Assembly (NCBI GenBank): GCA_905221605.1
Contig: CAJNDS010001990.1
Span: 655,675-719,674 of the forward strand
Origin: Symbiodinium natans
Lineage: Eukaryota > Sar > Dinophyceae > Suessiales > Symbiodiniaceae
DNA length: 64,000 nt
Reading direction: 5' to 3'
Shown: positions 1 to 64,000 of the stretch, one piece after another
Layout of the letters: the number at the start of each line of letters is the position of its first letter
How positions within the stretch are numbered: the stretch's first letter is position 1
The notes under the pieces: generated by a model
Seen by the model: only the letters and a program-made list of their open reading frames with translations
What the model was told of the DNA's origin: nothing
The model's database searches: none
Program-made: the position numbers and the translations under genes

Positions 1-290
1 TTTCGGGCTTTCGGGCTTTAGAGTTTTAGGGTTTTAGGTTTTTTAGGGTGGGCTGGCTTTAGGGCTTTCGGGTTTTAGGGTGTTAGGATTTTAGGGTCTT
101 AGGGCTTTAGGGTGTTAGGGTTCAGGTTTCTAGGGGGTTGGGGTTTGGGGGGGATTTGGGGATTTGCGGGCTTAGGGTCTCAAGGGTTTAGGGGAAGGGA
201 CTCGGGGGTCCCTTCCGGGCCACAGAATTGAATCGGAATGAAGCTTCTGCTTCGACAGAGAAGGGCGTGAGAAATCCTAAGCCACAATCT

Positions 291-425
291 CATGGGTTCC
301 CCTACTACCCCCCTCTATACTATGCCTCCTAGGTTCCCCCGCTAGACTTAATTATGGGGGGGGGGGGAACCGAGGGGGGGGGGGGGGGGGGGGTAGTATA
401 GAGGGGGGGAGTAGGGGAACCCATG
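291..425. repeat. Palindromic MITE-like element with poly-G core
   Basis: Terminal arms of about 32 bp (291-322 and 394-425) are near-perfect inverted copies starting CATGGGTTCCCC. The interior holds long G runs. The CTATACTA/TAGTATAG inner ends recall the TTATACTA arms of the family at 26.2, 45.1, 46.4 and 54.2 kb. Confidence 0.7.
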
Positions 426-812
426 GGATTAACTTTAAACCCTGCTGCGTGCCATCCTGCAGTTAAGACGCTGAAGCCTTAACGGCATCATGGGCCCCTA
501 TATTCAGCACGACTTCTTTATGGGATGTCGCGAGACCCAAGAGGTTTAGGGCGAGATGAGGGTTTTGTGGTCCATCCTTGCAACCATGCGCAAACTTGAG
601 CAGGTGCTCGCTTGTTGACAGTGCTAAGAGACGTCAAAAAATTTTTTCGTGGGCACATCCATGTGTTCAGAAACTGTTTGGCGGGACCATAGAGATGTTG
701 TACGCCGGAGTTGAGTTGAGTTGACCCTGAAGTAGCTTCCAGGGGGGGGGAATGGGAGGGGGGCCCAGAGGGAAGGGGAGGGAGGTAATCGGCGTTACAC
801 TAATGAGGGGAC

Positions 813-893
813 AAACCCTAAACCCTAAACCCTAAACCCTAAACCCTAAACCCTAAACCCTAAACCTTAAACCCTAAACCCTAAACCCTAAAC
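813..893 (-). repeat. Telomere-like array (CCCTAAA)
   Basis: About eleven CCCTAAA units with one CCTTAAA variant. Internal, with unique sequence on both sides. Confidence 0.95.
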
Positions 894-1656
894 TTTGCTT
901 GCAAAGAGTTGCCTTCTCCGCGAAGGCCAGGAACGCGAGGTTTGGCTTCGGCGTTTCGATCCTTCTGGCGACGGCACTCGAAGGCTTCAGGCTTCAAAGA
1001 AAAGGGTTTAGGGTTTAAGGTTTGGGGTTTAGGGTTTAGGGTTTAGGGTTTAGGGTAAAAAGCCCTAAGCCCTAAGCCCTCCCGGTGAGTCGCTTCTTTT
1101 GCCACGTTTTTGAAAGAGACCGGAAAAATCCCCGAACACCTCACAGGCAAAAAGGCAAAGCTGCGAGTTAGGGTGTGGGGTCTGTGGGGTCTATAGAGGG
1201 TTCACGACGATTAGGGACTGAAAAGCAACCAATCGACAAAACTGACGGCTGCAGGTTCACTAGTTTTCGGAGACAAAGGCTTCAGGAGTTGCGGGTTTAG
1301 GGTTTAGGGTTTAGGGTTTGTGGTTTAGGGTTTAGGGTTTAGGGTAAATAGCCCTAAGGCTTAGCCTCCGATCACGTCAACAAGCTTGAGCAATCTCTGA
1401 TGCTGTTGGTTCAGGGTTTAGTTTGGGCTCCCTAAACCCTAAACCCCTAAACACTAAACCCGAAGGCTCTGTAAATCAAGCCCCCGGAAAAGCCTGCAAG
1501 GTCCATGGGCAGTACTTAGCATTATAAGTATCACCATAGCTATGGCCACTACTTGGTTGAGGGTTTAGGGCTTAGGGTTCCATGAACATCCTAGTACTGT
1601 GTCGTCCCTATACACCCCAAACCCTAATCCAACCCCCACCTCACCAGCGAGCTGAT

Positions 1657-1715
1657 GTTAGGGTTTAGGGTTTAGGGTTTAGGGTTTAGGGTTTAGGGTT
1701 TAGGGTTTAGGGTTT
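1657..1715 (+). repeat. Telomere-like array (TTTAGGG)
   Basis: About eight TTTAGGG units between unique segments. Similar short runs occur at 1300-1345 and 1831-1880. Confidence 0.95.
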
Positions 1716-2988
1716 TGCATAAGAGACACTGGTAGATGTGGCCGAAGTCCCCAAATGCTTCCTGCAAGCCTCAGCTCAAAGTTGTGAAAGAAGCCCTCTG
1801 AAAGTTTCTTTGCTGATGGGTTCTCTGACGGTTTAGGGTTTAGGGTTTAGGGTTTAGGGTTTAGGGTTTAGGGTTTAGGGAAGGGAAGTTGACAAGAATC
1901 CAAAAGCACAACCCAGATGGGGCTTGGGTTTTTTGTCTTGTAGGGGTTGCGGGCTGCGTCGTAGGCAAATGTCCCGAGCTGGAGGACCTATGGGCTTGGG
2001 GGCGGCATGGTCCAAGACTTTAGACTGAGTGCTTTAGGGTAGAAAGAGGCGCGGTGTCGGGTTTAGGGTTGAGGGTTTGGGGTTTGGAGATGTTCCCGGG
2101 GGTGGGGATACAAGCTTGAAAATGCTCGTGTTGAGGGCCCTCAACTCGAAACCCTAACCCTAAACCCGAAATCCTAAACCCTAAAGCCTGAACCCTAAAC
2201 CCTTAGCCCTTAACCCGAAACCCCTGAAAACCGAAAGCCTAAACCCTAAGCAGACCCAAGGGTGCATCTCTAAGGGGGCATAGTTGGGGCCCAAAGTGGA
2301 TGCACCGTGAACCCAAAACCCTAAACCCTAACTCCGAAAGCCTAAGACCCTAAGTTTTGGGGGTTTAGGGTTTAGGGTTAAGGGTTTAGGGTTTAGGGTT
2401 TCGGGTTTAGGGTAGGGCCCTGCTATTGAGCTTGTTGTGAGGTCTAAGTTTCTACTTTCTGGGTAGATCCTTTTGATTTCGGGCCGGTGGGATACCCAGG
2501 AGCAACCCGGAAATTTAAAACGGTTCTGATTCAGGTGATGTTTAGGGTTTAGGGTTTAAGTTTTTGGGAATATGAAGTGAAAGAGAATAATCTCTATATT
2601 GCCCTCATATTATAAGGAAGAACAATTGTGCTTTTGGAGGGGTTCTTGAAGCAAATAGCTAGGAGATGAAATCCCGTGAGGCCTATGCTTCGTGTCCACA
2701 GGACCCATGCCTGAGCACCCAGCCTCTCTTGGTCAGGCCCTTGCCGTAGCTTGCTGACACGCAGATGCGATGGCCCTGGCTTTCGGTACTTGGTCTGGGA
2801 GTCAACCCTCCCTAAACCCTAAACCCTAAACCCTAAACCCTAAACCCCAAACAAGCCGGGTTCGGGGAACTCTGAAACCCTAAGCCCAGACAGCAGACAA
2901 AGGCAGGCCCTGGCAACACACAAGCCCCAAAGCCTCGCAAGTCCACCCCGAACTCCTCAAAACCACCCGGTTCTCAGTAGGGAAGGGG

Positions 2989-3108
2989 TTTAGGGTTTAG
3001 GGTTTAGGGTTTAGGGTTTAGGGTTTAGGGTTTAGGGTTTAGGGTTTAGGGTTTAGGGTTAGGGTTTCGGGTTTAGGGTTTAGGGTTTAGGGTTAGCGTT
3101 TAGGGTTG
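2989..3108 (+). repeat. Telomere-like array (TTTAGGG)
   Basis: About sixteen units with a few variants (GTTAGGG, TTTCGGG). Confidence 0.95.
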
Positions 3109-3457
3109 AGTCAGATTGAGGGTTTCGGACAAGGTGAGGGAGGAAAAAAACATGATCCAACAGGACATGATTTGCTTGAGATATACATACCCAACCCAAC
3201 CTAAAAACCCTAAACCCTATGAAACCAAAACCCTCTGAACCCTGAACCCTAGAACCCGAACCACTGAACCCTATTGACCCTAAAACCGTGTCACTTAGTT
3301 GCTGAGTCCATAAGAACCAAGAAAGTGTACACTTTTAGTTTTGTAGAGATTATAGTATCCCAAAAAGTGTAAAGTGTACTCGCTCACTGTCACCCTAAAC
3401 CCTAAACCCTTAAACCCTAAACCCTAAACCCTAAACCCTAAACCCTGAGACGCCTCT

Positions 3458-3520
3458 GAGTACAGAAAGCTGCCTGCGCCCCGGTACTCCGGCCTCAGGT
3501 TCTCGGCAAGGCACGGAAAG
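3458..3520 (-). CDS. Possible small exon
   Basis: Minus-strand open segment reading NLRPEYRGAGSFLYSE, preceded by CCGAG and followed by a GC dinucleotide that could be a donor. It sits between two telomere-like arrays like the confirmed exons and could continue gene D, but no phase link was established. Confidence 0.2.
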
Positions 3521-3547
3521 GGATGCATTTTGGAGTGGGGCTTATAG

Positions 3548-3685
3548 GTTCGGGTTTAGGGTTTAGGGTTTAGGGTTTAGGGTTTAGGGTTTAGGGTGTA
3601 GGGTTTAGGGTTTAGGGTTTAGGGTTTAGGGTTTAGGGTTTAGGGTTTAGGGAGAAAGGGTTTAGGGTTTAGGGTTTAGCGGGCT
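3548..3685 (+). repeat. Telomere-like array (TTTAGGG)
   Basis: About sixteen units with small interruptions. Together with the CCCTAAA array at 3783-3880 it brackets a 100-bp unique segment. Confidence 0.95.
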
Positions 3686-3782
3686 ACGCCTTGGGGTTTA
3701 GGATTGTTGCCCTACTTCTAGCAGCCGGGCCCCCTGCATGGCCAAGCGTGGGCAGCGGCGCACCACTCACTCCTACACCTAC

Positions 3783-3880
3783 CCCTAAACCCTAATTATA
3801 AACCCTAAACCCTAAACCCTAAACCCTAAACCCTAAACCCTAAACCCTAAACCCTAAACCCTAAACCCTAAACCCTAAAC
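3783..3880 (-). repeat. Telomere-like array (CCCTAAA)
   Basis: About thirteen units, opposite in orientation to the array ending near 3685. Confidence 0.95.
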
Positions 3881-4961
3881 CCGCTGGCGGTACCAATTTG
3901 TCTTCCTGGCTGGGTTTTGGCCATGTTTTAGTTACCAAGAAATGACAGGGTCTTTTTTTGGAGTAGAAGTGACACGTAGCAGGTCGGCTAGGTATCTGGC
4001 TGGGGTAGCTGCTGCATGGTGAGAGCTTTCTTCTGCTCCTCTCTCGCCTAGATGCCGAGGCTTTAAACTGATGGCAACTGCTTGCGTCGAGCTCTTCAGG
4101 TGGCGAGTTGGATGTGTTGTTAGTGCTCATGGGATGCTCAGGTGCATCGTTGTCTCAGTAAGCCATAAGTCCACAACGTCTCGTTACGTGTATTTCCAAG
4201 GTAGGAGGCCTGCTCATGCACCACCTGAAAAACGGCACAGGCGCGGGCGGATTCATGCGTGGGTGGGGGAGGTCAATCTCCGGGTGCAGGGTGAAAATGC
4301 AAGTGTTTCCGTACCCGTGCGCGCTAAGTCTCCAACTGATGTGTGTTACGTTTCTCAGCTGAACTTCGAAGACTTAAACGAACAGCTCCCGATGGCCCCT
4401 ACCCATTAATTATAAGCAACGCAAAAGAACAACTTCAAACACAGTCTAGCAAAAGGGCAGCTAGGGGCGGAGTCCGGACTGCCCAAGCACCGGCAGGAGG
4501 AGAAAACACGCCAACACGAAGCGGCGCTTCCGACTGGTCGAAGCCGTAAGCCCTAAAACCTATATAAACACTAAACCCTAAACCCTAAACCCTGAGTCCG
4601 AAACCAGAAAGCCCTAACTTGCCTGGGGTTCTCGTTTCGAGACCAGACCTCCTAAGGAAGCTGCGTACAAGTCATGGCCAATGGGACTACCGAGCTCGGC
4701 TCAACACTTGCAAGCACGCTTGCAGTTTAGGGTTTAGGGTTTAGGGTTTAGGGTTCAGGGTTTAGGGTTTAGTCTCATCTCGGCTGCTAGGCTTGTACCT
4801 GATTTGGCGCCCGACATATGTAGCCCCCCGACCCTAAACGCTTCAACCCGCAGCCCTAGAATCCCTAAACCCTAAATCCTAAACCCTAAATCCTAAATCC
4901 TAAATCCTAAATCCTAAACCCTAAACCCTAGACCCTAAACCCTACATCCTAAACCCTAAAC

Positions 4962-7900
4962 CAGGGTTTGCCTTTTTTGCCTGGAGAGCCGGGGTTGGGA
5001 TCCTCCTTGGCCATTCGGCGGCTTCCGCACACAGGCTGCTGCGTCGTCCAGGGATCTCGGGGGCCGCGCGCCAGGGTTCCAAGGCTCTCCTGGTAGCTCC
5101 TGGTGTTCAGGGTTTCGGGTTTAGGGTTTAGGGTTGAGGGTTTAGGGTTTAGGGCCAGGGTTTGGGGGTTTGGGGTTTAAGTGGTTTAGGGTTCAAGGGA
5201 CTAAGCTAGCTGTATTGCATCCACATTCTTCGGCAGGCTGGGAGTATCCTAAGACGGTCGACCCATGAAACTCCTCGGAAGCAAAGCCGTAAGCCCTACG
5301 CCAAAGCCCGCCAATGCTTCCAAACAATTCTTTTAAACCCGACAAGGGCAATACATATGCACCATATGCACAAGACCCCAAATAATCAGATCTTTGGGCC
5401 CCCGGCATCGTCTACATCTACCCATACATATGCATGTATGTATATCTATATGCTGTCCCAACCCACAGACCCAAGCCCTCACCCCCCCCTCCCCCTGCCC
5501 AACCCAAACAACCCCACAACCCAACACCCCGATTGGGGTTTAGGGTTTAGGGTTTAGGTTTTCCAAACCTGGCAGTGGATGAAGTCGTGTGACACAGCCC
5601 AAGGTTTGGGCGGCGCTAGGGCGGAGAGCTGCATGCCTGCCAACACCTGGCGGTTCATGGGTAGTTAGAAGTACTTGGAGGTCATGGTACCTGTGAACCA
5701 ACTGTAACTTTGCTTGTAACCCACGTTTAAGCCCCTGAAGTGCCCTGATATGGTTTCGAGTACAGTTCTAAGTACAGTTACAAATGGTTCACAAGTACCA
5801 TGAACCTCCAAGTAGGGTTGCAGGTCTCAGATTGGGATGTTCCCCGTTAAACAAGCAGTGCAAAATGTGGATTTCCAAAGGGGGCATGATAATCTACATC
5901 CCAAACCAAACCCCATCCCTGCACTTACAGCACTACTTACTCTTCGGGAACCTCCACGGACAGTACTTCACAAGAGAGGGAAGAAGTTCGTGAGAGCTTG
6001 GGCTTTGCGAGCCCTCGGCATCTGGGCTTTGAGGAAGCCAGTGGAGATGGTACAGTCTTAGGTCTTAGGGTTGAGGGTTTCAGGTTGAGTTTCTGACTTG
6101 GGGTTTTTTGCCCTCAACCAGAATTACACCCTATACCCGTTTGAAATCTATGAAACCCTGAACTCCTACACCCCCACACACCCGCTGTTTTAAAACGATA
6201 AGGGAACCTAAACCCCCAAAAAAGGAGACAAGGGCCTACTCTGGGTCCCAGGAGCCCTAAACCCTAAATCCTAAAACAAGGGAATAAGGGCCTACTCTGG
6301 GTCCTAGCCCTAAACCCTAAACCCTAACCCCTAAACCCTAAACCCTAAATCCACACGTGAGGGCCTACTTCTGGTCCTAGCCCCGAGCATCTCAGAGCCA
6401 AGGAGCCTCTACCTTTCGGGCGGGATGAGGCCCAGTTTCACCAGCTGCTCCGTCGTCATCCTGAAATTGAGAAATTTGGGGGGGATCACCCTAAACCCTA
6501 AACCCTAAACCCTAAACCCTAAACCCTAAGCCCTAAACCCTAAACCCTAAAACCCTAAACCCTAGACCCGGGTTTCGGGGAGTTGTTCGGCATTTCGTTT
6601 AAAGGGATGGGCTATGGGAGAAGAGCCTCTGAGAACGGGAAGATTTACTACCCCCCCCCCTAAAACCGTCTGAAAAATACTCCTGAAACATGATCCTCTT
6701 AAATCCTTATTGGAAACTATAAAATGCCCCAAGACCCCGCCTAGTCTTGGGGACAGGCCGGACAGGCCTATGGTTTGAGGTTTCGAGGGCTTGGGGTTCA
6801 GGGGCCTGTGGGCCTGTGGGTTTTGGGTATAGGGCGCAGGCTTTCAAACCCCAACGTTTAGGGATCAAGGTTCGGGTGCTTTCGAAGACTTTTTACTTCA
6901 GCGATAGGGTTACACCCGCCCCAGCGAAACCCGTAAACCCGGAACCGGGATTAAGCCCCAACCCTAAACCCTTAACCCTTAACCCCAAACCCCAAACCCT
7001 AAACCCTAAACCCTAACCCTAAACCCTAAACCCTAGTCAGAGCAGAGAATAAACTGAGGAGCTGGTTCGTGCGTCCCGGGCCAAAAGGGTGGTCGGCTAC
7101 TGGGCCTGGCGCCGACGCGCCCGTGCGATTCACACCTGGCCGAGGTGTTCAAAACTTCAATTTATAGGGTATAGGGTTAGGGTTTAGAGTTTAGGGTTGA
7201 ATGTTTAGGGTTTAGGGTTTAGGGTTTGCTGTAGTATGGCGCAAGAGCTGTAGATGTGACGGTTTTCAGCAGAATCTTGAAGGCATCGCGCAATGCGAAG
7301 GGCACAATACCACTGTGGCTTTTCCTGACCTCGTGGGAATGGGAAATTTGAAGAATCAAGCTTCGTTTGGGGTGGGGGGGCGGTGTGGTCAGGAGAGGGA
7401 ATGGAGACGCTGCGGCGGGGGCGGCCCACTTGGGAACCACCCCCACAACCACCGCTTCGGTACCGGGCCCATCGTGGTGCTACCGAGGCGAGCAGGCGAC
7501 CTGGTCGACGTGCGCCATAGAGGTCGAGGGGCTTCGCCCCGATTGTAAGGGGGGCGGCCTAGGCCTTGAGCTTGTGTTTGGGGGAATTTCGGGACAAGAG
7601 GTCAAGGCGGCTCCACGGCCCCACCACGTCTCAACCCAATCCTTAACCCCCAAACCCAAAACCCTAACCCTAAACCCTAAACGCTAAACCCCCCAGTTCG
7701 GCAACACCCCACCGGGATCCAGCAACGGCGTGGAGTCGGCGTAGCCACCGGCTCCCGGCTGAGTTGCTGGGGTGGGCGCAGGGACCTGCTACCAGAATTG
7801 GGTGAAGCATTTGCAGGGTTTAGGGTTTAGGGGTTTATAGATGGTTGTAGGGTTAAGGGTTTTAGGGTTTAGAGGGTTTAGGGTGTGGGGGTTATAGGGT

Positions 7901-9255
7901 TTCGAGGGTAATTAGGGGTTATACGGGGTATGGGGATTAAGGCTGAGCTTAGGGGCTATAGGGTTCATGGGGTTTAGGGGTTACAGGGTTATGGGGTTTT
8001 GGGTTTAGGGGTTGTAGGGATTAAGGGTTTCGGGGTTGTAGGGTTTAGGGAGGGGCTTGGGGCTACTGGGTTTGGGGGCTGAGACGTTAGAGGATTATGG
8101 GGCGACCCCGTATATGGTAATCACCTGGTCAAGGATTCATTTTTCTTGCCATCCTCCAGTGATCCCAGAATAACCCTGCATGCGACGCCTCATCGCTCCT
8201 CAACAACTCCGGGTTTAGGGCTTAAGGAAGTTTAGGGTTTAGGGTTTAGGGTTTCGGGTTTAGGGTTTAGGCAAGGCGCGGCGGGAAAGGCGGGAAAGGA
8301 CGGCGGTTCATTGGTCGACCATTGCTGGGCGCCTGCCTTGGCTCTCCGCTGACGATTAATGGAGGTGCATGCGCAGGTATGAGGAATGATGACCAAGTAG
8401 GAAAATTTCTGGCGTAGCTAGCTATAGCCTTCCTTGGGGTCCATATCACTGCTTCACAGAACTTGGGTTACCCATAACCATACTTCAGGGCTTATGGAGG
8501 CCTGGGACCCTCTCACCTAGCAAAATCGTCACCTAAATACGTTCTTGGAATCATCTCCTTCCGCTCAATGGCTTAGCGTATAGGGTGGAAGATCTCTTCG
8601 GACACCCAGGCCCGAAGCACAAACCCGAAGACTTTAAACCCAGTGCTGCCGTGGTCTCTGGTGCTGGAGGCTGGTTGGACGGCTCCGGGGCAACCGACTT
8701 AAAGGTCCACTCATCCTCGGGCCTCATTTCCTCCTGCTGAGAAGGCATGGTAGGGTCTTGGGTTTGGGGTAAGCCAGAATCCAAACCCTAACCTGTGAAA
8801 CCCCAGCCCTAAAGCTCCCGGAATTCCACCCCAACCCCTTTCCCAGCTCTGGTGACGCTCACGGAACTTACACGTAGGGTCTCGGGTGTAGAGTTTAAGG
8901 TAAACGTAACGTGCCCTTGGTATGGTATTTCGGGTCACTCACTCACTCCTCACGCACTCACTCACTCACTCCCAGCCTGGTAAAGCCCTACGCCCTGTGC
9001 GCTTTTCAGGGAAGGCAAGAACCCGGACTGGGTGTTATCATGGATCATGAGGAAACTGTAAGAAGTGATTTCACTATATCTCGCCCAGTCTAGTCCTAAC
9101 CCAAACCCCTAACCCAGAAGCCTCTTAAGCGCTAACCCCTAAATCCCCAAAGTTCCTCGCTGCCCGAAGCAGGCTGTCTCCTGCCAAGCATAGTTGCCGA
9201 AGGCACCGGAGTGGGCGACTTGCCGGTGGTGCCATCCCGGGGGCAAAGGCTCCTC
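4962..9255 (-). CDS. Gene D: WW-like, proline-rich protein, internal exons
   Basis: Minus-strand exons with matching phases: 9175-9255, 8650-8736, 7713-7785, 7039-7135, 6413-6460 and 4962-5099. The first begins EEPLPPGWHHRQ and continues through GNYAWQET, which has the LPPGW start and aromatic centre of a WW domain; WW domains bind proline-rich ligands. The following exons are rich in Pro (MRPEDEWTF, then PAPTPATQPGAG), then GPGRTNQLLSLFSAL joined to MTTEQLVKLGLIPPER, then a basic tail ending SPGKKGKP. The 48-bp exon at 6413-6460 has textbook GT and AG borders. The donor of the 4962 exon is itself the start of a telomere-like array (GTTTAG). Neither end of the gene was found; a further exon-like piece on the same strand lies near 3.46-3.52 kb. 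Alternative donors exist for the first two exons. Confidence 0.5.
5672..5814. repeat. 143-bp inverted-repeat element
   Basis: Imperfect inverted arms of roughly 45 bp, outer ends TACTTGGAGG and CCTCCAAGTA, both containing GGTAC near GTGAACCA or its complement. No coding capacity. It looks like a small non-autonomous DNA element. Confidence 0.7.
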
Positions 9256-9584
9256 CTCAGGGCTTCAAGGTTTTTAAGGTTTTAGGAGGGCTTCGGGCGT
9301 AGGGTTCTAAGACTTGAGGGCAGGCTTTTAGAGCTTCAGCGGTTTTGGGCTTCAGGGTCGTAAGGTTTAGGGCTCTGGGGTTTAAGGGCTGTTGGTTTAG
9401 GGTTTTTTGCTGTTCGGACCGTAGTCTGTAACGGTAAAGTGAAACAGGTAAAAACCTGCACATGAAATGTGGCGCTGCAGTGAGCCCGTGTAAGGTGCAG
9501 CAGAGAGACCCTGCCAGTAAATGTGGATGCTCCTTGGAGCATGCCAAACATATGGAACAAACGAATTATGAAGGACCGAAGCTG

Positions 9585-10232
9585 CTAGCCGGGCTGGCTC
9601 AGTCCTGCTTGCACTTTCCCTTTCCCCATCGGGCCAGCGTCTCGTCGGGGAGAGCCCGCAGAAACAACAGCACCAACGGAGCGCATGGAAGAGCCCCTGC
9701 CAGAGGGAGCTTCTTGCATACCATGCTCAGCCGCTACGGTGTCATCCATCATGCGCTTCTCGGACGCAGCAATGTTGCACCTGAGATCGGACACCTTCAC
9801 CATTTTCCCACCACTGTCGACCAAGTACCCGGTGTGCTGAAAAGATTCAGCCCAGGAAGCGTGGCCAGCAGTGATCGTCCCATCAGCTGTCGTGGAATTC
9901 GCGGCCTCATCCGTGATGGTCTCCACATCCATTGGTGTTGCAGGAGGAGCCGCAGCCATAGCTTTCTCCCGCCGCCGCGCGCGTTTGCGCTGGCGCTTAG
10001 CCCGACGAGCCTCGCGCAGCTGGTCTATCAAGACCTGTGTCTCACAGGCACAAGGAGGGCCCGGAACTCTGGCAGTCACCGTTGGCACCGTCTCCGGCCT
10101 CGCCACCACCGTGTCCTGCCGAGTGAGCACGGCAGTCACAGTAGCGGCAACAGCCTGGACGGTTCTCCGCGGGGCTTTTGCCAGAACAGCAGCACGCACA
10201 GCCGCTCCAAGGAGAGCAGCAGGGTCCGCCAT
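9585..10232 (-). CDS. Dinoflagellate repeat-type ORF, retroelement ORF1-like
   Basis: Uninterrupted 215-aa minus-strand frame starting MADPAALLGAAVRAAVL, followed by APRRTVQAVAATVTAVL, then a strongly basic segment (REARRAKRQRKRARRREK, near residue 80) and an acidic/polar C-terminal half. An alanine-rich, APRRTV-containing N-terminus followed by an Arg/Lys block is something I associate with abundant repeat proteins annotated in Symbiodiniaceae, possibly LINE ORF1 nucleic-acid-binding proteins; that is recollection, not a search result. The opposite strand is also open but lacks any such pattern. No reverse transcriptase frame follows, so this is at best a fragment of an element. Confidence 0.4.
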   Translation of the reverse strand: MADPAALLGAAVRAAVLAKAPRRTVQAVAATVTAVLTRQDTVVARPETVPTVTARVPGPPCACETQVLIDQLREARRAKRQRKRARRREKAMAAAPPATPMDVETITDEAANSTTADGTITAGHASWAESFQHTGYLVDSGGKMVKVSDLRCNIAASEKRMMDDTVAAEHGMQEAPSGRGSSMRSVGAVVSAGSPRRDAGPMGKGKVQAGLSQPG

Positions 10233-10499
10233 TGCACCTATTGGCCGAAGCACCAGGAAGAATCCTGGGAGAAACCTACCTCGACCAGCGTTCGCTTGTG
10301 CCTTGTTTAGGGTTTTTTGCTCCCGGTCACACCATGGTGCCACGGCTAGCGCAGGCCTATGATGAAAGATCCACCCCAATCCGCACGCCACGATTACCAA
10401 ATCTGGGAACTTGCAGAACTGTAGGATACGGAACAAGCGTGTTGGTTTAGGGTTTTCAGCTAGGGCATTCCGAAGGTTTCTGCTGACTTATTGCTCCTC

Positions 10500-13400
10500 T
10501 TGACGCCCTTGCAGAACTTCCCGGGTGTCTTCTTCCTGTTGGCGCTCTTGGCCTTCTTCAGCAACATATTGCAGGCTTTGCTGTCCTGACTTCTCCAACC
10601 GACTCCAACCGCTACAGCCACGCCTCCAGCTGGCTACACCGACCAACTGGGGTTTGATGGGGAACTTGACAATCTTCATCATGTTGATCGCCCCCTGGCG
10701 TCGGTCTTTGTGGTCGCGGAAGAGCTGGTTGCTTCCGCCCTCTTGGATAGACCTGCGGAACATCAGCTGGCGGCCTTCCTCATGCCAGAACCGGCAGGAT
10801 CGCGTCCTGGTGGCCTCATGCAGCCTGCCTACTCCTGAGGCCGAAGAGGCAAGCTGCAAATGCCTGGCACTCCCAGTGAGGATCGCTCCCAGTGAGGATC
10901 GAACGTTAGGATTTATAGTGCCAAAAGGCTCTGCTCCTGCGCTGCTTGGATTCTGCAGGATTTAGATGAACCCAAACCCTCCCAAAAACCCGAAACGCCC
11001 GCAGCCGATTGACTCTCCCCCAGTGTTTATGCCTTCGTGTTCTTTTCAAAAATGCAACTCAATACGAATGTAGTGTTCTATGATCACTTCTTCATATAAA
11101 AAAACAGATTCTTTGTTCCTTGACTGTTTTCATTGAGATGCACTGAACTTACACTGAGTTCTCTAGTTCTCTACACCTCTGCTGTGGCAACTAATCTTTC
11201 ATTCTGATTCTCGCTGTTTCCGCATAAGGTTTCTCCAACTGAATCCGCTTGTGTTTCGACTATGTCGCCCCCCCGTAAACCCGCAAAGTGAAATACGACT
11301 TCCTGGGCTTCCCCGCAGTGCAGCGAGCACCAATCCGAGCTGCTGTCGGAAGCCTCCGCATCAAGCTTGAGGCGGTGGGAGGTGGGTTGTACAAGGCAAA
11401 TCAAGGAACCCGGCACCGTCACAGAATGCACATTTCCACGTTTCCTGACGCCCTAATCAAACCCTGCATGCGGACCAAGGATCGTATGAAGACGTACCAC
11501 AGGACCTGACAAGACAGGCTCTGAGGGGCTGGGCTAAGTTTCAGGTCCCCTTGCGACAGCACGGTTCTTCCGGTAAGAAGATCCAGCCCAAACAAAACTT
11601 GAAAAAAGGGCCCCGCATTCACAAAAGCAAATTGCACACGTCAACGCTGACAACCCTTAGCCGCATCAGCTATGAACGCCGCACACATCTCAAAATCCGA
11701 AAAGTAGCGCTGTCAAAGCTGGGCATATCCACCGTCAACCACAGGGACTGCAGACGAGGGAACCTGGATCGGCCATCTCGACTTCACCTCCTCCTGCGCT
11801 CGCAAAGATTACGAGCAAACAGGTCTGAAAGCCTGCATTTCTTGATGCTGTACTGAAACATCCTGTGGGGAGGGCCTCAAGCTCCTGGAAGACCCGCGAT
11901 TCACGTGACGAGCTCGACCCAGAGCGAGACAGATACACTGATTCTTTAGCCAGCTTGCAAGCGGGCCTCGGGCTGGGCATCTTTTTCGGCGGTGTCATCC
12001 GCCACGCTCGGCTCGCTGGCCAGCGCAGGCGCGGATTTACCCAGCAGCACCGGTAGATCTGCAGGGACGTCAGCTGCCAGTACGTCTAAAACAGTATCCC
12101 AGTACAACTAGCGTCTATGTCATGCTTTGGCTTACATGAGTTTCCATGGGTTTTGACAGGGAAACAAGGACATTGCCTCACATAGACCCTAAAGGTCCAA
12201 CGTACATAGGGCTCATAGGGTGGGGTGCTCCGTTGAGGGCGTTTTATGGCTGAGTGCGCCTCCATCCCGCTGGCTGCGCCGGGGAGGCTGCTGCTCCAGA
12301 TCAGCGTGTGGGTCGACTTCGGAGACTCCAATGTCAATGTCTCCTTGGCCCTACCCCCCTCCCCCGTTTGAACCGTTCTCTCATCATAGGGACGGGGTAG
12401 GTGTGTAGCACTTGGCTCGATTCAAGTGGGTCGGGCTTTGGGCCTGAGTCCCACGTTGCGTGACTGGATGCGGAACGAAAATCACCCCGGCAGGACCACT
12501 AGCAAGCTGTCAACCTGACACGCCTGGTCATGACTGCTGCAAGCTTGCCAAATCTTGTTGGGGTTCTTGTCAATCGTGTCGTAAATGTAAACCTGTGCAG
12601 AAAGACTGTCAACTTTCGCCGATCTTTCGCATGCTCAAAGAGATTGTAGACCTCGATGGTGCCCCTTACTCCCGAAAGCATCGCAAAGGGTTTTCAGCGG
12701 AGTTCGTTCCCCCTCGTTCGTTGCTCTCATTGGCTAGCAGTCGTCTCCACAAAGTGACCTGTTCAAGGCGATGGGGCGGGCCGACCGAGCGTGAGGAAGT
12801 TCGGCGGTAGTGCGTTTGTTCTTTGTCTGGGATGCGTTCTGTAACCTACGTCATCTTGGGGGCGCGAGTGACCACTGCGCGAAGGACGCTTGGAGCTTTC
12901 GCGAAAAAAACAAAACAAACATCTTTACGCGGGAGTGCGTCCAGACCTTGCTCTTCTCTCACACAAACCCAGTATGTGGGAGTGCGTTTGCGGTACAAAG
13001 GTGGTCGTCCGGAGCTCTAAGAACTCTTCTGACCAGACCCCCAGCTCCCGCTCGAACCCTACGTATCTTGCTGGAAGACGACGTGGCTACCTTGAAGGTT
13101 TATGGCTGCTTGTCCGTAGTAGGTAAACAAGGCACCAACAATGGCGTGCTGATACCCTGACTCATCAGACTTCATGTAAGATTTTTCGGGCGTGGCTTGG
13201 TGAGTTGGGCTAGCGCGATTCCTCCAACCTGCAAGCGCTATCGGGATTGAAGGCGTAACTCCAAGTGTCCAAGCTTCAAGGAAATCAGTATGGTCATCGC
13301 GTCATACATCCAAAGTTGAGTCTGCCCAAGCTCGGTTCCGGGAAGAAGTCGAGACGCTGTCAGGAAGCAGGTAGAGCACGCCAAGCAAAAACATGGCGCC

Positions 13401-14000
13401 AAACCTGGCGTGACAGAAAGCTGCTTGAGTGCATTTTTGATTCAGCACTGCTGGGGGTCGACTTTCCCACGAACTTACAAGTTCCCTGTGCCTGTGTACC
13501 GTTTGGGATTTGATGGCAAGTTATAGGAATGAGACTCCGTAACCTGGCAATCCAGGACTGGCAAAAGCAAAAGCGCCTCCGGCACCATCGCTTCTGGGTG
13601 GAGGAGAAAGCCTGCACAGTGCACAGAACCCGTCCCCTTGCACCACAATCATTTGATCTTCTTCGCTGAAATCTATAAGCATGGATAGTAAGCCCAAAAA
13701 CTGACTTGGCAGTGATTCCGACCTTTGCTTCTGAGATGTGTCGTTTTACATAGACCTTTGATTTGGAGCGGCCTCGATTTCCATAGACCTATGCTGTTGA
13801 GATGCCTCGATTAAATACACAGATTTTGCTTCTGGGAAGGTTCGATTTCAAAAGGCTTTTGCTATTTGGCCTCCAAAACTGGCAGAGGCCGTGAAGTTGG
13901 ACACGCTAACACCCCTACTACAACTAAGGCTTTCGAAGAATGAACGTGTCTCGTTGAGGATTCGCAATTTGTAAACTCACTAGCTGGTTGTGATAGGGGG
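10500..14000. other. Repeat-poor stretch without an assignable gene
   Basis: Almost no telomere-like units and ordinary base composition. Several frames of 60-150 codons are open on both strands, but none shows a recognisable domain or phase-compatible exon chain. Around 13.72-13.86 kb a degenerate repeat of about 55 bp (CATAGACCT ... CTTCTGAGATG) is visible. Confidence 0.5.
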
Positions 14001-14017
14001 GTTCTGGGCTTCGGGCG

Positions 14018-14138
14018 GGGGTGCGGGCGGGCGGGGGCGGGGTGGCGGGGGCGGGGGCGGGCGGGGGCGGGCGGTACCCGGGCGGACGGGCGGGGGTGGG
14101 CGGGCGGGGGTGGGCGGGCGGGGGCGGGCGGGCGGAGC
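14018..14138. repeat. GGGCGG minisatellite
   Basis: About 120 bp of GGGCGGGC/GGGGGC units on the plus strand, directly adjoining the GC donor of the exon at 14139-14253. Likely G-quadruplex-forming. Confidence 0.85.
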
Positions 14139-14253
14139 CAGCCGGTCTTGACAGGAACCGCATCCATCACCATGAGGAAGAACATGTCGTACGCGCCCAT
14201 GTGCTCGCTCTCAAGCATTTCCGTCATGATCTTCGAGAAGACCGCATTGGGAC
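14139..14253 (-). CDS. Single exon, glycosyltransferase-like
   Basis: A 115-bp minus-strand open stretch with AG acceptor (GGGAG/GT) and GC donor. It encodes VFSKIMTEMLES, then GAYDMFFLMVMDAVPVKTGW. The pattern of an aromatic block, Met, Asp, two residues, Val-Pro-Val and Gly-Trp recalls algal glycosyltransferase-like proteins with an EPDVVP-type motif, although the acidic pair is altered here. The donor abuts a GGGCG minisatellite. No flanking exons of this gene could be joined, so it may be a fragment. Confidence 0.3.
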
Positions 14254-15981
14254 CTCCCTACTCCTTGAACTCCCCTAAACTGTCTACAAACCAGACAGCT
14301 CGAGTAGCCAAAACCCTGAGCCCTGATTGTGCGATTTTTCTGCACTTGTGGCTTGTGCTCAATTGCCATGGCCCAGTCTTGGAGGCGCATCCCAGATCCG
14401 CAGCCCCTAGAGTCAGTTACTGTACGACGCCCTGCCCTACACCTAGTACATATCCCAGCCCACTGCCTGCCCCAAGTACTGGGCCGTTCCCACGGTCGAA
14501 TTCACGTTGTTCAGCGATGCAGTCCTCTTGGCCTCCGATTCAGACGGGTGTTTTTGGGTCTTCATCAGCATCATTTTGTGAGGATTGTACGCAGTTTCAT
14601 GTGGGGTCGGTTTAGTTTCCTAACCTTTACAGCCAACGGCATGCCCTGTCTCATGCATTGCTTTAAGCTTAAACCCTCCAGTGCCTCGCGCTGCACCTCG
14701 CGAATGAAGACGATCGCCTTACTCCAGATTATTTGTCAACCCTGGGCACTTCTGGCCTCCACCCTATCTAGGGAGGATCTTCAACTCCATAGCTTGCAGG
14801 GCGCCTTCCCAACTACTTCATGGTTCGCCACGCATGCTCTGGCCGATGGATGCACTCGCAACATGTATGTAATCATGGTTCGGCTGTCAGGGCTGTGGGA
14901 ACTTGCCTGCCAAGGCGCGAGGCCCACAGCGCGAAGGCGTCGTCGCAGCTTCAAGCGCTGGCGGCGACGCGGCAGCGCTTCAAGTTCGCTATGTGGAAAG
15001 CCTAACCCCTCAACCTTAAACTCTAAACTCTCAGCAGCCATCTTTTGGATTAGGGATCATTTTGTATTAATTCTGTAAGGAGCCCAACATCCAATCCAAT
15101 ACTCCTAAGCCACAGGCCCCCGAATCTATCGAAACCCCCATGTAAATAGAGGAAAAGCTGCTTTGACCATCATGGCGCTGACCGCGATTGTCACAGAGAC
15201 TGCGATAGCGATGCATGTCATGGTCTCTCCAGATCCCAGAAAAGCTTCCCACAGGCAAGCTTAAGAAAGTTCCCCTAGTGAAACATCTTTGACGAGTCGG
15301 GCCAAGCCACAGAGCATCAGCGAGGGCGTCTAAGCCGAGCTATGCAATTGTCAATACTGGACTCGTGCTTCAATCTCATGATGTCTGAGCTGCGTGCCCA
15401 CATTTCAATGGCAAGTCGAAAATGCAAAGGCTGCAAAGGTTCCTGTGACCGTATCTGAGCCAAAATCTTGGTGAAAATCATCTTTCCCAAAGGCTGGCTT
15501 CAAACACTTTAGGCGTGTCTTGGGGTAGTCTCGCCATGGCCCCAGCAACCAGCCGCGCTGTAGGAGTTTCGGGATTTAAGGTTTGTAGCCGAGCCGCAGT
15601 TTGGGAATTAACCCAGCAGCAGAGACCTGAGAGCAGAAGCGACATGACACGGAGACCCAGCAAATGTGGCCTCTGCTGGTTCAGTCATCTAAAGAATCTG
15701 AAGCTTGCGGCCCAGTGTTCCTTTATGGACTTTAAGCCTTTACTGCGTTTCTATAAGTTTGTAAGCGGTGGGAAGCAAGGCTGGGGACCCCCGCGTATCG
15801 TTCACGAGCAGCGCATCTGGAGTCGTCTGCTTGGCCAGACTGGACCTGGCACACCGACGAAAGGACGAAATCAGATTTCTCCCCTCATCCACGCTACCGT
15901 CTGATGCTGCGAGGGGCGGTCTAGCCTACAAGGGAAATGGCGATGGGCCTTGGACCCTCCAACGACCCGTAAAAAAAAACG

Positions 15982-16084
15982 AGCCCTCCTTCTGGTCCAT
16001 ACCCACCACGATGCCCGGCATCTTCGGGCGGGAAAACGCCACCTGCTGCCAACACAGGGCATCCAATAGCTCCCATGCGTGTCA
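15982..16084 (-). CDS. Exon-like open segment, function unknown
   Basis: Minus-strand open frame containing HAWELLDALCWQQVAF and MPGIVVGMDQKEG. Composition looks like a folded protein rather than repeat sequence, and it lies on the same strand as the neighbouring exon candidates. It could belong to the same gene as the ankyrin-like segment near 16.9 kb. Boundaries are approximate and no family is recognised. Confidence 0.22.
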
Positions 16085-16825
16085 TCATGCGTGATCCCTC
16101 TGATCTTCAAGACGTGCCGTGCGTGTGCCGTGCGTGTGGCAAAGAACCATGGTACGCATCTTCAGGACTGCACATGGCTGCACGGCTGCGCCTTGCCGCG
16201 GCCACCATTCCTCAGAGTATGAACCAGGGGATGCGACGGGGCAAACGCGCGAGGCTGCGAGCTCAAGATAGTTCCTAAGCACAACGTTGAAGCACCTGCG
16301 TCGACATCGTGGCCGGGCGGAAAAATGCTGGGGTCGCAGCTCAAGCGCGCGCCCGATGGCCGCAAGCCAACCCACGAGGTAGAACCTGTGAGTTCTGGCT
16401 GTTATGGATATGGCATGTGCCATGAGTCATTGTGATGGTTTGGTTGGGGTTGCGGGTTTTGCAAGAGCATGAGTCGCAGCATGAGGTTTGGGCTGCTGTG
16501 CTCGGCTCGGCCGAGGTAGCGACTGTACGCAGCGGTGTCGGTTGGCTGAGGGAACGCTCCCCGAGATGGTCCACTGTGTGGAGGAGATCTGTAGGGTTTC
16601 ATGTGTAGGGCCCTAGGGTGTTTTCAACGCACCCATCATGGCACATGCGTCTCAAGCCAGCCCCCTTGCTGCCCCCCCAGTGGAAACAAAAGCACACTGA
16701 ACACTTAGGCAAGGGAAATCAAGCAGATACGTAATTTACTGTCTCGAAAGTCAGGTGAAGGGAGCTTCTGTGGCCCACACCGGAAAAACACAAAGTAGAA
16801 TCACAAGGACCTAATGGGACAACCG

Positions 16826-16960
16826 TACATAGGGAACTCTTTGGCTCATAGAACACAAAAAAATCACCACGTGTGATCTGCCCCAGCTCCACAGCTGCGC
16901 AAACGAGGGCAGTCCCTCCCCCACAGTTCTCCAGGATACCGATGCCCTGGAGGAAGACAC
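16826..16960 (-). CDS. Exon-like segment with ankyrin-like motif
   Basis: Minus-strand frame reading GVFLQGIGILENC then GGGTALVCAAVELGQITRG. The G-x-TAL-x-x-AAx-x-G pattern is the core of an ankyrin repeat, normally a protein-binding scaffold. A CCTCCAG acceptor precedes the GGCATC start. Boundaries are approximate and no partner exon was assigned. Confidence 0.3.
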
Positions 16961-17148
16961 CACATCCAAAGTGTTTGAGTGTGGTTGCCGCCCAGGACGC
17001 GGTCGACCACTGGCTGGCCCCGTTTCACGAAGGCCACGAGGAGATGGCCGGGAGATCAAAATGCCCAAGGCTCTGGAAGCCTCCGGCTAACAAAATAATG
17101 TCAAGTGTTGCGCATACTGAATATGTCTTTACATTGCATCGGCCAAGG

Positions 17149-17225
17149 CTAGGGTTTAGGGTTTAGGGTTTTAGGGTTTAGGGTTTAGGGTTTAGGGTTT
17201 AGGGTTTAGGGTTTAGGGTTTAGGG
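17149..17225 (+). repeat. Telomere-like array (TTTAGGG)
   Basis: About eleven units. It marks the edge of the repeat-poor island at 9.4-17.1 kb. Confidence 0.95.
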
Positions 17226-18390
17226 CTTCGGGCTTAGGGTTTAGGGTGTATATAGGGAAGCTTCGGGTTGAGGGTTTAGGAGTGCACCAAGGCCTTACTA
17301 ATTTTCACTGTCTACGTCGAGCTCCTGGAGCGCTGAAAGTAAGAGCTTTGAAGTCATTTTGCCCCCAATAAAACCCAGGGTTTAGGGTTTAGGGTTTAGG
17401 GTTTAGGGTTTAGGGTTCCCTACTTCAATCCTACAAATGGACCCGCCGGGGAAGTAATGAAATTTTGTGCCGTTGATGAAAGAGCTAATGAGCTTTCTAA
17501 ATCAACTACGTACTTTGAAGGGCCGTCAAATTGTGTAACTTTATCCAAGATTCAAGCTCTGCAAAAATTGGCCTGGAACCCCCCCCCCCCCACCCACTCC
17601 TAGCGACAAAGTTAAAATCAGTTCAATAGATAGAGTAACTTACTAGTTCTTATTTTTCAGCCGTTGACATAAGGATACGCCAAGTAACCCTAAACATCGC
17701 TATAAGCTGGTCTTTTCCGGTTTGCCCAGAGTTTAGGGCTATAAGGGGGATGATAGGCCTTTAAGGGTGTTAAGAGTTTTGGGCCCAATGAGGGTTGTTG
17801 GTGTTTAGTTGGTTTGAAGGCTGAGGGTTTTCGCGAATAACAGACACACGCACACAACTTCGCCTGCAAAATCACATGTCCTAAGTTTCGGCTGGCAACC
17901 GATCAGCCCTCAAGGGTGGGTTTAGGGCTAGGGTTCAGGCTACAAAGGCCGGTGGCCTCTTTATCTGCTATCCCCATACCTTAGTTTAGCCCCTAGATGC
18001 CCTAGTAAGGACCCCGAATACATGCCCTATCAAACAGAAGCCTGACTTCAAGAGACCACCAACCCATATAAGGTTTGGGGGTTAGGGTTTAGGGTTTAAG
18101 GTTGAGGGTTTAGGGTTTAGTGTTTAAGGTTTAGGGACTGCACAAGAGCCCGAGGGCAAAAAATGCGCATCAACCCCCGCCAAAGCAGCAGGCTTTTCTA
18201 CCCAAGAGTGCTCTCTGTCTCTCAGATAAACAAAGCATATATATATATATATATATAGTAAAAATATAACGATATAGTAATGTCATGATATAATAATATA
18301 GTAATACTAGTGATGAAATATTACACAACACTATAACAAGCAGTATATACATATATATGCACCAAGTACCGGACAGTCAACAATTGCCGA

Positions 18391-21300
18391 TCATTTCCTC
18401 TGTCTAACCCCGATCCACTGTCTCTTCAGTCCGGCCTTCTCCAGGGCAGCCTGGTCCGGGCTGGCAGATTTGGGCTCCTCCCGTGCCCGCGCTTGCGCGC
18501 CCTCGTCCGCGCGGAGGAGGTGAAGAATCTGCAAGGCAGGCCACGGCTGGGAGAGGAGACCTTCCCCAAAACCCCTAAACCCTAAACCCCAAACCCTAAA
18601 CCCCAAACCCTAAACCCCAAACCCTAAACCCTAAACCCTAAACCCTAAACCCTCAACCCTGAACCCTAAACTCAAAATGGCCCTGAGCCTTCAGGCCATG
18701 ACCCTGAGTCGGCTGCGCGTAAAGCACAGGACCCAAGTAAGGATCTACGGGGTAAACCCTAAACCCTAAACCCTAAACCTAAACCCTAAACCCTAAACCC
18801 TGAACCCTGAACCCTGAACCCTAAACCAGTCGGATAAGGATCTACGGGGTACAGTTAAGAACTACGGCGGAGACACTGGGGGTGGGCTCGGTGGGCCTTA
18901 TATTACAGAGGAATTCAAGCTTCCTGCGTGTTTAATGGGGCTACATATGGCAACCCAAAACCCTTAAACCAAAAAAACAGCGCTCTTTAGGTTGAATGCT
19001 TTTGGTACATGAGTGCCCGGCACTTTTGCGCCATGGGTTTAGGGGTTCAGCGTTTAGGCAGACGGTGTGGGGGCTTATAGAGTTTAGGGACGCTAAGGCC
19101 AGTCGCAGAGTCGTGATATTTTCGAGAAGCCCCTCCTCCTTCGCCTGCGGTTTAGGGTTTAGGGTTTAGGACCCTTCGATCTGTCCCTGATACCTCAGGC
19201 CCCCTCCGACACAAAGGTTCGTAGTCACCTGCTGAGACAGCGCTGCATCGCTGCGCGCGCCAGAGTTGCCAACTAAACCTGTCGAGGAGGAAGAGGAGGG
19301 TTTAGGGTTTAGGGTTTCGGGTTTAGGGCTTGGGCTCGCGGTAAGCACAGTTACTTCCGGATCAATGGCCCTAAAAGGCGCAAAGATACATGAAGACCCT
19401 AGAAAGTAATAAAGTCCATTCAGAGGCTAGCACAAAGTTGATTTTGAGTTGTTGGCCTCATGCGCAACTGAACATGGGTTTTTCTGGAAAATTATGGTTC
19501 CTTTTGGGGTCCTCTACATAGATACGGTACCCTCATAATCGGGACCCCGGAAAAGGACCCTGAATTAGAGGCCTCCTCCTCTTACTCGTCTTCTTCTTTC
19601 TCTTCTCCACTCCCCCACTAAACCCTAAATTACTAAACCCTTCACCCTAAACCCTACCTAAACCCTAAACCCTAGACCCTGAACCCTAAACCCTGAACCC
19701 TAAACCCCCCTCGTCCTCTTCCTCTTCTTCTTGAGGGCTGCAGTCAGGGGCCTCTCTGTACTTAAACCAGGATCATGCGGGCCTTATATATTTTGCGACT
19801 TTTTGGTATTTGGGGCAGCCAGGGTACCCTAAGCCCTAAACCCTAAACCCTAAACCCTAAACCCTATATGAACCCTCAACGATAAGGTATACAGCCCTGC
19901 ACGGGCCGTGGCTTCGTCACTGCCTAGATGAAGCCCCTGACCACCCTGACCTTCGTAATAGTCTCACTTCATAGTTCTTGCAAACACAGCTCAGGGTTGA
20001 GGGTTTTCAGGTGGGTAGCTTCTGTTCGCCCTAAACCCTAAACCCTAACCCTTACCGTGCTTCTTTCGGCGCAACTGACATCCTTCTGAAGCTTTCTGCT
20101 TTCGTCTCGGGCGTGGGGGGTCGAGGGTCGCATTGCTGGGCCTTCGGACGTCATGCCGAGGCCTGGCAAACCTGAGCTTTCGTCACACCCCTAAACCCTA
20201 AACCCTAAACCCTAAACCCTAAATCCTAACCCCTAACCCCTAACACCTAAAACCCTAAACCCTACATGTCCGTATAAGATCAGGGACCGTCATTAGTGTG
20301 TCCTTCAGGGTTCAGGATTCAGGGGCTTGGGGGTGTGGGGAGTCCTTAGAAGGGTTCGAGTAACCCTAAACCCCAAACCCTGAACCCCAAACCCTAAACC
20401 CTAGTTGCTTGGTCCCTGGAAGTGTAGGGCCTGTCGGTCTTCCGAACTCGGGGGATTTTGCAGACTTCGGGATGTTCGTTTCGGGGTGCTGGGGGGGTCT
20501 TGGAGGTGTTTTTTTTCCGGGCTTTTGGAGGCTTTTGGGAGTGATGAGGCCCTTTGGGCTCTTAATTCTTAGGCGTATGGGTTTAGGGTTTAGGGTTTAG
20601 GATTTAGGGTTTAGGGTTAGGGATTGGAGAAGTTTTCGGGTTTGTTGGGTCTCAAAACGGTTCACACGTCTATGAAAAATCGGGTCTTGGGCCCTGAGGG
20701 TTCTGCCCTACTATCCTTTTTTTGCGTAGGGGGTTTGTCCTTTCGACCCAAGTACTCAAGAAAAGTGGTAGGGTGCACAACAACGCTGCGCAGGATTTAA
20801 GGAGAGTTTATGAAGCGCTTCGTTTGTTTTGTTTCTCGCTTTCAGCTTTGGGCCCCTGGGGCTATTGCAGCGTAGGGATCGTGATTCCCAAGCCCTAAAC
20901 CCTAAACCCTAAACCCTAAACCCTAAACCCTAAACCCTAAACCCTAAACCCTAAACCCTAAACCCTAAACCCTAAACACAGAGCAGTATTCAGGCGACCC
21001 AGCGGTCGAAGGTGGAGGTAGTGGGTGGCCCAACCTGCCCAGGAGAGTGCTGTGGTGCCCTTGGGCCGGGTTTAGGGTTTAGGGTTTAGGGTTTAGGGTT
21101 TAGGGTTTAGGGTTTAGGGTTTAGGGTTTAGGGTTTAGGGTTTAGGGTTAGTACTTTTTTGGGGCTTTGAAGCCCTCAACCTTTTGAGGGGCTGCGGAGG
21201 AAGTAAGCGGTCGAGGGATTTAGGGCCTATAAACTCAGACCTCGAGACATCAAAGTCCGTGAGCCCTTCTTTAAGGCCAGGATGTTGAACTTCACCAAAA

Positions 21301-22835
21301 ACATTAGGGGATAGGATCCGGGGGACGCTTGGGGATATAGACCCTCTGAATAAGGTCCCTGCTTAAGAGAGCCGGAAGAGGGTTCAGAAGGGGTTCCCTT
21401 TTAAGGGTCCCCCTTATGCTACCTAGGAAACATCCTCATTTAACTCACCCAGCTCTGAAAAAGTTTCGAATGTGACCATGGACCATGGTCTCTTACCCTA
21501 AACCCAAAAACATTCGGGCTTGAGGTTGAGCCTTGAAGTTAAGAGTCAAGTGCTCTGATCTGTTTCAACTCTCACCCCAAAGAAGGCTTAGGGTGTGGGG
21601 GCTTAGGGTTTTTTTGAGATTTGGGGGGGGGGGGGGGGGGGGGTTGGGTTGAGGGTGCTAGAAGAAGGCGGCGTTCTGATGGAAAATCTCGTGCTCTCTG
21701 AGGATATTGGAAAGAAAAGTGCAAGGTCACATCTTTTCCTAACGTTCGCCCTAGACCCACTAGCCCGAAGCCCCAAACCCCTGAAAAAACAGCCCGCTTC
21801 TTTTCTGAACACCCCTCGAAGTTTTGAAGCCCTGCCCTCATTGACTCAAAAGCGGTGCCCCGAACGCTAAGCCCTAAACCCTAAACCCTGAACCCTGAAC
21901 CATGAACACTAAACCCTGAACCCTAAACCCTAAACCCTAAACCCTGAACCCTGAACCCTAAACCCTAAACCCTAAGCCCTTTCCTTCCAAGCCATCCATG
22001 ATGTGCGTGCAGTAGATGATGGTGCTGCCCTCCTGACACCGGCCAAGCCCTTCAGATTTCCCTTAAACCCTACCCCCAAACCCTAAACCCTAAACCCTAA
22101 ACCCTAAACCCTAAACCCTAAACCCTAAACCCTAAACCCTAAACCCTAAACCCTAAACCCTAAACCCTAAACCCTAAACCCTAAACCCTAAACCCCACCC
22201 CCAAACCCTCAACCCTAAGACCTGAACCTTGCAGCCACAAGTTCCGAACAGAGGGTTGAGGGCTCAGGCGGACTTTGATCTAAAGTCATGAAGGTCTAGG
22301 GCCTTTCAGGGTTAGGGTTTAGGTCGTTTACTGTCAGGGTTTTTAGGTTGCGGTTTGAGGGTTAGGGGTTTGAGAGTTAGGGCGTAAGGTTTTGGGTTAA
22401 CAGTTAACACTCATTAGAGGTTCGTGGGCCGTGGCACGTAAGGTTGCAATTGTACAAGTACCCTCAATCAGTTCATAGCTGCAGCTACCACACTTCTAGC
22501 CCTACTTATAATCTAAATGCCGCGAACCGCAACTTGAGGAGGGAATCTGATTCTGAAGCTATCCGATATAGGGGCCAACATAAGAATAGTAAGGGTGGGT
22601 GCGTTAGGGTAGCTTGCACTAGTACTATAGGGATTCTAAGGTGATTCGAGTAGGAGGGCAGCATGTAGAAAGACGCCCATGGCATAGGACACTTTGGGCA
22701 GCAGGAGGAGGAGGAGGAGGAGGAGGAGGAGGAGTAGGAGTAGGAGTAGCAGTAGGAGGAGTAGCAGTAGGAGTGGTAGTGGTAGTGGTAGTGGTAGTGG
22801 TAGTGGTAGTGGTAGTGGTAGTGGTAGCGGTAGTG

Positions 22836-22869
<34 letters not shown>

Positions 22870-25800
22870 TCGTCGTCGTCGTAGTAGTAGTAGTAGCAGC
22901 AGTAGCACAAGGCCCTTTACTCCAAGTACTCCTCGCTGTCTTCCTTCAGGAACTGTAGTAGCGCATCCCTGGCCAGCACATCCAAATCCTCGGCTGCAAC
23001 CCTAAAACCCTAAAAACCTTACTTGTAAGGGCTTAGGGTTCTCCCTAAACACTAAACCCTAAACCCTAAACCCTAAACCCTAACTAAACCCTAAACCCTA
23101 AACCCTAAACCCTAAATGCCCGAAAACCCTAGGAGCCCTCAAGGCCCTCAAGGCCCTAAACCTCGACAGGGCGAGAGTTTTGGGACCCTAAACCCTAAAC
23201 CTCACCCGATTTCGGGAGAGTAGGACTATACCCCGACTAGGGGTTTAGGGTTTAGGGTTTAGGGTTTGGGGGTTTCAGGTTTTGGGCCTTTTTAGTCAGG
23301 ATTTTGGGGAGTTAAAGCTGCGGATTTAAGGCCTTTATAGGGTTGAGGATTTGGGGGGGGAGGGGTCAGGCTTTCGGTGTGCGGAGGTTTCAGGGGCTGA
23401 GGCCTTAAGGGGCTGTATAAAGGCTTCAAAAGGTTTAGGGGATCGCGGGCCGAAGGTTCAAGACTTTTGGGAGGGGGGTTCCGGGGCCTTAAGATTGGGA
23501 GTCTGGCGCTTTTCGGTTAGGGTTTAGAGTTTTATTCGGGTTTAGGGTTTAGGGTTTAGGGTTTAGGGTTTAGAGTGCAGGGTTTGAGCTTGGTCCTTGC
23601 CAGTGCACGCACAGTTGTTTAGCCAGGACTCCGCCGTCACCTCATCGATAAGCAGCACCGATACCGGCTTCCTTGCGTATCTGTGTCAAGCTTAGTCCGC
23701 ATCTCATCCGACCCTCTTTTCTCGAGCGCTTCTTACCTGTTTCTTGCTTCCTTGGGGACGAAATGAACCCTAAAAGGGTTTATGGTTCATATACCTTAAT
23801 AGGAATTCTAGTAGCAGAGGGTATATGACCCCAATTTTAGGGTTCATTTCGTCCCCAAGGTTCTTGTGTGGAAAAAAAGAATGCGCCGAAGTGAACGCAG
23901 CCTATCTGGACAAAACGCAGCAACCAAGCGAGGCAACAGCAAGAAGCCAGGGTTGACGGTTTCGTGCTCATAGGGTTTAGGGTTTAGGGTTTAGGGTTTA
24001 GGGTTTAGGGTTTAGGGTTTAGGGTTTAGGGTTTAGGGTTTAGGGTTTAGTAATTATGAACGATCTGTGAAAGGCACGACGGACGTAGCAAAATTCACTT
24101 ACAGTTTAGCTACGTTGGCCGAATGTACCGACAAGCCCTTTGTTCTGGGAACCCTAAACCCTAAACCCTAAACCCTAAACCCTAAACCCTAAACCCTAAA
24201 CCCTAAACCCTAAACCCTAATCCCTAAACCCTAAACCCTAAACCCCAACTGTGGAGCCAACCCAGCAGGCAGCTCGCCCAGCACCCAGAACCATCTAAAG
24301 ATGCAAGCCCCAAAAGCCCAACCCGGTTTAGGGTTTAGGGTTTAGGGTTTAGGGTTTAGGGTTTAGGGTTTAGGGTTTAGGGTTTAGGGTTACAGCTGCA
24401 ACCCACTGCTGCTCATGCGCAGCCTGACAAAGTCCTTAAACCCTTATCAACCCGACAGGCTCAAAATGCCCTGAACCGAACCCCCAACCCTCGAACCCCT
24501 CAACTCCCAACCCTAAACCCTAGACCCTAGACCCTAAACCCTAAACCCTAAACCCTAAACCCATAACCCTAAGCCCTCAACCATAGGGCTCTACATGCGG
24601 CCGGGGAGCAGCAGCTTCAGGCCCAGCTGCGCACGGCGGAGGGCGCCATCCGAGAGGAGACCGAAGGGCTTGGTGGGGTCGATGTGGAGCCTTCTGTAAG
24701 TGGTTTTTTTAAGGATAAAGGGCTGAAGCAAAGAGTCAGTTCAGTTGTCCAGTAGATATATACATACATCTATACATGCATGCGTGCATTCATACATACA
24801 AAGATATAAATAGAAAAAGTATAAACTCAATACACATAAATCCCAAATAATTATAAAGAAAATAAACAAGTAAAAACACATAAGCAAAATAAATGAATGA
24901 ATAAATAAATAAATATATATATATATATACATTTTCTTTGTTTTGTTAGTATTATTATTATTCTTCTTACTGACAGTATGATGGTTTTTGCTATTCTTGT
25001 GATCTGAGGGTTTTGGTTTTCAGGGCCCGAGGCTGCCCCATTAAAGGGCTTAGGGCTGAGGGCTTTCTCAGCTTAGGGTTTAGGGTTTTAGGGTTTCAGG
25101 GTTTTAGGGTTTCTAGGGTTTTAGGGTGTTAGGGTTTCAGGTAGGGTTTTAGGGTTTTAGGGTTTTCGGGTTTTTAGGGCTTTAGGGTTTCAGGGTTTAG
25201 GGCTCTAGAACCAAGTGCCACACCCAAGCCCTGAACTTAGAGGCCCGAAAGAGCCTCTTCAGCTGCACTGGGGGCGGACTGTGCCATATCCCTCCTGTCG
25301 GCGACGCCAGATTTTGTCTAGTCTGGCTTAAAACCCGAGACCACCACTCTCTATTACCAGCCGAAACAGCATTAAACGCCCTAAACCCTAAACCCTAAAC
25401 CCTAAACCCTAAACCCTAAACCCTAAACCCTAAACCCTAAACCCTAAACCCCAAAGGGCCCCTTCGGAAGCCAGGCAGCATCTGCATCAGCCGAAGGAGC
25501 CGCGCCGACAGCAAGGCGGCGTTGAAGCCCTGGCTCGTGAGGTCCTGCGGTTTAGGGCTCTAGAGGTTTAGGGTTTAGGGTTTAGGGTTTAGGGTTTAGG
25601 GTTTGGGGTTTGGGGTTTAGGGTTTGGGGTTGAGGGTTGAGGGATATCGGGTCTAGGGTTTAGGGTTATAGGGCTTATAGGGTCTGATGTCTTGGATGTT
25701 CGTGCAATTCGCTCTTTTGGGACCCCCTTGTGAAGAGGAAAGAAAGTGACCTTGGGGCTTATGGTTTGGGATCTGCCCAAAGGTCAAAATAGCGACAAGC

Positions 25801-28800
25801 ATGTTCTAGAGTGGTCTAGACTTGTTGTTCATACGAGGGTTAGGAACGGTGCGGAGTTGTAATGAAACCCTAAACCCCAAACCCTAAAGCTTCGCGTAGG
25901 CTTTTGGGCAAGCAGCCGGGGGGGCCGGGGGGGGGGGGGGGGGGCGGGGCTCGTGGGCACGTTGGATTTGGCTAAAGACTAAACTTCTATTCCGCCTCAT
26001 TGCTGGAAAAAATCCTCAAACCCGAACCCAACAAGGCCGGCGGCGGGGGGGGGGGGGGGGGGGGGGGGAGGGGCAGGGGGGGGAATCTCAAAACCCCAAA
26101 ACCTAAATCCTAAGCTCTTGCTATTGAAGCGAGATCGTTGGCAGATCTAGGACTGCGATGTGGCGGCAAACAACAAGTCCTGTTTTTCCTATGGCTGCTC
26201 GGAAATCACCCTTATACATTGAGATGTTCCCCCTTATACTAACAGCTCATAATAGGATAATAGGTATTATAGTACCCCCTAAGGACTGCTAGTATAAGGG
26301 GGGGACATCCCAACTAACAAACCTGAAGTCCAGAAACGAACCCCCTAAAACCACAAAACCGTCATCGCCTTGACCTCGCTCTCGGCCAGCTCGCGAAATG
26401 TTAGCCCACTTGATGCAGCCAGTTGGCCCACCTGTGTTTAGTAGGGAGAGATTTGCTACAGGGCAGACTCCCTAAACCCTAAACCCTCAGCCCGAAACTC
26501 TAAAACCCTAAACCCTAAACCCTAAACCCTAAACCCTAAACCCTAAACCCTAAACCCTAAACCCTAAACCCTAAACCCTAAACCCTAAACCCTACCGACG
26601 TTGTAGTTGCTAGCTCGTGATCGTCTTAGGGCACGACATTTGGGAACCGACCTCCCTAATTCCCTATTGAGAGGCCACGAGTTGAAGGCTTCTGGCTTGC
26701 TAGAGTCTGGGGTTTGGGGTTTGGGGTTTGGGGTTTGGGGTTTAGGGTTTAGGGTTTAGGGTTCAGGGTTTAGGGTTTAGGGTTTAGGCGTATTGGTGTT
26801 GAGTGGAGTGAACTTACTCTTCCAGCCCCCCTGCTGCCGGAAGTAAGATGGGGTCTTGGATCTACTTCGAGGATCGGGAGGCTAAGTGATGAGGTACAAG
26901 GTCGGCGACATTCTCAGGTACCCGAAAATCGAGAGCCAGATTGTATTGGGGTGTATATAAATAAACAAATTAACAGAAACATCTATGTATATATATATAT
27001 ATAGATATACAGAAGAAGGCTTACTTATAAACACCAGAAGCCTAACCCTAAACACCCTCAACACTAAACCCTATAGCCTGCTGAACAACGATGTGCTGCC
27101 CTCGGCCCGCCCTTGGCTTGCGGCCGGGTGCGCCAAGAATTAGGTGAAGACCTCAAGCCAATCATTAGGTGAAGGCCTTAAGCCCTAAGCCCTAAGCCCT
27201 AAGCCCTAAACTCAAGAACCCTAAACCCTAAACCCAAAACCCCTAAACCCTAAACCCAAAAAACCCAAAAAACCCAAAAACCCAAAACCCAAAAAACCCA
27301 AAAAAAAAAACAAAAAACCCAAAAACCAAAAAAAAAAAAAACCAAAAAACCCAAAAAGCCTTAAATAACCTGTGTGACGTGCTCCCCAGCCCTGGGCACC
27401 TGTCTCTTCCACTCGCTGCTGAGAATGGTGACGTCGCGGTCTAACTTGGCGTGGTCCTGTGCCATGAGGAAACCCTAAACCCTAAACCCTAATCCTAGCC
27501 CTAAACCCTAAACCCTAAACCCTAAACCCTAAACCCTAAACCCTAAACCCTAAACCCTAAACCCTAAACCCTAAACCCTAACCCTAAACCCTAAACCCCT
27601 CAAGAGGGGAGGAGGTCAAGGTCGGAGAGTCGGAGCCCTAAGCCCTTAAACCGCAGCATTGAGAACCTACATGAAGTTCTGAAGCCAAAGGTTTGCGTGA
27701 CTGGGGGGCCTGTGCAGCTCTACGGAAGGGTTGGTTCGGGTCTCTGAGAACCCCTAAACCCCCTAAACCCCCTAAACCCCTTTACCCCCATAAACCCCCA
27801 TAAACCCCCTAAACCCCCTAAACCCCCTAAACCCTAAGCCCTTAAACCGTAAACCTAAGCCCCTAAACCCTAAACCTAAAACCCCTAAACCTTCATCCTA
27901 AACCCGTGAGGTGCGTGTCCATGCCCAGGTGCGGCGCAGAGGAGATCTGGAAATGACCGTCGCTAGCTAGCCCTCGCAATATGAAGATGCTTAGGTCTTT
28001 AAGACCCCCCCCAGCCCCACATAAGGGCTCACGCGGCTTAGGGTGTGCGATTTAAGGGCTAGGGTTTTCGGGTTCGGGTACCAAAGCACATCGCACGCGC
28101 GACAGCAACGTCGTGCAAAAAATGATGGGCCTGAAACGGCCGGAGGCCCAAGATCTTCACCGACTCCTCAGAAGTGTCTCTAGGAGGTCATGACCTACCC
28201 TAAACCCTGAACCCTAAACCCGAATCCCTGAACCCTAAACCCTAAACCCTGAACCCTAAACCCTAAACCCTGAACCCTAAACCCTCAGGGCTTAGGCTTT
28301 AGGGAGGTCTTCGAGCTTCAGGAATTTGGGCCTTAAGGCTCCGGGTGTAATTTGATCGGGTTCCAGCTGGAGACCACATGGTCTCGGGGTAAGGGTTTCT
28401 AAACCCTAAACCCTAAACCCTAAACCCTAAACCCTAAACCCTAAACCCTAAACCCTAAACCCTAAACCCACCCCTAAGCCCTGTACCCTCGACCCGACAT
28501 CGGCCGACATCCCAAAATTTCGCAATGAAGGTCAAAACCCGAAACGCGAAGCTCTCCTTTTGGTAGTGATCCCTAAACCCCTAAACCCCTAAACCCCTAA
28601 ACCCCTAAACCCCTAAACCCCTAAACCCCTAAACCCCTAAACCCCCAAACCCCCAAACCCCTAAACCCCTAAACCCCTAAACCCCTAAACCCCTAAACCC
28701 CTAAACCCTAAACCCTAAACCCTCAAGGACCTCCACAGCATTCTTACCCCAAAAGTAGGTCTCGGGCTCAGAAGATTAGCACTGTATACGGCTGAAACCT

Positions 28801-30762
28801 CAAAAACGCAGAAACCCTATAAAAACCCACAAACCCTAAACGCCCATAAACCCTATGCAGCCCCAAAACCGGCTAAAACTTCTCAGCCCATACACCCCAC
28901 AAGCCGTAAAAAGCACAAGCCGTTCAAAAAGAAACAACAAAACTACACAATACATCCTACACACCCTACGGGACCCTACACACCCTACGGGACCCTACAC
29001 ACCCTTCGGGACCCCACACACCCCACATACCCTACACCCTATAAAGCCCATACACCCTGCACCCTAAACCGCGAACCCTAAACCCTAAACCCTAAACCCT
29101 AAACCCTAAACCCTAAACCCTAAACCCTAAACCCTAAACCCTAAACCCTAAACCCTAAACCCTAAACCCTAAACCCTAAACCCTAAACCCTAAACCCTAA
29201 ACCACTCGAGGCGCCCCATGGTCCAGGCCCATGCGTCGCCCCGCGAGCAGCGCCAGGAGGGTGGACTTCCCGGTGCCGTTCAGGCCGACCAGGACGCACC
29301 TTCTTAGGGTTTAGGGTTTAGGGTTTAGGGTTTAGGGTTTAGGGCTTTAGGGGTTTAGGGGTTTAGGGGTTTAGGGGTTTAGTGGCTTAGGGCCTAGGGT
29401 TTTTAGAGGGCTTCCCTGAAGGCTCACAGCTCTAATGTAGTTCCTTTTTGGGGCTAGTTGCCCGAAGAAGGTTCTACATAGGAGCCTTCAGGTACGGCTT
29501 GGGGGTTTATATAGGGCTTTAGGGGTCTGTAGCCTTGGGGTTTAGGGGCTTCGGGCTACGGTTTTGGGGATAAAGGGTTTCAGACTTAGAGCGGAAACCA
29601 AATTGCAAAGCTTGTGAGAATTTTCCTGGACTAAAAAAACGTCAGAATCAGCATCGACCAAGACCTTGTAAAGTTGGAATCCAGGCAATCAACGAAAACA
29701 GCTACCCTGCAAAAATGGGCGATTTTCCCATAGGGGGGGGGGGGATTGAAACGGGTTTTCCCCCCTTCCCTGATTGGTGGAAAGATCTCTAAACACTAAA
29801 CCCTTTAAACCCTCCAAACCCTGAATCCTAAACCCAGCACCCTAAACCCTAGACCCTGAACCCTAAACCCCGAACTCCAAACTCTACTTCAAACCCTAAC
29901 CCTGAACTCCAAACTCTACTTCAAAATCGAGCGCACCTGGAACAACTGCGGAGAGAAAAGTCCTCCAAGCGGACGTCAGAACCGGCGCCGTAGCGGAAGC
30001 ACAGCCCCTGAATGGAGACCTTGGGTTTAGGGTTTAGGGTTTAGGGTTTAGGGTTTAGGGTTTAGGGTTTAGGGCTAGGGTTTAGGGTTTAGGGTTTAGG
30101 GCTTAGGATTTAGGGCTTAAGGTTTCCCTAAACCCTCAACCCTAGACAGGGAAGTCAACGGGTTTTTTGGGTTTGTTTCCGGTTAAGACTGTGTGCTGCT
30201 AGAAGGGCTCAGGGTGTAGGGCTTAGGGCTTTGGGTTTAGAATAGTAAAGGTTCTAACTCTACAAGGGGTTGTGAGAAATTCGGGAATTCGGTACCCCAT
30301 AATGTGTTTTGGAGGGTTTGGGGAAATTGGTTTAGGGTTTTGGCCGCTGATGTTTACCGGGGGCCCTTTTCGAGGCCTCTCTTGTGCTCCAGAAGAAACC
30401 CTTGAAGACCAGCCCCTGATTCAGACACAAGCCCAAACCCCACACCCTAAAGCCTAAAGCCTAAAGCCTAAACCCTAAACGAAGAGCCTAGGATCCTCCG
30501 TAAGGTATTGAGGGCAGAGGGCATCTTTTAGGGAACTCCTGGGAGTCCAGGTGGGCACCTGCTGCCACTGAGAGAGGTTTAGGGTTAGGGTTTAGGGTTT
30601 AGGGTTTAGGGTTTAGGGTTTAGGGTTTAGGGTTTAGGGTTTAGGGTTTAGGGTTTAGGGTTTAGGGTTTAGGGTTTAGGGCCATCCCAGAACCTGCCGC
30701 AACTGAACACGACTTACACACGCTAAACCATCCGATGCCCGACTTGAAGTTTCATTGTACAT
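18391..30762 (-). CDS. Gene B: second CAF16/ABCI-like ABC ATPase, 15 exons
   Basis: Spliced minus-strand gene about 1 kb downstream of gene A, 344 aa if the first exon is right. Exons: 30718-30762, 29937-30019, 29206-29299, 27920-27946, 27400-27456, 26375-26431, 25477-25544, 24595-24693, 23632-23671, 22932-22988, 21984-22032, 20980-21034, 20056-20171, 19229-19278, 18391-18528 (stop TGA). Phases agree at every junction. Seen: VSIQGLCFRYG near 16, Walker A GLNGTGKS at 48-55, SSEWKRQ near 96, a signature-region LSDGALRRAQL from 157, Walker B VLLIDE with E187, then VTADLDVLAR, and H-loop THIMDG with H219 followed by WATHYLHL. The C-terminus is longer and more basic than in gene A. The signature has Ala where the usual motif has Gln/Glu (LSDGA), so ATP-site pairing may differ. 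Donors: nine GT, one GC, four GA. The first exon is chosen only from ATG, phase and a perfect GTAAGT donor, and exon 13 is open in another frame too. The ABC core is secure. Confidence 0.83.
20893..20977 (-). repeat. Telomere-like array at donor side of gene B exon 12
   Basis: About twelve CCCTAAA units ending next to the exon at 20980-21034. With the TTTAGGG array at 21068-21149 it brackets this exon in inverted orientation. Confidence 0.95.
21068..21149 (+). repeat. Telomere-like array at acceptor side of gene B exon 12
   Basis: About twelve perfect TTTAGGG units. Confidence 0.95.
22077..22193 (-). repeat. Telomere-like array in gene B intron 10
   Basis: About seventeen perfect CCCTAAA units. 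Confidence 0.95.
22700..22905. repeat. Trinucleotide block (GGA, GTA, GTC) in gene B intron 10
   Basis: Successive runs of GGA, then GTA/GTG mixtures, then GTC and GTA, about 205 bp, ending some 25 bp from the 22932-22988 exon. Every frame is open and gives homopolymer-like peptides, so it is not coding. Confidence 0.9.
23750..23860. repeat. 111-bp palindromic element with telomere unit in its arms
   Basis: Perfect 26-bp terminal inverted repeats beginning CCTTGGGGACGAAATG and ending in ACCCTAAAA, so the arm contains a telomere-like unit. A second inner stem (GGTTCATATACC against GGTATATGACC) extends the hairpin. It lies in intron 8 of gene B. Confidence 0.8.
23970..24246. repeat. Facing telomere-like arrays in gene B intron 8
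   Basis: TTTAGGG at 23970-24050 and CCCTAAA at 24150-24246, separated by about 100 bp of unique sequence. Complementary arrays that could form a hairpin. A third array (TTTAGGG) follows at 24325-24392. Confidence 0.9.
26223..26310. repeat. MITE-like hairpin family 1, copy
   Basis: Arms GATGTTCCCCCTTATACTA and TAGTATAAGGGGGGGACATC around a short AT-rich loop. Same arms as copies at 45061, 46411 and 54202. Located in intron 6 of gene B. Confidence 0.8.
26505..26594 (-). repeat. Telomere-like array in gene B intron 5
   Basis: About thirteen CCCTAAA units. Confidence 0.95.
28568..28712 (-). repeat. Eight-base variant array (CCCCTAAA)
   Basis: About seventeen units of CCCCTAAA, i.e. the telomere-like unit with an extra C, within gene B intron 3. 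A similar CCCCCTAAA-type run occurs at 27750-27835 and GGGGTTTA at 56814-56930. Confidence 0.9.
29077..29202 (-). repeat. Telomere-like array at donor side of gene B exon 3
   Basis: About eighteen perfect CCCTAAA units ending 4 bases from the exon carrying Walker A (29206-29299). TTTAGGG follows on the other side at 29307-29344. Confidence 0.95.
30573..30680 (+). repeat. Telomere-like array in gene B intron 1
   Basis: About fifteen TTTAGGG units. Confidence 0.95.
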
Positions 30763-31421
30763 AGCTCGAGGTTTAGGGTTTAGGGTTTAGGGTTTAGGGT
30801 TAGGGTTTAGGGTTTAGGGTTTAGGGTTTAGGGCTTCTAGGGTCTATACACCTGTGAGGCCACGCCTTCTAACCTATGGCTGTATGGATGACCTTGTTAC
30901 AACCATGCTTCTCACCGCCGATGTGCCACCCGGTAGTCTGAACCCTCAACCCGAACCCCTAAACCCTAAACCCTAAACCCTAAGTGCATGGATCTTAACC
31001 CGCAAGCCCTAAACCCGAAACCCCTAAGCTTGACTCGAGCCTATAAATCCTTTAAACCCTTGAAACCCACAAAAAAACAAACTGAGCTGGGCTTGGGTGG
31101 GTCCTATAGAAATTCAAGACTTCTCTGGTTCTTGTGCCCTCCAGAACCTAAAAGAAGATCCGCAAGCCCTGGGCCCCAAACCCTAAACAGCAAACCCTAA
31201 GCCAGGAACGAAACCTCAAGAGAAAAACTCGAAAGGACCTCTGAAACCTATGCACCGTGCGTAAGCCCTAAAATTGTGCTTCATGATGGTTTAGGGTTTA
31301 GGGTTTAGGGTTCCTTTTCGAGTTCCGACGTGGGGCTGTGGGCCCGGAAGTCACGTGCCGCGGGCAGGCGGGGGCACGCAGTGGGGCTGTGGAATCCTGG
31401 TGCTGAAGTCTTTGCCCCCCT

Positions 31422-31498
31422 AAACCCTAAACCCTAAACCCTAAACCCTAAACCCTAAACCCTAAACCCTAAACCCTAAACCCTAAACCCTAAACCCT
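31422..31498 (-). repeat. Telomere-like array between genes A and B
   Basis: About eleven CCCTAAA units in the roughly 1-kb gap between the stop of gene A and the proposed start of gene B. No other feature is seen in this gap apart from a GC-rich open segment near 31.33-31.41 kb. Confidence 0.9.
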
Positions 31499-31812
31499 GG
31501 AAAGCCCTAAATAGGTTTAGGTTTCGGGCTTAGAGTTCTCGTTTTCGGTGGAGGCAGAGGTTTTTCTGGATGAATCACGAATGACACCTCGACGCCAAAT
31601 CTTTGCAAGCCCAGTTCAATATGACAAATGTAGCATGTAATTTGCTCATATCACCTTTTCAACACCCAAGTGAACGACGCGAACTTCATCACCACGGATG
31701 AAACTGTGAACTGTTCATTCTTGCTCAGCTTCCGTCGTCTCAATCAGGTATGGGACATTGGCCAGGGTTTAGGGTTTAGGGTGTAGGGTTTAGGGCATAA
31801 GGGCTTAGCGGC

Positions 31813-34800
31813 TTAAGGACTCAGGGTCGTCGGGTTGAGGAGATGGAGGACCTCAGCCCTTCCGGCGTCCTCGCACGTCGCTGACAGCCACGCAACCATC
31901 TGCTTGAAGATGCTGCCTTGCGCCCAAGGTTTAGGGTTTAGGGTTTAGGAAGATCAAAATGGATCTCGAGTTGAACCCATGAACCCTAAACCCATCCCCA
32001 TCTTTTGGCCGTGGCAAGTCGAGATCCAGCCCAGCTCAAGATGCAAAAACTGACAACGCCTGTCCAAAATCCGGAGCTTCAGAAATGCATGCGCGTGTGC
32101 CAAACTACCCGACTCGAGTGAAGTCTACTTCGTGAGCAGCCAGGGGTTCGTTCTTGACCTCTCATGGGGTATTGAGCTGGTTTGCTTTCTAGTGCGTCTC
32201 CGCGAGCCAAGCGGGGACCAGCTCTTGATTCTACATATTTCGATGAAGTGCCTACCTTGGCCTCCAACCCTAAATCCCAAACCACATACCCTACGGGACA
32301 TTAACGTCCAAAACGCAGAGTCGGCACTGTCGGCACCCGTGCAAGCCAAACCCTAAACTCCAAACCCGAACCCCGAACCCCAAACCCTAGACTACCCTGA
32401 ACCCATAACCCTGAGCCCAAACGCAAAACCCTAAACCCAAAACCCTAAACGACAGGTGACAACTGAGCCCAAAACAAGCAGATCCATTCAACCCGAACAT
32501 CATAGGGGTCCCACACCTCCCCTCCCAAATCGGACCAGGAGCATCCCCTACCACTTTAGGCTAAACCCTAAACCCTAAACCCTAAACCCTAAACCCTAAA
32601 CCCTAAACCCTAAACCCTAAACCCTAAACCCTAAACCACAGAGGGCAGAGCCTAAATGCCCCAAACCCCTACATGTCGCGTCGCCGTGCCTTCTTTGCCC
32701 TCGAAAGGGTCGAAGCGCACGACCCGGCCCTGAGAGAGCTGCAGGATGTGGGAGGGCCAGCCAGCCAGGCCTGAAAGGGGGTTCAGGGTTTAGGGTTTAG
32801 GGTTTAGGGTTGAGGCTGCAGGGTGTGTGGGGGGGGAGTCTGAGCTCCCAGGGTAGAAGGGTGTAGGGTCTAGGGTGCAGGGTTTAGGACACAGGGATGT
32901 CTAGTTACGGTAAAGATGGGCTGAGGGTTCAGGAGCTCAGGCTGTTGGGCTTCAGGAAGAAACAGTCTGCAAGGGGCGCAGTCGGTTGCAGGTTTCTCAG
33001 CTCACAGTATTGAGGGCGGAGGGGCTTCACCTTAGCTTACTGCTTCTTAGTAGTGCATTGAAGGCAAAAAGGTAATTTCCCCCGAACGATCTAGCTCCTA
33101 CTGAGAACTAGTCTCAAGCTGAGGATTCAGGTTTAGGTTTTAGGGAACCCAAACTCCTAAACCTCTCGCATATTTTTCTTTTGCTGAGGGCTGAAGATAT
33201 TGGTGCAAGGTTAGAGAAAAAAGGGGTGATGCTCCACAGGGCCTTTCAGACGAACCAAGATTTCATGCGTTTGCTCTAAGACAAAGCGGTAGACATGTTC
33301 GTGCAGCACTCGATGCAGGTCGCTGGCAAAGCCAAACCACATGACCCTGCCTTCAAAGACGTGAGTCACGTTGAGGACAGTGCTACCGGTCTGTACCTTG
33401 GAACATCTGTCGATTGCTCCCGCGTGCACTCTCAGTGCTTGCGCTGCACTTATACGACTGTGAAAGGATACGACCGGCCGAATTACCGAAACCCTAAACC
33501 CTTGTTAAAGGATGATTTCAGTTCCATGCTGCAAGGCCGATGTGTGGACAACCCCCGCAAGGTTGCGGCTACGAAAGGCACCTTGGGCACGACATGATGT
33601 CATGCAGATGTACAAAACATTTACGAGCATATGCAGCAGACATTTGTACAACACCCCACTGCTTTTGTGCATATGACTCGACAGACATAGTTCGCATTCG
33701 TTGACTCTTGCTACGAAGCAAAAAATGATCGAGCGCCATGGTTTCAGATTGCTGGGCTGCGATTGATTCCAGGCCACGGGAAATTTCAATAGGTTATGAT
33801 GGCCCAACCGCCGGCTACTGATACTCCGCTGGCAAATGGGATAGAGCCCTTTGTTGCTCATCGTGAAGATGAGCCTGCAAGCCAGGTCTGTGATGGACCG
33901 GGAAGACAGGTCTCGGATGTTCCGATGACAAGCCAAGAAGCGGCAACCTTGCAAGCTGTGCTGGAAAGTGATGCTCCGAGAGGCTATGGCACTATGGAAA
34001 ATGCCCCGAGGCCTTCGGTGACACAACCTGGAGACTTCGACCGTGTGGGGACAGAGGAGAATGGACCACGACATCTGCAGGCGGAACCTACGAATCTGAC
34101 GACTGATGATCGGGCCAGGCCCTCTGAATCTGAAAGAACTGGTGGGAGTGCAGGGCAATCAGCGCATGGGTATTTTACACCACGATCAGTACAATCTTTG
34201 GTGCCACCTCGTGGTGTTTGGTTTTCAGGAATGGAGATGCCTGGTTGGGTGAATAGATTGGGGGCCTACATGTCGATGGGAGGACACGGTGAAAACTACC
34301 CGAGTCCTTTGGCTGGAAGCTCTCGATCGTCGCCACCAGGTGGAAGAGCATTTGTGCTGCGGTCTCCAATGGGGTCCCAGCCGAAGGCCCCTGCAGCAAC
34401 GCCCCCGAGCTCGTCTTCAGTGCCTGCGGAAGCGATACAGGCTGAGGTGCAGCGACAGCTTGGTGGATTGCTTAACAGATTGCAGCAGGCTGAGGACAGG
34501 AATAAGGACCTCCACGCTGAGCTCGAGCGATATCGACGACGGGAGACCGAACAAGCCTGGAGTCCGTGGACACGAAATGAGAATCTCGCTGCTGTTGGCC
34601 CAACACAGGCCCCAGGACTGGTTACTGAGATTGGGGAGGGGCCCGGAATTTCAGATCGAGACGCAGCGTCAGTGCCAGCACCTCCTGACACATGGTCGAG
34701 TGGTCAGCAACCAGGCATTTCTTCAAGACCATATGTACATGAAGGTGAGGCCCAGTCGTTTCCCCGATCGAGTACAGCACCTCTGACTCCAGCCAACACA

Positions 34801-37800
34801 GTAACACCGGGGTTGCTGGAATCGATCATGGGAAGAGTAAGATCTCCGAGTCCCCCGCCTCCACCAAGAACAGGTTCAGATGCCGCTGTACTGGATGCCT
34901 TGACTCAGGGGATGAAGCAGCTACAAGACCTGCAGATGCAAGCAATGTCTAAGGCGACTTTGTCAAACCAGCAGGTCGAGATCGTAAAGCCTGGAACAAC
35001 CAACTTGGCACCAATACCCCAACTGAGAGGTGATTCGCTGGCGACGGCTGCTTTGGAGTTTCAAGATTGGCTGGAAGTAGCAGGGTCAGTCATGTCGGAC
35101 GTGAGTGAGAGCAGCGGACAATGGTGGCAACTTGTCATCAAGCAGGTGGATGGCACATACCACCGCTGGCTTGGCGCAACCCCTTTGGAGCGGCTACAGG
35201 TGTTTCCCGAGCAGTCGTTTGAGCTCTGTACTGGAAGATGGGTCCGACTTAATGCCCGAGTAACGTCGATGATGCTGGGAGCAATGGACGAAAGTTTGCG
35301 AGCTGACATGGTTTCTCAGAGACTGACTCAGGATACGGTGAAGATGTTGTTCCGACTGCATACCCTGTTTCAACCTGGAGGCAGCGCCGAGCGCTATGAG
35401 ATGCTCCGTCGGCTACAAACCCCCAGCGAATTTCTTCAGGGTGGAGATTCCTTGGCTGAGGCCCTCAAAGTGGTGCGAGCATGGCCTCGGTGGCTTTCCA
35501 GATGTCAGGCGGTCAAGATGAGTCCCCCTGATCCTTCGGTGCTGGCAAAAGGACTGGCTTCAGTTACAAGCAAGTACATCCAAGGGTCTGAGGATGCATC
35601 GTTCCGAACTGCAATGCTGCGAACCACCCTACGACTGGATGGGCAACCGTCTCTGGACCAGGTCATGGCTTACCAAAAACACCTACAAGCAGAGCTCGAG
35701 ACTCTTGTGGCAACAACCTCCACGACACCAACACCAAAGGTGAGAGCTGCTGATGCCCGGGCCTTGGACAAGACGGACAAGGCAAAGGATAAGGAAAAGG
35801 GTGAGCTTTGTCGCTACTTCATGAAATCCACTGGCTGCAGACGGGGAATGAAGTGCAATTATGCTCATTCCATGGCGAGTTTGGATAGGGAGACGAGGAG
35901 CAAGAAGTGTCTTCAGTGTGGGAGCGAAAGCCACCGACAGAAAGAGTGCCCAGTGGGCAAGGGTGGGTCGAAGGGAAAATCTACCTCATCCTCAGCCCCC
36001 ACCTCGCCTACCAACAAGCCGACCTCGAGCACTTCTACCACCACGAATGGACCTGTTGCAGCATCAGTGGCCGTGGAAGAAGGAAGTGGAGCAGCAGTTC
36101 AAGGCGTTCCATGGACCCTGGAGTCACTGGTTCAGGCGGCCCAACAGATTGTCCAAGCACAGGCGCAACGACCTGAGGCAACGGAAGGGGAGAAAAGCCC
36201 AGAGAAGACTTCCTCACTTCGTGTTCTCATCGTGAAGGATATCCGAGTGTGCTCCTTGAGGACGACGACTGCTCTGCTGGACTCAGGAGCCACCCATGCG
36301 TTGAGAAGTGCGACTTCCTGGGAGGAGTGGAGTCAATCGGAGCCAGTGATGGTTCAGCTGGCAGGAAGTCACTCGCTTCAGATGAAGATGAATCAGGCTG
36401 GGTCACTCCTCATGCCACCCAAGACCACCGGGGCCGAAGGAGAGGGACAAACAATAGTTCCTCTCGGTGAACTGGTGAAGACACTGGGATATACCCTTCA
36501 TTGGTCTCCAGATGCATGTTTGCTCTTGGATGAGAATGGAGGGAAGACGCGGCTCAATGTGAGCAGTGGCTGCCCGCAGATGTGTGAAGTCGAGGCCTTA
36601 ACGCTGATCGCTCGCTTGGAGGAAAGAAAGAGAGAGCGATTGGAGAATGAGACCTTGGTGACGCAGGACAGAATTGCAGCGGTGGCGGCGGGCATGGACA
36701 AGTCGTGGTTCGAGTACCTCATGCACTACACCAACAATGGCAACCGAGAAATGGGGTTGAGGGCTTTGAGGGACGCACCTTTCCTACAGGACCTGCCGGG
36801 AGAGTGCTTGAATGGCATGGTACCTTCCGCCCTGCCTGAATCAGGGTGGGATGTCCTCAAGCCGATCGAGTTCCTGACCCGTGCCCAGCGAAGATCCCTG
36901 CTGCGAGCAAAACGATGGGTGGTCCACTTGTGTGCTGGGAAAGAAAGTCACATCGAGTTCTTCAAGTTGGACAAGGGAGATACCGCCGTTCTGGAACTGG
37001 ATGTCGATCGTTGCAAAGGGCAAGACATTCTCAGCGAAAGAGTCTGGCGGATGCTGATGTGGGGAGCTCGGGAAGGTCGAGTGGACTTGATATTTGGGGG
37101 ACCGCCTGGAAGAGCCGATCTGGTCGCAGCACTGAACCGCAAGGAACCACTGGCGCTAAAGAACCTGGCAGTGATCGCCCGAATGCTGTGGCTGCATGTG
37201 GTCGCTACTTCTGGTCGACTCACGAGAGCCAAGGGGAGCAATAGGAGGAGGTCTGTTGGTTTCTTCTTGGAGCATCCTGGGGAACTCACGAAAAAAGGGT
37301 CTCTGTGGAAGATGCCGTTGTGGGAGTCGTTCCAGGAGGAGTCGGGTCAATTCAAAGTCAGCTTTGACCAGCGGGGCATGGGGGCACTCTCGTCATCGCC
37401 TACAACCATCGGAACGAACATCCCCTATTTCCAGGCCCTTCAGGATGTTGGAGTGGAGTCTGAGCAAATGGAAGGTGAATCAGTAACTACCTCTCGATGG
37501 TCTCCTGGATTGGTGAAGGCGATGCTGGTGGCGTTCCATATGTGGACGAAATCTCCCTCATTGTTGGCCCTGAGTGAAAGAGCTTGGCAGAAACATGTCG
37601 AGAACAACCACGAACCATTTCGCCGTGACTGCTTGACCTGCGTGATGTCACGAGGAGTTGGAAAAAGACATGCCAGAATTTGCCACCCCGACTCCTACGT
37701 GCTAACTTCGGATCTCACTGGACCAATCAAACCTGGTCTAGATACAATGGTGAGAGGAAGCCTGACCAAATCAATGAGATATATCTTGGTGGCTCGCTAC

Positions 37801-40800
37801 GCCTTCCCGACTGAGTTCCTCAAATCTTATCGAGGAGGAGATCTTCCGCAGGGTCCGGGACTACATCTTCCAGAGGAGGACGATGGAAGCGGCGGGGGGA
37901 TAGGACCACTCGGGGACAAGGAGCTGGATTTGGAGGCGGCAGCAAGCCATCGAGGTGATCCTTCTGGTGAAGTGCGGGATGATGATGTCCGCAGCAACGA
38001 GGAGGGTGAGCTGGTTTTGGAAGATGGAATGGATGAAGAGATGCCCCGCGGGAGCCTTGGCGATGAAGATGCACCAGAATCCGGCGATGAGGCAGATGAC
38101 AAAAAGAATCCCCTTGAGTCGTCTGGAGAAGAAGGAGTGCCAGTCGATGGAAAAGGGCACAAGGTGATGGTGCAGGGAGATTGCGAGGCCCCGGAGATGA
38201 GCTACTTGGTGTTCTCGACCGCGCTGACAGACAACAAGAACGCAACGATTCGAGCTGCTCTACAGGATGTTGTTCTTTACATTGCCAGTTTGGGAATGCC
38301 GGTGATGAGATTTCATGCTGATCGAGGGGAGTTTTTCTCTACCCACTTCCGGGCATGGCTGCGGAACCAAGGAATCCGTGCAACTTGGAGTGAGCCAGGA
38401 GTTCCTCAGTCGAATGGAATGGCCGAGAGGACGGTTCGCTGGATTAAGGATCGAGCCAGGACTCTACTTCGAGGAGGAGGATTGCCATTGGAACTATGGC
38501 CAGCTGCAGTGGAAACAGCAGCCGCAGAGCAGCGGGCGAGGGTCCTTGGGTGGAGGTCAAAGTTGATGGCTCCGTTTGGATCGAGAGTTCACTTGAAGAA
38601 AAGGCCATTCACTGCCAAGGGACCCAGGAGAAAGGCTGAAGCGCTAGAGTCAAAGTGGACATCAGGACATTATGTGGGTCTAAGTGGCCTTATAGACAAT
38701 GGCCACCTGGTCTATGTACCTCCTGGGAATGATGGACCTGAAGACAAAGGAGGATTTCTTCACACTATGCATGTCCGGCCACATTTACACGATCCCGGAC
38801 CTCCTGTGGATGAGCTGGATGTCGATCTTCCTGAACCCTTGGCGAGGCGACGAATCGTAGGGAAAAGAAGACCAGCTGAAAGAAAGCTTCAAGTTTCCAA
38901 CCCGTCCCAGGAGGAGATCGCTAAATATGCAACTTCGAGAGCCGCCGAGTTACTTGAGGACTGGAACTTCGAAGAGGCAAAACTGCTGGTGGAAGAACTT
39001 GGAGCGCTGGGGTTCTTTGACATGAGGAAATTCGGTGTCTACCGTCACGGAGGCGTGGTTGGAACCATGAAAGGGTCACTGGAGTTTCCGGAGTTGACAA
39101 AACTCATGGCAAGGATTATCAAGGACACTGAGCCTTCGGCGACCTTTACAGCAATGTGGGTGGCGAGAAATGTCGAGCGAGGAGTACATCAAGACCAAAA
39201 CAATGCAGGAGCCTCGTACAATTATGTCGTTCCGATTGTGTGCCCTGATAAAGGAGGTGAATTATGGGTAGAGCTGGAGTCGGGGGACGTAGTTACCGGA
39301 AGGGTCACGAAGGCACTGGACAAGGATGGTCGAGAGATGTATGGACAACTGCTTCCGTTGACAATGAATACCTGCAATGTTTTTTCCCCCCGACGACGAC
39401 ATCAAATACTACCATGGAAGGGAGAAAGGCAGGTGTTGATTGGCTACACCCCGGAATGCATGGGCAAACTCACCTATGATGACATCGAACGACTGGAAGA
39501 ATTGGGCTTTGTGGTGCCAACGTTTCAATTTCCGGAGGCAGGACTACGAAGCGATGTGAAACTTCAGGGAGTTGTGGCCGAAGGACATGGAGAACCCCCG
39601 GAAGACGGAAGTGGAAACAACTACTTGGAGATTGACAGAGGATGGGTGTGTATTGATCCATTGCTAGAAAAACCACTTCCAGAAGCTCCAGCCGCCAAGA
39701 AAATTGAAGTTGGCTACACGAGGAACATTGAGAAGCTGCTTTCGGAATTGACAGGTCCATTGGAGGTAACCCACAATGTGCACCCTGATGAGGTTGTGGC
39801 CAACATCGAGGCATGGGAGCCGGCAATACGAAAGGAAGTCAACAGTGTGTCGGTTGCCATACAAAAGTTGCTGGTTGGCGCGGAGGAGCGGAATCGTTGG
39901 TTTGCTCGACCAGGCGCGCAGCGATTACCTGCAAAGTTTGTCTTCACGATAAAGCCAAGGGATGATGCTGTGGCCACTGACCCAACAACATGGTTTAAGC
40001 GAAAAGCCCGACTTGTGGTGTGTGGCAACATGGCAACGAATGAATGTGGATCAGTCTACACCGAGGCTGCCCCTGCGGAGTCTGTGAGAGCTGCGCTGGT
40101 TATGACAGTTAAAAATTCCTGGGTGATTGGTGTGCTGGATGTGGTTACAGCTTTTCTTCGTACTCCGATAGGGGAGACAAAGGGCGACCCGGTGATCATG
40201 ATACAGCCACCAAAACTTCTGGAAAAAATGGGTATAACAAGCTCCTGGGAACTTTGGGGATTGGTTCGTGCATTATACGGACTCAAGGAATCGCCGCGGC
40301 TGTGGGGGGCTTACAGAGACAAACAACTGGCTGAGCTCACAGTGACGATTGCTGGAGCCATTTGGTGCATGAGGCAAGGGAAGGCCATTACAAGCTGGTG
40401 GACAGTGCGGGATGAAAATGAGACGGTCCAAGCAGTTGTGGTAGTTTATGTCGACGATTTCTTGCTGTGTGGTAAGGAACCTGTGATTAGACAGTTGGCC
40501 AAGGAAATCCAAACTCTCTGGGAGACATCTGATCTGCGATTGTTACAACGGGATGTCGATCTGAGATTTCTTGGAATGGAGTTGCATTACGAGGATAATG
40601 GGTCACTGAGCATATCACAGGGGGCGTACGTGCAAGAGTTGTTGCGAAGCCACGGGGTTGAGAATCCGCATTCTTGCAAGGTTCCACTCAGCAAAGAGCA
40701 TGCAGTAATGGAGATATCGGAAGATGAGACTGGTGCAGATTTGCAGGACATTCGTGATGCCCAACAACGAACAGGCGAAATCTTATGGTTGAGTCAGCGG

Positions 40801-43800
40801 TCTCGACCTGACCTAGCTTATTTGTCCTCGATCATGGCCTCGTTATCGACCCGCTCACCACGAAGAACAATCCAACTGGGGCAGCGAGCTTTGGGGTACT
40901 TGTTCAAAACTAGGTGGTATAAGCTTGGCATCACCTTCGATGGAAATCAGCTTTCGATGTACTGCGATGCTGCATTCGCTCCGGAGGGCGGACGGTCGCA
41001 CGAGGGATGGGCTGTGATGTGGGCTGGAACTCCAATCCTCTGGAGATCGGGAAGACAAAGTCTGACTTCGCTTTCGACGGGGGAGAGCGAATTGATTGCC
41101 ATTCTGAACGGGACCCTGGGAATGCTGAGTGTCGAATCCATGTTATGCGACTTGGAAATAAGAGTTGAAAAAAGGGAGGTGAGGTCTGACAGCACGGCAG
41201 CCCTGGCGATAGCGAGTGGTGGAAGCAGCTGGAGAACCAGGCATCTTCGAATCAAGGCAAACTGGTTGTTTGAACATCTCCAATCGGGCTATGTGACTTC
41301 CAGACATTGTGCGGGCGTGGTGCAGTTAGCAGATTTGTTAACAAAGGCTCTGGCTGGACAAAGGATTATCGACTTGCTGGCATTGTGGGGAATGCATTGC
41401 ACTGGAGCAAGAGTTCACCACACCGAGACACCAAAGGGAGCTGCGCGGATTCTTGTTGCGATGATATGTTGTCTGTTGGTGTTGACGACGGAAGCTTCAA
41501 GAGAGACGGCCAGGATTGAGGAGGAGGCCCACATGAGAGGCATACAGCTGGATTGGGATTTGGTTGGATGGCTGTTGATATTCCTGGCGATCATTGGATT
41601 AGTGGCAGCTTGGGAAGCAAGCAAGTGGATCGCTGGACAGATTGCAAACGAATGGACACCTGGAGCAAGTAAGAGGAAGCTAAAGAAACTGAAAAAACTC
41701 CGTGATGTCACTGCAGCTGCGATACAAATGGAACTGGAATACCAGGCAAAGGTTCGAACTGGAGAACAACCAGATTCCACAGTCCAACGAGAACCACCAG
41801 ATTCCACAGTCCAACGAGAACCACCAGATTCCACAGTCCGACGAGAACCACCAGATTCCACAGTCCGACGAGAACCACCAGATTCCACAGTCCGACGAGA
41901 ACCACCAGATTCCACAGTCCGACGAGAACCACCAGATTCCACAGACCGACGAGAGCGAGCTGTAGGACAGAACCCACAGCCGAGTACCCCACGAGTCCTG
42001 AGGTCGTTTGAGGAGTTATTACAGTCACCAAGTGGATCAGCTGTCACCTTGACGGACACTCCGGAAGATAGTCTGGAGCGTGAGAGGGTCGCACAGGATA
42101 CAGTCATGTTGATGACCGTGGACGAGATCAAAGCTGGACTGAGGCAAGAAGGCTATCGAACTTCAGGGCTTAAGGAGGAATTGGCTGCGAGGCTTTCAGT
42201 GAAGTTGCTCAATGAAGAGGCTGGCAGGCAGCAACCGACAACGAGACAGCTCAAGTACGTCTTGTGGTTGTGGCGGAGGCACAGCTTGGGCTTCAAGTAC
42301 CACTTAAAGTGGAGAGATATTAACGAGAAGGGACGCATTTCTGCATGGCTGGCATCATGGAAGCATGGATAAGTGATTGCAGCTGGGGCCTATCGTCACA
42401 GCTGAGGAGGAGTGTTAAAGGATGATTTCAGTTCCATGCTGCAAGGCCGATGTGTGGACAACCCCCGCAAGGTTGCGGCTACGAAAGGCACCTTGGGCAC
42501 GACATGATGTCATGCAGATGTACAAAACATTTACGAGCATATGCAGCAGACATTTGTACAACACCCCACTGCTTTTGTGCATATGACTCGACAGACATAG
42601 TTCGCATTCGTTGACTCTTGCTACGAAGCAAAAAATGATCGAGCGCCATGGTTTCAGATTGCTGGGCTGCGATTGATTCCAGGCCACGGGAAATTTCAAT
42701 AACCCTAAACCCTAAATCCTAAACCCTAAACCCTAAACCCTAAACCCTGCTTCTTGGCACTCCTGCCAAGCCTATGAAGCCTGACTCATTCGCGCGACAA
42801 GACCGGGCCTGAGAGCACCGAACATGCCACTGTGGGGTTTTAGCATTTAGGGGTTTAGGGTGTAGGGTTTAGGGTTTAGGCTTTAGGGCTTTCGGGTTAA
42901 GGGCTCAGGGTTCGGAGGTGATTTTGGGTTTAGGGTTTAGAGGTGAGGGCAGGGTTTCCTAGCCTTTTTTCTTTAGGGCGTGTGGGGAACTCTCTGAATT
43001 CCGCCTCTGCATGATAGTACCAGAAACCCTGCCCCAGCGGTTCATAATCTAATCTTATCCACACATGAACGACTAGATATGTTAGGCATATACGGGTGCT
43101 GATGCATCTACATCTACATCACATATTATATAAAACACCGTATGCACCCTCCACTGCGAGATTCAGGGGTAGTTATAAGTTATAACAAGTAGGTTGTCTA
43201 AAATCGTAAATGGCGCTAGACGTACGTGGCGCACGAGCCATAAAGCCAAAACCTACTAAAGGGGCCTTAATAATTAGAATAGGCTTTTGGGGGGTCAGTA
43301 TAGTATAACTCTAAAGGGACCCTAAGGGAATACTATTAGTAATTATTCCGACCCCTATATTATCTACTCTAAACCCTAAACTCTAACCCCAAACCTCCGC
43401 AGGTATCACTTATCGACGTTAGACCCCAAAGTAGGGATTCTTCGCCTACCCGGAGCCGCAGGGTAACCAACAAAACCCTAAACCCTAAACCCCAAACCCG
43501 AAACCCTAAACCCTAAACCCTAAACAGCTAGAAAGCTCTAAACCTGAAACCCTTTCCTGTGCCGGGATGCCAGGAACTCGAGGAGCGACTGCCGCACCAG
43601 CATGTCCAGCTCGGAGGTGACCTCCTGGGGAGATTGGGCGCCATGCTGAGGGTTTAGGGTTTAGGGTTTAGGGTTTAGGGTTTAGGGTTTAGGGTCAGGG
43701 TTTAGGGTTTAGGGTTCAGGTTTTAGGGTTTAGGGTTTAGGGTTTAGCGGGGGGGGGGGGGGGGGAATTGAGGCTCAGGGGCTTTACATAGTGACTTAGT

Positions 43801-46800
43801 AGGGTTCGGGGTTTAGGGTCGAGAGGGTTGCCTTTTGTAACAAAACTGGCTCGGCTTATCCTGATTCCTCTGCTTGTCTTCTGGGCAAACACAGTGCTCA
43901 TGCACGCCAAGAAGGACCACCTGACAGTTCGAGAGTCGACGAAGATGCCTCAGACTTAAGGGTTTTGGGCTTTCGGATGTATGGCATCCTGAAGGCACCT
44001 ACCCTCAGCCCCAGCAGTTACCTCATACTTGCATAATGCTTCAGAGGCCCAGGCTGGAAGGAGCACAAAGACACCTGTGCCTATGCACGATAGACTTGCG
44101 GAGCTAGACCGTTAACAAGCCCTCATCCCTTTTCTACCAATTGCTTACGACCCCCCCCCCCCCCAAGGAAAAAAAAGCAATCATCTTCCTTATCAGGTAA
44201 ATATAGGGATTACTTTTTCTTAATTGGGGGGTTCTAAGCATATAGTAGTTTTCAAGAAAGGTGAAATGATGGCCTCCATGCCATGGGTGTGTCGGAGTGC
44301 TTAGGGTTTAGGGTTTCGGGTTTGGGGTTTAGGGTTTAGGGCAGATCGATGGAGCGGCATCCTATGTGTGTTTAGGTCTTAGGGCTTAGGGCTTAGGGCT
44401 TAGGGTTTAGGGTCTTCTGTTGTGATCCCAACATCTATTCAGGCGAGGTGCGTCCAGAAGCACCACACGCCTCGGTTCGCGGAGCCGGCGCGCCAGCTCG
44501 ACCCGCCTCGCCAGAAAAAGTCAGGGTTTATGGGGCTTAGGGTTAGGAGTCTCTCAGACGCAGTCTAGGGTCTCTCAGAAAGATCACTTCGCTTGTAGGG
44601 TTTAGGGTTTAGGGTTCAGGGTTTAGGATTCAGTGTTTCGGATTCAGGGCTGAAGAAGCAAGATCAGGGCTTAGAAATCAGACTTTGGGGCCCTGAACTT
44701 CGCAAACTTAGTGGTTCTTTGTAGGGAGTTCAGGCAATCGGTATAGGTCTTCCGAAAACCCTCATTTCTTTTCAAGAGCCACAACCCCAAACCCTATGTA
44801 AACCGTACATCCCAAACGCCAAACAATAACATTTTATATGTGTATATATATATATATGTGGTATATAGACATAGACATACAAGACACCAGAAGATACATG
44901 TCAGCCTAAGCCTCACGCTGAAGGTGTCGCAGACAAGGGTTGAGAGTTCCGGGGTTTAGGGTGCGGGGGGAGACACTAGGCCGACGCGCCTGCGCTCACC
45001 CTCGGAGAGGACGCCAAAAAACTTCCTCAGATTGCAGTGTAGGCTTCAGGGTTTAGGGTTGGGATGTTCCCCCTTATACTAACAGTCCTTAATAGGGATT
45101 CTAGTACCACCACCCCCCATGATAATCCCCACAGTACTAAGGACTGTTAGTATAAGGGGAACATCCCAAGTTTAGCTTTCGGGTGTGCGGTCTCTAGGCT
45201 CGGGGATCTAAGGGTTTCGGGGGCTTAAGGGATTTTTTGTGGTTTAGGGGTTTAGGGTGGAGGTGGGGTTTAATTATGTGGGTTGAGAGTTTGAGGGCGT
45301 TCCGGGCTTGTTGTTTCTCAGGGCTTTTGGGGGGCGGGTTGGGTCGAAGGGCTTCGGGTTTCAGGGTGTCAAGCCTTATGGACTTTAGCGATTTGCTTAG
45401 GGTTTCAGGGCTTTCGATTCAAGTGTTCTGATCATAGCAAGTCGAATGAAGTTTAGGGATCACTCCGGGAGGCTTAATTAATGGCCACCTCGATACAGAA
45501 CTCCCCTAAACCCTAAACCCTAAACCCTAAACCCTAAACCCTAAACCCTAAACCCTAAACCCTAAACCCTAAACCCTACTCCCCTGTGACTGCATTAGTG
45601 CACTCCGGGTCCCCCTTCAGCACCGGCAAGTTCAGGATTGGAGGGGGCGAGCTGAGACCCATGTGGAGCGTATGATTTCCGGTGTGTTGAGGGTGTAGAG
45701 TTTAGGGTTCAGGGTTTAGGGTTTAGGGTCTAGGGTTTAGGGTGTAGCACGGTCTAGAGTATAGGAGTTTAGGATCTATGGGAAAGGATCTATGGGAATC
45801 TGTGGTTCAGGGCTTGCAGGCATGCAGAGCTAGTCGAGATTGGGGTCGTTGGGCTTTGGGGGATTGTAATGAGGTGGGCTTGGCAAAGCCTGTCCTGAGG
45901 CGCGCAGCCAACCCTAAACCCTAAACCCTAAACCCTAAACCCTAAACCCTAAACCCTAAACCCTAAAGAGCCAAGGCACGTCAGCAAAGGCTGCACATCC
46001 AGCGCTCGAAAGAGTTGTGCGAAGTACCTGTGTGCCACAGGGGTCGGAATAATTCCGAAAGTCTTCCCTCTTTTTATGGTCCCTATACACTCATACGAGA
46101 ATAAACCCCTAAACCCTAAACCCTAAACCCTAAACCCTAAACCCTAAACCCTAAACCCCACAACCCTATTCTACTTGCTAAGGCCCCTTTCGTAGCTTCA
46201 GAGCGCCAGGAAGGTGCAGGGATGGAGGGCTTCGAGTTTTGGGACTTCGGCTGCACGAGCCTCAAGAAACCTAAACCCTAAACCCTAAACCCTAAACCCT
46301 AAACCCTAAACCCTAAACCCTAACTGCACCCAAGCCCTCCAGCGAGCCTCCACCCGAACCCGCTGTAAGATCCCCAAAGTGGTAGGCATGAAAAAGGGGG
46401 CACCTCTTGGGAGGTCCCCCCTGATACTAAGAGTCCTGAATAGGGAACATACTAGGGAGGTACTAGAATCCCCTGGTTATGAAGGACTGTTAGTATAGGG
46501 GGGAACAACCCTAAACCCTAAACCCTAAACCCTAAACCCTAAACCCTAAACCCTAAACCCTAAACCCTAAGGGCCCCTCTTCGGTTTCAAGGCGTTTGTC
46601 TCCCTGCGGTCGCTCCCTCGGCCCGGCCCAAGACACCACAAGATGCAACCCGAACGGCCTCTTAGGGCTATTGGCATGGTTTAGGGTTTGGGGTTTGGGG
46701 TTTAGGGTTTATGCTTTATTATCCTGAATCCTTCCATTTCTCAGAGCATGCAGTTTCGATGTGTTATGATGCTTCCATGTCTCAGAGCTTGCAATTTCGA

Positions 46801-49800
46801 CGAGCTGCAAGTATCCTTCAAAGAACCAAAAAGGCCAAAAGGCTCAAAAGACACAGGTCTTCAAGGCACCAAAAGGCCGAACAGAAGCTTTCGTTCAAAA
46901 CCTTTCGCTCCAAACGTTACGCTCAAGACCTTTAGGGTTTAAGGCTTAGGGTTTAGGGTTTAATGACAAAACCCGACAAAACCGGACAAAAGTCCGCGAG
47001 CCAAAGCACAAACTCAAAAAGTCCGGAGCAGGTTTCACGAGCGAAAGAAGAAACCCAACGGAAATGAGAAAACAACCCAAAGAGATCAGGACATCAGAGC
47101 AGAAGCAGAAAACATGTTTCACGAGCAAAACCCGAAACTCAAAGGAACAGGCTGCGCGAGCAAAAGCAAAAACTCAAAGGAGGAGGTGGCGCGAGTGACC
47201 CAAATCCTTTGCGGAGGTTGCGTGAGCAAAAGGCAAAACTCAAAGGAGGACGTTGCGCCAGTAAGGCAGAAACTCGAACCAGCCAAGAAACGACCCCGGA
47301 GCAGGCTCCGCGAGCAAAGGACAAAACTCAGAGGAGGAGGTTGCGCGAGCAAAGGCAGAAACTCAATGAGATCAAAAACGAACCCCGGAGCAGGTTGCGC
47401 GAGCAAAAGGAAAAGCTCAAAGGAGGAGGTTGCGCGAGCAAAGACAAAACTCAAGGCGGTGGTGGCGCGAGCAAAGTCAGAAAGTCAAAGGGGCAAAGAC
47501 GTGAACCCTGAACCCTCTACGATTTCAAAACATCCGGACCCTAAACCCTAAACCCTAAACCCTAAACCCTAAACCCTAAACCCTAAACCCTAAACCCCCC
47601 AAGCTTGAGGGGGCCCTCTTGGGAAGCTCCGAGGCGCGAGTCCGAGGCGGGCGGCGCGTCGGAACCGAGGAGCTCGGAGACCCGCATCTGAAGTAGGGTT
47701 TAGGGTTTAGGGTTTAGGGTTTAGGGTTTAGAGTTTAGGGTTTAGGGTTTAGGGTTTAGGGTTTACTGCTATTGGTGAGTGGATATAAGGTTCCTTGTTA
47801 ATATTGGTGAGTGTATATACTTGGTGTCCTTTTGGGGGTACAAGAAATATAAGCCCTACTGCATCTGCGCCAGAGGCCGCCGCTCTTTTGATTTGGGGTT
47901 TGGGGTTTGGGGTTTAGGGTTGAGGATTTGGGTTTAGGGTTTGGGGTTTCGGGTTTGGGGTTTATAGGGTTTTGACAAAATTTAAATTTAGGGTTTCTAG
48001 GGTTTAGGGTTGAGACACGTGCCATACCTGGAGACCTAGAAATACCCCCAAATCCTAAGCCCTCGACAATCTTCCGCTTAGATTGGGCCTAGCACACCTC
48101 CTGCCAAGCCACAAAAAAAGAGAAGGAGGGTGCTACTTGTGTAGTTCTCGAAATTAGGGCCCCTCTTTGGCTATTTAGAGAACTACCCACTTGCCGACGA
48201 CACCAAAAGCCGTTGTTGGACTCCTAGACCCCAGATTAGGGAAGCAAGAAAGGGTAACCCGTTTATGTTTAGGATAGGGTTTTTGGGCTTTGGAAGAGAA
48301 CCTAACACCTAAAACACCGGGAAAAAGGCACCTTTTCTGGGCCAGAATCAGAGCCCGTGCCCTCCTACCCCTCTGGCCTGGGCCATGCGCTCCTTCAGGC
48401 ATATTTCCGGCTGGTTTAGGGTTTAGGGTTTAGGGTTTAGGGTTTAGGGTTTAGTTGAGGGTTTAGGGCTTGTAGTGTTGAGGGTGTGTTGAGCATGCTA
48501 GGGTTCAGGGTGCAGGGTGTCGGGTCTAGGGCTTGTTGAAGTTCAAGGTCAAGGCTTCAGGGCTCGGCTTAGAGTGGAGAAAGCCTTTGACTTCAGCCGC
48601 TTAAGCTGCGCCCCTGTCCTCCACTGACGTCGGTGCCCTTTCTTGCCGAGGATCTTGGGAAGTTCTGGGTGTTTAAGGTGGCAGCAGTCCCGAGCAGTCG
48701 TGGTTTGGGGGTTGGGCTCTAGGTCCTGCCTAAACCCTGATATGGGGCGTAGGGCCTAATTAGGGCCTAAAGATTGCGGCTTGCAGTTGCTAGTAGGAGT
48801 TTTTGGGCACCCTAAACCCTAAACCCTAAACCATGTTCGTAGAGGAGGCGTCCTCCATGCTGGCATCCACGGTCCCGCGCCAGCCTCCCGTCACCAGCGT
48901 TACCGAGTCGCCCCGGCCACGGAAAGGATCCTCTCCGCAGACCTCCCATGACACAGGGTTCAAAGTTTAGGGTTCAGGGTTTAGGATGTAGGGTTTAGGG
49001 TTTAGGGCTTAGAGCTCTCACAACAGAAATACTTCCCTATGGGGCATATACGGTCTTCAAAAAATGTCTATAATTCGAAGTAAAAAAAAACTGTATTAAG
49101 CCGATGATAGGAACATGATCGCAGGGAAACCCTGCCGAAGCTGGCTCCCCAAATATTCCCCATCCTTTCGGGGCACACTCTCTTTTCTATTTTGGGGGTG
49201 GAAGGATTTGGGAGACTCGCGCCGTGAAGGTCTCAAAAACCCAACCAGAATTCTATCTTCAACCGTTGGGCTCGGGTTTAAGGTTGAGGGTTTGCGGGTT
49301 TCAGTTCGGGCTTGTAGTGGCAAGGGCGCACATCTTCTGATCTTGTTGAGGGCCTGTGGTTCACCGGGGGTCGTGAAGTGATGTCCCAACAGCAACTCTG
49401 CCCCTTTCCCTTTGCATGATTTGACCAGTGATGACTGGTGCCTATCGACGCAGCAGGAGGCTCCGTGTGGCTGATTCCCTAAAAACGGAATACCACCCCA
49501 AAAACGGTACGTAGCCTTTACTGATTCAAAGCACACACACCCTCCGGCCCAAGCACTTGAGGACGGCCTTGATGGCCCCTGGCGTGGCCATGCGGGCCCC
49601 GGACAGGAGTTGCAGAAGCCTCAGATGCAGTTTCGGGGCTTTGGGCCTTTTGGGGCTTTGGGGCGGTTGGGGTTTAGTGTCCCTAACCCCCAAACCCTGT
49701 TCATGGTTTCTTTTTCAAGGGTCTTTCAGTGTGAGGTTTAGGGGATTACTGGGTTGGGATTGGGATGTTGAGGGGTCAGCTCGCTGGGCGGGTTTAGGGC

Positions 49801-52278
49801 TTGGGGTTTGGGGTTTGATGGCCCAAGAGGCTCCAAGACTTCCAACCCATGAGCTTTAGGGTTTAGGGTTTAGGGTTTAGGGTTTAGGGTTTAGAAGAGC
49901 CCTCACAAACCTAGCCAGTCAGCTGGTCTGGGGGTTCGTTGGCCATTGCAAAGAGGGCCCCAGAGACACCCAAACCCCACGCCCCGCGCAGAGTTGAGGA
50001 ACCCTCAAAGCGGCTTTGAGGGTTTAAGGGCTTTAGGGGAACAATTCTGGACTCTCCCTAAACCCTAAACCCTAAACACTAAACCCTAAACCCTAAACGC
50101 CCCAAACCCAATCCTGAGCTCGGGCACGTGGATTTCCCAGCGCCGTTGGCACCGATACCTGGCTTTGGGCACTGTGGTGGGCAGCTGGACGATTTGAGGT
50201 CCCTAAACCCTAAACCCTAAACCCTAAACCCTAAACCCTAAACCCTAAACCCTAAACCCTAAACCCTAAACCCTAAACCCTAAACCCTAAACCCCCCTGT
50301 TTCAAGAGACAAAAAAGCAAACAGCCACACCCGGGTCCCAAAGGCCTGAACCCCAGCCGCAAACCCCCAAGCTTCATGCAAGGTTCGTGAGCCGTGAAGG
50401 GTTTAGGGTTTAGGGTTTAGGGTTTAGGGTTTAGGGTTTAGGGTTTAGGGTTTAGGGTTTAGGGTTTAGGGTTTAGGGTTTAGGGTTTAGGGTTAGGGGT
50501 TACGGGTTAGGGGTTTCGGGTTTAGGGGTTAGGGGTTTAGGGTTTAGGGTTTAGGGTTTAGGGTTTAGGGTTTAGGGTTTAGGGTTTAGGGGTGAGTTCG
50601 TACTCTGAGCCTGGAAATTAGGAGGAATTAAGACTAAGGTACAGGGCGTCGGCAGGATTCAGGGCGTGGGGCTTTGGGCTTTGGACAAAAATGGCTCGGT
50701 AGGGAGAAGCCCTAAACCCTAAACCCTAAACCCTAAACCCTAAACCCTAAACCCTAAACCCTAAACCCTAAACCCTAATTAAGCCCGAATTCCTAAACCC
50801 CTTGGTTTTGCCGAGGTACACAACACTCGGCTGCCATGTGGTAGCTGGAAGCTGAGCTGGTCCAGAATCGGCTGCGAGCCTTCATGGATAGCAGGGCCGA
50901 TTTTTGTAGGCTTTGGGGTTGATAAAAGGCCTTATAGGGATACCTCATTAAACCCAAACAAGTGGCCTGAATTATCGGAAATCACCCCCCCCCCCCCCCA
51001 TCTTCCCCCGCCCACACATTGAGGAAAGGGGACGGAGCCGGAGTCTTTCTGAGACCCAAGGTGGCCTCCCTCATCCTCTGAAAACGGTAAATGCAGCCGG
51101 GCTTGTGGTTTGGCATCGAACGGTTTAGACACCCACGTGGCATCCTAGGTTGCCCAGGAACCTAGGATGAAAAAGGGTGCCCTTTTTTGTTTTAAGGGCT
51201 TGATAAGGGAACCTAAACCTACCAAAAAGGGAATAAGGGTACTACTGGGCAGCCTAGCATCTAACGCCTATGCGCGGTGAACACCCAGGGCAAGCGCTCT
51301 CCGCGGACCGAGCAACACCAAAGCCGCAACACCAAACCTCGTTGAGAGCGAGGCTTCAAGCAATAGACCCTAAACCCTACAACCCTATCAACCCAAAAAC
51401 CCTAAAACCCTAAAAACCTTAAAACCTTAAAACCCTTAAACCCTAACCCCCACACCCCAAAGACACCAAACACCAATCCAGACCCACCTTAAACACCTGA
51501 CACCCTTCCACCCCCGACCCCCTCCCACCCCTTAAACCCTATCCCTAAACCCTAAACCCTAAATCCTAAACCACCTTAAACCCTGAACCCTGAACCCTTA
51601 AAGCCTTCCACCCCCCCCCCCCCCCCAGCAACTCCAAAGCCCCGCCCATGCCTGGCAAAGGCGCGAAGCTCAAGTTCGAGACCTCTTTTTGCCAGGGGGG
51701 CTTGGGGAAAAAGGGTTTGGGGGTTTGGGGTATTTAGGGTTTTAGGGTTTAGGGTCTATGGTTTAGGGTTTTAGGGCTTTAGGGTCTAGGGTTTAGGGCT
51801 TTAGGGTTAGGATTTAGGGATTAGGCTTTATGGTGTACCTCGATTCAAGATCCTGGGGTTTAGGGTTTAGGCTTGCGGGTTTAGGGATAGGGTTTAGAGT
51901 TTGGAGTTTAGGGTTTAGGGTTTGGGTTTGCCTTCTTTGACTTGTATGGGCCACTTGCGATATTCCGGGCTTGCAGTGTGCTGCGCATGTGCGAGGTGCG
52001 GTGCACAACATGAGAGCTTAGTCCTGTCATACAGGGCGTCCTCTTCCCGAATCCCGAACCCTAAGCCCTAAACCCTAAACCCTAAAACCTAAACCCTAAA
52101 CCCTAAACCCTAAACCCTAAACCCTGAACCCTGAACCCTGAACCCTGAACCCTGAACCCTGAACCCTGAACCCTGACCACACTGCAACGCAAGGAAACCG
52201 AAGCCCAGAACCCAACCCTCAATGGCCGGTACTCTCTCATGGCCTCGACTGCAAAGCCATCTAAGGCCATGGCCCCAG
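31813..52278 (-). CDS. Gene A: soluble ABC ATPase, CAF16/ABCI-like, 14 exons
   Basis: Spliced minus-strand gene, 284 aa. Exons in transcript order: 52217-52278 (ATG at 52270), 51652-51682, 50822-50881, 50128-50158, 49541-49619, 48832-48930, 47638-47687, 45980-46027, 44990-45025, 44452-44506, 43544-43624, 33351-33396, 32690-32770, 31813-31916 (stop TAA). All junctions keep phase and the coding sum is 855 nt. Seen in the joined protein: VSNLSF near residue 19, Walker A GANGAGKS at 51-58, a GGWRGTV stretch near 103, signature LSEGE at 157-161 followed by RRRVEL, Walker B VVLLDE with E182, and H-loop THVFEG with H220. There are no membrane segments. Length and motif order match single-domain CAF16 (CCR4-NOT-associated) and plant ABCI soluble ATPases, which bind and hydrolyse ATP; the partner is unknown. 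Donors are seven GT and six GC, all acceptors AG. ATG choice: GCCATGGCC just after a CAG acceptor, which could accept a trans-spliced leader. The exon 11 to 12 junction is the least certain. Confidence 0.85.
32563..32637 (-). repeat. Telomere-like array in gene A intron 13
   Basis: About ten CCCTAAA units near the donor of the 32690-32770 exon. Confidence 0.95.
33503..33791 (+). repeat. 5' LTR
   Basis: 289 bp, base-for-base the same as the 3' copy at 42413-42701. It begins TGTTAAAGG and ends TTTCAATA. It would carry the element's promoter and polyadenylation signals, but I see no clear TATA box, in keeping with dinoflagellate promoters. The 3' boundary is fixed by the primer-binding site and the target duplication. 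Confidence 0.95.
33792..33806 (+). promoter_or_regulatory. Primer-binding site, half-tRNA-iMet type
   Basis: The sequence right after the 5' LTR is GGTTATGATGGCCCA. The first seven bases are complementary to the anticodon loop of eukaryotic initiator tRNA-Met (CAUAACC), and GGCCCA matches the adjoining stem after a two-base insertion. Drosophila copia and yeast Ty5 are known to prime from such an internal, cleaved half of initiator tRNA. The two bases that do not pair in the standard tRNA create the start codons of the polyprotein. Confidence 0.55.
33796..42372 (+). CDS. Copia-type Gag-Pol polyprotein with extra methyltransferase-like, oxygenase and SAP domains
   Basis: One 2858-aa frame, start 5 nt after the LTR, stop TAA. 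Gag occupies roughly 1-730 with a CCCH finger (C672, C681, C687, H691) and a CCHC knuckle (C705, C708, H713, C718). Protease: DSGA at 829-832. Residues 1041-1250 resemble a degenerate C5-methyltransferase fold: LCAG at 1045-1048, GGPPG at 1101-1105 with no catalytic Cys, FFLEHP at 1156-1161. Integrase has an HHCC-type finger, catalytic D1306, D1509, E1544, and an acidic insertion near 1346-1455. Residues about 1735-1895 look like a 2OG-Fe(II) oxygenase: HQDQNN at 1798-1803, GGELWVE at 1820-1826, distal H1869, R1878. Reverse transcriptase has D2115 and YVDD at 2218-2221. RNase H has D2391, E2430, D2465 and D2513. The tail has two hydrophobic segments (about 2549-2565 and 2590-2606), seven 9-residue repeats and a SAP-like motif at 2774-2803. 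Core enzyme assignments are certain; methyltransferase-like and oxygenase calls rest on motif pattern. Confidence 0.93.
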   Translation: MMAQPPATDTPLANGIEPFVAHREDEPASQVCDGPGRQVSDVPMTSQEAATLQAVLESDAPRGYGTMENAPRPSVTQPGDFDRVGTEENGPRHLQAEPTNLTTDDRARPSESERTGGSAGQSAHGYFTPRSVQSLVPPRGVWFSGMEMPGWVNRLGAYMSMGGHGENYPSPLAGSSRSSPPGGRAFVLRSPMGSQPKAPAATPPSSSSVPAEAIQAEVQRQLGGLLNRLQQAEDRNKDLHAELERYRRRETEQAWSPWTRNENLAAVGPTQAPGLVTEIGEGPGISDRDAASVPAPPDTWSSGQQPGISSRPYVHEGEAQSFPRSSTAPLTPANTVTPGLLESIMGRVRSPSPPPPPRTGSDAAVLDALTQGMKQLQDLQMQAMSKATLSNQQVEIVKPGTTNLAPIPQLRGDSLATAALEFQDWLEVAGSVMSDVSESSGQWWQLVIKQVDGTYHRWLGATPLERLQVFPEQSFELCTGRWVRLNARVTSMMLGAMDESLRADMVSQRLTQDTVKMLFRLHTLFQPGGSAERYEMLRRLQTPSEFLQGGDSLAEALKVVRAWPRWLSRCQAVKMSPPDPSVLAKGLASVTSKYIQGSEDASFRTAMLRTTLRLDGQPSLDQVMAYQKHLQAELETLVATTSTTPTPKVRAADARALDKTDKAKDKEKGELCRYFMKSTGCRRGMKCNYAHSMASLDRETRSKKCLQCGSESHRQKECPVGKGGSKGKSTSSSAPTSPTNKPTSSTSTTTNGPVAASVAVEEGSGAAVQGVPWTLESLVQAAQQIVQAQAQRPEATEGEKSPEKTSSLRVLIVKDIRVCSLRTTTALLDSGATHALRSATSWEEWSQSEPVMVQLAGSHSLQMKMNQAGSLLMPPKTTGAEGEGQTIVPLGELVKTLGYTLHWSPDACLLLDENGGKTRLNVSSGCPQMCEVEALTLIARLEERKRERLENETLVTQDRIAAVAAGMDKSWFEYLMHYTNNGNREMGLRALRDAPFLQDLPGECLNGMVPSALPESGWDVLKPIEFLTRAQRRSLLRAKRWVVHLCAGKESHIEFFKLDKGDTAVLELDVDRCKGQDILSERVWRMLMWGAREGRVDLIFGGPPGRADLVAALNRKEPLALKNLAVIARMLWLHVVATSGRLTRAKGSNRRRSVGFFLEHPGELTKKGSLWKMPLWESFQEESGQFKVSFDQRGMGALSSSPTTIGTNIPYFQALQDVGVESEQMEGESVTTSRWSPGLVKAMLVAFHMWTKSPSLLALSERAWQKHVENNHEPFRRDCLTCVMSRGVGKRHARICHPDSYVLTSDLTGPIKPGLDTMVRGSLTKSMRYILVARYAFPTEFLKSYRGGDLPQGPGLHLPEEDDGSGGGIGPLGDKELDLEAAASHRGDPSGEVRDDDVRSNEEGELVLEDGMDEEMPRGSLGDEDAPESGDEADDKKNPLESSGEEGVPVDGKGHKVMVQGDCEAPEMSYLVFSTALTDNKNATIRAALQDVVLYIASLGMPVMRFHADRGEFFSTHFRAWLRNQGIRATWSEPGVPQSNGMAERTVRWIKDRARTLLRGGGLPLELWPAAVETAAAEQRARVLGWRSKLMAPFGSRVHLKKRPFTAKGPRRKAEALESKWTSGHYVGLSGLIDNGHLVYVPPGNDGPEDKGGFLHTMHVRPHLHDPGPPVDELDVDLPEPLARRRIVGKRRPAERKLQVSNPSQEEIAKYATSRAAELLEDWNFEEAKLLVEELGALGFFDMRKFGVYRHGGVVGTMKGSLEFPELTKLMARIIKDTEPSATFTAMWVARNVERGVHQDQNNAGASYNYVVPIVCPDKGGELWVELESGDVVTGRVTKALDKDGREMYGQLLPLTMNTCNVFSPRRRHQILPWKGERQVLIGYTPECMGKLTYDDIERLEELGFVVPTFQFPEAGLRSDVKLQGVVAEGHGEPPEDGSGNNYLEIDRGWVCIDPLLEKPLPEAPAAKKIEVGYTRNIEKLLSELTGPLEVTHNVHPDEVVANIEAWEPAIRKEVNSVSVAIQKLLVGAEERNRWFARPGAQRLPAKFVFTIKPRDDAVATDPTTWFKRKARLVVCGNMATNECGSVYTEAAPAESVRAALVMTVKNSWVIGVLDVVTAFLRTPIGETKGDPVIMIQPPKLLEKMGITSSWELWGLVRALYGLKESPRLWGAYRDKQLAELTVTIAGAIWCMRQGKAITSWWTVRDENETVQAVVVVYVDDFLLCGKEPVIRQLAKEIQTLWETSDLRLLQRDVDLRFLGMELHYEDNGSLSISQGAYVQELLRSHGVENPHSCKVPLSKEHAVMEISEDETGADLQDIRDAQQRTGEILWLSQRSRPDLAYLSSIMASLSTRSPRRTIQLGQRALGYLFKTRWYKLGITFDGNQLSMYCDAAFAPEGGRSHEGWAVMWAGTPILWRSGRQSLTSLSTGESELIAILNGTLGMLSVESMLCDLEIRVEKREVRSDSTAALAIASGGSSWRTRHLRIKANWLFEHLQSGYVTSRHCAGVVQLADLLTKALAGQRIIDLLALWGMHCTGARVHHTETPKGAARILVAMICCLLVLTTEASRETARIEEEAHMRGIQLDWDLVGWLLIFLAIIGLVAAWEASKWIAGQIANEWTPGASKRKLKKLKKLRDVTAAAIQMELEYQAKVRTGEQPDSTVQREPPDSTVQREPPDSTVRREPPDSTVRREPPDSTVRREPPDSTVRREPPDSTDRRERAVGQNPQPSTPRVLRSFEELLQSPSGSAVTLTDTPEDSLERERVAQDTVMLMTVDEIKAGLRQEGYRTSGLKEELAARLSVKLLNEEAGRQQPTTRQLKYVLWLWRRHSLGFKYHLKWRDINEKGRISAWLASWKHG
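41764..41952 (+). repeat. 27-bp tandem repeat in the polyprotein C-terminus
   Basis: Seven units with exact 27-bp spacing (GATTCCAC recurs at 41773, 41800, 41827, 41854, 41881, 41908 and 41935). Each unit encodes a nine-residue REPPDSTVR-type segment, so length changes keep the frame. It lies between the hydrophobic segments and the SAP motif and is likely a flexible linker. Confidence 0.9.
42404..42412 (+). promoter_or_regulatory. Polypurine tract
   Basis: GAGGAGGAG directly abuts the 3' LTR, the position where plus-strand DNA synthesis is primed in LTR retrotransposons. Confidence 0.75.
42413..42701 (+). repeat. 3' LTR
   Basis: Identical partner of the 5' LTR at an offset of 8910 bp. Immediately followed by the ACCCT target duplication and a CCCTAAA array. 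Absence of any difference between the two copies argues for recent insertion or recent gene conversion. Confidence 0.95.
42707..43540. other. Intron 11 of gene A, part beyond the retrotransposon
   Basis: Continuation of the CCCTAAA array interrupted by the element, then low-complexity TTTAGGG remnants, the family 3 repeat and AT-rich sequence. No exon seen here; the H-loop exon of gene A lies on the other side of the element at 33351-33396. Confidence 0.6.
43293..43367. repeat. Small dispersed repeat, family 3
   Basis: AGGGACCCTAA ... TAATTATTCCGACCCC recurs in altered form at about 52408-52461 (AGGGACCCTGG ... TAATTCTTCCGACCC) and inverted at about 46040-46095 (GGGTCGGAATAATTCC ... GGTCCC). 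Confidence 0.5.
45061..45167. repeat. MITE-like hairpin family 1, best copy
   Basis: Near-perfect inverted arms of about 30 bp, outer ends GGGATGTTCCCCCTTATA and TATAAGGGGAACATCCC, with AACAGTCCTTA and TAAGGACTGTT inside. Located in intron 8 of gene A. Confidence 0.85.
46411..46510. repeat. MITE-like hairpin family 1, diverged copy
   Basis: Arms GGTCCCCCCTGATACTAAG and AAGGACTGTTAGTATAGGGG match family 1 with substitutions. Located in intron 7 of gene A. Confidence 0.7.
46728..46802. repeat. Tandem duplication of about 40 bp
   Basis: TTCTCAGAGCATGCAGTTTCGA is followed by GTCTCAGAGCTTGCAATTTCGA at about a 40-bp offset. Located in intron 7 of gene A, just before the minisatellite. Confidence 0.65.
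46975..47495. repeat. Degenerate ~34-bp minisatellite in gene A intron 7
   Basis: Repeated unit around GAGGTTGCGCGAGCAAA followed by AAACTCAAAG, about a dozen diverged copies, some with a longer CCCCGGAGCAGG insert. Frames through it are open only because the unit lacks stops; they have no domain and no matching splice sites, so I do not call a protein. Confidence 0.8.
50205..50590. repeat. Facing telomere-like arrays in gene A intron 3
   Basis: CCCTAAA at 50205-50293, then about 100 bp unique, then TTTAGGG at 50399-50492 and 50530-50590 with GGGTTAGGGGTT-type variants between. Confidence 0.9.
51144..51257. repeat. MITE-like family 2, copy
   Basis: Begins CCTAGGTTGCCCAG and ends CTACTGGGCAGCCTAG, imperfect terminal inverted repeats. 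Interior holds AAAAAGGGTGCCCTTTTTT and TTGATAAGGGAACC. Near-copy of 56629-56743. Confidence 0.8.
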
Positions 52279-52950
52279 CTGCGAGAACAAAAACCGGCTT
52301 TCTTTGGGTTTAGGGTTTAGGGTGGTTCACTCTTGGGGCCTGAATAGTTAGCATGGGGTTTTGGGGGGTTTTGGGGGGGGGGGGGGGTATTCGAGTATAT
52401 TTTTTCAAGGGACCCTGGACGCTAGGGGATCCTATTGGTAATTCTTCCGACCCTGTATTAGGGTAGAAGGCTTAGGGGTTGCTGACAATCTTGGCTTGGG
52501 GTTCGGGGTTCAGGGCTAGGGTTCTGGGTTTATAGGGTTGAGGGTTCAAGGCTTAGGGTTCAGAATTCTGGGTTTCGCCAGCCTACATGAGCTTTTTTGT
52601 CTGCATGTTGTCCGGTCTACGGTCTATGGCGCTTACGTGGGTTCACAGGGTAGGCCCCACCGGGCTGTGTGCTCAAGGCTAAGTGTTCCCGTTTTGCCAG
52701 AAGTTCAGCAACAGAAAAGACGAAGCACTGCTGAGGACAGTTGCAAGCACAATGAGCTGACACCGGGGTTGTTCTGCAGGTCCATAAACGGGATGGTCCA
52801 TGGGTAAAGGGTCCAAGCAAAGTGGACCCCTCACTTCCGACTACCTTTTGGTTCTTGTGGGAACAGGTCCTCTGTAACAACTAATGCATGACCCGCTTGA
52901 CCGTCTCCTCTCTTTTCCCCATGCGCACCCTAATTCCTGAGTTCTCACAG

Positions 52951-53057
52951 ACCCAAGGGTAACCTAGGAAACAAAGGGTACCCTTTTTGATTTAAAGGGG
53001 CTTATCAAGGAACCCAAGTCCTAACCAGCAAGCGGAATAAGGGTCGACTCTGAGTCC
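52951..53057. repeat. MITE-like family 2, diverged copy
   Basis: Shares AACCTAGGAAACAAAGGGTACCC, the TTATCAAGGAACC core and GGAATAAGGGT order with the better copies, with weak termini. Confidence 0.55.
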
Positions 53058-54201
53058 GAAGATACTTCGTGGCCGAGGATTCTGACCGCAGACTGCCTGC
53101 TCCTGCTTTGCTTTTTCTCCGCCTTGCTGTGGTCCACGGACTCTTTGGTTGCTTTGCTGGCAGGCCTTGAAGATCGAACTACATCTCGTGTCAGGCACGA
53201 AAACGGATCAGAGTATCCCAAACCCTGTAATCGTGATCCTCCCTTTTCTAAAATTTTCAAAACCCACAGATGCTAAGTGTCTGTCGTTACGACGAGAAAG
53301 GGTATGTCTTTCGGACAGGCAAGTACTGTCTACAGCCCGCTATTTCACGGGGCCTGACTTTTGCACTTTGGGTCGCCGAGCTCGCTGTAACCTTTCTTTT
53401 GCCCAGGGGGCCAGATGCACCATCACATATCCGAAAGCTAGAGGAGATACACGTCTGTCGGTTCCACACCCCGTAAACCCTAAACCCTAAATACTGCTTT
53501 GCGCGGTCTATCCGCGTGTCCCACGAGGCCACTCACGGAGGCTCCTTCACCGCTGGCCGTTTTGAAGGTTTGCGGCGGGGTCTGAGGGTTTAGGGCTTGG
53601 GGCTCATCACCGCATAGAGTTGCAACACTAGCCTCACTAGCCGAAAACTCAACCAGTAATGCAAGATGCTCAAGGGCTGGGGGGTTGGGGCTTAAGGAGT
53701 CTCAGAGGGCGTGGTCCCTAAACCCTAAACCCTAAACCCTAAACCCTAAACCCTAAACCTCAAACCCCTAAACCTGGGCACAACACCAGGCCGAAAATTA
53801 GGGGCCGATGCAAAAGCCCTGAACCTCACCAGAATATCAGTGGATCCCGAACCTGAAGCCCAAAACCCTGAACCGCGGTTTTAGGGTTTAGGGTTTAGGG
53901 TTTGGGGTTTAGGGTTTGGGGTTTAGGGTTTAGGGTTTCGGGTTTAGGGTTTAGGGTTCACACCCCTTTCAAGACCACTGGGTTCAGGGTTAGCGTCTGA
54001 AGAGTTGATGGATGTCACTAGGTACACCCGCTTTTCCGGACTGTCCAATCATAGTGCAAAACCATACTACGAGTACATATAATTTGGGATACCAAATTCC
54101 ATAACAGTGGTAGTGTTCGAGGTTCAATGGGGAGAGTTTCAAGTAGGGTTACAAGTACCCTGACTAAGGGTCAGTTCTAATTCTAAATACCATAAGCATG
54201 A

Positions 54202-54297
54202 GTATGAACCCCCGTATACTAACAGTCCTTAATGCGGATGGGACTAGGGGGTGCTATAGTCGCTATCAAGCACCGTAAGTATAAGGGGGAACATCAC
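54202..54297. repeat. MITE-like hairpin family 1, diverged copy
   Basis: Left arm ACCCCCGTATACTAACAG and right arm GTAAGTATAAGGGGGAACAT match family 1. It lies between gene C and gene A. Confidence 0.7.
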
Positions 54298-54432
54298 AAA
54301 GTATGAGTGTCGAAGCAAATTTCTCGGCTTCGAGGACTTAGGTGCCTGAGGACTAAGCCTCAAAACTTAAACCCTAAACCCTAAACCCTAAACCATAAAC
54401 CCTAAACCCCCTAAACCCCCTTATAAACCCCC

Positions 54433-54556
54433 TTCTTAACCCCTTATCTTACTTCTCCAATAACCAACGGGGAAAAAAGGTTAAACTTTAATATTCCTAC
54501 TAAATGAGGAAACCCAAAAAGTTTAAAGTTCAACTAAAGGCGAAGTAAGTTATAAA
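54433..54556. repeat. Inverted repeat within CCCCTAAA sequence
   Basis: TTATCTTACTTC and GAAGTAAGTTATAA, plus inner TTAAACTTT and AAGTTTAAA, face each other within CCCCTAAA-like flanks. No coding content. Confidence 0.5.
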
Positions 54557-54841
54557 CCCCCTAAACCCCCTAAACCCTGAGCCTTAAACCACAAATCATG
54601 AGTCTCCCCTCACCAAGATCTTTTGTAAACCAAAGCCTGGACCCTTTACCATGAACCCTGCAATCCTATAACCAATCCTAAACCAAGGCGGAGCAGCCAG
54701 CAGGAAAACAACCTAAAATCCCAAACCCCAAAACTCCAAACCCCTACAACCCTAACCCCTAAATCTCGAAAAGTGCCAAACCCTAAACCCCCTGAACCCA
54801 CCCCCCGCAAACCCCCAAGTTGAGATGCCAAATAGCGATGC

Positions 54842-57800
54842 CTAGGCCTTCATCTTCTCAAAGTATGCCAATGTCCTCAAGACGATAGCGGTTTTGGCTT
54901 TAGAGGGTATTGGGTTTTGGGCGTAAGGGGTTTTCGGGAGTTGAGGGTTTAAGGTGAAGCAGGCTTTAGGGTTCAGGGTTTTGGAATTTTGACATTTCCC
55001 TGAACCCTTATAACCCCTTGTCTCGGTTATCCGACGTACAAGGCTCCGTACTGAGGTAGGAAAACACATCCTAAACCCATCAGAAGGCCACAGGATCTCC
55101 CCCCAATCAGTGAAGTGTCACAAATCCCGCCGACTTTACACCCACGAGCCTACGAGCCGCAATACATTGGCATAGGTTGACATTGGCATATACATAGACC
55201 GCATGCAATCATAAAAGCGTGCATTCTTTTCAAACTTAGAAACGCGCACCTCACGTGCACACGTTGTGCTGAAGTACACACCTGCCTCACATCCAACGTG
55301 AATACGTTGAAGGCATCCTTCATTGAAAACGGATACACAAGCAGGACATACCAACACGCAAATACATACATAGATACATACATACACACATACATCAGTG
55401 ATCAGACATCCCTAAACCCTAAACCCTAAACCCTAAACCCTAAACCCTAAACCCTAAACCCTAAACCCACAGCTCAGAAAAGAACAGCTAGTCCACTGAA
55501 AGAGAACCGACACTTTGCTGCCGGGCTGCCCTGAATGACAAGACTTGCGCGCTTTGCTGTGGCACAGAAGCATCTACGGTAAACCTACAAACCCTAAAGG
55601 GTTTAGGGTTTAGGGTTTAGGGTTTAGGGTTCAGGGTTTAGGGTTTAGGGTTTAAACTCCTGAGCCGTGTTTGTTTCGCTACAGCATTTGAACCCTGCTT
55701 TTCATACAAGGACCCTAAGCCCTCAGCCCTAAAACCATTTCTGAGCCCCCTGGCTTGGCTCTGCTCACGCCCTCTGCCGCACTGGGCGCGTGAGGAAGGT
55801 TGGGAGGAGTTGCGTGGGCTTCGGGATGTTTATGGTTCAGGGCTTCGGGATGTTTAGGGTCTGGACATTCGGGATGTTTAGGGTTTAAAAGGGCTGAGTT
55901 AGGGTTGAGGGGTTTGTTCGGGAGGCGTCCCAGCACTTCACAGGATTAGTGTTTACGGTGGCAAGTCTATTTCGGCGTCAGAGCCAGGTTGCCGATTTGG
56001 GGCTGTTCAAGTATTTGCTTCAGAACCCCAAAAGAACAAAACATAACAATCCCTATATAACCCTTAAGAAGGAAGAATGTTTTTTTTTCGGGGTTGTTGG
56101 GCAATTGGTAGTGTTCGGTGCGCTCCCTACACCCGATCTTCGTGGAGAATAAGGGAGCCGGGTCCCCTAATGGAAACCCTCAACTGCCACGGTTTAGGGG
56201 TTTAGGGTTTAGGGTTTAGGGTTTAGGGGTTACCCGAACTCCCTGTTCCAAACTATCAGAATTCCCGAAGCCCTAGGCCTGCGAAGCCACAGGACTTAAA
56301 GGGCTAATGCCTTCAGGGGGTTTTCGTTTCGAGCTCAGGGCGTCGGGCCGTGTGCCTAGTAAGTAACCGAGAACCTGTGAGGTCCTTTCTAGGCTAGGGG
56401 TGTGCGATTCAGGATTTAGGGATTATTAAGTAGGGTTCACAAAGTGTTAAAGGCTTAGGCTTTGAGATGGGGATCGCTCTGCACCTACCTCTGTCCGACA
56501 TCTTTTGCTAAATTTGACACTAAACTTCTACAGGTGACATAGGGCCAACACAAATCAACAAACTACTTCAACAGCGGATCAGCCTACACTTGACCCAGAG
56601 CTCGAGACCTGCAACACAGCACATTTCCCCTAGGTTGCCCAGTAACCTAGGATGAAAAAGGGTGGCCCTTTTTTGCTGCAAGGGGTTGATAAGGGAACCC
56701 TAAACCTACCAAAAAGGAATAAGGGTACTACTGGGCATCCTAGTCCCCGCCTGAAGAGCATGCCCAGGGCTGCCTTCAGCGGTCAGTGCTTGGAGGCGTA
56801 TAAGGCATAATAGTGTTCAGGGGTTAGGGGTTTAGGGGTTTAGGGGTTTAGGGGTTTAGGGGTTTAGGGGTTTAGGGGTTTAGGGGTTTAGGGGTTTAGG
56901 GGTTTAGGGGTTCAGGGGTTTAGGGTTTAGTGTTCAGAGGTTCAGGGTTTAAGTGTTCATGCGGGGTGTGCGTCGAACCGGGGGGGCGACTCAATAGGAA
57001 AGTAGTTAGGGAAAATCAAAATGCCCCAGACCCATCCCTTGGGACTGCTGGAGGCGTTTGAGGTCTCACTTGCACCAGTTTTTCTCGCACAGGGAGACAG
57101 CCAGCGTGACAGCATCGTGGATGCCACAGGTCGCGCTCTGGGTCTAGCCTGTGTGCCTTTTCCCGAAATTGCGGTTTTGTCCCCCTTCATTCCCCCCACA
57201 AATTGGGCTTTCTCTGCGCTGTGCTGGGTCCTTGCGACGGAGCTTGAGCTCAGCTACAAGAAGGTCCAAAAGCAAGCACGGTTCTGCACTACACCAGCGC
57301 GGAACTAAGGCGAGACCGTGATTTGGAACACCCCGATAGAAATACCTATATATATATATATGTATACATATACATATACAGATACATACATACGAACACA
57401 CACACACACACAAATCCCCTAGAAAGGACGCACGAAGCGAACCCATCTAAAAATTGGTCTCGAAACTCCAGATTAACCTACTTCTGGCGTGCTCTTCGGG
57501 GTGCTGTTGGAGCGCTTTTGGACTTGGACTGTTGCTGAAAATGGTCTTCCTCTGCTGGGGTCCACGCCGGCATATAGTTGCAATTGCCAGCCCAATCGAG
57601 CCCTAAACCCCAAGCCGCCGGGCTTTGGAGGTCCCTACGCTTCTTGACAACACTGGGAGTGCCACCTCACCATGGGCATTTGGAGCCCGGTCCATGTCAT
57701 CCAACTGCTCCTCAAGGCTGGGGATTCGTAGTTGGGATAGGGCTGGCACCCAAATTATTCATTAGCTAAGTCCCCGAAGTTCCTAAAAGGCAAAAGCAAA

Positions 57801-60289
57801 AGAACGATAGCTACCCTACGAATTTGTTCCCCTATCTACAAGCCCCAAACCCTTGACTATGAACTAGAAGCCGCCAGAAGCCCTGCAGGGTGTGAAGGTT
57901 CAAACAGGCCTTAAAGGCTCGGTGATTTTGGGCGGGGCTTAGACGACTTATGGTTCCACTTCGGTGTTGAGTGTAGAGCATGCGTGCAGATCTCGATTTG
58001 TTGGGCCCTGGCTACGGAAGTACTTGAGAGAGGAGGTTCATGGATAGCTATAAGGGGTGCCCTACATAAGGTCATACCTGCGGGTGACTAGTGGATGTTG
58101 AGGCCTGTGAAGGCATTTTGGGCTCCTTTCCGTCTGGAGGTTCCTTTTCAAAGAAACTTTCTTGACCCGAGCCGCTTGTTCGGGATTTAGGGCCCTTATG
58201 CTCCCCTCAGATTCCTGCTGCTATCAACTCACAAACCCAAGAAACATAGACGTCTCGTTCACACCCTCACAACCCGAAGAACTGCCCATGCTTCTAGTCC
58301 AGAAAACAACCACCTCAAATTGTCCTATAAACTCTAAATTAACCCTAAACCCGATAACGACTATAAACCCTATAAACCCTATCAACCCTATAAACCCTAT
58401 AACCCTACAAAGCCTACAAACCCTAGAAACCCTATAAACCCCATAAACCCTATAAACCCCAAACCCTAAACCCTAAACCCTAAGCCCACACCTTGCAGCA
58501 AAGCCATAGTCAAATAAAGCCCTGTTCGGGCCCCAGGGCATTCTAGCGATCTACACAAAGCCCTGAAAATTCCCCCCCCAAAAAACTCGCTAAACTACCC
58601 CTCAACCCTAAATCCTAAACCCTGAACCCTGAACCCTGAACCCTAAACCCCAAACCCTAAACCCTAAACCCTAAACCCCAAACCCTAAACCCTAAACCCC
58701 AAACCCTAAACCCTAAACTCTAAACCCTAAACCCTAAACCCTAAACCCTAAACCCTAATCAACCCGGGTCCTTGATGCCAGGCAGGTTCCTGGCATCCTC
58801 GAGGTCGGCGTACATGTTGTCGCCGAAGCGCGTGACCCACACGTTCCTTGAGGTGCTTGGAGTTTAGGGTTTAGGGTTTAGGGTTTAGGGTTTAGGGTTT
58901 AGGGCTTCCATAAGTGGAGCTGTCTGATAAAGCGCCGAACTTCATCCAGCAGGTTGAGGGTTTAGGGTTTGGGGTTTAGGGTTTAGGGTTTAGGGTCTGG
59001 GGTTCGGTCCTTAGAGGTGTGCACAGATTCAGGCGTCTACGCTCCGCTCCCCTTAGAGCCATAACAGCAGTATGTTCAGTGTTCCCCAACAGGCTTCATA
59101 TAAGCAAGACTAGAACTGAACTCCAAAGGACACCAAAACCTACGCCCTAAACCCTAAACCCGAAACCCTAAACCTGAAACCCTAAACCCTAAACCTGAAA
59201 CCCTAAACCCGAAACCCTAAACCCTTTTAGGACCTTAAGCTCTCAACTCGAAAGACTCAAGCCTAACTTGGCAGATGGGGGGGTTCATGGCAGGTGGGTT
59301 GAACAGTCGGGTTTAGGGTTTAGGGCTTAGGGTTTAGGGTTTAGGGCTTAGGGTTTAGGGATTGTTGTTGTTGAAGGGTTGCGGGTTGAGGATTGCAGGA
59401 AGAGTGCATGCTTGTCACTGCACGTCACGGTCTGCGCACTGGTCAACTGCGAGCCTCTATCTCATTGATTGTAGGGTTTGTAAGGGAGGAGGGTTCAAGG
59501 GGGGTACCTAGGGAAGCTTGAGGAGCCCTGTAGGGAGTAGTAGGGAGTAATAGGGAGCCTTGGGTTACATACCCCCCCCCCCCCTTGAACCCCCCCCCCC
59601 TTCCCTCTCCCTTAAGAGCCTTATAAACTGAGGTTTGAAGGGGCTGAGAAGTTTTCTGAGGAGCCGCTACTTACCACACAAAGGTCGCTGAGGGGGCCCA
59701 CGGCACGCGAATCTCTTCAACCCTAAACCCTGAACATCCGAAATCACTCAGGCCCGTGTCCTTGATGCACGATACCAGAAATCCAGAAGCTCGAAACCAC
59801 TCAACGTCCGACACGCCCAAAACATTAAAACAAAAAAACAGCGCCAAACGAGGATTTGTTTAAGGAACACAAGAACCTGGGTCCCAGAACCCTAACAAGC
59901 CCTACCTAGGAGACATTATGATCCGTTTGTAACCCAAGAAGGGCAAATCTAGAGTATCCCCCGGGCCTACTCAGGCGCCCTGAACCCTAAACCCTAAACG
60001 GCTAACAAAAGCCAGGAATCTTGTTTTGCGCCACTTCACGGTGCTTCTGGACGATGTCCGTGACCGTGTGGAACTGGCGCTCTTGCTCGGCCAGCTCCTA
60101 CGAGCTTTAAGGGTTTAGGGTTCAGGGTTCAGGGTTTAGGGTTTAGGGTTTAGGGTTTAGGGCACAGGCTGTAGCCCAAAAGCACTGGGGGGCGGGGGGG
60201 GTTCCCTAAACCCTAAACCTGAACGAAAACCCTTGCTCCTCCGGCGGAGGCTTCTCAACTGTTGGCTTCTGCTGCGCTTGCCCGCACTC
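54842..60289 (-). CDS. Gene C: unrecognised protein, 3' part, seven exons
   Basis: Minus-strand exons joined by phase: 60239-60289, 60007-60097, 58906-58939, 58764-58846, 57149-57253, 55497-55556 and 54842-54897 (stop TAG at 54842). They give 159 residues plus stop with no internal stop. The first pieces (KPPPE then ELAEQERQFHTV and VQKHREVAQNK) look like a charged, possibly coiled-coil stretch; then FRRFIRQLHLWKN, a tract containing VTRFGDNMYADLEDAR, a basic region, and a C-terminus reading TAIVLRTLAYFEKMKA. I do not recognise the family. Donors include GT, GC and GA, acceptors AG. The 5' end is upstream of 60.3 kb and was not found. Support is reading-frame continuity over seven junctions only, without a domain to anchor it; the 58906-58939 and 57149-57253 exons are the least certain. 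Confidence 0.5.
56629..56743. repeat. MITE-like family 2, copy
   Basis: Ends CCTAGGTTGCCCAGTA and TACTGGGCATCCTAG form terminal inverted repeats. Very similar along its whole length to the copy at 51144, so the two are recent relatives. Confidence 0.85.
56814..56930 (+). repeat. Eight-base variant array (GGGGTTTA)
   Basis: About fourteen GGGGTTTA units, the same extra-G variant as the array at 28568-28712 in opposite orientation. Located in the intron between the last exons of gene C. Confidence 0.9.
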
Positions 60290-60364
60290 CTTGCGTCCAT
60301 GCAGGGTTTATGGTGTAGGGTGTTACGGGGGTAGGGATTCCGATGCTCGCGATGAATAGTTTCC

Positions 60365-60482
60365 AGGTTGCCCAGTAAGCTCATAGGAATAGAGGGCACA
60401 CTTTTCCTTTATAACGGAGTTTATAAGTTATAAGGGAACCGAAGCACTCGAAAAGTACAGCAGAGCACTACTGGGCATAGTA
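60365..60482. repeat. MITE-like family 2, diverged copy
   Basis: Starts AGGTTGCCCAGTAAG and ends CACTACTGGGCATAG, with TATAAGGGAACC inside. Upstream of the first assigned exon of gene C. Confidence 0.6.
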
Positions 60483-62486
60483 GAGGTACTTCCACATTGC
60501 CTCACTTCTTGTGCTCTCTGGAAATTAGAGAAAAAAATCGGGCACAGGTTTTCCTAGGCTCCACAAGGTTGGAACCTCAGCCCGCTGGAGGTCTGTAAGC
60601 CCTAAACAAGCCCCTAAAACCCCTGAACCCTAAACCCTAAAACCCTAAAACCCTAAACCCTAAACCCTAAAACTTTTTCAGTCTATGAGCCCCACCCGAA
60701 GGGTCCACGTAGCTGAATAGGAAGTACTTGGGTCTTCAAGTACCTCCTAAACAGGGACTTTAAGGCCGCAGTATTCCCTATTTAGGTACAAAGACATAGG
60801 GCCAAGTAATAAATGGCAGGCATGGAGTGCAGGACACACGTGCGAAACTGGGGGACCTGGTCTGTGAACTGACTGAGTGCGCTGGTCGCACGAGGCGTTG
60901 GTGTTTTGGGGTCTGAGGGCATTGACGGGCAGATAGACCCCCTGGTTCTTAGTAGGAGGGAATTAGGAGCCCTTATATCGGCTTAGGGTTTAGGTTTTAG
61001 GATGTATACCCTTTAAGTGATTACATAGGGCACCTCATGCCCTTAAGGTGCTTTGGGGTCTTTAGGGGATTCTGGGGAGTTGTCCGTCTAAGCCAGATGT
61101 CTCAAGGACTGCCAGAGAGTGGGTCATAGCAAGGCTTGGCCACGACAGTCCAGGAAGGGTGCAGTTGGTAGAGTTCCAAACCCTAAACCCTAAACCCTAA
61201 ACCCTAGACCCTAAACCCTAAACCCTAGACCCTAAACCCTAAACCCTGGTTTTGTTACAGCTTTTGGCTGCCGAACAATGAAAGGGTGCCCATTTGTTTG
61301 CTGGGGTTTAAGGTTTAGGGTTTCGGCTACTGTTTTGCACCCTGGAACCACTGAATGCCCCCTCGTTCACCCTGCCAGGGGCCCCGGCATGCTTGTGATT
61401 CACCCAATGCTTGCGCTGGCATTCCCGGGTGCAGTACCTGGACTTGAAAAGGCTACCTCGTCTCCCCCTCCCCACCCCATACTAAATCCTAACTAACGTT
61501 GTCGTGCATCATGTTCAGCTGTGACAGGGGTGGCTTGCCTCTGATACGAGAGGGGGGAGGTAGACTTTGAATCCGTTGTGGACTGTGAGGGTTTCGGGTT
61601 TAAGATTAACCCTAAACCCTAAACCCTGAACGCTAAACCCTATACCCTAAACCGTAAACCCTAAACATAGTGTTTAGGGTTTGTACAGTTCAGAGCTTCG
61701 GGATGTTTTGTTGGGGTTTTGGGGCCCTAGGTACTTCGGCTGGCAGCTGGGGTTCAGCAGGCGCCTTGAACGGTTGACTTATGGTTGCGACAACCTACAC
61801 CCTACACCCTACACCCTACTCCCTAAACCCTAAACCCTAAACCCTAAACCCCACACCCTAAACCCTAAACCCTAAACCCTAAACCCTAAACCCTAAACCC
61901 TAAACCCTAAAGGCAGTAGATCGGGTCTGCGTTCTCTCGGTCAGAACACTACAGGCCATCCTGGCAGGATATGTTCCGTGGCCGCAGCTTAGATCAACCC
62001 CTAACCCTAAACCCCAAACCCCAGACACCAACCAAACCCTAAGCCCCCAGGGTTTGGCCTACTGTGTAAGGAACGGCCGGTTTAGCGTTTAGGGCTAATT
62101 GGATCCCACGTTGCCCATAAGCCCTGGCGCCTCCACCCCAAAACTGAACCCTCAACTGGTGCCCAAGGCACCAAAATGCCCGGCAGCCGCTGCACTGCCT
62201 CAGCGCGTCGCACGTAACCCTACACCCTAAACCCCTGAACCCAAATAAAACCGCAGGGCAGTTCGAAGTTGAAGCAAGGGTGTGAAATTTAGTCTGTGGG
62301 GTTTGTTGCGGGTTGTGGCAAGGAGTCCCCCCCCGAGGTCATGTTGTAATATGTTGTAATGTCGCTAGTGCTATTGGTATCCTCAAGCCAGACCTTGTAG
62401 CTCTCTACCATCCATAAAGCTCCAAGAATATCCCAAGGATGCCTCAATAATATGTTTTGTGCCCATGCGCGCATGCGCGCGCGCGC

Positions 62487-63440
<954 letters not shown>

Positions 63441-63601
63441 CTCCACACACATCTTGAGCATGCAACCGCAAGTGACCCCAAAACTTCCTCAACACACACA
63501 CACACACACACACACAAGCCCCTACTGCACCAAAGACACACACTCACAAACAAAAGGAACAAAAAACACCCTAAACCCTAAACCCTAAACCCTAAAACCT
63601 T

Positions 63602-63735
63602 CTGAAGCTGCTCCAGGTGGCTTGGTCGCTGGAGCCAAGCACATGACGCAGGGCGTATTTGCAGGGGGCTGGGCCATTGTCGCTAGGGCCTTCGTGCGCG
63701 TGGCTGATGCCCAAGTGCTGTGGTTGGATGCTTAA
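63602..63735 (+). CDS. Possible plus-strand terminal exon
   Basis: Plus-strand open frame just after a CCCTAAA array reads EAAPGGLVAGAKHMTQGV, then a hydrophobic/glycine-rich stretch (VFAGGWAIVARAFVRV) and ends with TAA at 63733-63735. The glycine-rich pattern is protein-like but no family is assigned. It would be the only plus-strand host exon here. The minus strand is open over the same stretch, so orientation is uncertain. Confidence 0.2.
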
Positions 63736-64000
63736 CAAGCAAACTCGTCATACAGTTCTTTCTGCATTGAGTAAGACTGTCTGGCCTCTTCAACTGTAAT
63801 CGCTCCATATCTGAACGAAGTGTGTGACCTGGACTCTTAGACTGCCAGTGCGCGGTGTCTCTGGCATGGCGTGCCGATGTTTTGCGGAGCTTGGGCAACT
63901 GGCTCTCGGCATAATGCTTGCATCAATCCGCAGAATCCACAACTTTACAGGGTTTAGGGTTTGGGGTTAAGCATGGGTGTGGGCGGGTTGGGGGAGGGGG

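Follow-up and report, generated by a model that had tools for sequence, protein, structure and literature searches.

The Pol region of a Copia LTR retrotransposon in the genome of Symbiodinium natans carries a predicted TET/JBP-like Fe(II)/2-oxoglutarate (2OG) dioxygenase domain, which would hydroxylate the 5-methyl group of pyrimidines in DNA with a C5-methyltransferase-fold (C5-MTase-fold) domain of the same polyprotein as its partner, a reading given a probability of about 0.65. To our knowledge, no retrotransposon-encoded TET/JBP-like oxygenase was known before.

The element lies in the 64,000-nucleotide stretch of DNA analysed here (the window) and encodes a single Gag-Pol polyprotein (Table 1). 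The LTRs with target duplication, the RVT_2 match and the integrase 5' of the reverse transcriptase (RT) identify it as a Copia LTR retrotransposon, the order being assigned because the integrase lies upstream of the RT, and the complete identity of the LTR pair together with the 5-bp duplication indicates that it is young. The GGTTATG immediately 3' of the 5' LTR, which we take to resemble the half-tRNA-iMet site of Drosophila copia, recurs in four of the eight other loci examined (L010, L012, L013 and L016). Both Pfam matches of the Gag zinc finger are above cut-off (PF00642, E 6.4e-5; PF18044, E 1.5e-5) and the integrase has a weak match below cut-off (PF00665, E 0.011). The aspartic protease region, alignable in 10 of 12 homologues, and the RNase H region have no Pfam match. 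The frame of the opposite strand that was translated contains three stops.

Other features of the element include tandem 27-nt repeats (41762-41954) encoding seven 9-aa units similar to EPPDSTVRR close to the C terminus, ahead of the SAP-like domain, and two hydrophobic stretches 3' of RNase H (41437-41613), read by eye, which are possible membrane segments. The element is embedded in CCCTAAA-type, telomere-like repeats (33487-33502 and 42702-42740), which also adjoin the copies at L010, L011, L012 and L013. By a strict rule such flanks are present in five of seven copies tested (L015 and L016 fail; L014 and L021, whose 3' ends were not placed, were left out), compared with 17% of positions in the rest of the window, and these repeats are possibly a target preference of the element.

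Table 1 Features of the Copia element and its polyprotein in the window
Feature	Position	Strand	Remarks
Target duplication ACCCT, 5 bp	33498-33502 and 42702-42706		Flanks both LTRs
5' LTR, 289 nt	33503..33791	+	100% identical to 3' LTR
Primer-binding-site-like GGTTATG	33792..33806	+	Directly after 5' LTR
Single Gag-Pol ORF	33796..42372	+	2858 aa, no internal stop
CCCH zinc finger of Gag, residues 668-693	35797..35874	+	Pfam PF00642, PF18044
Aspartic protease region, residues 806-920	36211..36555	+	DSGAT at 829, read by eye
Predicted C5-methyltransferase-fold domain, about residues 1038-1255	36907..37560	+	Motif IV GGPPGR
Integrase, HHCC-like then DDE (D1306, D1509, E1544)	37561..38475	+	Catalytic residues by eye
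Predicted TET/JBP-like Fe(II)/2OG oxygenase domain, residues 1720-1910	38953..39525	+	Fold, conservation, distant-copy kinship
HQDQNN, residues 1798-1803	39187..39204	+	H1798 and D1800 predicted Fe ligands; N1803 invariant
Distal site of oxygenase	39400..39429	+	H1869 (39400-39402) predicted Fe ligand; R1878 (39427-39429) predicted 2OG-binding
Copia reverse transcriptase, residues 2043-2299, YVDD 2218-2221	39922..40692	+	RVT_2 E 8.1e-20
RNase H, residues 2380-2530	40933..41385	+	Conserved segment in homologues; position and motifs
SAP-like DNA-binding domain, residues 2770-2800	42103..42195	+	PF02037 E 0.0014, below cut-off
3' LTR, 289 nt	42413..42701	+	Purine tract GAGGAGGAG just ahead of LTR

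The original prediction had placed an oxygenase domain between integrase and RT on the basis of HQDQNN, GGELWVE (residues 1820-1826, 39253-39273) and a distal histidine and arginine, all of which are present at the residues claimed. Conservation was assessed in 41 aligned rows, made up of the window, 12 homologues and 28 loci, one of which (L001) is the window itself a second time. Grouping these rows left 29 clusters less than 90% identical to one another, with a median pairwise identity of 36%. The HxD...H residues predicted to bind Fe and the arginine predicted to bind 2OG are invariant in all 29 clusters, and 14 of the 161 core columns are invariant, including H1798, D1800, N1803, G1821, W1824, H1869, R1878 and Y1884. 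The probability that the four named residues would all fall in invariant columns by chance is about 4e-5, and this conservation rules out a chance motif. The predicted active site is intact.

A search with residues 1720-1910 recovered 12 large proteins (1860-2983 aa) that share 39-53% identity with the domain across 98-99% of its length; the organism, where named (5 of 12), is Symbiodinium each time. A domain-only profile matched 37 proteins, many of them short, with E <= 0.01 among 8000 candidates scored, and a deeper profile matched 25 with E <= 1, several overlapping the earlier sets; no protein matched by either profile bears a 2OG annotation from Pfam. In the 759-Mb genome (2543 contigs), a 161-aa domain query gave 1530 first-look candidates, and all 150 that were scored match without internal stops, many in frames of 2800-3500 aa. 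The placement of the domain between integrase and RT recurs in 19 of 20 fetched 10-kb loci and holds down to RT identities of 28%. The exception is L025, where the frame holding the domain is long and has a RING-finger match just short of the cut-off, and where the fetched 10 kb contain no recognisable Gag, integrase or RT.

Other arrangements of the domain were also observed. In L035 and L036 (frames of 1299 aa) and L033 (288 aa) it is N-terminal in a separate type of ORF, followed in L035 by a methyltransferase-fold-like region, and in L029, L031 and L037 it precedes an integrase-like region in ORFs of about 2780 aa, a different domain order, with a Copia-like RT also present in L037.

The oxygenase domain is under purifying selection. 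Between the window and L009, dN/dS is 0.04 for the oxygenase (dS 0.77), 0.04 for RT and 0.04 for RNase H, and in five other pairs it is 0.08-0.18 for the oxygenase, dS being at least 1.95 in three of them; in the remaining two of the eight pairs (window-L010 and L020-L021) dS was saturated for this domain. These ratios rule out a decayed passenger domain. Pairwise identities of the oxygenase and RT are correlated across 29 polyproteins (r 0.867, with none of 2000 permutations as high), comparable values against RT being 0.90 for RNase H, 0.86 for integrase and 0.89 for the methyltransferase-fold domain. The data are most simply read as a single ancient gain of the domain, retained by selection, a pattern from which two pairs deviate. 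The oxygenase domains of L023 and L024 are 55% identical, compared with 95% for gag, 84% for RT and 90% for RNase H, which is possibly due to domain exchange or fast divergence, and P0003 and P0009 show a similar mismatch.

AlphaFold2 gave a confident model of the domain with a predicted double-stranded beta-helix fold, as in TET/JBP enzymes. A Foldseek search of the PDB with this model returned 19 rows with E <= 0.001, of which 17 are named as an oxygenase, hydroxylase or similar 2OG enzyme, the other two being 2rg4, which is an uncharacterised protein, and 8ag3, the N-terminal domains of vaccinia C16. The best VIA rows were, in order, NgTET1, FTO, SnoN and AlkB. The original prediction would have failed on a missing fold or an unrelated best match, and neither occurred. 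Its use of HxDxxN as a marker of TET/JBP enzymes was dropped as non-specific, this motif being non-diagnostic by itself: PHD2 carries HVDNPN.

Assignment to a family depends on distant copies, as the window domain itself has no match in Pfam, PHROGs or NCBIfam. Its phmmer search of PDB sequences gave 11 chance-level matches (best E 0.015, a histidine kinase), a 12-row profile of the domain matched no PDB sequence, 12 stretches with the pattern in viral contigs included no relative, and one of 12 family members has a weak Pfam match to WelO5 (E 0.12). The Tet_JBP model (PF12851) has 27 places with E <= 1 in the genome, the best at 0.00117, and nowhere exceeds its cut-off in a search that ignored introns and that an intron-split host gene may escape. 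The oxygenase family of the window element is present at all 20 of these 27 places that were checked (8 fetched loci and 12 further places, two of these in broken frames). The list of the 150 copies closest to the window includes only two of the 27, and the others are distant branches. When 10 distant copies were compared with all of Pfam, six matched Tet_JBP and none matched another 2OG family; the E-values (1.1e-6, 4e-6, 7.9e-5, 9.7e-5, 1.4e-4 and 3.2e-4) are flattering because these six had been selected for matching, and the four not so selected have no Pfam match. Among 16 members not selected for Tet_JBP, one matches it at 3.8e-5, other matches of the fold class being Asp_Arg_Hydrox (0.03), Cupin_2 (0.039) and 2OG-FeII_Oxy_3 (0.051), with one unrelated model at 9.3e-4. 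The wider family therefore shows sub-threshold kinship to Tet_JBP over other 2OG families, and the TET/JBP kinship originally proposed is supported by way of these distant copies; the window domain on its own matches no Pfam family. Since the curated Tet_JBP cut-off is not reached (no match for the window copy; 28.5 bits for the best relative, against 34.9), the domain is named TET/JBP-like on grounds of its fold and of transitive homology, and is not filed as a member.

The oxygenase domain co-occurs with a domain upstream of the integrase that is predicted to adopt the C5-MTase fold and that the original prediction had left unmentioned. No match to PF00145 or to any sequence profile was found for this domain, and hhalign to true C5-MTases gave a probability of 0.67% with motif IV in register, compared with 0.15-0.26% for four control pairs. 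As this sequence link failed, the assignment rests on structure and motifs. Motif IV in the window is GGPPGR, in which the catalytic cysteine is replaced by glycine and the Pro-Cys pair is lost; across 33 proteins, PPGR stands for PPCR in 13 and GGPPCR is present in 9. The presence of the cysteine in a sister group and its loss in the window indicate that the window domain has probably been retained for DNA or SAM binding, and it is a probable partner of the oxygenase.

Other 2OG enzymes have to be weighed against a TET/JBP-like activity on DNA. An AlkB/FTO-like oxygenase would act on RNA or N-methylated bases, for example by removing m6A from element RNA. This is unlikely given that the AlkB model (PF13532) matches no scanned member, that its 8 genome places all lie more than 8 kb from the 150 listed copies and that the best of them, L056, has no match to the family profile. 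A protein hydroxylase of the P4H/PHD type, recruited for modification of Gag, integrase or a host protein, would account for the bacterial P4H and PHD2 among the Foldseek rows, for the HxDxxN, GGxL and H-x8-R spacing found in PHD2 too, and for the single 2OG-FeII_Oxy_3 and Asp_Arg_Hydrox matches among the 16 members. It is nevertheless quite unlikely, as the P4H-type model (PF13640) has no match above cut-off among the scanned members, none of its 33 genome places comes as close as 8 kb to any of the 150 listed copies, and the family profile matches neither of its two best places, L042 and L043; Tet_JBP is also the best 2OG match in the 16-member scan by nearly three orders of magnitude, in one member, and the association with a DNA-methyltransferase fold argues in the same direction. 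In the same comparison with the family profile, L029 does match (E 3e-33). PF20515 gave no match in a search in which its controls were likewise unmatched.

It could also be proposed that the fold and metal site were kept for a structural or DNA-binding role in Pol, with no substrate turnover. The neighbouring C5-MTase-fold domain is conserved despite PPGR in 13 of the 33 proteins, indicating that enzyme folds can persist in this polyprotein without chemistry. The four predicted Fe/2OG residues of the oxygenase are invariant, unlike the cysteine of its neighbour, and a 2OG-binding arginine would be superfluous in a scaffold, making this very unlikely.

Under the preferred reading, a TET/JBP-like oxygenase acting on DNA, the protease of the element would release the oxygenase after translation or leave it beside integrase and RT. 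By analogy with its family, the enzyme would use Fe(II) and 2OG to hydroxylate the pyrimidine 5-methyl group, converting thymine to 5hmU or 5mC to 5hmC; the methylase fold favours 5mC and the base content of the host favours thymine. More speculatively, it may act on element cDNA, integrated copies or target DNA and chromatin, and new copies might thereby mimic or evade the modified chromatin or silencing of the host. A broader proposal, tentative and on balance unlikely, is that the 5hmU-making oxygenases of dinoflagellate DNA are themselves borne by these Copia transposons or domesticated from them, with the MTase fold as a targeting or partner module. This proposal arises because every Tet_JBP-like place checked (20 of 27) belongs to the mobile-element family and no match above cut-off was found in the genome by the search that ignored introns. 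If it is true, Copia elements would themselves produce the base that pervades their host's DNA.

The JBP thymine hydroxylases of kinetoplastids, mentioned in PMC12730594, belong to the host, where they act in the base J pathway, and have no retroelement context. They share with the present domain the Tet_JBP core and the proposed conversion of thymine to 5hmU. In fungi, Kyakuja and other DNA transposons likewise carry a mobile double-stranded beta-helix oxygenase with a Tet_JBP-type core in many copies per genome, and the available text of that report places TET/JBP in DNA transposons and Helitrons and describes no retrotransposon with it (PMC12730594), whereas the present domain lies in frame within Copia Pol. 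A 2OG oxygenase on an LTR retrotransposon is also known from orchids, in which a Ty3/Gypsy element encodes an AlkB with m6A demethylase activity in vitro; in contrast to the Copia Pol domain, this is an additional ORF of the AlkB family in plants, and domain gain was not seen in plant Copia elements in the available parts of that study (PMC9289625). C5-methyltransferases are present in other retroelements of dinoflagellates, with DNMT domains described in Symbiodinium LINE and DIRS and in charophyte retrotransposons, and the accessible sections of that work report Symbiodinium Copia without any DNMT domain (PMC5890265), whereas structure prediction here points to a divergent C5-MTase fold missed by PF00145. 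In dinoflagellates, 5hmU replaces 12-70% of thymine, depending on species, and has been described in general terms as a likely TET-family product (PMC6723414, in part), and in Breviolum it is enriched over certain repeats (PMC11071213, in part). No report of a dinoflagellate JBP/TET dioxygenase was found in the open-licence literature, the available portions of which name no dinoflagellate gene.

At the level of predicted fold, the present results correct the published absence of a DNMT domain from Symbiodinium Copia, as given in the available sections of PMC5890265. The domain would be the first TET/JBP-like oxygenase known to us to be encoded by a retrotransposon, in what would be a single polyprotein uniting a DNA-methylase fold with a base-oxidase fold. 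Present in many copies and under selection, this TET/JBP-like domain offers a concrete and expressible candidate, encoded in Copia polyproteins, for 5hmU chemistry or counter-silencing, and may help explain the abundance of the modified base in dinoflagellate DNA.
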